The notes below the pieces were generated by a model. That model saw only the letters and a list, made by a program, of their open reading frames with translations. It was not told the DNA's origin and did not search any database. A program made the position numbers and the translations under genes. Positions 1 to 37,509 of a stretch of DNA of 37,509 nt are shown in pieces. Location: positions 1 through 37,509 of IMG/VR virus record IMGVR_UViG_3300028417_000012; one strand, 5' to 3'. This stretch comes from a virus. Each line of letters opens with the position of its first letter. Positions within the stretch are counted from its first letter, which is position 1.

Positions 1-281
1 AGGCCATTGGCGGCGGTGCCAACCTGCACAATGTCTGTTTTCAGGCGCGAGTCGCTCACCATTGGTGGCGGGGGCGGGGGAGCTGTATCACTGCCACCGC
101 TTGCGATTGCAGCGGCCATCAGAACAATCATAAGGATCGGGACGACCATTGCTCCGCCGCTGCTGGTTGTTTCGGCCGCAACGATTTCCGGCTCCATTGC
201 CGGTTCGACAAGGTTGCCGGCAAATGTGCTGGTTGCTGTCAGGCTAACAATCATAGCGCCTGTTATTAGCATTCTTCTCAT
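1..281 (-). CDS. Exported host protein beginning an S74-like chaperone motif (3' end outside window)
   Basis: Minus-strand gene that starts at 281 and runs off the left edge, so only about 93 residues are visible. The N-terminus is a signal peptide (MRRM, a hydrophobic stretch, then a likely cut after TFA). A second hydrophobic segment (MVVPILMIVLMAAAIA) and a proline run follow. The visible part ends in SDSRLKTDI, the opening of the intramolecular-chaperone (peptidase S74, tail-fibre/endosialidase) domain; chromosomal secreted proteins with this motif are common in Rhodobacteraceae. An AGAGGGA ribosome site precedes the ATG. It lies outside the prophage and is host DNA. The S74 reading rests on one short motif and could change once the rest is seen. 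Confidence 0.7.
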   Translation of the reverse strand, partial: MRRMLITGAMIVSLTATSTFAGNLVEPAMEPEIVAAETTSSGGAMVVPILMIVLMAAAIASGGSDTAPPPPPPMVSDSRLKTDIVQVGTAANG

Positions 282-369
282 TCTGGTGTTCCCTCTAAGT
301 GCGATAATATTTACATAAAAACAACTATATATAGCGCTTCCGTAGCGTCAATCTGCATTTTGCTTATTA

Positions 370-398
370 TTGAGACTGTATTGGAAAACCCACTAAAT
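370..398 (+). promoter_or_regulatory. Candidate promoter of the HU-type gene
   Basis: TTGAGA (370-375) and CTAAAT (393-398) are separated by exactly 17 nt in the divergent region between the exported protein and the HU gene. A small CCACT/AGTGG hairpin follows directly. Only spacing and partial consensus support it. Confidence 0.4.
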
Positions 399-462
399 AA
401 GTGGATGTTTACCTCTTGGCGGGGTAGAATGAACGGTATCATAAATGGGAAGCGAGTGTGTA

Positions 463-834
463 ATGGCGATTGACCAAAAACCGACAACAAAGCTGGGAAA
501 AGCCGCAGCAAAACCTGCAGTGGGAAAACCCGAAACGAAACCTGCCGTCGCCAGCAAGGCGGCAGTTTCAGCACCTGTTCTTCGAAAGAAGGAACTGATC
601 GAGCGGGTCGTCGAACGCTCGGGTGTGAAAAAGAAAGACGCCAAGCCCACAATCGAGGCCATGCTGGCTGTTCTGGGCGAAGCCTTGGCGGCGGGTGAGG
701 AATTGAACCTGCAACCGCTGGGCAAGGTGATGGTGAAAAAGACCAAAGAACTGGCCAACGCCAAGATGATGGTCTGTCGGATTCGCCAGCGCAATGCGGT
801 GGAGGATGACAAAGTGGTGAAAATCCCGACCTGA
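463..834 (+). CDS. HU-family DNA-binding protein with Lys/Ala/Pro-rich N-terminal tail
   Basis: 123-residue protein. The first about 40 residues are a basic, low-complexity tail rich in K, A and P. The rest (from KKELIERVVERSG) matches the HU/IHF fold: helices, then NLQPLGKVMVKKTKELANAK in place of the DNA-binding arm. Proteins of this layout are nucleoid-associated HU relatives of Rhodobacteraceae. The ATG at 463 was chosen because GGGAAGCGAG sits about 9 nt before it; an in-frame ATG at 445 would add MGSECV and has no ribosome site. A strong terminator follows the stop. The gene belongs to the host and flanks the tRNA that is the attachment site. Confidence 0.85.
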   Translation: MAIDQKPTTKLGKAAAKPAVGKPETKPAVASKAAVSAPVLRKKELIERVVERSGVKKKDAKPTIEAMLAVLGEALAAGEELNLQPLGKVMVKKTKELANAKMMVCRIRQRNAVEDDKVVKIPT

Positions 835-862
835 TTTCGGGCCAAGCCTTGCCAATATACGA

Positions 863-898
863 AAAAAACAACGCACCCCGATAAGAGGTGCGTTTTTT
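863..898 (+). terminator. Rho-independent terminator after the HU-type gene
   Basis: Perfect 8-bp stem AACGCACC (870-877) with GGTGCGTT (887-894), preceded by an A-run and followed by T6, so it could act in both directions. Confidence 0.9.
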
Positions 899-911
899 GT
901 GTGAAAGGGGC

Positions 912-940
912 TTGCATACCCCGTGCAACTCGCGTTAAAC
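912..940 (+). promoter_or_regulatory. tRNA-Val promoter
   Basis: TTGCAT (912-917), 17-nt spacer, TTAAAC (935-940), ending about 10 nt before the mature 5' end of the tRNA. Position and spacing fit a stable-RNA promoter. Confidence 0.6.
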
Positions 941-950
941 GCCCCCACAA

Positions 951-1026
951 GGGTGATTAGCTCAGTTGGTAGAGCGCTTCGTTTACACCGAAGATGTCAG
1001 GAGTTCGAGTCTCTTATCACCCACCA
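951..1026 (+). tRNA. tRNA-Val (anticodon UAC)
   Basis: A 76-nt cloverleaf with encoded CCA. The acceptor GGGTGAT (951-957) pairs fully with ATCACCC (1016-1022). The anticodon stem CTTCG/CGAAG closes the loop TTTACAC, giving anticodon UAC. Its last 46 nt, from the anticodon loop to CCA, recur at 37292-37337, so this is the integration target and the prophage supplies the 3' half now joined to the host 5' half. The gene stays functional. Confidence 0.97.
981..1026 (+). repeat. attL core (46-bp direct repeat)
   Basis: Identical over 46 bp to 37292-37337. The match stops one base before GTTTACACC (C here, T at the right copy) and directly after CCA. It covers the anticodon loop, T arm, acceptor 3' strand and CCA, the classic crossover site for tRNA-targeting tyrosine integrases. 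The integrase gene starts its 3' end 28 nt away. Confidence 0.95.
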
Positions 1027-1053
1027 CTTACCGCATTGAAAACATTGCGTTTA

Positions 1054-2082
1054 TTATCTATATTTTCCAACTTGCGAAGTGTTCCTTGGTTCAGTGAACC
1101 CATCTATGTCCAGAATCGCCGCGGCGTCGGCCAGATGCTCGGGCATGAACCGCGCATAGGTTCGGTAGGTGATGGTGGTATTGGAGTGGCCAAGGTATTG
1201 CGCCACCGCCTCGATTGGCTGCCCCGCCGCCAGCATTTTCACAGCAACGGTGTGCCTGATCTGGTGGATATTCACGCCGTGCAGGCCCGCGCGCGTCAGG
1301 GCGTTCGAGAACCCCTTGCGGATTGATTTCACCCGCTGGCCGTTATATTCGACCACCCACTGTGATTGCCGCGCGCTGTAGGCCGTTTGCAGGGCGGTGC
1401 GGGCCATGCGGTTCATTGGCAACACGGCGCGTCCCTTGCGGCTGATGCCGTCTGTCTGGCGCAAATCAATGATGCCGCGTTCAAAGTCGATCTTGTCCCA
1501 TGTGCGGTCCAGTATTGCGCTGACGCGCGCGCCTGTGGTCAGCAGCAGGATCACAGCCAACCGGACATGGAACGCCTGACAATTGTCGATGATCCGCACG
1601 ATTTCCGAATCCGATAGCGGCCTGACATCCGATGCCGGTTTTGGCGGCAGTTCGATGTGCGGTACCTTTTCGATCAGCCCTGTTTTTTGCGCCCATCGCA
1701 TGGCGCTGCGCAAGTGGCCCAGTTCGGTGTGGACGCTGCCGATGGCCCTGCCAGCATCCGTGCGGGTCGCCAGATATGACCGGCAATCATCAACCGTGAT
1801 CTGGTCCGGCCGCAATTCCCCGAACACAGGCAGCACTGCGCGCCCCGTCCATTTCATCGTTTCTGCTGTTTTCTTGGCGCCAAGGTGGGCGATATATCCA
1901 TCCCACAGTGCCGATACCGTCGCCCCGTCACGGCTGACGGTTTCTTTCAGGTATCTGTCGCGCGCTTCGCTTTCGGCTGCCGCTCTGGTGCGTGCCGCAA
2001 GCTGATAGCGCCTGCGCTTGCCATGTTCGTCGTACCAGATGACGCAGTATCCACCGCGCAGGCGTCCGATTGTAATTTGCAA
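1054..2082 (-). CDS. int: Tyrosine-family site-specific integrase
   Basis: 342 residues. N-terminal arm-binding and core-binding (SAM-like) regions occupy about residues 1-150; the catalytic domain follows. The visible active-site set is R186 (TTGAR), K216 (SRKGR), H273 and R276 (HQIRH), H299 (LGHSN) and nucleophile Y309 (RTYARF). The start is TTG at 2082 with GGAG about 9 nt upstream. The gene ends 27 bp from the tRNA-Val attachment core, so it is the enzyme that inserts and excises this prophage there. It overlaps the upstream HTH gene by 136 nt in another frame and is last in the long leftward operon. Its final codons contain the left att-flanking repeat. Confidence 0.95.
   Translation of the reverse strand: MQITIGRLRGGYCVIWYDEHGKRRRYQLAARTRAAAESEARDRYLKETVSRDGATVSALWDGYIAHLGAKKTAETMKWTGRAVLPVFGELRPDQITVDDCRSYLATRTDAGRAIGSVHTELGHLRSAMRWAQKTGLIEKVPHIELPPKPASDVRPLSDSEIVRIIDNCQAFHVRLAVILLLTTGARVSAILDRTWDKIDFERGIIDLRQTDGISRKGRAVLPMNRMARTALQTAYSARQSQWVVEYNGQRVKSIRKGFSNALTRAGLHGVNIHQIRHTVAVKMLAAGQPIEAVAQYLGHSNTTITYRTYARFMPEHLADAAAILDIDGFTEPRNTSQVGKYR
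1072..1100 (+). repeat. Left copy of a 29-bp att-flanking repeat with 13-bp palindrome
   Basis: 27 of 29 bases match 37167-37195, in the same orientation. It contains GGTTCAGTGAACC, a perfect 6+1+6 palindrome; the right copy is GGTTCATTGAACC, palindromic around a different centre base. This copy lies in the 3' end of the integrase gene. Probable arm-type integrase or excisionase binding site. Confidence 0.6.
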
Positions 2083-2246
2083 TTCTCTATCTCCTCAACC
2101 ACATACGCCGGTATTCTATACAATTTCCCCAGCCTGAAATGCGGCAGGGAACCGGCCTCGCACATATTGCGCACAGTGGTAGCACTAACACCCCACCTGT
2201 TGGCAAGGGTGTCTGGGGTGAACGGTGGTGTGGCTGGATAGGTCAT
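1947..2246 (-). CDS. HTH (MerR/excisionase-type) DNA-binding protein, likely excisionase
   Basis: 99 residues. The first about 55 form a compact winged HTH of the excisionase/HTH_17 type (LANRWGVSATTVRNMCEAG, then FRLGKLYRIPAYVVEEIE). The remaining tail is low in secondary structure and is read through the first 136 nt of the integrase gene in another frame. The start overlaps the upstream stop as ATGA. Its place just before int in the operon fits an excisionase that bends attL and attR DNA, but a regulator of int is also possible. The long tail may not be needed for function. Confidence 0.75.
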   Translation of the reverse strand: MTYPATPPFTPDTLANRWGVSATTVRNMCEAGSLPHFRLGKLYRIPAYVVEEIENCKLQSDACAVDTASSGTTNMASAGAISLRHAPERQPKAKRATDT

Positions 2247-2536
2247 TTCCGATCCTTTATCGGTCTGGTTGGCAGGATTGGCTCGGCCCTAGCTGGCCTG
2301 TCGCCAACCATCATCATCGCCTCACCGCCGATATAGATTGGCGGCATTCCAGAGCCGTTTATCCTGACCCATACGACGCCAGTTTCGGTGACCTGTTTCA
2401 GTTCCTCTTTGGACAGTCGCCAGCAGGATATTATCTGGCTTCCATCGGCGTATACCTGCAAATCAACGCAGTCAGTTGCGCCCTTTGGGGCTTGAAATAC
2501 GTGATTAGCCCCCTCGAATCCGACACCTGTTGCCAT
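2243..2536 (-). CDS. Conserved-looking phage protein of unknown function (97 aa)
   Basis: Starts MATGVGFEG at 2536, where TAATG joins it to the stop of the upstream gene; a longer reading frame to 2644 has no start signal. It looks like a small beta-rich protein (VDLQVYADGSQIISCWRLS, VVWVRINGSG) with no catalytic motif I recognise. It overlaps the excisionase-like gene by ATGA. Function unknown. Confidence 0.75.
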   Translation of the reverse strand: MATGVGFEGANHVFQAPKGATDCVDLQVYADGSQIISCWRLSKEELKQVTETGVVWVRINGSGMPPIYIGGEAMMMVGDRPARAEPILPTRPIKDRK

Positions 2537-2787
2537 TATTCGCCCTCCGCATTCGCAATCTCTGCCAATTTTTCTGCTTCTATCAAATCTCCGACCATCA
2601 CGTTTGCAGCCTCTTTCGCGGTATCGACAAGGGCAGATGCGCAAACGGCTATGATGGCTTCGGCGTGTTCTGGCCTGATGTTCATGTTGATTGCGCCGGA
2701 TTCCCCGCTAATGGTTATCTGCCCCGCAAGCCGCCCCTTGTGCTTTCCATATTGATTGCGATTTATTGTAAGCCGTTCTAGTCTCAT
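2536..2787 (-). CDS. Hypothetical protein (83 aa), helical C-terminus
   Basis: 83 residues: a short beta-like N-terminus (MRLERLTINRNQYG, LAGQITISGESG), then one long acidic helix region rich in A, E and I from about residue 38. The start overlaps the stop of the DUF4326 gene (ATGA, 2784-2787). No family recognised; translational coupling on both sides supports it as real. Confidence 0.7.
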   Translation of the reverse strand: MRLERLTINRNQYGKHKGRLAGQITISGESGAINMNIRPEHAEAIIAVCASALVDTAKEAANVMVGDLIEAEKLAEIANAEGE

Positions 2788-3134
2788 CCCATCACCTCAT
2801 AATTTACAATTTCTAGCAGAACATCCGCATGGCACGGCTGGTCTATCCCGCACCAGCACACCAGATCCTTGCGGCGCAACAGGTGGCCATAGGTGCGCAG
2901 ATTGTCCTGTGCCTTGATCACGCCAACAACGGGCGGGTGTGGTGGCTTTGTGTTGCCAAAACCAATCCACCCAGCCATCGCCGACCTGTATAGATCGACG
3001 CATTTCTGTGCGTTGCCATGCACCCCTACAATGTATGGATTGCCAAACCGCGACGTGCGATCGACAACCACCGACCCGCTGGGTTTGCGCCAGCCCTTCG
3101 TTCGTTTGCGCTGTATGCGTTTAGGTGTTGTCAT
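2784..3134 (-). CDS. DUF4326 domain protein
   Basis: 116 residues. Features of DUF4326 are visible: a basic start, then SVVVDRTSRFGNPY, a middle helix with LYRSAM, and the C-terminal block LRRKDLVCWCGIDQPCHAD with a CWC...C cluster near residues 93-101. The domain occurs in phages and mobile elements and its reaction is not established. It overlaps both neighbours by ATGA. Its placement with HNH, ASCH-like, DUF5131 and MazG-like genes suggests a nucleic-acid or nucleotide role, which is inference. Confidence 0.85.
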   Translation of the reverse strand: MTTPKRIQRKRTKGWRKPSGSVVVDRTSRFGNPYIVGVHGNAQKCVDLYRSAMAGWIGFGNTKPPHPPVVGVIKAQDNLRTYGHLLRRKDLVCWCGIDQPCHADVLLEIVNYEVMG

Positions 3135-3244
3135 TTTCTGTTCATCTCATTTTTGTAACCGGTAACAGCTTTTGCAAACCACCTTCCTGCCAGTCCTGGG
3201 AACAGCAGGAAAAACCAAAGCGCCAAGGCTAAAATGTCTGTCAT
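3131..3244 (-). CDS. Small single-pass membrane protein (37 aa)
   Basis: A 37-codon gene joined by ATGA at both ends (3241-3244 upstream, 3131-3134 downstream). After MTD it has a hydrophobic segment (ILALALWFFLLFPGLAG), then a basic tail (RWFAK...KNEMNRK), so one membrane helix with a cytoplasmic C-terminus is likely. Function unknown. Confidence 0.6.
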   Translation of the reverse strand: MTDILALALWFFLLFPGLAGRWFAKAVTGYKNEMNRK

Positions 3245-3369
3245 TTTGATCCACTCCCTTCCCGTTTTAATTTGCGTTCCATCACCGCGAGATATGCGGT
3301 CATCAGGTCCAGCTGGGTAGCGGTGTATTCAATCCGGCCCGTGCCTTTGCAGCAATTACATTTTGTCAT
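3241..3369 (-). CDS. Small zinc-knuckle-like protein (42 aa)
   Basis: A 42-codon gene starting at 3369, joined by ATGA to the HNH-like gene upstream and to the small membrane protein downstream. It begins MTKCNCCKGTGRIEYT, a CxCCxGTG motif like half of a DnaJ-type zinc finger, followed by one predicted helix (QLDLMTAYLAVMERKLK). Function unknown. Confidence 0.6.
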   Translation of the reverse strand: MTKCNCCKGTGRIEYTATQLDLMTAYLAVMERKLKREGSGSK

Positions 3370-3995
3370 TTTTTTGCCGCCCTGATTGCATGATCCAGTT
3401 TTGCCACGGCCATTACAGCCGGTTTCACAGCGGGTTCTGCATCGTCATATTTGATGCCACGCCAGCGGGCATTGAGACGGGGCAGCAGGGCGCGCGGGAT
3501 GCACTCCCAGTTTGACGGATCGGTGTTTGTTTTGTCACCGTCCAGACATTTCAGAACGTGACCATCCGGCACAGGCCCGTTCTGCTGTTCCCAATTTATC
3601 CTCTGCACGGTTTGCCAACGCGATTGTATTGGTTGCCCGTCATGGATCTTGCGTTCAATATAACCATCACTGGTTATGCGTTCGGTCCCGATCGGTTGAT
3701 ATTTTGCCCGCGCCGCCCCCATCATACAGCCTTTTTTGAATGTAGTGGCCGCGCTGCCCGGGTGCAGGCCAACCTTTTTCCCCTTGTTCCACGATTTCTG
3801 ACCGGCATGAAACTGGCCGGTGCGTCCGGTCATCCAGCCCCTGCGTTTACACAGGGCCACATAGTTTTGCAGGGTCACGTCGCGGCGGCCAAACCGTTTG
3901 ACGAATTCGGCGTGGCTGATCCGGCGCACCTGTGATTTGTGTTCCTCGATCCAGCGCAATTCGGCCTCGGAATATTTGATTGCCGATCCCTTCAT
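3366..3995 (-). CDS. HNH-like endonuclease protein with degenerate catalytic motif
   Basis: 209 residues. The N-terminal about 55 residues look like a DNA-binding HTH (SEAELRWIEEH, then FGRRDVTLQNYVALCKRRGW). From residue about 127 it follows the HNH_3 pattern: NWEQQNGPVPDGHV, then LDGDKTNTDPSNWE. The usual DH or HH pair before DG is KCL here, so the general-base histidine seems absent, although H146 is close by. Such phage variants are commonly named HNH nucleases, but this one may bind DNA without cutting. ATGA overlaps join it to both neighbours. Confidence 0.75.
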   Translation of the reverse strand: MKGSAIKYSEAELRWIEEHKSQVRRISHAEFVKRFGRRDVTLQNYVALCKRRGWMTGRTGQFHAGQKSWNKGKKVGLHPGSAATTFKKGCMMGAARAKYQPIGTERITSDGYIERKIHDGQPIQSRWQTVQRINWEQQNGPVPDGHVLKCLDGDKTNTDPSNWECIPRALLPRLNARWRGIKYDDAEPAVKPAVMAVAKLDHAIRAAKK

Positions 3996-4231
3996 TTTTC
4001 GCCACCGATCTGGGGCAACATTGGCAGGACGTTCTGGCCGTGTTCTGCAAACAGTTTCGCCGCCTTCAACTGCAAGTCGGCGTTGGCATTGATTTGGTCG
4101 GCCACATCAACGATCGCCTTGGCGCGTTTGGCCTCGTCCTCGATCTGTTCCGGTGTCAGATCCTTGTCGCCCAATCGTTCTAGCTGGGCGTACAGATGGT
4201 TGTTTAGATCGGTCAGTTTGTTTTTGGTCAT
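3992..4231 (-). CDS. Hypothetical all-helical protein (79 aa)
   Basis: Starts MTKNKLTDLNNHLY at 4231 (ATGA overlap with the ASCH-like gene); an upstream in-frame ATG at 4264 lies inside that gene and has no signal. It is charged and helical, with LTPEQIEDEAKRAKAI and LQLKAAKLFAEH. Small proteins of this pattern in phage early operons may bind DNA or other proteins. No function can be assigned. Confidence 0.7.
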   Translation of the reverse strand: MTKNKLTDLNNHLYAQLERLGDKDLTPEQIEDEAKRAKAIVDVADQINANADLQLKAAKLFAEHGQNVLPMLPQIGGEK

Positions 4232-4962
4232 GCCTGCACCCCATTCATCCGATCCACATTGCAAAGGTGCGGCTCAAACTCGATCACCACCACCCACGGG
4301 TTTGTTTCCCAACCGAAGCCGCGATCTTCGTTGATGTTGTTCCAGAGTTCGGTGAAAGCACCGATGCGCCACGGATAGATGTTTGTTTCGCCGTGAACGC
4401 TGTATTCTGGATTGGCAGCGGTCCAGAATACCGGACATGGTGCGACCCCCTCGGCGGCGGCATCTGTTTCGCTGATATCCTGCAATCGCTCGAACCGCAC
4501 ATCCGTTACCGACAGCGTTATCCGGCTGGCCCAGCGTGGCATGTGCATCCCCTGCCGCAATCGACCCCATGCGTAATAGGTATCATCAGGCCCCGCCAGA
4601 TAATGGACCTGTGAGCCTTTGGCCAAGTCTCTTGGCGGTATCTGGTCAAACTTTGGTGGCGTTCCCCACTGTTCCCGAACATACAGCAGATCACCGGCCT
4701 CGATGCGCGGGCGGATGCGGTGTGTTGTGTCACCTGTAGCCGTATTGATTTTCAATATCGGGCTGTCGGGGAAGCTGTTATCGACCCATGCCAGATCGCC
4801 AATATGGTGGCCGCGCCATTCCTGTGGCCACGCACCACCGTCCCATGTGGTTGTTCCGGCTGTTGCGATACGACGGGTTTGCGTTTTGCCGTCACGGCAT
4901 TTTATCTGGCGCAAGACGGCACGAACCATGCTGCCGCTCATTAGGATTGGTCTGATGGTCAT
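4228..4962 (-). CDS. ASCH/PUA-like phage protein
   Basis: 244 residues from the ATG at 4962; the frame stays open to 5076, but 4962 overlaps the upstream stop as ATGA. The pattern is RPILMSGSMVRAVLRQ, GKTQTRRI, GDLLYVREQW, ITLSVTDVRFERLQDISE and a C-terminal ELWNNINE plus NPWVVVIEFE. This is the order seen in a widespread phage family related to ASCH/PUA RNA- or nucleotide-binding folds. The reaction is unknown. It lies directly beside the DUF5131 gene, a pairing seen in other prophages. Confidence 0.8.
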   Translation of the reverse strand: MTIRPILMSGSMVRAVLRQIKCRDGKTQTRRIATAGTTTWDGGAWPQEWRGHHIGDLAWVDNSFPDSPILKINTATGDTTHRIRPRIEAGDLLYVREQWGTPPKFDQIPPRDLAKGSQVHYLAGPDDTYYAWGRLRQGMHMPRWASRITLSVTDVRFERLQDISETDAAAEGVAPCPVFWTAANPEYSVHGETNIYPWRIGAFTELWNNINEDRGFGWETNPWVVVIEFEPHLCNVDRMNGVQA

Positions 4963-5984
4963 GTCCGCACCTCCGGCATTTGCAGCCACTCGCGGCCATC
5001 CAGTAGGCGACCGGCAGTTTTTGGCCCAACTTTCAGGTATTCCACCCCATGGCGCAAAAAAACATTGTCTCGACACGCTACATCATCCCAGCCATCCGGA
5101 ATTTCCCAATTGTCTCCATCCCATGGCGCAAATTCACCCCACTGTTTGAAATGGAACGGCACACCAGCATCCACGCATTGATCGCGCAATGACCGCGCCC
5201 AGTCCGGGTGCATCGGTCTGGCGTTCGGGCCGGATTCGCCGCCGCAGATTACCCAGTCGAGCTGTTCAGTTAATTCGTATTTCCCTGGAATATAACCATT
5301 TTCCCGCGCGACCTGCTCTATCCCATGGAGGGCAGAGATGGTTCCATCTATAAAATGGAAATCCACAGGCCCCAGCAGCGGTTCACACGATACAAACCGT
5401 ATGGCTGCCGGTGTTTGCAGCAGCGCAGGTATGCGCAGATCGGCGGTGGTTTGATCCTCGCAGGATACGCCCAGCCAGACGTTGGGGAGTGGCAAGGTGG
5501 AAATGGCGTCGTCAATGTCTTTTGTCTCACGCAAGGTGACACCAGTTCTCCTGCCGGCAAGAAGAATATCGAACTTCCGCGATGGCGACTTAAGACTGGT
5601 CATATACTTCCGCATCCGTTCCGCCCGTTTCGTCAATATCTGGAACGTGTGCTGCGGTCGCATCGCCATGACGGCAAACACCTGGTCTATCCATTCGTCC
5701 GGCACGTTTTCGTGAAACAGGTCGCCCATGCTGTTGACGAAATAGGTGGTGGGTTTTTTGTGGTGCAGCGGTTTCAGCATTGCCTTTTGCGCAAGGTTCA
5801 TTTTGCCCGTCCAGACCGGATTGCCATTCACCAGTTTGGCCGTGCCGTGGTATTGCGGTGTTGACGGGTTGTGCGAGAACCGCCACGCCTGCCGCATCGC
5901 ATAGCAATTCGTGCAGCCCTTGGTGTCGATGGAACAGCCGACAATCGGGTTCCATGTTTCGGTGGTCCATGAAATGTTGGTCAT
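4959..5984 (-). CDS. DUF5131 (phage Gp37/Gp68) family protein
   Basis: 341 residues from the ATG at 5984 (ATGA with the MazG-like gene). The start matches the family: SWTTETWNPIVGC, then TKGCTNCYAM, giving C17, C24 and C27 in a C-x6-C-x2-C arrangement that resembles a metal or Fe-S ligand set. Later blocks are FVNSMGDLFHE, ILTKRAERM, NVWLGVSCEDQ, IRFVSCEPLLGPV, WVICGGESGP, ARPMHPDWARSLRDQC and FHFKQWGE. The overall layout is barrel-like and reminiscent of radical SAM proteins, but no activity is established. It is the largest gene of the leftward operon apart from int. Confidence 0.85.
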   Translation of the reverse strand: MTNISWTTETWNPIVGCSIDTKGCTNCYAMRQAWRFSHNPSTPQYHGTAKLVNGNPVWTGKMNLAQKAMLKPLHHKKPTTYFVNSMGDLFHENVPDEWIDQVFAVMAMRPQHTFQILTKRAERMRKYMTSLKSPSRKFDILLAGRRTGVTLRETKDIDDAISTLPLPNVWLGVSCEDQTTADLRIPALLQTPAAIRFVSCEPLLGPVDFHFIDGTISALHGIEQVARENGYIPGKYELTEQLDWVICGGESGPNARPMHPDWARSLRDQCVDAGVPFHFKQWGEFAPWDGDNWEIPDGWDDVACRDNVFLRHGVEYLKVGPKTAGRLLDGREWLQMPEVRT

Positions 5985-6271
5985 TCGCAATTTTCCTGTG
6001 TTGGAACCGCATTGACGGTTGGATCGCCCTCAAGGGCGCATCGACATGCCATTGCAGCCAATTGCACGGCCTCGTTGTAGACCTCCCACCAATCGTTCGA
6101 CTTGCCTTCGCGGATGTGAAGCATAGCTTTCGCTAATTCGCCGGATTCTTCTGCCATCGCCGCAATTGTCGGGTTTGGCTGCGGGAATTTTTCCACAGCC
6201 CTTAGAACCTCGATGTGGACATCACTTAAGAACGTGTCGAGGGCTTGGTCGGTCACTATGTTATTGGTCAT
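5981..6271 (-). CDS. MazG-like nucleotide pyrophosphohydrolase
   Basis: 96 residues, all-alpha. EESGE (41-45) with WEVYNEAVQLA (62-72) gives the two acidic helices that hold Mg2+ in MazG/dUTPase-like NTP pyrophosphatases. Enzymes of this type hydrolyse nucleoside triphosphates to monophosphates and pyrophosphate; phage versions may adjust nucleotide pools or alarmones. The substrate cannot be read from sequence. ATGA overlaps both neighbours. Confidence 0.7.
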   Translation of the reverse strand: MTNNIVTDQALDTFLSDVHIEVLRAVEKFPQPNPTIAAMAEESGELAKAMLHIREGKSNDWWEVYNEAVQLAAMACRCALEGDPTVNAVPTQENCE

Positions 6272-6468
6272 TTCGCCACCTCATACCTACCGCGCGTTTC
6301 CAGGATTACACCTTGGCTGATCAGGTCTGAAACAATGGCCTCTGTGGCCATTGCGCCGGTGCCTGCCCGATGGCAAATCACACCAATGCAGTTAGGCGCG
6401 GGAACGTGGCGACAGGCTTTCACGATACTTGTCGTAAGCGGGTTATTGTGATCAAAATTGATCATCAT
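6268..6468 (-). CDS. Hypothetical protein (66 aa)
   Basis: Two adjacent ATGs (6468 and 6465) follow AAAGGA; the second has the better spacing. It has SIVKACRHVP and MATEAIVSDLISQGVILETRGRYEVAK, the latter resembling a small winged-helix wing. Unknown function; joined by ATGA to the MazG-like gene. Confidence 0.6.
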   Translation of the reverse strand: MMINFDHNNPLTTSIVKACRHVPAPNCIGVICHRAGTGAMATEAIVSDLISQGVILETRGRYEVAK

Positions 6469-6477
6469 TCAATCCTT

Positions 6478-6849
6478 TCAAAATACCAGCGCGATAACCG
6501 CGCCTATAATCATCGCGGCGACAAGGGCGCCTGCAATTATCAGTGCGGCAAACGGGAACATGCACAGCAATGCCCGTGCGATTGCAATTGGTGTTGGTTT
6601 TTCCGGTTTTTCTGGCGCTGCAATTGGCTGGAACCGGCGTTCTGCGACCATTCGTTTTAGGGCTGGGCAGTCATGGCTGACAGCGCCATCAGGGCAGCCG
6701 CACGCGGGCCAGTTTGCGCAGTCAAAAGTGCTGGCGGGTTGCACATCGGCAGACCCGCCAGCGAGTGGGCCGCGCACGTCACAGGCAGTTGTTGCCCCGC
6801 GAGCAGTGGGGACGGTGCGCAGCAGGCGTTGGTGTTTTTTGCGTGTCAT
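6478..6849 (-). CDS. Hypothetical protein with Cys-rich middle and C-terminal membrane helix (123 aa)
   Basis: The first about 40 residues are basic and low complexity. The middle has FDCANWPACGCPDGAVSHDC, a four-cysteine cluster that could hold zinc. The last about 25 residues are strongly hydrophobic (FPFAALIIAGALVAAMIIGA), so the protein is probably tail-anchored with its N-terminus in the cytoplasm. The start overlaps the upstream stop (ATGA). Function unknown. Confidence 0.6.
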   Translation of the reverse strand: MTRKKHQRLLRTVPTARGATTACDVRGPLAGGSADVQPASTFDCANWPACGCPDGAVSHDCPALKRMVAERRFQPIAAPEKPEKPTPIAIARALLCMFPFAALIIAGALVAAMIIGAVIALVF

Positions 6850-7244
6850 GCGCCAACCCTGTCCAGAACGCCCAGCAGCAATTCGGCGCGGGCGTGTAAT
6901 GGATGGGGGCGGCTGCCACGGTGGTTGACCACGGTCTGGCAGGCGTTGCGCAGATCGGCGGCTGGCACCTGGTGGTCAGCTGTGATGGTGGCGGCGGCGT
7001 GTTCGGCCTGAATGTGGTTTTCGGCGACACGGATCCAGTTGCGGATCGCCTCGGCGTCGGTGCTGCCGTCTGCTGACAGGTGGTGGACCTTGATTTCCAC
7101 CATGTGGCTGGACCAATTATCGCCAGCGCGGGGCTGTTCGTAATAACCGCCGGTTTCGATCGCGGCGTTCATCATCGTATCAATCCGGCTGGTCAGCGTT
7201 TGCGCTGTCAGGCGGGTGACAAGGTGCTGGATTGCGTCTGTCAT
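6846..7244 (-). CDS. Hypothetical protein (132 aa)
   Basis: Begins MTDAIQHLVTRLTAQTL and continues as a mainly helical protein with EAIRNWIRVAENHIQ and LRNACQTVVNH. Its first seven residues, and the DNA coding them, are the same as in the next gene upstream (7241-7522), which suggests a local duplication of the start region. ATGA overlaps both neighbours. No family recognised. Confidence 0.65.
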   Translation of the reverse strand: MTDAIQHLVTRLTAQTLTSRIDTMMNAAIETGGYYEQPRAGDNWSSHMVEIKVHHLSADGSTDAEAIRNWIRVAENHIQAEHAAATITADHQVPAADLRNACQTVVNHRGSRPHPLHARAELLLGVLDRVGA

Positions 7245-7522
7245 GTGATTAACCCTCGTTTGTAAAGGTGCGGGATGCGGCCGATCCGGTTGGCGATCGC
7301 GTCGCAGGTTTCATCGTCAACGATTCCGGCGGCTGCCAATGCGTCCGGCAGGGCTGATTTCAGGTCACCTGCGGCTTTTGCGATTATGATCGCATCCACC
7401 AGCAGTTCGGTGGATGATTGTTGGCGCACGTCATGCCGCCGCTTTGGCTTGCCATAGTTGACGATTGGTTCTAATGGCAGCGGCGGCGGTGGTGGTTTGA
7501 AGTGCTGGATTGCGTCTGTCAT
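7241..7522 (-). CDS. Hypothetical protein (93 aa)
   Basis: Begins MTDAIQHFKPPPPPLP, sharing MTDAIQH with the following gene, then a proline run and a helical C-terminal half (STELLVDAIIIAKAAGDLK). GGAGCG precedes the ATG by about 8 nt. This is one of only two places in the operon where a short gap (12 nt) replaces an overlap. Function unknown. Confidence 0.65.
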   Translation of the reverse strand: MTDAIQHFKPPPPPLPLEPIVNYGKPKRRHDVRQQSSTELLVDAIIIAKAAGDLKSALPDALAAAGIVDDETCDAIANRIGRIPHLYKRGLIT

Positions 7523-7534
7523 TTGTTCGCTCCT

Positions 7535-7789
7535 TCACTTTTCTTTGGGGCATGGCGTCGTCGCAACATGCCTTGGTGTTGGCCTGTCCGGTGTTCCGAG
7601 CGTCCGGCGTTCGGTGATCATTCTGGTGCGCATCTGGTTTACCAAAATTCGGCGCTCGTAATGCTCCAGCCAAATCCACGTTCCGGCGTCCTCGCCCTCG
7701 GTCATTTGCTCTGGAAGCAGTGCAAATACGCGGTGCCATTTGGTAACTCGATCAACGTATTGTTCCAGTGTTTCACCGCCCCAGCGCAT
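7535..7789 (-). CDS. Hypothetical protein (84 aa)
   Basis: Starts MRWGGETLEQYVDR at 7789, where TGATG joins it to the small membrane-protein gene; the frame is open to 7957 but lacks a start signal there. It carries VDRVTKWHRVFALLP and WIWLEHYERRIL, amphipathic helical text with a basic end. No family recognised. Confidence 0.6.
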   Translation of the reverse strand: MRWGGETLEQYVDRVTKWHRVFALLPEQMTEGEDAGTWIWLEHYERRILVNQMRTRMITERRTLGTPDRPTPRHVATTPCPKEK

Positions 7790-7896
7790 CACATCACCCC
7801 CATTGCGAATAGTTCCTGAAAGGTGCGCACCACTGTGTGGGCGATGACCAGGCCGGTCAGAAAGGCGGCGGTGAATGTGAGGGTGCTGCGGATCAT
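7789..7896 (-). CDS. Small membrane protein (35 aa)
   Basis: A 35-codon gene starting at 7896 (ATGA with the upstream gene) and ending in TGATG at the next start. MIRS is followed by a hydrophobic stretch (TLTFTAAFLTGLVIAHTVV), giving one membrane helix. Short coupled genes like this are easily missed by gene finders. Function unknown. Confidence 0.55.
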   Translation of the reverse strand: MIRSTLTFTAAFLTGLVIAHTVVRTFQELFAMGVM

Positions 7897-8084
7897 TTTG
7901 CGGCACCGATACATTTCCAGCCGCGCGTTGCGTGAAGCTGGTAGCGTTTTTTGCCAACAGTTTTGAACCGGTTAAGGTATCTGCTGCCCCAGCCTCTGGA
8001 CGCGCGTCTATTGGGGTATGTGGTGGTAAATATTTCAGTTTCTTCTAGTGAGCCGATCACATGAATTGGTGCAAAGTCAGGCAT
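7893..8084 (-). CDS. Hypothetical protein (63 aa)
   Basis: 63 residues, beginning MPDFAPIHVIGSLEETEIF and ending in a basic, aromatic stretch (RYQLHATRGWKCIGAAK). TAATG joins its start to the first gene of the operon, and ATGA joins its end to the next. No family recognised. Confidence 0.6.
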   Translation of the reverse strand: MPDFAPIHVIGSLEETEIFTTTYPNRRASRGWGSRYLNRFKTVGKKRYQLHATRGWKCIGAAK

Positions 8085-8296
8085 TACGCGGCCCTCCGGT
8101 TTATTGATTCCAGCGCCTCGCGGGCGGCGAAGCGTTCATAGCTGTGCGGGGACAGGTCGATGAGGGTGCGACAGGCGATCATGATGACGGCGGGCAGGGA
8201 TGCTGCTGTGCCGCGCCGGATGATTGCGCGGGCACGGTCCAGCCGTTGCTGGCTCAGGATCGCGGCGCGTTTCGGGTTGGGAAAGATATGCTGCAT
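8084..8296 (-). CDS. First gene of the leftward operon, unknown (70 aa)
   Basis: GGAGG lies 7 nt before the ATG at 8296, and the start is about 25 nt downstream of the predicted promoter start site. The protein is helical (LSQQRLDRARAIIRRG, ACRTLIDLS, RFAAREALESINRR). Position makes it the first early leftward product after induction, where lambda has N, but no arginine-rich N-like motif is evident. Confidence 0.65.
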   Translation of the reverse strand: MQHIFPNPKRAAILSQQRLDRARAIIRRGTAASLPAVIMIACRTLIDLSPHSYERFAAREALESINRRAA

Positions 8297-8328
8297 CGGT
8301 AGCCTCCATCGGTGTGTTGATGGTAGGC

Positions 8329-8357
8329 TAAATAAATGGACAAATGGCCAAGGTCAA
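8329..8357 (-). promoter_or_regulatory. Early leftward promoter (PL-like)
   Basis: Read on the minus strand: TTGACC (8352-8357), 17-nt spacer, TATTTA (8329-8334). Operator O1 fills most of the spacer, so a bound repressor would block polymerase. It points into the twenty-gene leftward operon. Confidence 0.65.
8337..8350. promoter_or_regulatory. Operator O1
   Basis: TGGACAAATGGCCA, an inverted repeat of form TGGNCA-N2-TGNCCA. It sits between the -35 and -10 elements of the leftward promoter. Confidence 0.7.
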
Positions 8358-8365
8358 GATAAAAA

Positions 8366-8379
8366 TGGACACATGGCCA
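8366..8379. promoter_or_regulatory. Operator O2
   Basis: TGGACACATGGCCA, same inverted-repeat form as O1; starts 29 bp from O1 and lies just upstream of the leftward -35. Confidence 0.7.
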
Positions 8380-8421
8380 AAATAGGCCAGACTGTCAGGC
8401 AGGTGACTTGGCGGATTGTCG

Positions 8422-8832
8422 CTATTTTTGCTGGTCGATCAGGCGTTCCATCGCATCCAGCATTTTGCGCAGGGACTCAAGCCCCTCTTTATCAACGGCT
8501 GCGTTGACGATGATTTTACCATCGCGAATAGATACGCCTATATCATTGTGCCCGAGTTCGGCGTGGGTGCCGCGCGGGTCAACTGTTTCAGATTGCGGCT
8601 GTGTTTGCGTGTCAAAGGTATCATCGCCTTCGCTAAATCCAGCCGTTTCTGGTTTGATACCAAGGGCTTTCGCGATCTTTTCCGCGTTTTCCATTGAGGT
8701 TGAGGCGTTCTCGCGGCGTTTCAGTTTGCTGATTGCGTCGTAACTGACGCCTGACCGGCGGGATAATTCTGCCACTGTCATGCCTGTGCTTTCAAGCGCG
8801 GCAATCATCCTATTTCTAAATCTATCTGACAT
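8422..8832 (-). CDS. CI-like prophage repressor (XRE-family HTH)
   Basis: 136 residues. An HTH_3 domain occupies about residues 5-60 (MTVAELSRRSGVSYDAISKL, then ENAEKIAKALGI). The acidic middle (about 65-90) is a linker, and the C-terminal region (IGVSIRDGKIIVNAAVDKEG, then a helix) probably dimerises. There is no S24/LexA-type serine-lysine protease domain, so RecA-stimulated self-cleavage is not expected. It lies between two operator pairs and opposite a Cro-like gene, which identifies it as the lysogeny repressor. Confidence 0.85.
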   Translation of the reverse strand: MSDRFRNRMIAALESTGMTVAELSRRSGVSYDAISKLKRRENASTSMENAEKIAKALGIKPETAGFSEGDDTFDTQTQPQSETVDPRGTHAELGHNDIGVSIRDGKIIVNAAVDKEGLESLRKMLDAMERLIDQQK

Positions 8833-8868
8833 GGTTTTTGCTTACTCTTGGTTTTTTCTTGCGTCCAA

Positions 8869-8882
8869 TGGCCATTTGTCCT
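8869..8882. promoter_or_regulatory. Operator O3
   Basis: TGGCCATTTGTCCT: 13 of 14 positions fit TGGNCA-N2-TGNCCA. It lies between the repressor start and the rightward promoter, overlapping the edge of the -35. Confidence 0.65.
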
Positions 8883-8910
8883 TGACAACAATTGGACTAT
8901 TGGCCAATAA
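8882..8910 (+). promoter_or_regulatory. Early rightward promoter (PR-like)
   Basis: TTGACA (8882-8887) is a perfect -35. With a 17-nt spacer the -10 is CAATAA (8905-8910). Operator O4 covers the spacer. The predicted start lies at about 8917-8918, on the ATG of the Cro-like gene. Confidence 0.65.
8893..8906. promoter_or_regulatory. Operator O4
   Basis: TGGACTATTGGCCA, one half-site slightly degenerate; it starts 24 bp from O3 and overlaps the spacer and -10 of the rightward promoter. Confidence 0.65.
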
Positions 8911-8917
8911 ACGGGCC

Positions 8918-9127
8918 ATGAATAATGAAAGCATCACATCCGAACTGAAAGAATATTGCGCCAAAACGGGGCTTAGCGCCTCGACTGTGTGCGTTCGGGC
9001 GGTCGGGAACAGCCGGTTTGTCGAGCGGTTCAAGCGCAAAAAGCAAAAGATGGACGAGGATATTGCGCGGCTGCGGGAATACATGGCCGAGAACCCGCCA
9101 GCGGACGAAATGCAGGAGTCCGGATGA
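8918..9127 (+). CDS. Cro-like small regulator
   Basis: 69 residues from the ATG at 8918. It has a helical LKEYCAKTGLSASTVCVRAVG followed by NSRFVERFKRKKQKMDEDIARLREYM, a layout often found opposite the repressor in Rhodobacteraceae prophages. The text suits a short HTH protein but is too divergent from XRE proteins for certainty. No ribosome site precedes the ATG, and the predicted transcript starts at it, so a leaderless mRNA is likely. An open frame extends upstream to 8780, but it crosses the promoter and operators. Confidence 0.7.
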   Translation: MNNESITSELKEYCAKTGLSASTVCVRAVGNSRFVERFKRKKQKMDEDIARLREYMAENPPADEMQESG

Positions 9128-9147
9128 TGTCCAGTTTCGCCCTATCG

Positions 9148-9528
9148 TCACCTGTCGCACGAAATGCCGGTTGCAGCACGATATTCTGTCCATTTTGTCC
9201 AGATGTCGTCAAAGCTGCGCTTGTGGGCGTGTTCAAATTTAGCGATGGTCGCTGTTTTCATTTTTTCACTGGCCTCGCGCCAAATTTTAACCTTTTCCGG
9301 GTTGTCAAGAAATTCACGCACAGCATCCGGCGTGGCCTCTGGGGCGGATGGATATCCGGCATATCCGTCTGCAAATCTGTCGGCGCGGATGAAGTCATTT
9401 TCAACTGCGCAAAGGGATGTGATCGGAATGCCGTCGATGTCTGTTTTGGGCGCATTCAGATACCAGATCATCGTCCCCAAAATAGCGGCGGATATCACCG
9501 CAATCGTTTTTGTTTTGGTGGAAGCCAT
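9148..9528 (-). CDS. Membrane-anchored protein, probable moron
   Basis: 126 residues. MASTKTKT is followed by one hydrophobic helix (IAVISAAILGTMIWYL), then a soluble domain of about 100 residues with two cysteines (C40 and C124) and helices such as PDAVREFLDNPEKVKIWREA. It is oriented against the rightward early genes and has its own promoter and GAGG ribosome site. A solitary, oppositely oriented envelope protein expressed in the lysogen fits a moron, for example superinfection exclusion, but nothing in the sequence proves that function. Confidence 0.7.
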   Translation of the reverse strand: MASTKTKTIAVISAAILGTMIWYLNAPKTDIDGIPITSLCAVENDFIRADRFADGYAGYPSAPEATPDAVREFLDNPEKVKIWREASEKMKTATIAKFEHAHKRSFDDIWTKWTEYRAATGISCDR

Positions 9529-9555
9529 ACTTCAATCCTCGCGATTATTTTTGGT

Positions 9556-9584
9556 ATTCTATCTGATGATTATCAGGGGGCCAA
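9556..9584 (-). promoter_or_regulatory. Promoter of the moron-like gene
   Basis: Read on the minus strand: TTGGCC (9579-9584), 17-nt spacer, TAGAAT (9556-9561, five of six to consensus). It starts transcription about 20 nt before the gene. Confidence 0.5.
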
Positions 9585-9612
9585 CTGATGCCGACCCCCT
9601 GTTCCTTTTCTG
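9574..9612 (+). terminator. Candidate rightward terminator upstream of the HTH gene
   Basis: CAGGGGG (9574-9580) pairs with CCCCCTG (9595-9601) and is followed by TTCCTTTTCT. It would stop transcripts from the rightward promoter after they cross the antisense moron gene. The T-run is imperfect. Confidence 0.5.
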
Positions 9613-9665
9613 TCGTTTCAAATGTTCATCACTCACGGATTGAACCTAAAACGAAAGAATCCCAA

Positions 9666-9917
9666 ATGTCCCATCCAAAAGTTTTTGGAAAACCTTTTGA
9701 CGCACACAGATACAGGGTGGTTTTTCCAGACCTGTGGGCGGAATTCCTGCGCCGCAATTTCCGCAATTCTGTCGATGTGGCCTATCACTTTGACGTGACA
9801 GACCAGACCGCCGAAAACTGGCTGAACGGCATCAGCCGCCCGACCGGAGACAAGGTGGCATTGGCGGCAATGGCCGCACCGGTCGAATTTGCCAGACACA
9901 TGGGGTGTGCGGCATGA
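9666..9917 (+). CDS. HTH regulator (83 aa)
   Basis: Starts MSHPKVFGKPFD at 9666; the frame is open from 9588, but that part lies in the terminator hairpin. FRNSVDVAYHFDVTDQTAENW is a helix-turn-helix of the kind found in a family of prophage regulators of alphaproteobacteria. A basic, short, single-domain protein before a structured terminator region and the replication genes. A role in early gene control is inference. Confidence 0.7.
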   Translation: MSHPKVFGKPFDAHRYRVVFPDLWAEFLRRNFRNSVDVAYHFDVTDQTAENWLNGISRPTGDKVALAAMAAPVEFARHMGCAA

Positions 9918-9939
9918 TGAATTCGCGGGCAAACGGGTT

Positions 9940-10050
9940 TGGGAATGCCCGCTTGGACACCTATCGGGGGGCGGGTGTGTCCGCGTGTAGGCCCCCCACT
10001 TACCTCCCTGTTAACTTGGCCGCGCGGTTCACGCTGCGCGGCCCTTTTTG
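9940..10050 (+). ncRNA. Structured non-coding segment: two hairpins ending in a terminator
   Basis: GGGGGGC (9966-9972) pairs with GCCCCCC (9991-9997); a second hairpin, GGCCGCGC (10018-10025) with GCGCGGCC (10036-10043), ends in CTTTTTG. Both fall between the HTH gene and the replication operon. Possible readings are a short RNA, an attenuator, or a lambda tR1-like terminator. A 49-codon frame (9914-10063, ATGA overlap) crosses it, but its composition follows the hairpins and it may not be a gene. Confidence 0.5.
10018..10049 (+). terminator. Rho-independent terminator before the replication genes
   Basis: Perfect 8-bp GC stem 10018-10025/10036-10043 with a 10-nt loop, then C and T5. It stands 15 nt before the GTG start of the next gene, so downstream expression needs readthrough or a promoter I could not identify. 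Confidence 0.8.
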
Positions 10051-10063
10051 CGGGGTGGTGTAG

Positions 10064-10633
10064 GTGTCCTTTTCGAAAATCACCGACCGCGATGCCTTTG
10101 CAGAACTGTGGTGCGATCCTGACGTGACATATGCTGATTTGCTGGCTGAATTCGATGTGAAATCGCACGCATCACTTTATCTGGCGGCCAAGCGGTTCGG
10201 ATTGCCGTCCCCTAAACAGGTCAAGAGAAAGAAGCCGCATCAAGGATTGCCGGTTGCCGATATTGCCGCAATCAAGGCGCGGTTCGAGGCGGGTGATCGG
10301 GTTGGCGACATCGCCGATGATTATCCGATATCGGAAAAGGCGATTTACCAGATGATCAAGCGCAAGGGTTGGGTGCGCGGCGGGGATCAAGGCAAGCCTT
10401 GCGGGTTGGCGCGCGAGGTAGCCATGCGTGCCGCCATGCCTGCTGTGTCCATGCTGCGACGCCGTCATCGCCCTGCTGTGCGTGACGGTCTGATTGACCG
10501 GTTGGGCGAGGAAAAGATCAAGGCGCTGCGCCGCACCGATGGTAAATATGCCGCGTTGCAAAAGCTGGGTGAAAAGTGGGGCACATCGGCGCGCACAATG
10601 CAGATGTGGTGGCATCGGGTGAGGGTGTTATGA
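10064..10633 (+). CDS. HTH-containing phage protein (189 aa)
   Basis: GTG start at 10064 after GGGGTGGTG. There appear to be three short HTH-like units: residues about 22-48 (TYADLLAEFDVKSHASLYLA), about 70-100 (AAIKARFEAGDRVGDIADDY, then ISEKAIYQMIKRKGW) and near the C-terminus (YAALQKLGEKWGTSARTMQM). It is basic throughout. Similar proteins open phage replication operons; it may bind the origin or regulate the operon. No family name recognised. ATGA joins it to the methyltransferase. Confidence 0.7.
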   Translation: MSFSKITDRDAFAELWCDPDVTYADLLAEFDVKSHASLYLAAKRFGLPSPKQVKRKKPHQGLPVADIAAIKARFEAGDRVGDIADDYPISEKAIYQMIKRKGWVRGGDQGKPCGLAREVAMRAAMPAVSMLRRRHRPAVRDGLIDRLGEEKIKALRRTDGKYAALQKLGEKWGTSARTMQMWWHRVRVL

Positions 10634-11271
10634 GCCTGCTTGCAGATTTCATATCCATCCGCCCCAACGGTGGTTTTGATTTAATCATGGCTGATCCGCC
10701 GTGGCAGTTTGACAACTGGTCAGAGGCTGGCGAGGAAAAGAATGCGATGGCGCATTACGATTGCACGCCACTGGAATGGATTTGCGACATGCCGGTTGAG
10801 GCTATGGCAGCGCCTAATTGTTTGCTGTGGCTGTGGGCCACCAATCCGATGTTGCCGCAGGCATTGCAGGTGTTGGACCGTTGGGGGTTCGAATTCAAGA
10901 CTGCCGGCACATGGGTGAAACGCACCACGCGCGGCAAGGACGCGTTTGGCACCGGATATGTTCTGCGTTCCTCGAACGAGCCATTTTTGATTGGCACAAT
11001 CGGTTCACCAAAAACCACGCGATCCACCAGATCGACATTGCCAACCTATGATGACGGGTTTCATTCGCTTGCGGATGGCGGTGACTGGCCATCAGGCAGC
11101 ATCACGATCGAGGCCGTGCGCCGCGCCCATTCGCAAAAACCGGACGAGGCATTTATTGCCGCCGAGGGTTTGATGCCGCACGCGCGGCGGATCGAGTTGT
11201 TTTCCCGCACCAACCGCGCTGGCTGGACCACCTGGGGCAACGAGGCCGGAAAGTTGGGGGCTGTGGCATGA
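10630..11271 (+). CDS. MT-A70 family DNA adenine N6-methyltransferase
   Basis: 213 residues. MADPPWQFDNW contains the DPPW catalytic motif (22-25). Other MT-A70 blocks follow: LLWLWATNPMLPQALQVLDRWGFEFKTA in parts, TWVKRT, GYVLRSSNEPFLIGT, and the end HARRIELFSRTNRAGWTTWGNE. The family transfers methyl from SAM to adenine N6. No restriction enzyme is nearby, so this is an orphan phage methylase, probably for self-protection or for timing replication; its target site is not readable. ATGA overlaps both neighbours. Confidence 0.9.
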   Translation: MSLLADFISIRPNGGFDLIMADPPWQFDNWSEAGEEKNAMAHYDCTPLEWICDMPVEAMAAPNCLLWLWATNPMLPQALQVLDRWGFEFKTAGTWVKRTTRGKDAFGTGYVLRSSNEPFLIGTIGSPKTTRSTRSTLPTYDDGFHSLADGGDWPSGSITIEAVRRAHSQKPDEAFIAAEGLMPHARRIELFSRTNRAGWTTWGNEAGKLGAVA

Positions 11272-11510
11272 CTGACCCATTTCTGAAATCAGACAATACC
11301 AGGGCCGTTATCAGACCGAACGACCGGAATCCGAAATTTCCAACATGTGCCACCCACCTGCGGCGTTGCTGTGGTGTCTGTGTGCATTTCGACGGCGACA
11401 TCATCCGCACCACGGCGCGTTGCAATCTGTTGGGCGGTTTGCGCAGCGGGTTGAACCGGGCGTGGGATTGTCAGGACTGGGCGCGCAAATCGGCGGGCCG
11501 CGCATCATGA
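11268..11510 (+). CDS. Small Cys-rich protein (80 aa)
   Basis: Starts MTDPFLKSDN (ATGA overlap). Six cysteines, notably CATHLRRCCGVCVHFDGD, then CNLL and WDCQDW, suggest a small zinc site. Small phage proteins with this type of pattern exist in many tailed phages of this group. Function unknown. Confidence 0.65.
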   Translation: MTDPFLKSDNTRAVIRPNDRNPKFPTCATHLRRCCGVCVHFDGDIIRTTARCNLLGGLRSGLNRAWDCQDWARKSAGRAS

Positions 11511-11827
11511 ATAACACTGCCGTTGCCTTTGGATTATTTGCCAGCACCGTGGCGTTAAAAGCCAAGTGCGGGCATTTGACCGACCGCTGGCGTGCCGATC
11601 TTGCACAAAAGGCATTGGAGTTTGTTTGGGATGATGACGCTGCTCGTCTTGCTGTGCTGGCATTTATGATTACCAGTCGAGAATCCCCAGAAGCTGCTGG
11701 AGAATCGCTGCTGGATTTTGTTTGCGTCTGGATTGGTTCTCGTAGCCCAAAACATGTCGGAATGGTGCTGCGGCATATCGAGGCCGAGCCGGAATACGAG
11801 TGGCAAAAACGGGCGGATTTGCAATGA
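11507..11827 (+). CDS. Hypothetical helical protein (106 aa)
   Basis: Starts MNNTAVAFGLFAST at 11507 (ATGA); the open frame extends up to 11345 inside the previous gene. Helical, moderately acidic, with LARLAVLAFMI-like text and CVWIGSRSPKHVGMVLRHIE. No family recognised; coupled on both sides. Confidence 0.65.
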   Translation: MNNTAVAFGLFASTVALKAKCGHLTDRWRADLAQKALEFVWDDDAARLAVLAFMITSRESPEAAGESLLDFVCVWIGSRSPKHVGMVLRHIEAEPEYEWQKRADLQ

Positions 11828-12027
11828 ATGCAGCATCACAAACCCTGCTGATGCAGGCGCGCCGGTTTGGCAAGACCGCGCGCATCGACAAGATCGCCAC
11901 GCTTGAGTGCATGGACGAGTTGAACGCATTCAAGGCGGCCTGTGAACAACAGGGGCACCCCCTGACGCAAGGCGAGGTGACAACACTGGCGCACCGCGCA
12001 CGGGAATTGCAGCGGGGTGGCCGGTGA
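11824..12027 (+). CDS. Hypothetical small helical protein (67 aa)
   Basis: Starts MNAASQTLLMQARRFG at 11824 (ATGA). Two basic helices with a KIATLECMDELNAFKAACE core, ending just before the primase (TGATG junction). Possibly a partner of the replication proteins; unknown. Confidence 0.6.
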   Translation: MNAASQTLLMQARRFGKTARIDKIATLECMDELNAFKAACEQQGHPLTQGEVTTLAHRARELQRGGR

Positions 12028-13211
12028 TGATATTTACACACGATCAGGCAAAGAAATATAAGGATGCTGCGGCAGAGCGGCGCGCAAAACGTGATCAGTG
12101 GTTTAAATCCGCGATTGATGAAGCCAAGGATTTGAGCGTTAAAGACGTATTGTTCAAACTTGGCATCCATGACCTGCGCGCAGCAAGTGGCTGGTATTCT
12201 GGCCCGTGTTTTGAATGTGGCGGGACAGACAGGTTCAATATCAGCATCGATGACAAGGGGTTTTTCTGTCGCCATGACTGCGGTGTGCGCGGCGGTGACA
12301 TGATCGCGCTGACCATGCAATTCAAGCGGATTGAATTCAAAGAGGCGTTGGAATTACTGGTCGGCGGGATGGATATCGCGGTTGATCCAAAGGTCATTGC
12401 GGAGCGCAAAAAGAAGTCAGAGGCCAACAAGAAAAAACAGGACGCATACAAAGCCAAGGCCCGCAAGCGTGCCCGCAAGGATGCCAGCGTGATCTGGCGC
12501 AAGGGGCGGGGGCATCTGCGCAGTATGCTGCACGATTATTTCGAGTTGCGCGGCATCACCTATGACATGCTGCCTGAATTGCCGGATGTTTTGCGCCTGA
12601 TTCCTGATCATCCTTATGTCAAGAAAATCGGCGGCCAGCTGGTGACCGCGCATCGCGGCCCCTGCATGATCGGATTGATCCAGTCGCCGGATGATCGGGG
12701 TGCGGCGGTCCATCAGACATGGATTGACCTGACGCAGGACAACGGCAAGGCGCGGATCACGTATGGCGATGATGTGCTGCCGTCCAAAATGGTGCGCGGT
12801 TCCAAAAAGGGCGGTGCGATCCGGCTGCACACCCCGCTGGCCGCTGACACGCTGGTGATGGGCGAGGGGATTGAAACCACCATGACGGCCCTTGCCGCCC
12901 AGCCGATTGCCGGTGCGGCCTATTGGTGCGCCGTTGATCTGGGCAACATGTCGGGCCGGATGCAGCGTGGCAAGGGCAAGCGGTTCGCGGGTCTGCCGGA
13001 CATGTCTGACACAGCAGCCTTTGTGCCGCCCGCATGGGTTAGGCGTTTGGTGTTCATCATGGATGGCGATTCCGAGCCGCGCATGACCCGCGCCAAACTG
13101 GAGTCCGGTTTGCGCCGCGCAATGGCCGTCCGCCCCGGTCTGGTGGGGCAGATTGTAGAGGCTGGCGTTGGTGTGGATTTGAACGATGTGCTGAAAGGGG
13201 GCGGGGAATGA
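12027..13211 (+). CDS. DNA primase with zinc finger and TOPRIM domain
   Basis: 394 residues from ATG 12027; a GTG at 12024 is the alternative. The zinc-binding part near residues 60-95 reads PCFECGGTDRF, then FFCRHDCGVRGGD, giving a C-x2-C...C-x3-C set as in phage and CHC2-type primases. A Lys-rich linker follows. The TOPRIM domain shows LVMGEGIETTMTAL (about 277-290, Mg-binding Glu) and VFIMDGDSEPRM (about 342-353, DxD). It would lay down RNA primers together with the helicase two genes on. ATGA joins it to the ParB-like gene. Confidence 0.85.
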   Translation: MIFTHDQAKKYKDAAAERRAKRDQWFKSAIDEAKDLSVKDVLFKLGIHDLRAASGWYSGPCFECGGTDRFNISIDDKGFFCRHDCGVRGGDMIALTMQFKRIEFKEALELLVGGMDIAVDPKVIAERKKKSEANKKKQDAYKAKARKRARKDASVIWRKGRGHLRSMLHDYFELRGITYDMLPELPDVLRLIPDHPYVKKIGGQLVTAHRGPCMIGLIQSPDDRGAAVHQTWIDLTQDNGKARITYGDDVLPSKMVRGSKKGGAIRLHTPLAADTLVMGEGIETTMTALAAQPIAGAAYWCAVDLGNMSGRMQRGKGKRFAGLPDMSDTAAFVPPAWVRRLVFIMDGDSEPRMTRAKLESGLRRAMAVRPGLVGQIVEAGVGVDLNDVLKGGGE

Positions 13212-14056
13212 GTGATCGTTATCGCAAGATTGATCTGGCCGGTTTTGACGGTTTTCGCCATTCTTCACAGGATGCACCGGAATTGAAGTGGGTTGATATA
13301 TCCGATCTGGTGATTGATGACACCTATCAGCGCAAGCTGGAAAAGCGTGGACGCAAGAATATCGAGGCGATTGCCGCCGATTTCTGGTGGAGCCGTTTCA
13401 CGCCGCTGCTTGTTGCGCCGGTCATTGGCGGGCGGTTTGCCATCATTGATGGCCAGCACCGCACCCATGCCGCCGCGATCTTCGGTTATAAATCTGTTCC
13501 GGCAATGGTGGTTGAAATGCCGCTGGAGGAACAGGCCCGCGCGTTCAGTTGGGTGAATGGTAATGTCACCAATGTGACGCCGTTCCAGATATTCCGTGCA
13601 GCACTGGCCGCAGGTGAGGATTGGGCGGTGCGGGCCAATGCCGCGGTCAGGGCTGCCGGTTGTCGGTTGATGACTGCTAATGCGTCAACGGTGGCTAAAA
13701 AAGGCGGTGAGGTTTATTGCATCGGCCTGGTGCGTGGCCATGTCGAGGATGGCAACGCATGGGCCGTGACAGCCGCGCTGCATAGCCTGCGCCAATGCGC
13801 GGATGCGGATTGGCCGGTGATATATTCGGCGACTGTTTTGCGCCCGTGGATTACCTGCCTGCTGGAACACGGTAACCCCGGCGAACAAATGCTGGTCGAG
13901 TTTCTGGACGCTAACTGCTTGGATCGGCTGTTGTCCGGTGTGGACAAGATGCGTGACACGCCGAAATATTTCAATAAATCCCGCCAGTTCCTTTTGAGCC
14001 GCACAATGTTGGCTTTATTCAAGGCGTTCCTGCGCGAAAAAGCGGGTGCAGCATGA
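13208..14056 (+). CDS. ParB/DUF6551-like nuclease-domain protein
   Basis: 282 residues. The N-terminal 110 residues hold a ParB/sulfiredoxin-type fold: DLVIDDTYQRKL, then FAIIDGQHRTHAAA with the DGQHR signature (81-85) and VPAMVVEMP. The remainder is helical. In phage replication clusters such proteins lie between primase and helicase, and may bind or nick DNA; their role is not established. It lacks the HTH of a true ParB partition protein, so plasmid-like partition is unlikely. ATGA overlaps both neighbours. Confidence 0.75.
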   Translation: MSDRYRKIDLAGFDGFRHSSQDAPELKWVDISDLVIDDTYQRKLEKRGRKNIEAIAADFWWSRFTPLLVAPVIGGRFAIIDGQHRTHAAAIFGYKSVPAMVVEMPLEEQARAFSWVNGNVTNVTPFQIFRAALAAGEDWAVRANAAVRAAGCRLMTANASTVAKKGGEVYCIGLVRGHVEDGNAWAVTAALHSLRQCADADWPVIYSATVLRPWITCLLEHGNPGEQMLVEFLDANCLDRLLSGVDKMRDTPKYFNKSRQFLLSRTMLALFKAFLREKAGAA

Positions 14057-15909
14057 CTGACAATCTGGAAAAGGTGAAAGACAAGTTCGACGCCGCCGAG
14101 GATATCGCGCCGGTGGATGGTCTGTCTGTGCCGCCAGAGGATCAGCCCGGGCAAGAGCCGCCCGCACCCAGCCAACCTGACGGGGATGAGCCGATCGAGG
14201 CGCGAGGTGCCGCATTTCCGGAAAACGACACCGGCAACGGCCAGCGGTTCAATCTGTATTTCGGCGAGGATGCCATTATGGTGCCGCGTGTTGGCTGGTT
14301 CCTGTGGGACGGCAAACGCTGGCAACAGGATCACGATATGATCGCCGTGCGCGCCAAGGCGCAAAAGGTGCAGGACCATATCATTGCCGAAATCCCGCAT
14401 ATGGATTTGGAAAACTGGCAGCGGGCAGAACTTGAGGCAGAACTTTCCACCCGTTGCGCCCTGGCTCCGCTGGAAGCAATGGAACGGGACGCGCGCACGC
14501 CGGAACAACAGGTCGAATACGATGATTTGCGCCAGAAACTGGTCTGGATTGGCAAGATCAAGGAACGCAAATCCAAGATGAAGTCAGAGCATCGCAGTTT
14601 TGCCAAGACCACCGGCAACAATGGTCGCATCAACGCTATGCTGACGGAATCAACCGTGCATCTGGCGCGCGAGGTTGATGATCTGGACAGTGACCCGTTG
14701 ACCGTGAATACAGAATCCGGCGTGTTGCGGTTTTCCGTGACCGGCGGCACTGGCGAGGGGTTTTCCAAAGTTTCCGATGTGGTGCTGGAACCGCATGTGC
14801 GCGAGGCCACAGTTACCGGCCACAACGCGCCGCAATACATCACCAAGATGCTGCCGGTTGAATATGATCCGGACGCGACATGCCCCGGCTTTGATGCCTT
14901 CCTTGAACGGATCCAGCCGAACCGCGATATGCGCGCGTTTTTGCAGCGCTGGTTCGGCCTGTCGATGACATCGCTAACCGGCGAGCAGAAATTTGCATTC
15001 CTTTACGGCGATGGCGCCAACGGAAAATCCGTGCTGGTCGATCTGATCGCGCGTTTGTTCGGCGATTATTCCGCCACCGCCAAGATCGAGAGCCTGACTG
15101 GTCGCAACCGGCGCGGTGGCGGTGATGCCACGCCCGATCTGATTCCGCTGGTTGGCGCACGCATGGTGCGGGCCAGTGAACCAGAGGAAGGCGAGCGCCT
15201 GAAAGAGGGTATGATCAAGGAATTGACCGGCGGCGAGCCGATACTGGTGCGCCAGCTGCATTCCGATTTTGTCGAGGTAAAGCCGAAATTCAAACTGACG
15301 ATTTCTGGCAACCACAAACCGGACATCCGCGGCACGGATGATGGCATCTGGCGGCGCGTGCTGCTGGTGCCGTTCGATGTGAAAATCCCGCAAGCCGAGC
15401 GCAACGAAAAGCTGGGCGATGAATTGTTCGAGCGCGAGCGCGCCGGTATCCTGAACTGGCTGGTCACCGGCCTGCTGGATTATCTGGAAGGCGGATTGCA
15501 GGAACCACAGCAGGTTCTGGATGCGACCCTTGAGTATCGCAGCGAGAGTGACCCGTTCGGATCGTATTTGCAGGAATGCTGCATTGTAACGGGCAATCCG
15601 CCTGATTTCACCACCGCGCGTGACCTGGTTGACGGGTTTAACCTGTGGCTGGATATGAAAGGCGATGGCATGTATGGCCAGCGCACCGTTTCGCTAAAGC
15701 TGAAAAAGATGGCCAACCGATACCGTGACCCTGCCACTGGCAAGGTTTACACCTCGGCCAAGCAGCGCGTCACGGGATACCGTGGCATCCGGTTTCAGGA
15801 CATGTTCCAGAAAGACTTTGACGATGCCCCGCGCAATGCGCAGGGCCACCCCGTGGCCTCGACGTCCAGATCGGCGTCCGGTGGCGGCGGTGATGGTGAT
15901 TTCCGTTGA
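14053..15909 (+). CDS. Phage replicative primase-helicase (D5/P4-type, SF3)
   Basis: 618 residues. The first about 65 are acidic, Pro-rich and disordered. A D5_N-like region runs about 85-300 (WDGKRWQQDHD, LNTESGVL-like text). The helicase core begins FAFLYGDGANGKSVL with Walker A GDGANGKS (319-326), then RASEPEEGERLKEG, sensor-1 ISGNHKP (417-423) and the arginine-finger stretch DDGIWRRV. It forms a ring that unwinds DNA at the phage fork, with the separate zinc/TOPRIM primase. The repeat-rich origin candidate starts right after its stop. Confidence 0.9.
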   Translation: MTDNLEKVKDKFDAAEDIAPVDGLSVPPEDQPGQEPPAPSQPDGDEPIEARGAAFPENDTGNGQRFNLYFGEDAIMVPRVGWFLWDGKRWQQDHDMIAVRAKAQKVQDHIIAEIPHMDLENWQRAELEAELSTRCALAPLEAMERDARTPEQQVEYDDLRQKLVWIGKIKERKSKMKSEHRSFAKTTGNNGRINAMLTESTVHLAREVDDLDSDPLTVNTESGVLRFSVTGGTGEGFSKVSDVVLEPHVREATVTGHNAPQYITKMLPVEYDPDATCPGFDAFLERIQPNRDMRAFLQRWFGLSMTSLTGEQKFAFLYGDGANGKSVLVDLIARLFGDYSATAKIESLTGRNRRGGGDATPDLIPLVGARMVRASEPEEGERLKEGMIKELTGGEPILVRQLHSDFVEVKPKFKLTISGNHKPDIRGTDDGIWRRVLLVPFDVKIPQAERNEKLGDELFERERAGILNWLVTGLLDYLEGGLQEPQQVLDATLEYRSESDPFGSYLQECCIVTGNPPDFTTARDLVDGFNLWLDMKGDGMYGQRTVSLKLKKMANRYRDPATGKVYTSAKQRVTGYRGIRFQDMFQKDFDDAPRNAQGHPVASTSRSASGGGGDGDFR

Positions 15910-16079
15910 CCGTTTTGGTCAACACCCACGCGCCACGCGCCGACCATTCCCCGCACCCCCTTATCCGACTTCGGAAATCATTACGGTCCGACCGGTCCGA
16001 GACTGCATTTTGTCGGTCGGAGATCGTGAAACGGGGTTTGGGGGAAGTTGTTTGTATTCAACGGTTTGCGCCTGAATTG

Positions 16080-16207
16080 CGGCCCGAACGGCCCGAACGG
16101 CCCGAGATGCGAGGTAATGCGCGCGCGGTTTACCAGACGGGGTTTGGGGGTAAACTGTTGTTCCATGCGTTACTTGGCATTTCAGGCCGTTCGGGCCGTT
16201 CGGGCCG
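16080..16207. repeat. 128-nt nested inverted repeat built from 9-bp iterons
   Basis: The arms 16080-16102 and 16185-16207 are perfectly complementary over 23 nt and extend to 31 nt with two mismatches. Each arm is almost three copies of GGCCCGAAC. Inside lies a second stem, GTTTACC with GGTAAAC. It can extrude as a cruciform or fold as RNA. Confidence 0.85.
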
Positions 16208-16330
16208 TGATCCACCACATTTACACCGCATTATCAACTGGTTGGCATTAACGTATCTCGCTCTATCTCGGGCCGTTTGTTTACTGTTTCAGGCCGTTCA
16301 GACCGTTAATTCCAAACGAGAAAACAACAT

Positions 16331-16348
16331 ATTGTTAGAAATAACAAT
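16331..16348. promoter_or_regulatory. Perfect 7+4+7 palindrome before the late-region gene
   Basis: ATTGTTA-GAAA-TAACAAT, 33 nt upstream of the ATG at 16382, in AT-rich DNA. Candidate operator or mRNA hairpin with a GAAA loop. Confidence 0.5.
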
Positions 16349-16381
16349 GCAGCCACTAAATATAGAAAAAGAGGGCAGAGC

Positions 16382-17074
16382 ATGACGGTTCAATTGCAAA
16401 GAGGTGATCAGTTGCGGCGTGGAAAGGTGCGGCTGGTGTCGATCCGTGGATTGCTGGAATGGGCTTTCCAGAAAGAACTGGCAAGTCTTGATTTCAACGA
16501 GGTCCAGAGTTCGTCCGGTTGGCTGCCATCATCTGTGTCGATGGAATACAAGATGATGGAGCAGGCCAAGCTGGGGTGCCGTGTGGATGGTGGTGGCAGG
16601 TCAGACCCGCATCCCGATGCTGACATCGTGGTGTCGGCATTGGCAGCATTGCCCGAGGCATTGGGCGGTCGGCGCACAGCGATGTGGATTGCGGAACTGG
16701 CGCGTGCTGGTCGCGAACCTGACTGGATGCCGGACGCCACACCACGGCTGGTTCCTGGCGAAACGCATACCAACCGGCACGGCACCTTCGCCCGCACCGA
16801 TGACGCTGCCGGATTGGGGGCTGAAGGTTGGGCGCCACAGCCGCGCCGTAATCGCAAGGGCGTGGTGGTTCATGACCGTGTGTTGTTCTGTCCGGCGCGC
16901 TGGTATCCGACAGGTTCGCAGATCGCGGCGGCGCGGCGTGCTTATTTGCATTGGTATTCTGTGCTGCTTGAGTTGCGCAACACCTTTCAAATCCACAACA
17001 ATCTGTCTGCGCATGTTGTGACGGACTCCATGCCTGTGTTGTCGCCATGGAAAAAAGGCTTGACGAAATCCTAG
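16382..17074 (+). CDS. Unknown 230-aa protein, possible late regulator
   Basis: Good GAGGG ribosome site about 8 nt before the ATG. Its text is mixed: RGKVRLVSIRGLLEWAFQKE, YKMMEQAKLGCRVDGGG, then a central part with VVSALAALPEALGGRR and a C-terminal VVHDRVLFCPARWYPTGSQ and RRAYLHWYSVLLELRNTF. No family or catalytic motif recognised. It stands alone after the origin, followed by a terminator, a tRNA and the cos/late operon, the place where lambda has Q. That makes a late transcription regulator a reasonable but unproven guess. Confidence 0.75.
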   Translation: MTVQLQRGDQLRRGKVRLVSIRGLLEWAFQKELASLDFNEVQSSSGWLPSSVSMEYKMMEQAKLGCRVDGGGRSDPHPDADIVVSALAALPEALGGRRTAMWIAELARAGREPDWMPDATPRLVPGETHTNRHGTFARTDDAAGLGAEGWAPQPRRNRKGVVVHDRVLFCPARWYPTGSQIAAARRAYLHWYSVLLELRNTFQIHNNLSAHVVTDSMPVLSPWKKGLTKS

Positions 17075-17104
17075 GTATATTGACATATAGCAGTCAGCCG
17101 AATT

Positions 17105-17139
17105 GCGCCCGAGGGGAAACCCTGCGGGCGCTTTCGTTT
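17105..17139 (+). terminator. Strong terminator between the unknown gene and the phage tRNA
   Basis: GCGCCCG (17105-17111) pairs with CGGGCGC (17125-17131); inside, AGGG pairs with CCCT around a GAAA tetraloop with one bulged G. TTTCGTTT follows. It ends on the base before the tRNA. Confidence 0.85.
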
Positions 17140-17215
17140 GTCCGGGTGGAGCAGTTGGTAGCTCGTGTGGCTCATAACCACGAGGTCGCAGGTTCAAGTC
17201 CTGCCCCGGCAACCA
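17140..17215 (+). tRNA. Prophage tRNA-Met (CAU), initiator-like
   Basis: 76-nt cloverleaf with encoded CCA. D stem GAGC/GCTC, anticodon stem TGTGG/CCACG around loop CTCATAA (anticodon CAU), T arm GCAGG-TTCAAGT-CCTGC. The acceptor GTCCGGG pairs with CCCGGCA at five of seven positions, leaving 1:72 (G/A) and 2:71 (U/C) unpaired; alternatively a bulged U restores seven pairs. Unpaired 1:72, A11-U24 and two of the three G-C pairs at the anticodon stem base resemble initiator tRNA-fMet. A terminator precedes it and the GpZ-like gene follows at once. Confidence 0.9.
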
Positions 17216-17240
17216 GTTTATGAATGGAGCGATTTGGCGG

Positions 17241-17861
17241 ATGTTTAAAGTCGAATGGAACGGCGGGCAGTTTGAGCGCGGTCTATCTGATGTGGCCAAT
17301 CGTCAGTTGCCGTTCGCGCTTATGTTGACGATCAATGACGCCACCGACGATATCAAAGCAAACACGTTAAAAACTTTGGAGAAGAAATTCGACAGGCCGA
17401 CACCATTTACGAAGCGCGGGGTTTATACCCGCCGGGCTAGTAAACGGCGCCTGATCGGCGAGGTTGGTTTCAAAAAGATACAGGCGGAATATCTGATGTT
17501 GAACATCACCGGCGGTATCAGGCTTCCAAAGCGTAATGCAATCCTGATGCCGGTGGCGCAGCGCAAGAACAAATACGGGAACCTGCCGCGTGGTTCTGTT
17601 AAGCGCGCGGTGGCGCGACGTGATACATTTGTTGCCAGTAAGAACGATCCGCGCACGCGGCACTTACAGCCCGGCATCTACAAAAGGAAGTCTAAAAGCA
17701 GGCGGCGTGCTGCCGGTGCTGTTCTTCTGGTGTCGTTTCGTGACCGAGCAAAATATCGCAAGCGTTATGATTTTCATGATGCGGCGGAAAAGACTGCACT
17801 GGTCGTTTTGCCGCGTCATTTCGTCAAGAACATGCGGCGGGCAATGGCAACGGCAAAATAG
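17241..17861 (+). CDS. GpZ-like virion morphogenesis protein
   Basis: 206 residues from the ATG at 17241 (GGAG about 11 nt before); an ATG at 17220 would start almost on the tRNA end. The text FALMLTINDATDDIKANTL, FDRPTPFTKRGVYTRRASK and RLIGEVGFKK, then a very basic middle and ALVVLPRHFVKNM, matches a common phage neck/minor-tail family that I liken to lambda gpZ. Its place before cos and the terminase is unusual, since lambda Z lies after the head genes. Strongly basic (many R and K). Moderate confidence in the family, good confidence that it is a gene. Confidence 0.6.
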   Translation: MFKVEWNGGQFERGLSDVANRQLPFALMLTINDATDDIKANTLKTLEKKFDRPTPFTKRGVYTRRASKRRLIGEVGFKKIQAEYLMLNITGGIRLPKRNAILMPVAQRKNKYGNLPRGSVKRAVARRDTFVASKNDPRTRHLQPGIYKRKSKSRRRAAGAVLLVSFRDRAKYRKRYDFHDAAEKTALVVLPRHFVKNMRRAMATAK

Positions 17862-17865
17862 TTTT

Positions 17866-17925
17866 GGGTCCTTCCGGCCCATTAACAGCACGCGGGTAAT
17901 TCGCGCCCCGTGGGGTTGGGGTTTT
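17866..17925 (+). other. cos packaging site
   Basis: GGGTCCTTCCGG (17866-17877) closely matches lambda cosQ (GGGTCCTTTCCGG). Fourteen bases on, CGCGGGTAATTCGCG (17891-17905) resembles the lambda cosN flank CGCGGGTTTTCGC. Both lie in the 109-nt gap just before the small terminase gene, as in lambda. G-rich repeats follow (GTGGGGTTGGGGTTTTTGG), where cosB would be. The exact nick positions cannot be read. Confidence 0.8.
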
Positions 17926-17970
17926 TGGCAAATTTCGGAGGTTTGAGAAGGGGTTGTTGTTGGTGTTGTT

Positions 17971-18654
17971 ATGACGGAAAAGACGGCTACACCAGAAATT
18001 GAGTTGATCGAGGTTGATGTGACGCCTGATCTGCAGGCGAAACTGGACCGGCATCCGTTGCCGCGCGGTATTGCGGATGCGGATATGAACCAGGACGAAC
18101 TGGCGGCGGCACTTGGGACTTCTGTCAATACAATCGGAAAATGGATCAAAGACCCAGATTTTCCCATTGTCGAGCAGGGTGGGGCTGGCAAGGCATATGT
18201 TTTGCGATTGTCGCATTGTTATGCTTGGAAAATGGACCGCGACGACAAAGACCGTGCGCGATCGGAGCATAACAAGCAGTCGATACAGAAAATGCAGGCG
18301 ATGTTGCTTGGTCTCGATATGGATGACCCGCAAGCACAGCTGTCGACAAAAGAACGAAGGGAGTTGAACGAGGCCGATTTTGCCTATTCGCGTGCAGCGC
18401 AAATGCGGCGTCAGCTGGTTCGGTTGGAAGAGGTCACAGACCTGATCGAATCCATTTTCAAAATCATGCGTGATGGTGTCGAGGGATTGTCGGACAGGCT
18501 GGAGCGTGAATTGAGCCTGAAACCTGAAGAGGTGGCACTGGTGGTTCGTGCTGGGGCTGATATTTTGAAAGCAATGTCTGAAAAAATAGAAGCTGCGGAA
18601 CTGAAAGAAAAACAGGCGGCCGATGTCGAGGTCAGCAACCGTATGGTGATCTGA
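17971..18654 (+). CDS. Terminase small subunit (Nu1-like)
   Basis: 227 residues. An HTH lies at about 37-70 (MNQDELAAALGTSVNTIGKW), as in DNA-binding terminase small subunits of the Nu1/DUF1441 kind. A helical region and long C-terminal coiled-coil-like segment follow (KAMSEKIEAAELKEKQAADV), which would bind the large subunit. It recognises the cos site just upstream and starts packaging. It ends 1 nt before the large-subunit gene. Confidence 0.85.
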   Translation: MTEKTATPEIELIEVDVTPDLQAKLDRHPLPRGIADADMNQDELAAALGTSVNTIGKWIKDPDFPIVEQGGAGKAYVLRLSHCYAWKMDRDDKDRARSEHNKQSIQKMQAMLLGLDMDDPQAQLSTKERRELNEADFAYSRAAQMRRQLVRLEEVTDLIESIFKIMRDGVEGLSDRLERELSLKPEEVALVVRAGADILKAMSEKIEAAELKEKQAADVEVSNRMVI

Positions 18655-18655
18655 T

Positions 18656-20734
18656 ATGAATGTTTCGGTGATGAATTTTGAACCGCTGCCACCATATACG
18701 GATCCGCGATCTGCACTGAAAATTGCATTGCCGGCATTGCGTCCAGCCGAGGCAATGACGGTTACCGAATCGGCTGAAAAATACATGCGTGTCAATGTTG
18801 GCGGGCAGTGGCAGGAATTCAGACGTGATGTGACGCCATACATGGTTGAGCCGACCGATATGATTGCATCTAGATCATATCGCGGTTTGGTGTTTATTGG
18901 ACCGTCGCAATCCGGAAAAACGATGATGCTGCAATCGGCGACTGTTCATGCGATTACTTGTGACCCGAGTCGCATTGCATTGTTTCAAATGACCAAGGAT
19001 GCGGCGTCAGAGTTTGAAAAAAACAAACTGGCGCCCATGATTAGAAATAGCCCTGAAATTGCATCGCGGATGAGCAAGGGGCGCGGCAGTGACAACATTC
19101 ATCAGAAACTGTTTGTTGGCGGCACGCAGTTGACGCTGGACTGGCCTGTAATTTCAAAATTGTCATCGGCAACAATAAGGTTGCTGCTGGGAACGGATTA
19201 CGACCATTTTCCGGAATCAATCGGATCGGAGGGGGATGCCTATTCGTTGATGCGGGCGCGGGCAAAGACGTTCATGTCACGCGGTATGGTGGCAATCGAA
19301 AGCAGCCCTGGTGCCCCGATTGTTGATGAAACATGGAAACCTAAAACGCCACATGACAGCCCGCCGGTTCGTTATGGTGTGTTGTCTCTGTATCCAGATG
19401 GCACAAAGGCAAGGTTGTATTGGACCTGTCCTGATTGCACAGGCGAGTTTGAGCCGACATTCAAACGGTTGAAATATCCGAAGGATGTTTCACCGGCAGA
19501 AGCTGGTGCGGCGGCTGAAATGGAATGCCCGCACTGTGGCGTTCTGATTGGGCACCATATGAAGCGCGAATTGAATAGCGGCGGTCGCTGGTTGCATGAA
19601 GCCGAGGACGGCACACTGGTTCCAGTCGATAGTCCGAAGATACGGAAAACCGATTTGTTGAGTTACTGGATGGATGGTGCCGCCGCCGCATTTTCGACGT
19701 GGAATGATTTGGTCATGCAGTTTGAGCAGGCATTGCAAAAATACACAGCGACGGGTGATGAAGAGGCATTAAAGACAGCGATGAATACTGGACAGGCGCA
19801 GCCATATTTGCCGCGCGGTTCGGTGTCGGAAAACGAGATTACATTACAGGGGTTGAAAGACAAGGCTGCCGACAGCCCAACCCAGAAAGGGATTGCGCCA
19901 GCGTGGGCGCGATATATCACCGTTTCCGTGGATACACAGGCCAAGTATTTTTCGGTCGGCGTTACGGCGTGGGGTGAAAACGGCAGGCACCAGCCGATTG
20001 ACCGGTTTGAATTGCATACGCCGCCTGTGGATGCACCAAGCGGTGCCAGTGACCGGACATTACGGCCTGACAGGATCGCCGAGGATTGGGCTGTGCTGGA
20101 AAGTCTGACCAGCACTGTCTGGCCGGTCGAGGATAGTGATTACGGTTTACGGGCTGTTTCGGTGGCTGTCGATATGCAGGGCGGCGGGAACACGACGACA
20201 AATGCCTATAAGTTCTACCGGGGCCGTCGCAAGGCAGCCGAGGGTGGCAGATGGTATCTGACCCGTGGATCCGGTGGGAAGCATACTGATCGGGTGTGGT
20301 TGAAGGCCCCGGAGCGCACAAACAACAAGGGCCGCCGTGTGGCGTCTGACATCAAGATATTAAACATGGCAACTGATCGTTTGAAGGATGCCATGAGTTC
20401 CAGTCTGTTGCTGGAAGATGTTGGAGAAAACTACTGCGGTGTGCCGATCTGGATGGACGAAAGTGAATTGCTCGAGCTTACGGCCGAACGGTTGGGGCCA
20501 AAGGGATGGGAAAAACGCCCAGGCATGGTGCGAAACGAAAGCATTGACCATCTGGTTCAGGCCCGTGCCCAGCACATTTTTCGTGGTGGTGAAAAGATTA
20601 ACTGGTTGTCGCCACCAAATTGGGCGCGAGATGCGGCCAATAATATCAATTCAGTGAAGCTGGACGGGGAAGAATCCCCGACTGTTGTCAAAGCACCTGT
20701 GCGGCGTCGTCGCATACCGCGCAAATTGTTCTGA
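18656..20734 (+). CDS. Terminase large subunit (lambda GpA family)
   Basis: 692 residues, normal for the GpA family. The ATPase has Walker A GPSQSGKT (82-89) and the downstream LLLGTDYDHFPE block. Two CxxC pairs (near 258/261 and 291/294) form the zinc site typical of GpA. The nuclease region begins near ARYITVSVDTQAKYF and includes VAVDMQGGG. It cuts at cos and drives DNA into the prohead. Small unit before it and gpW after it give the exact lambda order. Confidence 0.95.
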   Translation: MNVSVMNFEPLPPYTDPRSALKIALPALRPAEAMTVTESAEKYMRVNVGGQWQEFRRDVTPYMVEPTDMIASRSYRGLVFIGPSQSGKTMMLQSATVHAITCDPSRIALFQMTKDAASEFEKNKLAPMIRNSPEIASRMSKGRGSDNIHQKLFVGGTQLTLDWPVISKLSSATIRLLLGTDYDHFPESIGSEGDAYSLMRARAKTFMSRGMVAIESSPGAPIVDETWKPKTPHDSPPVRYGVLSLYPDGTKARLYWTCPDCTGEFEPTFKRLKYPKDVSPAEAGAAAEMECPHCGVLIGHHMKRELNSGGRWLHEAEDGTLVPVDSPKIRKTDLLSYWMDGAAAAFSTWNDLVMQFEQALQKYTATGDEEALKTAMNTGQAQPYLPRGSVSENEITLQGLKDKAADSPTQKGIAPAWARYITVSVDTQAKYFSVGVTAWGENGRHQPIDRFELHTPPVDAPSGASDRTLRPDRIAEDWAVLESLTSTVWPVEDSDYGLRAVSVAVDMQGGGNTTTNAYKFYRGRRKAAEGGRWYLTRGSGGKHTDRVWLKAPERTNNKGRRVASDIKILNMATDRLKDAMSSSLLLEDVGENYCGVPIWMDESELLELTAERLGPKGWEKRPGMVRNESIDHLVQARAQHIFRGGEKINWLSPPNWARDAANNINSVKLDGEESPTVVKAPVRRRRIPRKLF

Positions 20735-20750
20735 AAAAAAGGAAACTGGA

Positions 20751-20951
20751 ATGGCTTATACCCAAGCCGATTTGGACCGCCTGCAAGCGGCCATCGCCAA
20801 AGGCGCGCGCCGCGTTCGTATGAACGGAGAAGAAGTTGAATTCCGTGACCTGAAAGAAATGGAGCGGATTGAGTCCAAGATCATGCGTGCAATTGCGACC
20901 ACCAAGAAATCACGGATCATCCCAGTTTCAACAGTTTCTGGGTGGCGGTGA
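20751..20951 (+). CDS. gpW-like head-tail joining protein
   Basis: 66 residues (lambda gpW has 68) with the gpW pattern YTQADLDRLQAAIAKGARRV, then VEFRDLKEMERIESKIMR. AAGGAAA precedes the ATG. It plugs the portal channel after packaging and lets the tail dock. It lies between the large terminase and portal genes as in lambda. Confidence 0.85.
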   Translation: MAYTQADLDRLQAAIAKGARRVRMNGEEVEFRDLKEMERIESKIMRAIATTKKSRIIPVSTVSGWR

Positions 20952-20956
20952 TTGGC

Positions 20957-22435
20957 ATGGCGAATTTTAACCAGAGTTTTGCATCCCGTTTAAATGGTCT
21001 GATTGCGACCATTGCGCCGCAATACGCTTTGCGCCGTGAGGCAGCGCTGACAAAGCGCAATATGTTGATGTCGTCGGCACATTATCAGGCTGCAGGCCGT
21101 GGTGCGCGTTCCAAGGATTTCCGGGTGAACCGAACCGATGCAGTCGAGGCAGTGCGCTGGGATCGTGATCGCATCAGTTATATTGCACGCGATATGATGC
21201 GCAATAATGCTCGGGTGGTGAAGGGACGTCGCCAACTGACCAATAGCGTGGTTGGTGCAGGCATCCTGCCGACTGTCAAATTCTCCGATGGGCGTGGCGG
21301 TGATAATTTGCGCAAAATGATAGAGGGGTTGATTGACGATCATTGCCTGACAACTGATTTTGATGCTGATGGCAGGATAAATATGCTGGGCCAACAATCT
21401 GTTGGTTTTGGCACAATTGTTGGTGATGGAGAGGTTTTGTTTCGCCGTCGGTTCCGCCGCCAAAGCGATGGTTATGCCTTGAATTTTCAAGTGCAGGTGC
21501 TGGAAACGGATTTTCTGAATACCCAGATCGACGGGCCGCTGGCGAATGGTAATTATGCGCATCAGGGGATCGAGTTTAACAAGCAGGGGCAGCGGGTGTA
21601 TTACCACCTGTTCGAGTATCACCCCGGAAGCCGTTCAGGTGCAGGTCTGCCCAGATCAAAGCGGATCAGTGCCGAGAATATCATCCATGCGTATGACGTA
21701 ACACGTCCAGGACAGCAGCGCGGTGTGTCATGGTTCGCGCCAGTGATGACGCTGTTACATGATCTGCAAAAATATCAGGATGGGCAGGTAAAGCGGCAGG
21801 AAATCGCTTCCCTGTTCGCGGCTGTTTATCAGACCAATACGGAGTCAGATGAACTGGAGCAGGATATGGGGGAGCTGTCTGCCGGATCAATCCTGACCAT
21901 TGGCGCCGAGGAAAAGATGGATTTCACAAATCCGCCAAGCGTTGAAGGTTATGGCGATTTTATGAAGGCCACTGACCGGGTGATCGCGGCAGCGCTGGGG
22001 GTGACATACGAGGGGTTCACCGGCGATTACAGTCAGGTGAATTACACCAGTGGCCGGATGGGCCGCATGGATACTGACCCAGGAATACAGAATTGGCAGC
22101 GCAATTTGATGATTGTTCAAATCTGCGCCCAATTCGGGAACTGGATCAAAGAGGCAGTGCAGGATGTCGCCGACATTGACCCGCGTGATTACAAGCTGGA
22201 ATGGACGCCACCAACACGGCCAGTTGTTGACCCAACCAAAGATTATAAGGCTGATGCTGCGGCAGTTGATGCCGGCCAGATTTCTCGACGTGCGGTGATC
22301 CGCCGTCGCGGTGATGACCCTGTGAAGGTTGAAGCCGAAATTCTGGAAGAACGTAAATGGGAACGTAAAAATTCCGTGTCATTTCGTAAATCAACAAGCC
22401 CGGCTGCGGGTTCAGACAAAGGGGCAAGTAAATGA
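20957..22435 (+). CDS. Portal protein (lambda B family)
   Basis: 492 residues from the ATG at 20957 (a GTG at 20942 is the alternative). Family blocks: RDMMRNNARVVKGRRQLTNS, GDGEVLFRRRFR, VQVLETDFLN, IIHAYDVTRPGQQRGVSWFA, ATDRVIAAALGVTYEGFTGD and NYTSGRMG. It forms the dodecameric ring at one capsid vertex through which DNA enters. ATGA joins it to the protease/capsid gene. Confidence 0.93.
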   Translation: MANFNQSFASRLNGLIATIAPQYALRREAALTKRNMLMSSAHYQAAGRGARSKDFRVNRTDAVEAVRWDRDRISYIARDMMRNNARVVKGRRQLTNSVVGAGILPTVKFSDGRGGDNLRKMIEGLIDDHCLTTDFDADGRINMLGQQSVGFGTIVGDGEVLFRRRFRRQSDGYALNFQVQVLETDFLNTQIDGPLANGNYAHQGIEFNKQGQRVYYHLFEYHPGSRSGAGLPRSKRISAENIIHAYDVTRPGQQRGVSWFAPVMTLLHDLQKYQDGQVKRQEIASLFAAVYQTNTESDELEQDMGELSAGSILTIGAEEKMDFTNPPSVEGYGDFMKATDRVIAAALGVTYEGFTGDYSQVNYTSGRMGRMDTDPGIQNWQRNLMIVQICAQFGNWIKEAVQDVADIDPRDYKLEWTPPTRPVVDPTKDYKADAAAVDAGQISRRAVIRRRGDDPVKVEAEILEERKWERKNSVSFRKSTSPAAGSDKGASK

Positions 22436-24966
22436 GCAAGCAAAACCGGACACTGATGGCAACGCGGATGTTTAACACGCCATTGATGATTGACGCAGAA
22501 AAGGCGTCGGTGATCGTGCAGGCATATGGAACGCGGATATTGAACATTCAGGATGATGCTGCAGTCAGTGTTGCTGGCGTCGGTGATGTTTCTGCGGATC
22601 GCTGGAATATGGAGCCGTCGGCAGGTTCACTTCTGGGTGATGGCACCTATCGCAACGTCAAGCGGCGCGGTGGTTATCTGAACTATATGGGAATTGCGGT
22701 GATCACGGTCACTGGCACACTGGTTCGGCGCGGTGCCTATGTCGGGGAAAGTTCAGGCATGACCAGTTATGAGGGGTTAGCTGCGCAAATCCGCGCGGCA
22801 ACAGAGGATAGCGAAGTTCGGGCGCTGGCGTTGGAGATTGACAGTTTTGGTGGCGAGGCGGCCGGGATGTTCGAGTTGACTGAACAAATCCGCACGGCGC
22901 GCGAGGTAAAGCCGGTTTACGCTTTTCTGTCGGATTATGCGCTGTCAGCCGGATATGCCATTGCAAGTCAGGCAGATCACATCACTGTTCCGCCTTTCGG
23001 TAAGGCCGGGTCAATCGGAGTGGTCACAATGCACGCCGATTTCGAGCAGCAGTTAAAGCAGGATGGTGTCAAGATCACCCTGATCCATTCTGGTGACCAC
23101 AAGGTCGAGGGGAACCCGTATCAGGCGCTTCCTGATGCAGTGCGTGAACGTATCCAGAGTGAATCAGACAAGATGTGGACAGCATTCGCCCAGGTGGTCG
23201 AGGCTGGTCGCCGTGGCAAGATCACGATGCAGGACGCCCTGAAAACACAAGCTGCGGTATTCATGGGGCAAGAGGCTGTTGATGCCGGTTTGGTGGACGA
23301 GGTTTCGGAGGCACGGCCAGCATTCGCGCGGCTGGTCGAGATGCTGAACCCGCCTGCAATGGCACAAGGCGGAACCATTCATGGAAGTGGCGCAAGCGTC
23401 CTTCACGCTACTGTTTCACAAGTAGGCGCCAACCGTTCGGTGGTGTCTGACGTGCAGCTTCAGGAGCTATCACAATTACTGGAAACATCAGCGCTGACAA
23501 TGGCGCCGGGAATTACGAACCGCGGCTCCGGCTGCACAACCGGGGCTGACGCCCCAACAACCGAGGAGACGGACATGTCTAAATATGTCAAAACGCCGGA
23601 TGCTAAAAAGCAAAAGGCAACCCCTGTGGACGCAGGTCAACAGGTTCAAGGTGGTTCAGATACTACTGCGCAAGCGGCAGTTGATGCAGAACGTGCGCGC
23701 ACGTCAAAGATTACTGACAAAGTGGCGCAGGCCGGTCTGCCCGCAAGTTTTGCCGCTGGTCTGATCAGTGAAGGGGTAAGTGTCGAGGATGCATATGGCA
23801 AAATTCTGGACGAAAAAGCGGCCAAGGCGCTGGATGGCGGCGAAATCAATTCAACATCTGCGCAGATCGTTTCTGATGGCGTTGATCGCACCCGTGCCGG
23901 TGTTACAAATGCCATTCTGGCGCGCGCAAATATGGCGGGTGGCGAGCGTAACGAGTTCACCGGTATGACCCTGCGCGAAATGGCGCGTGTCATGCTGTCA
24001 GCGCGCGGTATTGTCCCACAGGGTGGCGTCAATGGTCTGGCGTCAGCGGCTTTTGCCCCTGCGATGGCATCTGGCGGAATGCACACAACCAGCGATTTTG
24101 GCAATATCCTTGCAGATGTTGGTGAAAAGTCGATGCTGCGCGGGTTCGAGGAAATCGCGGAAACATATGACCAGTTTACATCTGTTGGCAATCTGACTGA
24201 TTTCAAGCCGACGCGCCGTGTCGGCATGGAAGCCTTTCCTTCGCTGAAAAAGGTCGAAGATGGTGCTGAATTCAAGTATGCAACAATGGGCGATCATGGC
24301 GAAACTGCGCTGCTGGCGACCTATGGCAGCCTGTTTGCAATTACCCGCCAGACCATCATCAATGATGATCTGGATGCATTTACCAAGGTTCCGATGAAGA
24401 TGGGCCGTGCGGCGCGTCGGACAATTGGCGATCTGGTGTTTGCAATTCTGAACCTTAACCCGAAAATGTCGGACGGGACTGCGCTATTCCATGCTGATCA
24501 CAAAAACCTTGCGGGGGCCGCAAGCGCGCCATCAGAGGCGGCGATCAATACTGCAATTACTGCAATGGCCACACAGAAAAGCGGCGATGCTGTTCTGAAT
24601 GTCCCGGCAAAATATCTGCTTGCCCCACCTTCGCTGCGGTCTGTCGTGTTGCAGTCGTTGAATTCAGAATATGCGCCGGATGATACGGCAAAGGCGGGCA
24701 CGGTAAAGCAATCCTTTGCATTTAATACCGTGCGCGATGCTGCCGAGCCGATCTTTGACGCGCGCCTGTCCGGGACTAGCTGGTTTATGGCGGCTGATCC
24801 GGCACAAGTTGACACGATCGAGGTTAGTTATCTGGATGGTGTTCAGACACCGTGGCTGGACCAGCAGAATGGCTGGACGGTTGATGGCACCGAATTCAAG
24901 GTGCGGATTGACGCAACGGCAACAGCATTGGCTGTGCAGGGGCTGTTCAAAAATCCCGGCGCATAG
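22432..24966 (+). CDS. Prohead protease / major capsid protein fusion
   Basis: 844 residues in one frame. Residues about 85-310 are an S49 (SppA/lambda gpC-like) serine protease: IDSFGG, then SDYALSAGYAIA with nucleophile S172, and GDHKVEGNPY with general base K224. A linker rich in S, T and G follows. From M382 (23575) there is a scaffold-like helical part, then the capsid fold from about 490 to the end (TLREMARVML, TSDFGNILADVGEKSMLRGF, FKPTRRVGMEAFPSL, GSLFAITRQTIINDDLDAF, LFHADHKN). Such fusions are known in other phages. The capsid half must be made in large excess, so the internal start or cleavage matters. Confidence 0.93.
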   Translation: MSKQNRTLMATRMFNTPLMIDAEKASVIVQAYGTRILNIQDDAAVSVAGVGDVSADRWNMEPSAGSLLGDGTYRNVKRRGGYLNYMGIAVITVTGTLVRRGAYVGESSGMTSYEGLAAQIRAATEDSEVRALALEIDSFGGEAAGMFELTEQIRTAREVKPVYAFLSDYALSAGYAIASQADHITVPPFGKAGSIGVVTMHADFEQQLKQDGVKITLIHSGDHKVEGNPYQALPDAVRERIQSESDKMWTAFAQVVEAGRRGKITMQDALKTQAAVFMGQEAVDAGLVDEVSEARPAFARLVEMLNPPAMAQGGTIHGSGASVLHATVSQVGANRSVVSDVQLQELSQLLETSALTMAPGITNRGSGCTTGADAPTTEETDMSKYVKTPDAKKQKATPVDAGQQVQGGSDTTAQAAVDAERARTSKITDKVAQAGLPASFAAGLISEGVSVEDAYGKILDEKAAKALDGGEINSTSAQIVSDGVDRTRAGVTNAILARANMAGGERNEFTGMTLREMARVMLSARGIVPQGGVNGLASAAFAPAMASGGMHTTSDFGNILADVGEKSMLRGFEEIAETYDQFTSVGNLTDFKPTRRVGMEAFPSLKKVEDGAEFKYATMGDHGETALLATYGSLFAITRQTIINDDLDAFTKVPMKMGRAARRTIGDLVFAILNLNPKMSDGTALFHADHKNLAGAASAPSEAAINTAITAMATQKSGDAVLNVPAKYLLAPPSLRSVVLQSLNSEYAPDDTAKAGTVKQSFAFNTVRDAAEPIFDARLSGTSWFMAADPAQVDTIEVSYLDGVQTPWLDQQNGWTVDGTEFKVRIDATATALAVQGLFKNPGA
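23575..24966 (+). CDS. Internal in-frame start: scaffold/major capsid product (463 aa)
   Basis: ATG at 23575 (MSKYVKTPD) is preceded by GAGGAG with 6-nt spacing, the best ribosome site in the head region. Just upstream is a small hairpin GGGGC-TGAC-GCCCC (23542-23555), more typical of an intergenic region than of coding sequence. The likely result is a second, abundant protein holding only scaffold and capsid parts, as with lambda C/Nu3 nesting. The product is predicted, not shown. Confidence 0.65.
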   Translation: MSKYVKTPDAKKQKATPVDAGQQVQGGSDTTAQAAVDAERARTSKITDKVAQAGLPASFAAGLISEGVSVEDAYGKILDEKAAKALDGGEINSTSAQIVSDGVDRTRAGVTNAILARANMAGGERNEFTGMTLREMARVMLSARGIVPQGGVNGLASAAFAPAMASGGMHTTSDFGNILADVGEKSMLRGFEEIAETYDQFTSVGNLTDFKPTRRVGMEAFPSLKKVEDGAEFKYATMGDHGETALLATYGSLFAITRQTIINDDLDAFTKVPMKMGRAARRTIGDLVFAILNLNPKMSDGTALFHADHKNLAGAASAPSEAAINTAITAMATQKSGDAVLNVPAKYLLAPPSLRSVVLQSLNSEYAPDDTAKAGTVKQSFAFNTVRDAAEPIFDARLSGTSWFMAADPAQVDTIEVSYLDGVQTPWLDQQNGWTVDGTEFKVRIDATATALAVQGLFKNPGA

Positions 24967-24988
24967 CGCCTGACCAATAATGAAATGA

Positions 24989-25019
24989 AACAAGGGCGGC
25001 TGTGTTGGCCGCCCTTGTT
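24989..25019 (+). terminator. 12-bp perfect hairpin after the capsid gene
   Basis: AACAAGGGCGGC (24989-25000) pairs with GCCGCCCTTGTT (25008-25019), 7-nt loop. No long T-run follows, so it may weaken rather than end transcription, or stabilise the capsid mRNA 3' end. Confidence 0.6.
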
Positions 25020-25056
25020 ACAACCTGTTTAATCCGGTCAACGGAAAGGAAAAACG

Positions 25057-25389
25057 ATGAAAAACTATATTCAAACAGGCGGTGTTGTCACCGTTATCGC
25101 GGCGGCGGATGTGGTGTCCGGTGCCGGTGTTCTGGTTGGTGCTATCTTTGGTGTGGCTCAGGCAGATGCCGTATCCGGCGCAGAAGTTTCTCTGGTGCGT
25201 GGCGGCGTTTTCGAGTTGCCAAAAACATCTGCGCAGGCATGGACCGCGGGTGTCAAGGTTTATTGGGACGATACCGCCAAGGTGGTCACAACAACAGCCA
25301 CGGCCAACACGCTGGTGGGTGCGGCGATGGAAGCGGCAGCGAACCCGTCTGCAACCGGCATTGTTCTGTTGGACGGTGCTGTTCGCTAA
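25057..25389 (+). CDS. Capsid decoration/cement protein (DUF2190-like)
   Basis: 110 residues, small and beta-rich: NYIQTGGVVTVIAAADVVSG, GAIFGVAQADAVSGAEV, LVRGGVFELPKTSAQAW, GVKVYWDD. This matches the DUF2190 family of capsid-stabilising proteins that coat the shell (lambda gpD role). GGAAAGGA lies before the ATG. It follows the capsid gene across the hairpin and is joined to the next gene by TAATG. Confidence 0.85.
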   Translation: MKNYIQTGGVVTVIAAADVVSGAGVLVGAIFGVAQADAVSGAEVSLVRGGVFELPKTSAQAWTAGVKVYWDDTAKVVTTTATANTLVGAAMEAAANPSATGIVLLDGAVR

Positions 25390-25709
25390 TGTCGAGTATT
25401 TTTGATGGTGCCGCCGGTCTGATCCGTGGGGTTATCGGCGGCGCCGTCACAATTTACCCTGGCGGCGTAGCGACTGACATCGAGGCGGTATTCCGAGAGG
25501 AGCCGATGTTGGCTTCTGGTGGTTATGAATCCGAACAAATTACCGTTGTGCAGCCTGTGTTGCGGGCAGACCGTAGGGACGTTTTTGCATTGGCTGTCGG
25601 GGATATCGTGGATCCGCATAATGGCAAAGCATATCGGGTTGTTTCCGATCTGCCGCAAGGGTCTCCAGCCGATGACGCCACGGTTGAAATCGAGTTGGAA
25701 AAGGTTTGA
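25389..25709 (+). CDS. Head-tail connector (lambda gpFII-like)
   Basis: 106 residues: DGAAGLIRGVIGGAVTIYPGG, EAVFREEPM, RADRRDVFALAVGDIVDPHNG and VEIELEKV. Small beta-barrel protein in the position and size of gpFII, which completes the head and binds the tail. The start at 25389 shares one base with the previous stop. Confidence 0.7.
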   Translation: MSSIFDGAAGLIRGVIGGAVTIYPGGVATDIEAVFREEPMLASGGYESEQITVVQPVLRADRRDVFALAVGDIVDPHNGKAYRVVSDLPQGSPADDATVEIELEKV

Positions 25710-25720
25710 AAGGAAATCTG

Positions 25721-25900
25721 ATGGGAAACATTAAAATGCGGGTGGTTTGCACCCATGAACATAATGGAAAGTGGGTTTCGCCCAACCAGATGATCGAGGT
25801 AGATCCATCCGCCGTCGGTGATAAGGTGCGGCTGCAGCGTGCTGAAATTATCAGTGCTGACAAAAAGCCCCAAAAGGGCGCATCCGGCTCTGCTGACTGA
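25721..25900 (+). CDS. Small protein of the head-tail region (59 aa)
   Basis: Starts MGNIKMRVVCTHEHNG at 25721 after AAGGAAA. Beta-like N-terminal half, polar tail (SADKKPQKGASGSAD). TGATG joins it to the tail terminator gene. It may be a small virion or assembly protein; no family recognised. Confidence 0.65.
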   Translation: MGNIKMRVVCTHEHNGKWVSPNQMIEVDPSAVGDKVRLQRAEIISADKKPQKGASGSAD

Positions 25901-26343
25901 TGGCTGATCATGTTCGCAAGCAGGTGCGCAATGCGGTCGAGACCGCATTGCCAGTGTCCATGCCCGGTCTAACCCTGCTGAAAAGCAACGCCAAGAACAT
26001 TGACGGATCGCAATTACCTGCTGTTCGCGTCATCGCGCGCCGCGAGGTTATTTTGCAAGAGGCGATGGCCGGTTGGGGTGTTGACCGCGAAATTGAACTG
26101 AAAGTTATCGTGAATGATTTTGACGGTGACGATCTGGATGACGTGATGGACGCGCATGGCGCGTCTGTCGAGCCAGCTATTTTGAGCATTCTGGACGTGT
26201 CCGGAATTGTCGAAGTTGCTGAATATCTGGGTAGCGAAATTACCCTTGAGGGTGTCGGGGAGCAACGCTCTGGTGCCATTGAACTGACTTTTCGGGTGGT
26301 TGTTCAGACCCCCGAAGGTGATCCAACAACCGTAGAAAACTAG
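25900..26343 (+). CDS. Tail terminator (lambda gpU-like)
   Basis: 147 residues. Begins with a helix (VRKQVRNAVETALPVSMPGL), then beta segments LPAVRVIARREVI, REIELKVIVNDFDGDDLDD and AIELTFRVVVQTPEGD, the layout of gpU-type terminators that cap the tail tube and join it to the head. It lies directly before the tube gene, as in lambda. Confidence 0.75.
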   Translation: MADHVRKQVRNAVETALPVSMPGLTLLKSNAKNIDGSQLPAVRVIARREVILQEAMAGWGVDREIELKVIVNDFDGDDLDDVMDAHGASVEPAILSILDVSGIVEVAEYLGSEITLEGVGEQRSGAIELTFRVVVQTPEGDPTTVEN

Positions 26344-26353
26344 GAGAAATAAG

Positions 26354-26743
26354 ATGGCACGTCATAGTGGCAAAAACGGAATTTTGAAAATTGGTGGCAC
26401 GCCTATTGGTGATGTTGTTGATTTCGATTTTGAAACAGCTGCAGCAGAAGTTGATGTTTCTGCGCTGAACGACGCATGGGATGATTATGATTCCGGTTCG
26501 TTGAGTTGGTCCGGAAATGTGACCGTTCGTTTCAATACGGCGGATGCGCAGCAGCAGTTGCTGGTTTCCGGCGCGGTTCTGGCAGCCGAATTGTTTACCG
26601 AAGGCGATGCTGTCGGCAAGGTAAAATTCGCCGGCAATATTCTGGTCCTGAATGTTGGGCGCGCGGTTTCCCGCAACTCTGCCGTTGACAAGAAGGTCAG
26701 TTTCCGTGGCAAGGGCGCGTTGACAGATTCGGTGATTGTCTAA
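26354..26743 (+). CDS. Major tail tube protein
   Basis: 129 residues, a lambda gpV-like tube subunit with GKNGILKIGGTPIGDVVDFD, VDVSALNDAWDDYDSG, SWSGNVTVRFNTADAQQQL and the closing VSFRGKGALTDSVIV. AGGAG precedes the ATG. Many copies stack in rings to form the tail. It lies before the chaperone and tape-measure genes, the standard order. Confidence 0.85.
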   Translation: MARHSGKNGILKIGGTPIGDVVDFDFETAAAEVDVSALNDAWDDYDSGSLSWSGNVTVRFNTADAQQQLLVSGAVLAAELFTEGDAVGKVKFAGNILVLNVGRAVSRNSAVDKKVSFRGKGALTDSVIV

Positions 26744-27072
26744 TGAGTATTCTGGACAATATCAAATCCGACTTTGCGGCCAAAAGCGGCCGCAAAGTCG
26801 AAGTGCATGAATGGGATACGGTGATCTATTTCAACCCGTTGACCATGTTCGAGCGCAAGCAATTGAATCGTGGTTTGCGGGCCGGTGACCAAGAAGGATT
26901 GCTGCTGAATTTCCTGATCCATAAGTCATTGGATAAGGATGGAAAGCGCATTTTCGAGGATACCGAGGAATCGCGCGCAACGCTGGAGACAGCAGCTGAT
27001 GCAGCGATTATTGCGCGTATCGTCCAGGCAATGGAAGAAGTGCCGTCGGTGGATTCTGCAAAAAACGGCTAG
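26743..27072 (+). CDS. Tail assembly chaperone G-like (unshifted product)
   Basis: 109 residues: IKSDFAAKSGRKVEVHEWDT, IYFNPLTMFERKQLNRG and a helical C-terminal half. This is the short chaperone that binds the tape measure during tail building. Its last codons GCA AAA AAC contain an A_AAA_AAC slippery heptamer (27060-27066), three codons before the stop. TAATG links it to the tube gene. Confidence 0.85.
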   Translation: MSILDNIKSDFAAKSGRKVEVHEWDTVIYFNPLTMFERKQLNRGLRAGDQEGLLLNFLIHKSLDKDGKRIFEDTEESRATLETAADAAIIARIVQAMEEVPSVDSAKNG

Positions 27073-27203
27073 AGCGCGATATCGAGGAATTTAATACCTT
27101 CGCTGTCGCGCATCGACTTCACAAAACAATTTCGGAAATAGAGGCCATGACAACCGACGAGTTTGTTGGGTGGCAGGCCTATTTTTCGATGATACGGGAA
27201 TAA
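26743..27203 (+). CDS. G-T-like chaperone made by programmed -1 frameshift (join 26743..27066, 27066..27203)
   Basis: Slippage by -1 on A_AAA_AAC (27060-27066) skips the TAG at 27070 and adds 45 residues (RLERDIEEFNTFAVAHRLHK, then ISEIEAMTTDEFVGWQAYF, SMIRE), giving about 153 residues. The added part has no good start of its own, lies just before the tape-measure gene and ends in the WQAYF-type text typical of T domains. A hairpin seven nt after the heptamer (GCGCGAT 27074-27080 with GTCGCGC 27105-27111, inner CGAGG/CCTTCG) would promote the shift. This repeats the lambda G/GT arrangement. Confidence 0.85.
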
Positions 27204-27210
27204 TCATGCC

Positions 27211-29766
27211 ATGATGAGTGCGCTGAATTTCAGGATCAAGGGGCAGAACGACACTGATCGGGCTTTTGCCAGCGTCAAGCGCAATTTGCGCGGGATCGAG
27301 GGCGCACTGGCAAGTGTCGGAGAGCGTGCGACGCGCACCGGTCGCAGTATGCGAAACATTGGTGCTGGTCTGACTTTGGCGGTGACGGCCCCGGCAATCA
27401 TGGGGTTCAAATCGTTGCTGTCTGCCGCTGGTGACTTCGAGCAGTCAATGAACCGTGTTAGGTCGCTTTCTGGCGCTGTTGGTAGTGATTTTCAGCGGTT
27501 GGAACAGCAGGCAAAGGATCTGGGTGCATCCACCAAGTTTTCGGCGACACAGGCCGCTGACGCGATGGGGTTTCTGGCGATGGCTGGTTTTGACACAGAC
27601 CAGATCATCGGTGCGATGCCATCAACCTTGCAGTTGGCAGCGTCTGCTAATCTGGAATTGGCAGACGCCGCAGACATCGTTTCCAATGCTTTGACGGGGT
27701 ATCGCAAGGATGTTTCAGACTTGCCTGCCGTTACAGATGCAATGGTGAAGGGGTTCACATCGGCAAACATGGACCTGTTGCAACTGGGTGAGGCGATGGT
27801 TCCGCTGGGGCCGATCGCGAGTTCTGCAGGGCTGCGGTTTAATGAAATGACCGCTGCCATCGGGATGCTGGGTAATGCGGGTATTCAGGGGGAAAAGGCA
27901 GGTAACACGTTGAAGCGTGCGCTTGCAAACCTGTTGGATCCGACCCCGAAAGTCACGGCAGAGCTGGAGCGGTTGGGTGTTTCCGTAACCAAGCCAAACG
28001 GCCAGCTGCGTGATCTGTCTGATATTTTGCAGCAGCTGGAGCCGCACGCGAATGACACCGCCGCCATTTTACGCATTTTCGGGCGTGTTGCTGGCCCCGG
28101 CATGGCCGCTTTGTTGGCGCAGGGATCTGATGCATTGCGCACATTCGAGCAGGATTTGAACAATTCGACTGGCACTGCCGCGCGGATCGCAGCCGAGCAA
28201 ATGCAGGGTTTGAATGGTGCGCTGATTTCATTGAGCAGTGCCTATGAGGGGTTGAAAATTGCCATTGCAAGTAGCGGTATTCTGGAGTGGGTGACGGGCA
28301 TGGTTCAGGGGTTGACCGAATTCCTGCGCGGTCTTTCAGATACAAACCCGGCGATATTGAAGTTTGGCACGCTGATTGTTGGTTTGACAGCGGTGATCGG
28401 CCCATTGGTGGCGGTGGCTGGTTTGGCGACCATCGGGATTTCCGCCTTTGCCGGTGCGCTGGCTGTAGCCGCTGCGCCATTCGCCATTGTTCTTGGGTTG
28501 TTGGGTGGTAGTGCGGCGCTGTTTTACGCCTTTGCAGAAAATGCAGGTGATGCGGAAACGGCCACCTATGATGCGGCAATCGGCACTTCTGCATTAAATA
28601 AGCAGTTGGGTGTGTTCTCAACGACAGGCGCCCCCACGGCCGGTGCGGCGGCAATTGCGTTGGCAAATGACAACTACACATTGGCCCAGAGTTCGTTTGA
28701 CGCAGCCCGTGCAGAATTGGCGCGTATCAGGGCATTCCAAACGGCTGGCCGTGCGAAAATAGGCGACCGGGTTGATGAAACAGGCATGTCCGAGGAAATG
28801 GACGAAGAGGTCCAGCGGTATGAGGCGCGGTTGCAAAAAGCCGAAGCGGCCTTGGCCGAAGCAGAGCGGGGGCGCAAGCGTGCCGCGTCGTCTGTAACCG
28901 GCTCAACTTTCAAGCCAACCTTGGCCGCAATTAAGCTGCCGCCAATTGATACGACCGAAATTGATAATTCGCTTGGGAATATCGGAAATAAAAGTTCTGG
29001 TTCGTCTGGCGGCGGCGCTGTCACAACGGCGAATGAACTTGCGGCGGCCTATGACCGGGTACGGTCCAGTCTGGATTCGTCGTATCAGTCCGCAAAAGAA
29101 TTTGCCGATGCCGAGCAGGCCATCAATGATGCGATGGATGCCGGTATTATCAGCCGCGAGCAGGCTGATGCAGATTTGGACCGTTTGCGCAAAAAATATG
29201 ACAATCTATCGGATGCACAAAAGCGTTCGGCGGATGGGGCCACAGGTTTTTTCAAGAGCATCATTAATGGTTCCAAAACTGCAGGCGAGGCGATTTCTGA
29301 AATGTTGGCGCAACTTGCAGATAAATGGTTGACTGCCGGTTTGAATAACATGTTCACAGGCTTGCTGGGTGGCGGCGGCGGTGGCTGGCTGGATTTCCTG
29401 TTCAGTGCTAACGGAAACGTGTTTCAGAATGGGAAGGTTTCTGCCTTTGCAAATGGCGGAATCGTCAATTCAACAACTGCATTTCAGATGGGCAGCGGTG
29501 TCGGGATTATGGGAGAGGCTGGGCCGGAGGCAATCATGCCGCTGGAGCGTGTCGGCGGTAAGTTAGGCGTGCGCAGCACTGGGTCGGCGGAAACGACCGT
29601 TATTCGTTTGGAAATGTCACCAGATGTCGAGGGTCGGATCGTGGCCGAGGCCGTAAACCAGTCTGCCATGCAAACGGTTCAGATTGTCGGCGTTGCCACA
29701 TCCGAGCAGCAAAAGGGCCTGCGTGGGTCAGTAAACACCCTATCAGAGCGCGGGACAAGCACATGA
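27211..29766 (+). CDS. Tail tape measure protein
   Basis: 851 residues. The N-terminal region is helical and basic; the TP901-type core is at about 65-260 (GDFEQSMNRVRSLSGAVGSD, LGASTKFSATQAADAMGFLA, LTGYRKDVSDLPAVTDAM). Hydrophobic segments lie near 380-440. A coiled-coil stretch (about 620-690) and Gly-rich C-terminal part follow (GEAGPEAIMPLERVGG). It sets tail length; at about 0.15 nm per residue a tail near 125-130 nm is expected. The double ATG at 27211 follows CGGGAA; the second could be used. Confidence 0.92.
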   Translation: MMSALNFRIKGQNDTDRAFASVKRNLRGIEGALASVGERATRTGRSMRNIGAGLTLAVTAPAIMGFKSLLSAAGDFEQSMNRVRSLSGAVGSDFQRLEQQAKDLGASTKFSATQAADAMGFLAMAGFDTDQIIGAMPSTLQLAASANLELADAADIVSNALTGYRKDVSDLPAVTDAMVKGFTSANMDLLQLGEAMVPLGPIASSAGLRFNEMTAAIGMLGNAGIQGEKAGNTLKRALANLLDPTPKVTAELERLGVSVTKPNGQLRDLSDILQQLEPHANDTAAILRIFGRVAGPGMAALLAQGSDALRTFEQDLNNSTGTAARIAAEQMQGLNGALISLSSAYEGLKIAIASSGILEWVTGMVQGLTEFLRGLSDTNPAILKFGTLIVGLTAVIGPLVAVAGLATIGISAFAGALAVAAAPFAIVLGLLGGSAALFYAFAENAGDAETATYDAAIGTSALNKQLGVFSTTGAPTAGAAAIALANDNYTLAQSSFDAARAELARIRAFQTAGRAKIGDRVDETGMSEEMDEEVQRYEARLQKAEAALAEAERGRKRAASSVTGSTFKPTLAAIKLPPIDTTEIDNSLGNIGNKSSGSSGGGAVTTANELAAAYDRVRSSLDSSYQSAKEFADAEQAINDAMDAGIISREQADADLDRLRKKYDNLSDAQKRSADGATGFFKSIINGSKTAGEAISEMLAQLADKWLTAGLNNMFTGLLGGGGGGWLDFLFSANGNVFQNGKVSAFANGGIVNSTTAFQMGSGVGIMGEAGPEAIMPLERVGGKLGVRSTGSAETTVIRLEMSPDVEGRIVAEAVNQSAMQTVQIVGVATSEQQKGLRGSVNTLSERGTST

Positions 29767-30437
29767 AACGTGAAATAATTACCATCCCTCGCCTGATCGT
29801 GCGCATCCAGTCATTCGATTGGGAAATCAACTGGCGGGGCCAGCGGTCAGGTGAGGGGCAGACCGGAATTTACCAGACCGTGATTAGTGCATTTCCGCGT
29901 TGGGAAGGCACGTTCGATTTCAAGGTTTTTCGCGAACAAATTCTAAAATGGCGGGCTGTTCATGCTGCCGCTATGGGCGAAATCAATATCTACCGGATTG
30001 AAATGTTCGATCCGCAGGGACTGGATTTCCTAGCGCAGTCGCCGCCGAACGGCGTTCCACATGATGGCGGCGCGGTTTTTCAGGGTGGGGCAGGGTATTC
30101 CTACGAGCCGTTTGTTTTGTGTCCGGCTGGGGCATCGCGCGGCGACACATCTGTGATTGTCGAAACGCCTGCCGGTGAGGCGGTGCCAACGGCGGGCCGG
30201 TTAATGAGTTATGATGATTGGCCGTTCATTGTGACGGCTGTGCGCGATCATGGTGGTTCGCAATATGCGCTGACTGTCAAGCCGTCAATTCGCGGCGATA
30301 TTCCCGCCGGTGCGCGGATCAACCTGCGGGCGCGCGGGCTGTTTTACCCAGAAAATTCAGATGGCGGAAATGCATCATATGGGCGGAACAGGTTGTCAAA
30401 TCCAAGCATGAAAATGGTGGAGTATCTGAACAGATGA
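29763..30437 (+). CDS. Minor tail protein (distal tail region)
   Basis: 224 residues, beta-rich: PRLIVRIQSFDWEINWRGQR, ISAFPRWEGTFDFKVF, then an MGEINIYRIEMFDP block and a C-terminal IRGDIPAGARINLRARG. It occupies the slot right after the tape measure, where distal tail or gpM-like proteins lie. Family assignment comes from position and general look. ATGA joins both neighbours. Confidence 0.75.
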   Translation: MKREIITIPRLIVRIQSFDWEINWRGQRSGEGQTGIYQTVISAFPRWEGTFDFKVFREQILKWRAVHAAAMGEINIYRIEMFDPQGLDFLAQSPPNGVPHDGGAVFQGGAGYSYEPFVLCPAGASRGDTSVIVETPAGEAVPTAGRLMSYDDWPFIVTAVRDHGGSQYALTVKPSIRGDIPAGARINLRARGLFYPENSDGGNASYGRNRLSNPSMKMVEYLNR

Positions 30438-31021
30438 CTGCAATACCGGAAGGTTTTGACCTCCGCGATGATGTCGTCGGGGTTCTTGACCTGTGCAATA
30501 TCAACACGCCGGATGGTGATTTCGGGTTCATGCCTGGAACCGATGGTAAATTCATAGATGTGAACGGCAAGGAATGGCTGGGGTCAACCATTCTGACCGT
30601 TTCACGCCTGCAAAGCGCGATTGACGGTGTGGCCCCGTCAGGCAGTGTTGGAATGTCGTTTTTTCAGGATCCTGATCAGCCGGATTTGATTGCTGAAATA
30701 AAACGTCTGGGGATTGAATATGTGGATGGCCGGCCAATCACATTTTACTGGCAGCCGATCCGCGCGCCCGAGGAATTTTATGCGCCAACAACCCCGCCTG
30801 TGCAGTGGCTGCAGCGCACGATGCGCACCCTGTCATTCCGGGCAAGCGGCGCACTGGACCGGTCTGTCACATTGGGATTTGAAAGCTGGTCAGAGGATCG
30901 CAAGGCGGCGCGGCGGATTATCATGAACACAGACGGCCACGCCAAGTTGATTGGCGAGGAAAACCCGTCGCTTGAATTCATGCCGACTGTGGATTTCGAA
31001 GAAGAAAAGCTGTTCGGATGA
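30434..31021 (+). CDS. Minor tail protein (gpL/DUF2163-like position)
   Basis: 195 residues from ATG 30434 (ATGA). It has VVGVLDLCNINTPDGDFGFM, GKEWLGSTILTVSRLQSAID, and LDRSVTLGFESWSEDRKAAR with a late region. The family builds the tail-tip hub beside an Fe-S or cysteine protein in lambda (gpL); this one has only one clear cysteine. The NlpC-like protein gene follows. Confidence 0.7.
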   Translation: MTAIPEGFDLRDDVVGVLDLCNINTPDGDFGFMPGTDGKFIDVNGKEWLGSTILTVSRLQSAIDGVAPSGSVGMSFFQDPDQPDLIAEIKRLGIEYVDGRPITFYWQPIRAPEEFYAPTTPPVQWLQRTMRTLSFRASGALDRSVTLGFESWSEDRKAARRIIMNTDGHAKLIGEENPSLEFMPTVDFEEEKLFG

Positions 31022-31434
31022 CGCCGCTGTTTCAGGAATTGCACCGCTGGATGGCGTCCCCGCATGTCTGGGGTGTGACTGATTGCATCACGGTTCTGGC
31101 CGATTGGGTGCAGGTCGTGACCGGAACCGACCCGATGGCAGATGTGCGCCTGACCTATTTCGATGCGGCATCATGCCAGCGCGAAACGGGATTTATGCGT
31201 GATCCTGTCGCGGTTTTCGACAAATACGCCGCCACTGCCGGTTTGCAGCGCGGCAATGAATTGCGGACCGGTGATATTGCTGTGATCCGGCGCCGCGATG
31301 TGGCCGATCCGTGGCCGGTTGGCGGTCTGTGGACCGGCAGTGCCTGGGCCTGCAAGGGGCCGAGCGGCGTAACAACACTGGCCCCTAAAATGGTCGAGGT
31401 TATTGCATTTTGGAATGTTGGATATGAAGCGTAG
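31018..31434 (+). CDS. NlpC/P60-like tail protein (DUF6950-type)
   Basis: 138 residues: HRWMASPHVWGVTDCITVLADW carries the cysteine (C23) at the usual active-site spot. LRTGDIAVIRRRDVADP and WTGSAWACKGPSGVTTL follow. The family is tied to peptidoglycan-cutting NlpC/P60 hydrolases and sits in lambda K position, where it would help DNA cross the cell wall. The catalytic histidine is not obvious. It overlaps the tail-tip gene by 11 nt. Confidence 0.75.
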   Translation: MTPLFQELHRWMASPHVWGVTDCITVLADWVQVVTGTDPMADVRLTYFDAASCQRETGFMRDPVAVFDKYAATAGLQRGNELRTGDIAVIRRRDVADPWPVGGLWTGSAWACKGPSGVTTLAPKMVEVIAFWNVGYEA

Positions 31435-33568
31435 CGCGATCATCGGGGCATTGATGTTGTCCACCGCTATTGTTGCACCGCAAAGGGCTGCGGCTGACCC
31501 TATAACCGCATTTATTGGTGGTGCATTGAACGCCCTTGGCGCTGGCACATGGTTGGCATCATCTGCGGTTGGGGCGTGGACGGCCGGTTTTGCTGTCGGC
31601 GAGTTTCTGGGCGGCACAATTGTTGGGCGTTTGTTGGTCTCGGCGGGTCTGCCATACATCAGCAAAGCACTTATGCCGCAGCCAAATATTCCGGCGCCAT
31701 CCGCGCGGATGGCAAATTTCGCGCAGCCGATCACTTATGCAGAATGGGTGTTCGGGCGTACCCGCAAGGGTGGGCCGCTTGGATTTACAGCGTTTTCCCC
31801 GCATGTTGATGTAGTCACTGGAACGTCTGGGTCGAAACGTCATTACACAGTTATCAGCGCGGCGCATCCGATTGAAGGGATAGTCGAACACTATCTTGAT
31901 GAGCGTTATGTCGAAATAGATTCTGATGGTTTGGTACTGACGGCGCCGATGGCAAGATATTATAGAATTCGCCCATTTTATGGCGATCAGGTAGCTGATG
32001 CAGAACTGGTTGCGGCATTTTCAGAAATCACGGCGGCGCATGATTTCAAAGGTCTGTCTGGTGCGCATATATGGGCGCGGCGTCCACCGCAGTCAAAATT
32101 CAGCGAGATTTACCCGACTGGGCGCCAAGGTGCCTATACGCCGGTGATTGATGGGCACAACGGCATTTATGATCCGCGCACAGACACATTTGGATTTACC
32201 CGCAACGCCGCCCTGATCATTGCGCATTGGCTGACGGCTGTTCTTGGCCAGTCTGTTGATTGGGATGAGGTTGCGATCGAGGCGGACGTTTGTGACGAAC
32301 CTGTAACAAACCGTTCAGGGGCGACACAGCCGCGGTGGCGTCTGGATGGTACGATCAGTGATGAAATGGAGTTTGACCAACAGCGGGCGCAATTGGCCGG
32401 TGCGTGTGATGCTTTCATTTATGAACGGGCAGACGGCAAGGTCGGGTTTAAGGTTGGGCGCTGGATCGAGCCTGAAATCACACTGACACAGGCTGATTTT
32501 TTCAGTTTTGAAATGACGCAGGGGTCGTGGGGATCAGGCGCGCCGACCGAGGTTGCCGCCAGTTATACAGAGCCGAATAACAATTGGCGCGAGGCGTCAT
32601 CAGCCCCGTTTGTAGTCGAGGAAAACGAACGTCAGGTGCGCGATACCCCGACGCTGGCATTTTCATCAAGTCACAATCAAACGTGGCGCATGAACGTGCG
32701 ATTGGCCAAAACAAAGCGGCCAAAATACCAGCTGCAGGGCACCGTTGGAATGCTGGGGTACGCATTGCAGGGTCAGAGGTTTATTCGTGTGGAAAACGCG
32801 GAAATGGGCGTGTCTGAATATTTCGAAATTGGCGAATTATACCGGAACGAAGGCGGGTTCACCTTCAACATTGTGGCAAATTCTGTCGAGCCATCCGATT
32901 TTAACCCGGATGCTTTGGCGGATGAGCCTGAACCGCCAAAACTTAACAAGGTGCAGTCTGATGATACTGTTCCGGTAGTTGTTGGGTTAACGGGTGTTAC
33001 GCTGTCATCTGATGCGTTCGTGGGCGGCGGGGTCAAATGGTCCTGGCCTGATCAGGATCCAAGTTTACGCCAGCGCCTGATGCTGGTTGTCAGCGGTCAG
33101 GACGGCACACCGGTTTCACAGATTGTCGATGTGCCGGATGGGCAGTCGTTTTACATACAGACAAGCCTTGCGGATTCCGGTGCAACTGCGCAAATCCGAA
33201 ATGTTACGTCTGCTTATCGCGTGTCTGATTGGTCACCTGACCCGCCGATCAGTGTTTCTGTTGTGGCTAATCCAACGCCACCTGTGGCGCTGGATGCGTT
33301 CCAGCCATCCGTAAATGTGCTGAATGTAGATGTGACATTTATTGCGCCGAACGATCCAAATTATGCGGCAACCCGCATCTGGCGGGCAGACGGCAGCACG
33401 GCCTTTGGTGATGCTGCCCTGGTGCGCACGGAATACGGCATTCCAAGCAATTCTGATGTTTGGACGGACATCGGACCTGGTGCCGGTGATCACACATACT
33501 GGGCCGCGCCAATCAATGAATCCGGTGTCGAAGGTCCGCTGTCCGGCCCTGTCACTGTAACAATCTAA
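31424..33568 (+). CDS. Tail tip protein (lambda J-like host-attachment hub)
   Basis: 714 residues from the ATG at 31424; the frame is open from TTG 31403 but that start lacks a signal. It begins MKRSAIIGALMLSTAIVAPQ, ending in RAAAD: a classic signal-peptide look, odd for a virion protein. Further hydrophobic Gly/Ala-rich text follows to about residue 75. The central part (about 90-500) is the tip/hub domain (FGRTRKGGPLGFTAFSPHV, AALIIAHWLTAVLGQS, DEMEFDQQRAQLAGACDAFI). The last about 200 residues look like two fibronectin-like beta domains. Confidence 0.85.
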   Translation: MKRSAIIGALMLSTAIVAPQRAAADPITAFIGGALNALGAGTWLASSAVGAWTAGFAVGEFLGGTIVGRLLVSAGLPYISKALMPQPNIPAPSARMANFAQPITYAEWVFGRTRKGGPLGFTAFSPHVDVVTGTSGSKRHYTVISAAHPIEGIVEHYLDERYVEIDSDGLVLTAPMARYYRIRPFYGDQVADAELVAAFSEITAAHDFKGLSGAHIWARRPPQSKFSEIYPTGRQGAYTPVIDGHNGIYDPRTDTFGFTRNAALIIAHWLTAVLGQSVDWDEVAIEADVCDEPVTNRSGATQPRWRLDGTISDEMEFDQQRAQLAGACDAFIYERADGKVGFKVGRWIEPEITLTQADFFSFEMTQGSWGSGAPTEVAASYTEPNNNWREASSAPFVVEENERQVRDTPTLAFSSSHNQTWRMNVRLAKTKRPKYQLQGTVGMLGYALQGQRFIRVENAEMGVSEYFEIGELYRNEGGFTFNIVANSVEPSDFNPDALADEPEPPKLNKVQSDDTVPVVVGLTGVTLSSDAFVGGGVKWSWPDQDPSLRQRLMLVVSGQDGTPVSQIVDVPDGQSFYIQTSLADSGATAQIRNVTSAYRVSDWSPDPPISVSVVANPTPPVALDAFQPSVNVLNVDVTFIAPNDPNYAATRIWRADGSTAFGDAALVRTEYGIPSNSDVWTDIGPGAGDHTYWAAPINESGVEGPLSGPVTVTI

Positions 33569-33587
33569 CAATAAAAGAGGTGTAGAC

Positions 33588-35570
33588 ATGGTTCTGCCGA
33601 ACGAAGAAATCTGGCTTGGAAACCCGCCAACACCAGATCACGAGCCTGACCGCGACCAGATCATTGAAAAAATGGACTCCCTTGAAGCGCGTTCTGGTTA
33701 CGCCACAAGGGATGCTGCGTCTGCGGCATCGCTGGCGGCGCAGCCTGCCGGTTCGATCGTCACGCTGGCAGGATTGAAATATATTACCGATCCTGCTGCA
33801 ACGGGCACAGCCAGCGCGACGTATGATTTGGGCGTGGATGGTTTGCGGCCATATGGCGAAATCATTGATCTGGCTCAATTCGGCGTGACCCTCGACGGCA
33901 CAAACGAAACCGCAACGGTTCAACGGGCATTTGATGCGGCGGACGCGTTTGGCGTTTCGATCACCTGTGGTTCTGGGACGCTGAAATGCGGCACGATCAA
34001 CGTAGGTGCCGGTGTCCGTGATATCGACCTATCCGCTGCGGAATGGGTCGGTGATGTAGCGCTCACTGCTGCCCCACGCCTGAACGTGACCGCCGCACCA
34101 GCCATATCTGGCCGCCGCTATGATGTGCGCATGAACATGGCAAACGGTGACCTGATCGGGATCGAGGGGCTGTTGGTGGACAGCCACTTTGGCGGGGTCG
34201 AGATTTACGGTTATACGAACCATGCGCTGCTGAACCACATCGGTATTCGCCCAGATGCCGGTTCGACCAACTGTGATTTTCGCGGGTATAAATGGACTGG
34301 ATATGACACCCCCACACAGCGCGGGATCGGTATCCACTGCACGGGCACAGTTGCGGCATACGGGGGTTATTTTCCGTCCGGCGCATTGGCCCGCGCCACT
34401 GTCCCCGTCACCAACATGCGCATTAACGGGGCCACGTTTATCAACGGATCGTATGCGTGGGTGGCCAACGGTACAGAGTTCAGCACCTTCGCAGGGAATT
34501 ATTGCGAGGGACAGAACCATCGCTGCATCCAGCTAACGGCTGGGTGCTACCGGTGTGCCGCGTCCGGCAACATGTTCAAAAACTTCAAATCTACTGCCAT
34601 TTTGTTCTGCTACGGTTCGACGGAGTGTTCCAGTTTTAACGACACGGTAGACGTTCAAACATATCTGGGCGGCGAGGCGGCTTTCAACATCAACACCGGC
34701 GCAGTCGGAACAATGGTCATGGGGGCGAAGGGCTTTGCGGCGATGAACTTCTTTGCTTACGTTGCCACTGGCGCTGATGGTACTGTTATCGACGGATGCG
34801 TTGGCGAGGGTTTCTACATCGGCGGGGTTATCCTGCAATCCGATTGGGCAGACCCGACAGACCCTAACAGGTCGGCTCTATACTTTGACAGGTCAAACTA
34901 TGGACCGCCGAGTGACCTTGATCCGACGTTTACCAAGTGGTCGTTCGCTGATCTGGATCGTGTGATCGTACGGAATTGTTCGATGGGGAATGGTTACACA
35001 GGCCGTAGCACTTATGCGTTCGGTGCCATTCAAATGGACAGTGCGGACGGGGCAAGTGTCTACAGCATGTCCGCAACATTCCAAGGCAACAAAGTGCATG
35101 ACACTGCGCAGGTCGCCTATGACTTCGCAGTCTGGAAAGAAAGCGGAACTTGCAGGGTTCGCCTGATCGGTAACGATTTCCGTAACGGGTACAAGGCTGC
35201 CTATGCCGGGGCTGTGGTCAAGTGGTTTGATTTCGTTGAGCGCTGGTCTGATAACGGGCCGCTGGATCAGCTGATCATTGCCGAAGGTATCCTGCTGGAT
35301 GGAGCAACCCCCTCGGTAGCCACTCCGGCCCCGAACAGCGTGCCACAGGTATTCACGTTTGCACACACGGTTGCAACCGACGTGACGAATTTTCTAGACG
35401 GGTTCAACGGGCAGGTAATCCGTATCTGGGGCAGCACAAATGCAACCATCAAATACAATTCAGGTTTGATCCGCACGTCCACTGCGGCTGACGTGACCAT
35501 GAATTCAAACCAGTTGATTGAGTTCACCCGCCGTGGCGGGATTTGGTTCGAAACCGGACGTAGTTTCTAA
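33588..35570 (+). CDS. Tail spike / receptor-binding protein, beta-helix
   Basis: 660 residues. The first about 60 residues form the attachment part (PNEEIWLGNPPTPDHEPDRD). Residues about 100-550 carry a repeating short-strand pattern with many G, N, C and aromatic residues (AEFGVTLDGTNET-like start, then FINGSYAWVANGTEFSTFAG), typical of right-handed beta-helix spikes. The end (about 580-660) is a small trimer-like domain (NSVPQVFTFAHTVATDVTNF). GAGG lies before the ATG. Probably binds or cuts surface polysaccharide; no catalytic residues could be assigned. Confidence 0.85.
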   Translation: MVLPNEEIWLGNPPTPDHEPDRDQIIEKMDSLEARSGYATRDAASAASLAAQPAGSIVTLAGLKYITDPAATGTASATYDLGVDGLRPYGEIIDLAQFGVTLDGTNETATVQRAFDAADAFGVSITCGSGTLKCGTINVGAGVRDIDLSAAEWVGDVALTAAPRLNVTAAPAISGRRYDVRMNMANGDLIGIEGLLVDSHFGGVEIYGYTNHALLNHIGIRPDAGSTNCDFRGYKWTGYDTPTQRGIGIHCTGTVAAYGGYFPSGALARATVPVTNMRINGATFINGSYAWVANGTEFSTFAGNYCEGQNHRCIQLTAGCYRCAASGNMFKNFKSTAILFCYGSTECSSFNDTVDVQTYLGGEAAFNINTGAVGTMVMGAKGFAAMNFFAYVATGADGTVIDGCVGEGFYIGGVILQSDWADPTDPNRSALYFDRSNYGPPSDLDPTFTKWSFADLDRVIVRNCSMGNGYTGRSTYAFGAIQMDSADGASVYSMSATFQGNKVHDTAQVAYDFAVWKESGTCRVRLIGNDFRNGYKAAYAGAVVKWFDFVERWSDNGPLDQLIIAEGILLDGATPSVATPAPNSVPQVFTFAHTVATDVTNFLDGFNGQVIRIWGSTNATIKYNSGLIRTSTAADVTMNSNQLIEFTRRGGIWFETGRSF

Positions 35571-35606
35571 ACAGGCTGGGGATGGCCAAACGAAAGGGCA
35601 GAAGTA

Positions 35607-35897
35607 ATGGACTTCGATCATAAATACTGGATCATGGTGGTAAGTGCCGCGATGTGGGTTTTCTATCGCCACAAAGGGAAGCCGTTTATCGAACGCGCCG
35701 TTATCGTTCTTATTTCTGTGGGGATTGGGTTGAGTATTGGGCAAGAGGTAGTCGATTGGTCAGGCGTCAACTCACCTAATTTTATTACCGGCGCTTTGAT
35801 CTTTCTGGGCTGGATGGTGCTGGATGTCAGCACCTCTGTATTGTCGGACCGTGAAGGCTTTAAAAAAGCGGTTTGGAAGCGGTTAGGAGGTGAATAA
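35607..35897 (+). CDS. Holin-like membrane protein
   Basis: 96 residues with three hydrophobic segments: YWIMVVSAAMWVFYR, RAVIVLISVGIGLSIG and FITGALIFLGWMVLDVS, then a basic cytoplasmic tail (KKAVWKRLGG). Size, topology and position before the endolysin fit a class I holin that opens the inner membrane at lysis. TAATG joins it to the next gene. Confidence 0.75.
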   Translation: MDFDHKYWIMVVSAAMWVFYRHKGKPFIERAVIVLISVGIGLSIGQEVVDWSGVNSPNFITGALIFLGWMVLDVSTSVLSDREGFKKAVWKRLGGE

Positions 35898-36043
35898 TGG
35901 AACATACAAAGCACGCCGTTGAACGCCACAACAACCCATTTGGCTGGGCGGTGATACTGTTTTTAGCATGGGTATTCGCCAGCGGCTTTCTGCGGGAACA
36001 ACCTGTTGATTACGAAGGTGATCGAGTGGAGCAGGGCCAATGA
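35897..36043 (+). CDS. Small single-pass membrane protein of the lysis cassette (48 aa)
   Basis: 48 codons from the ATG at 35897 (shares one base with the holin stop) to TGA 36043 (ATGA with the endolysin). A polar start (MEHTKHAVERHNN) is followed by one helix (FGWAVILFLAWVFASGF) and an acidic tail. It could be an antiholin or a lysis helper. Below the size gene finders often report. Confidence 0.65.
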   Translation: MEHTKHAVERHNNPFGWAVILFLAWVFASGFLREQPVDYEGDRVEQGQ

Positions 36044-36708
36044 GCAAACGTGATGTGAAAATCTGGCAACGGGCGCTGCGTGACGGCGGGTTTTACTCGG
36101 GATTAATCGACGGTGACTTTGGCGCAGGAACGCGGCGGGCTTCATTTGAGGCGATCAATATTCCACAGCCCGGCCCCGCCGGTGGCGTCACAGCACATCT
36201 GGTGATGATCAACCAAAAGGCCACCCGCAACAGGCCGATCACCGAAAACATGAAACGCAATCTGATCAAGGCCACGACTGCCGTTTACGGACCAAGCTGC
36301 CGGATCGCTGTGTATTCCGGTGGGCAAATGTCTTTGGCAGACGCGCGGCGATTGGGGGCCATCAAGCGCGGTAAGGCGTGGTATCTGAATGGCAACCCGG
36401 TGCGCACAGGATCACCTCGGCATGACGATTACGGCGATGGTGGGCGGGCCTCTGACTGCTACATCTATGTTCATGGCCGCAAGATTTTCGGCAAGGAACT
36501 GGCGAAGCTGGGGCAATACTGGCTGGCCAAAGGATACGGCTCTTGCGGCTTGGAGATGAGAACAGGCGGCATCCATTTGGATGAATGGACAACCCCGCCC
36601 GCGGGTGGGGGGCTGTTCTGGACCTACAAATATTCTGACAGCAAACCGTGGGGTGCGGCTGTTCGCCGGATGCTGGAAGCTGGTGCGCGCGGGGAGTTTC
36701 CGAAGTGA
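36040..36708 (+). CDS. Endolysin: peptidoglycan-binding plus M15-like peptidase
   Basis: 222 residues, no signal peptide. Residues about 5-40 (DVKIWQRALRDGGFYSGLID) resemble a PG-binding repeat. The rest fits an M15/D-Ala-D-Ala peptidase-like lysin: SPRHDDYGDGGRASDCYIYV with H128 and D139, and GGIHLDEW with H179 and D181 as metal/catalytic candidates. It would cut peptidoglycan cross-links once the holin acts. GTGA links it to the spanin pair. Confidence 0.85.
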   Translation: MSKRDVKIWQRALRDGGFYSGLIDGDFGAGTRRASFEAINIPQPGPAGGVTAHLVMINQKATRNRPITENMKRNLIKATTAVYGPSCRIAVYSGGQMSLADARRLGAIKRGKAWYLNGNPVRTGSPRHDDYGDGGRASDCYIYVHGRKIFGKELAKLGQYWLAKGYGSCGLEMRTGGIHLDEWTTPPAGGGLFWTYKYSDSKPWGAAVRRMLEAGARGEFPK

Positions 36709-36932
36709 TCGGCCTGCGCACATACCTCGCCATAGGGGCCGCGCTGGCTGCTGTAGCGGCGTTTTACTTGATCAGGGCAGACGCCGCACACGAGCGGGAA
36801 AAGCAACTGCGAAGCGAGGCTGTGGAACGTGTCGTGATTGACATTCGAGAGGATATTGAAAGTGATAAAGCGATTGACAAAAAGTCTGATGATGATCTTC
36901 GCCGTGAGCTTAACCGCTGGTTGCGCCCGTGA
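36705..36932 (+). CDS. Rz-like i-spanin
   Basis: 75 residues from GTG 36705. One N-terminal membrane helix (YLAIGAALAAVAAFYLI), then a charged helix of about 45 residues (HEREKQLRSEAVERVVIDIR). This is the shape of an inner-membrane spanin that reaches to the outer-membrane partner. The lipoprotein gene begins inside its 3' part in another frame, as for lambda Rz/Rz1. Confidence 0.75.
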   Translation: MIGLRTYLAIGAALAAVAAFYLIRADAAHEREKQLRSEAVERVVIDIREDIESDKAIDKKSDDDLRRELNRWLRP

Positions 36933-37107
36933 CGCTGTTGTGGCGTTGACCGGTCCACTGTTTTGCGATGTCGAGGAACCGCGCGTGTTTCCATCGCAAG
37001 AGGTGATCGACTGGCGGTTGGTCCATGACAAAGAGAACATCAAGAAAGACCTGAAGACCAACACCACCGGCGTGCGGCGATGCGGGTGGGAGCCGGTTGG
37101 CGGTTAA
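36862..37107 (+). CDS. Rz1-like o-spanin lipoprotein, nested with Rz
   Basis: 81 residues from GTG 36862, with AGAGGA about 8 nt upstream; a TTG at 36838 is possible. KRLTKS is followed by a hydrophobic stretch (LMMIFAVSLTAGC) ending in the lipobox LTAGC, so the mature protein would begin at that lipidated Cys. The first 71 nt overlap the i-spanin gene in another frame. Unlike lambda Rz1 it is not proline-rich; two further cysteines may link subunits. Confidence 0.75.
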   Translation: MIKRLTKSLMMIFAVSLTAGCARDAVVALTGPLFCDVEEPRVFPSQEVIDWRLVHDKENIKKDLKTNTTGVRRCGWEPVGG

Positions 37108-37291
37108 TTCTTGGCCCGACAAGGTTCACTTATGACGATTTCACACGCCAGATGTATTTGAGCATTTTGCGAAGTGTTCCCTGGTTCATTGAACCTGTGT
37201 GAACCGGAACAGATTGTGAATATGGCGCAAACGCTATAAATAAAAAGCGTTCCCGCCAATAGATTACAATATGTTGCGTGGGGGTGTGTTT
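37108..37291. other. attR-proximal non-coding region
   Basis: 184 nt without a convincing gene. It holds the right copy of the 29-bp att-flanking repeat (37167-37195), extra GGTTCA/TGAACC half-sites (near 37125 and 37199), and an AACGCT/AGCGTT inverted repeat around a 10-nt AT loop (about 37228-37249). Confidence 0.6.
37167..37195 (+). repeat. Right copy of the 29-bp att-flanking repeat
   Basis: Matches 1072-1100 at 27 of 29 positions; GGTTCATTGAACC forms the palindrome here. A TGTGAACC half-site follows 2 nt later. Confidence 0.6.
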
Positions 37292-37337
37292 GTTTACACC
37301 GAAGATGTCAGGAGTTCGAGTCTCTTATCACCCACCA
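37292..37337 (+). repeat. attR core (46-bp direct repeat)
   Basis: Second copy of the tRNA-Val 3' half. It is not a full tRNA: bases before GTTTACACC diverge. It marks the right prophage boundary. Confidence 0.95.
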
Positions 37338-37459
37338 TTCCTTCCTGTCGTTATCGGGCCAAAGCGCGCCGCAGGTTTGTCCAAAACCTGTGTTTGCAAT
37401 GTGCGCCGGTAAAATTTTCGCCCCTCGCAAACTATTTTCAAAAAACCGGCCGGAACCGC

Positions 37460-37488
37460 TTGACGCCTCCGGCTACTCGCCCTAGAAC
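37460..37488 (+). promoter_or_regulatory. rRNA-operon-type promoter
   Basis: TTGACG (37460-37465), 17-nt GC-rich spacer, TAGAAC (37483-37488). This arrangement with CCGG in the spacer is typical before rRNA operons of Rhodobacteraceae, so an rrn operon probably starts just beyond the window. Nothing else is seen in 37338-37459. Confidence 0.6.
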
Positions 37489-37509
37489 GCCCAAACAAGT
37501 CGCCGGTTG

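Follow-up and report, generated by a model that had tools for sequence, protein, structure and literature searches.

A mirror-symmetric array of twelve iterons behind a D5/SF3 helicase gene as probable replication origin of a temperate phage

Gene context and related loci

The analyzed stretch of DNA, a virus record of 37,509 nt (the window), represents an integrating temperate phage with a tyrosine integrase gene (1054-2082) located beside a tRNA gene (951-1023). The early region encodes a methyltransferase, a CHC2-type primase (12024-13211, plus strand; phrog_510, 1.9e-67) for which matches are present in most relatives, a ParB-like protein (13208-14056), and a D5_N/SF3 helicase of 618 amino acids (14053-15909, plus strand; Pfam D5_N, 1.2e-20, and PHROG primase/helicase families), which is proposed here as a self-loading initiator with the primase as its partner. 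The end of the helicase gene at 15909 is followed by a gap of 472 nt, a gene for a 230-aa protein, and the terminase genes. A further tRNA gene (17140-17211) is located inside the phage region, after the 230-aa gene and ahead of the late genes.

The gap contains an array of short repeats, to which the ParB-like gene lies near. An Rfam scan of the window yielded two tRNAs only and left the array region unmatched, and a nucleotide search of this region against phage records gave no match because the iteron units diverge. For the detection of relatives, a pattern scan with the window helicase alone returned no viral relative but only two bacterial/archaeal contigs, whereas a scan with a helicase alignment succeeded and 80 IMG/VR loci were collected. 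The named records Tritonibacter p5, Phaeobacter pP88_h, Paracoccus phage Pthi1, Pan4, Nsp-JY21, and RcapNL were added. Relative L005 is a proven circular phage-plasmid (PMC10090143). Partition genes accompanied by an HTH protein are also present in L005 and the phage-like plasmid pP88_h (L006), so that plasmid maintenance does not necessarily depend on an origin at the array. In pP88_h, genes for an acyl-homoserine-lactone synthase and an autoinducer-binding regulator (751-1984) are found near the repressor region.

Architecture of the array and its conservation

In the window, the array consists of twelve 9-bp sites between 15983 and 16306 with the consensus TCGGGCCGT, six in each orientation. 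Two tandem sites, one single site, and three tandem sites lie to the left of the centre, and the same order is mirrored on the right, with start-to-start spacings of 9, 21, 66, 9, and 9 in the left half, 85 across the centre, and 9, 9, 68, 21, and 9 in the right half. The minus-strand sites start at 15983 and 15992 (L1 and L2, TCGGACCGT and TCGGACCGG; 15983-16000), at 16013 (L3, TCCGACCGA; 16013-16021), and at 16079, 16088, and 16097 (L4-L6; 16079-16105). The plus-strand sites start at 16182, 16191, and 16200 (R1-R3; 16182-16208), at 16268 (R4, TCGGGCCGT; 16268-16276), and at 16289 and 16298 (R5 and R6, TCAGGCCGT and TCAGACCGT; 16289-16306). The two inner triples, L4-L6 and R1-R3, can form the arms of a hairpin. 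A twelve-site template fitted to the array gave a value of 1102, compared to 545 (maximum 568) in eight dinucleotide shuffles and a mean of 564 (sd 20, maximum 622) over 139 other stretches of the window. A second iteron cluster resembling P4 crr was sought elsewhere in the window, and only scattered single matches were found.

The original prediction had described a nested palindrome directly behind the helicase gene, built from two inverted iteron arrays with a second stem inside, further units downstream, a 14-nt G-rich direct repeat, and AT-rich DNA at the end. Each of these elements was recovered: the inverted arrays at 16079-16105 and 16182-16208 (inverted repeat I1, 48-nt arms, 83% complementary), the inner stem at 16106-16120 (GATGCGAGGTAATGC) and 16167-16181 (GCGTTACTTGGCATT), the downstream units at 16268, 16289, and 16298, the repeat ACGGGGTTTGGGGG at 16031 and 16137, 37% GC across the 110 nt beyond the array, and the position behind the helicase end at 15909. 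The left outer sites at 15983, 15992, and 16013 had been missed and complete the twelve-site mirror; the palindrome is only the inner half of this larger structure.

A template fit of at least 800 behind a D5/SF3 helicase gene was reached by 63 loci, of which 56 remained after removal of near-identical helicases. In the template the spacers were bounded to 20-22 and 65-68, and the commonest spacings (21 and 67) fall in the middle of the ranges searched. Without a template, a lag scan revealed 9 as the dominant period in the DNA behind the helicase gene, and a unit scan gave mirrored positions in many loci, for example 30, 39, 61, 128, 137, 146 / 231, 240, 249, 316, 337, 346 in L009. About one quarter of the loci remained below the threshold, some with partial arrays and others with none. 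Brought into a common register, the unit reads TCNN[GTC]CC[CG]N, with TCAAGCCCA, TCTGCCCCG, and TCCTCCCTA among its variants, and positions 3-5 vary most between phages. Judged from this comparison, the layout is kept across about 60 related phages while the site sequence changes with the helicase. Additional DNA between helicase gene and array was observed in L025 (+1316), L028 (+1512), and L013 and L017 (both +390); in the latter two the unit still equals that of phages with similar helicases. The clade boundary of array-bearing D5 helicases was sampled by a few distant examples only, among which the Aurantimonas phage AmM-1 has the dyad (fit 870), and no dyad fit was obtained for the sampled mycobacteriophage Krueger, Rhizobium RR1-A, Parageobacillus, Singulisphaera, Bradyrhizobium, and Methylobacterium examples.

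The spacers carry further conserved elements, which were counted over the 56 non-redundant loci and compared to shuffles. For IHF, the consensus WATCAANNNNTTR was used and at least 8 of its 9 fixed bases were required. Such matches, each present in only about half of the loci, were found in the left spacer of 28 loci (1.6 expected), almost invariably at a single position and in a single orientation, and in the right spacer of 26 loci (3.1 expected), mirrored or direct, while the centre was not enriched (2 of 56 loci, 2.3 expected). In the window, the left IHF-like site ATTCAACGGTTTG (16056-16068, plus strand) has 8/9 consensus bases, and the right site TATCAACTGGTTG (16232-16244, plus strand) has 9/9, a perfect match of which the window contains only one other. 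A G-box, GGGGTnnGGGG, is present in the left spacer of 45/56 loci (1.6 in shuffles; ACGGGGTTTGGGGG at 16031-16044, plus strand, in the window), in the centre of 29/56 (1.0 in shuffles; ACGGGGTTTGGGGG at 16137-16150, plus strand), and as an inverted minus-strand copy upstream of the array in 33/56 (1.4 in shuffles; CCCCGCACCCCC at 15949-15960). In phages with TCTGCCCC-like units (L029, L032, L036, L038, L075, L003, and L006), the G-box of the left spacer is missing; several of these phages show a doubled CCGCACCCCGCACCCC upstream, giving the impression that the G-box was relocated. The GC content is 54% in the centre, 44% in the right spacer, and 37% after the array (16307-16416; mean of relatives 51%), where the AT-rich segment before the next gene (16307-16381) represents candidate unwinding DNA. 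The A-rich elements AAACAACATATTG and CACTAAATATAG (16322-16365), similar to each other and separated by about 31 bp, immediately precede the downstream gene. Both recur there in most relatives, the second one sometimes overlapping the start codon, and they are possibly a promoter or a regulator site.

The left arm of the inner stem (16106-16120) runs into a CG-alternating tract, which is conserved in the centre of relatives together with an imperfect inverted repeat in many loci. Single-strand folding in the window is far beyond chance (z -6.7 as RNA; z -7.7 as DNA for 16070-16217). For analysis of pairing, bases departing from the locus consensus were scored at unit positions 2-8. In the inner triples such departures recur in the hairpin partner in 61 of 148 cases (0.41), compared to 60 of 296 (0.20) in non-partners (Fisher p 5e-6), and recurrence drops to 0.27 if the right half is replaced by that of a different locus with nearly the same unit. 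The outer six sites exhibited no such pairing (0.12 vs 0.10). The suggestion that iterons serve as arms of a cruciform was partly supported, by the inner triples but not by the outer sites. From their co-variation the inner arms appear to behave as a pair, which would be explained either by selection for hairpin formation or by correction of one arm from the other in the course of replication. Since partner co-variation is absent from the outer six sites, pairing is not the organizing principle of the whole structure.

Co-variation with the helicase and alternative explanations

A winged helix is predicted at the C-terminus of the helicase (about residues 500-606; helix 543-553, wing 567-577; AlphaFold2, pLDDT 89). 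The model of this domain matched AsfvPrimPol (Z 8.7), the P4 origin-binding domain 1ka8 (Z 7.9 over 86 residues), and the RFX DNA-binding domain (Z 7.6), where Z values under 8 can reflect a common arrangement and Foldseek alone gave a weak match to 1ka8 (rank 30, E 0.55). A sequence search of solved structures with the helicase alignment returned AsfvPrimPol, poxvirus D5, and the 'DNA primase' entry 7ola; 1ka8 was not among the matches.

The distance between iteron units correlated with the distance between wings (rho 0.21, p 0.001) and between winged helices (rho 0.18, p 0.002), but not with that of terminase (rho -0.02), TerS (0.01), or HNH protein (0.01). Helicase pairs within the closest 5% (70% identity) had an iteron distance of 0.16 against a background of 0.40, whereas the closest 5% of terminase pairs (68% identity) remained at background (0.39). 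In a windowed partial correlation, the association with the unit peaked at helicase residues 565-579, overlapping the predicted strand pair of the wing (567-577). Wings also fall into groups, with VTGY-type wings accompanied by G at unit position 5, TWGY-type wings by xGCCC, and S..Y-type wings by xTCCC. Two natural domain swaps were found: L043 and L039 share 67% of the helicase core and 35% of the wing at an iteron distance of 0.57, and for the window and L019 the values are 62%, 37%, and 0.63. A second region, the SF3 core loop 354-360, is associated with iteron positions 4, 5, and 8 to the same extent as the wing, possibly by a lineage effect or a DNA contact. The overall correlations are modest (0.1-0.2), and because the array adjoins the 3′ end of the helicase gene, linkage could yield part of them; the downstream gene, equally close to the array, shows little correlation with the unit (rho 0.07). 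Taken together, these comparisons suggest that the iterons are specific for the cognate helicase, and its own C-terminal winged helix is the best candidate for their binder.

Binding by another linked protein, such as the primase, the ParB-like protein, or a small early protein, at a genuine origin was also considered. The primase shows a weak trend with iteron distance (rho 0.09, p 0.052), but the correlation peak lies in the helicase C-terminus, and the known binders of this family are the helicases themselves (PMC7581432). For the HTH protein encoded at 10064, which had been suggested as initiator, no homologue was found in the other loci scanned, and a ParB-like match was found in only a few of them, so that this alternative is unlikely. 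Tandem and inverted iterons are typical of centromeres and operators, and with the ParB-like gene nearby (13208-14056), a function of the array in partition or as operator of a phage regulator was considered as well. Most array-bearing relatives lack a ParB-like match, the unit co-varies with the helicase, and no sigma-70-like promoter was detected in 15700-16600, which makes such a role very improbable. Even less credit is given to a repeat-containing coding frame (15906-16385) or to a structured RNA: a frame of 159 codons is open and the strand folds as described, but no family match was obtained (Pfam, PHROG), Rfam gave nothing beyond tRNAs, and the outer sites are unpaired. In 35 of 56 relatives, stops interrupt each of the three frames across the array, and the open frame differs in the rest; the coding frame was rejected for lack of a conserved frame across the 56 relatives.

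A packaging function, with the inverted arrays as sites of the small terminase subunit around a cos cleavage point, is suggested by the location upstream of the terminase genes and by lambda cos, which likewise combines repeats and IHF. The deposited genome ends of RcapNL (L011/L012) fall inside its own array and bear the annotation '3′ cohesive overhang' (26 nt); since RcapNL is listed as circularly permuted (PMC8601537), this annotation may represent an assembly overlap. The unit sequence does not depend on TerL or TerS (rho -0.02 and 0.01), and the same unit was found with gpA-type and with HNH/TerL-type terminases. Furthermore, phages with 60-67% identical terminases but without a D5 helicase have no array. 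Among independently collected related gpA terminases, the dyad was detected in 10/10 contigs that have a D5 helicase upstream (fits 746-1204, at least 800 in seven contigs) and in 0/18 without (fits up to 676; Fisher 8e-8), with some of the 10 contigs overlapping the first set and 4 of the 18 having only 3.6-4.1 kb upstream. Because a correlation with the terminase is missing and the array is absent in phages with similar terminases lacking the D5 helicase, the cos role was rejected, and we regard it as highly improbable.

The assignment as a replication origin was strongly supported by the computational comparison, because the unit co-varies with the helicase, the array occurs only with the D5 helicase and is decoupled from packaging, and SaPI Rep and Cch2 bind iterons located directly behind helicase genes of this kind (PMC7581432). 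With a probability of roughly 0.85, the element at 15.98-16.31 kb is the replication origin of the phage and is bound by the helicase C-terminus. The GC skew, which follows gene orientation and has no switch at 16 kb, was uninformative.

Proposed mechanism and comparison with known origins

At such an origin, the helicase (14053-15909) would use its C-terminal winged helix to bind the twelve iterons. In the mirrored order of 2+1+3 / 3+1+2, six sites face each way, which would fit one hexamer per half. IHF, presumed to occupy its consensus sites, would bend the two spacers, and thereby the outer three sites of each half would probably meet the inner three. One helicase hexamer may then assemble per half, head to head, with its six winged helices occupying the six sites of that half. 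Strand opening is expected at the hairpin-capable inner arms and the AT-richer right side, followed by the phage primase (12024-13211) and the host polymerase. Loading of a double hexamer on DNA folded by IHF is a possibility to which we assign somewhat less than an even chance. More tentative, and rather doubtful as a whole, is the wider idea that the geometry of the mirror array serves as a template by which a double hexamer is loaded in an ordered manner, in which IHF folds the halves, extrusion of the inner hairpin couples binding to opening, and the architecture was repeatedly re-coded by paired changes of the wing and all twelve iterons, resulting in many mutually incompatible, co-existing origins.

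The architecture is common to temperate phages and phage-plasmids, the named members being mostly from Alphaproteobacteria. The approximately 56 iteron/winged-helix pairs provide a natural data set on how P4-type initiators read DNA, and their pairing would explain element-specific replication. Also, the assembly of a self-loading SF3 helicase as two hexamers on duplex DNA becomes directly testable, and the array can be used as a computable origin marker for uncharacterized phage genomes.

With the alpha protein of phage P4 and its ori/crr iterons, the window shares the P4-family primase/helicase, and the C-terminal winged helix resembles 1ka8 at the Z of 7.9 given above. In P4, primase and helicase are fused, ori and crr are separate sites, and layout and unit differ from those of the array. 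In pRN1 and phage BIP-1, a stem-loop origin lies behind the SF3 helicase gene (PMC4234260). It is a non-coding, hairpin-forming element downstream of a winged-helix SF3 helicase with variable sequence and conserved structure, which the array with its hairpin-capable centre appears to resemble; no iterons were recognized as origin there, whereas in the window the possible hairpin is only the inner part of the twelve-site array and its arms are also iterons. The putative origin of SCCmec Cch2 also has iterons in the intergenic region behind a D5-type helicase gene, to which the Cch2 C-terminal domain binds, but it comprises only three 5-nt iterons and its inverted repeats are dispensable for binding (PMC7581432). 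In the literature searched, with subscription journals largely outside its coverage, no description of a twelve-site architecture was found, and this rigid arrangement is apparently undescribed so far.

The array also resembles the SaPI and PICI origins (PMC6092414, PMC7581432), where short iterons also lie immediately 3′ of the replication helicase gene in two sets flanking a centre. SaPI Rep and Cch2 belong to the same helicase family and use the C-terminal domain to bind short iterons that directly follow their own genes; SaPI Rep apparently binds as two hexamers (PMC7581432). By sequence comparison, the iterons of the array appear to be element-specific as in these systems. It shares the D5_N/SF3 helicase gene directly upstream, the short repeat in two sets in non-coding DNA, and the C-terminal winged helix. 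In PICI origins, the two iteron sets flank an AT-rich region (PMC6092414), whereas the hairpin-capable centre of the array has 54% GC and AT-richer DNA is located in the right spacer and after the array. By analogy, the array would work like a PICI origin, yet it is not classed as one: it differs by its twelve sites, strict mirror symmetry, fixed spacings of 9/21/67 bp, IHF-consensus sites in the spacers, and G-boxes, and it is carried by complete tailed phages and phage-plasmids.
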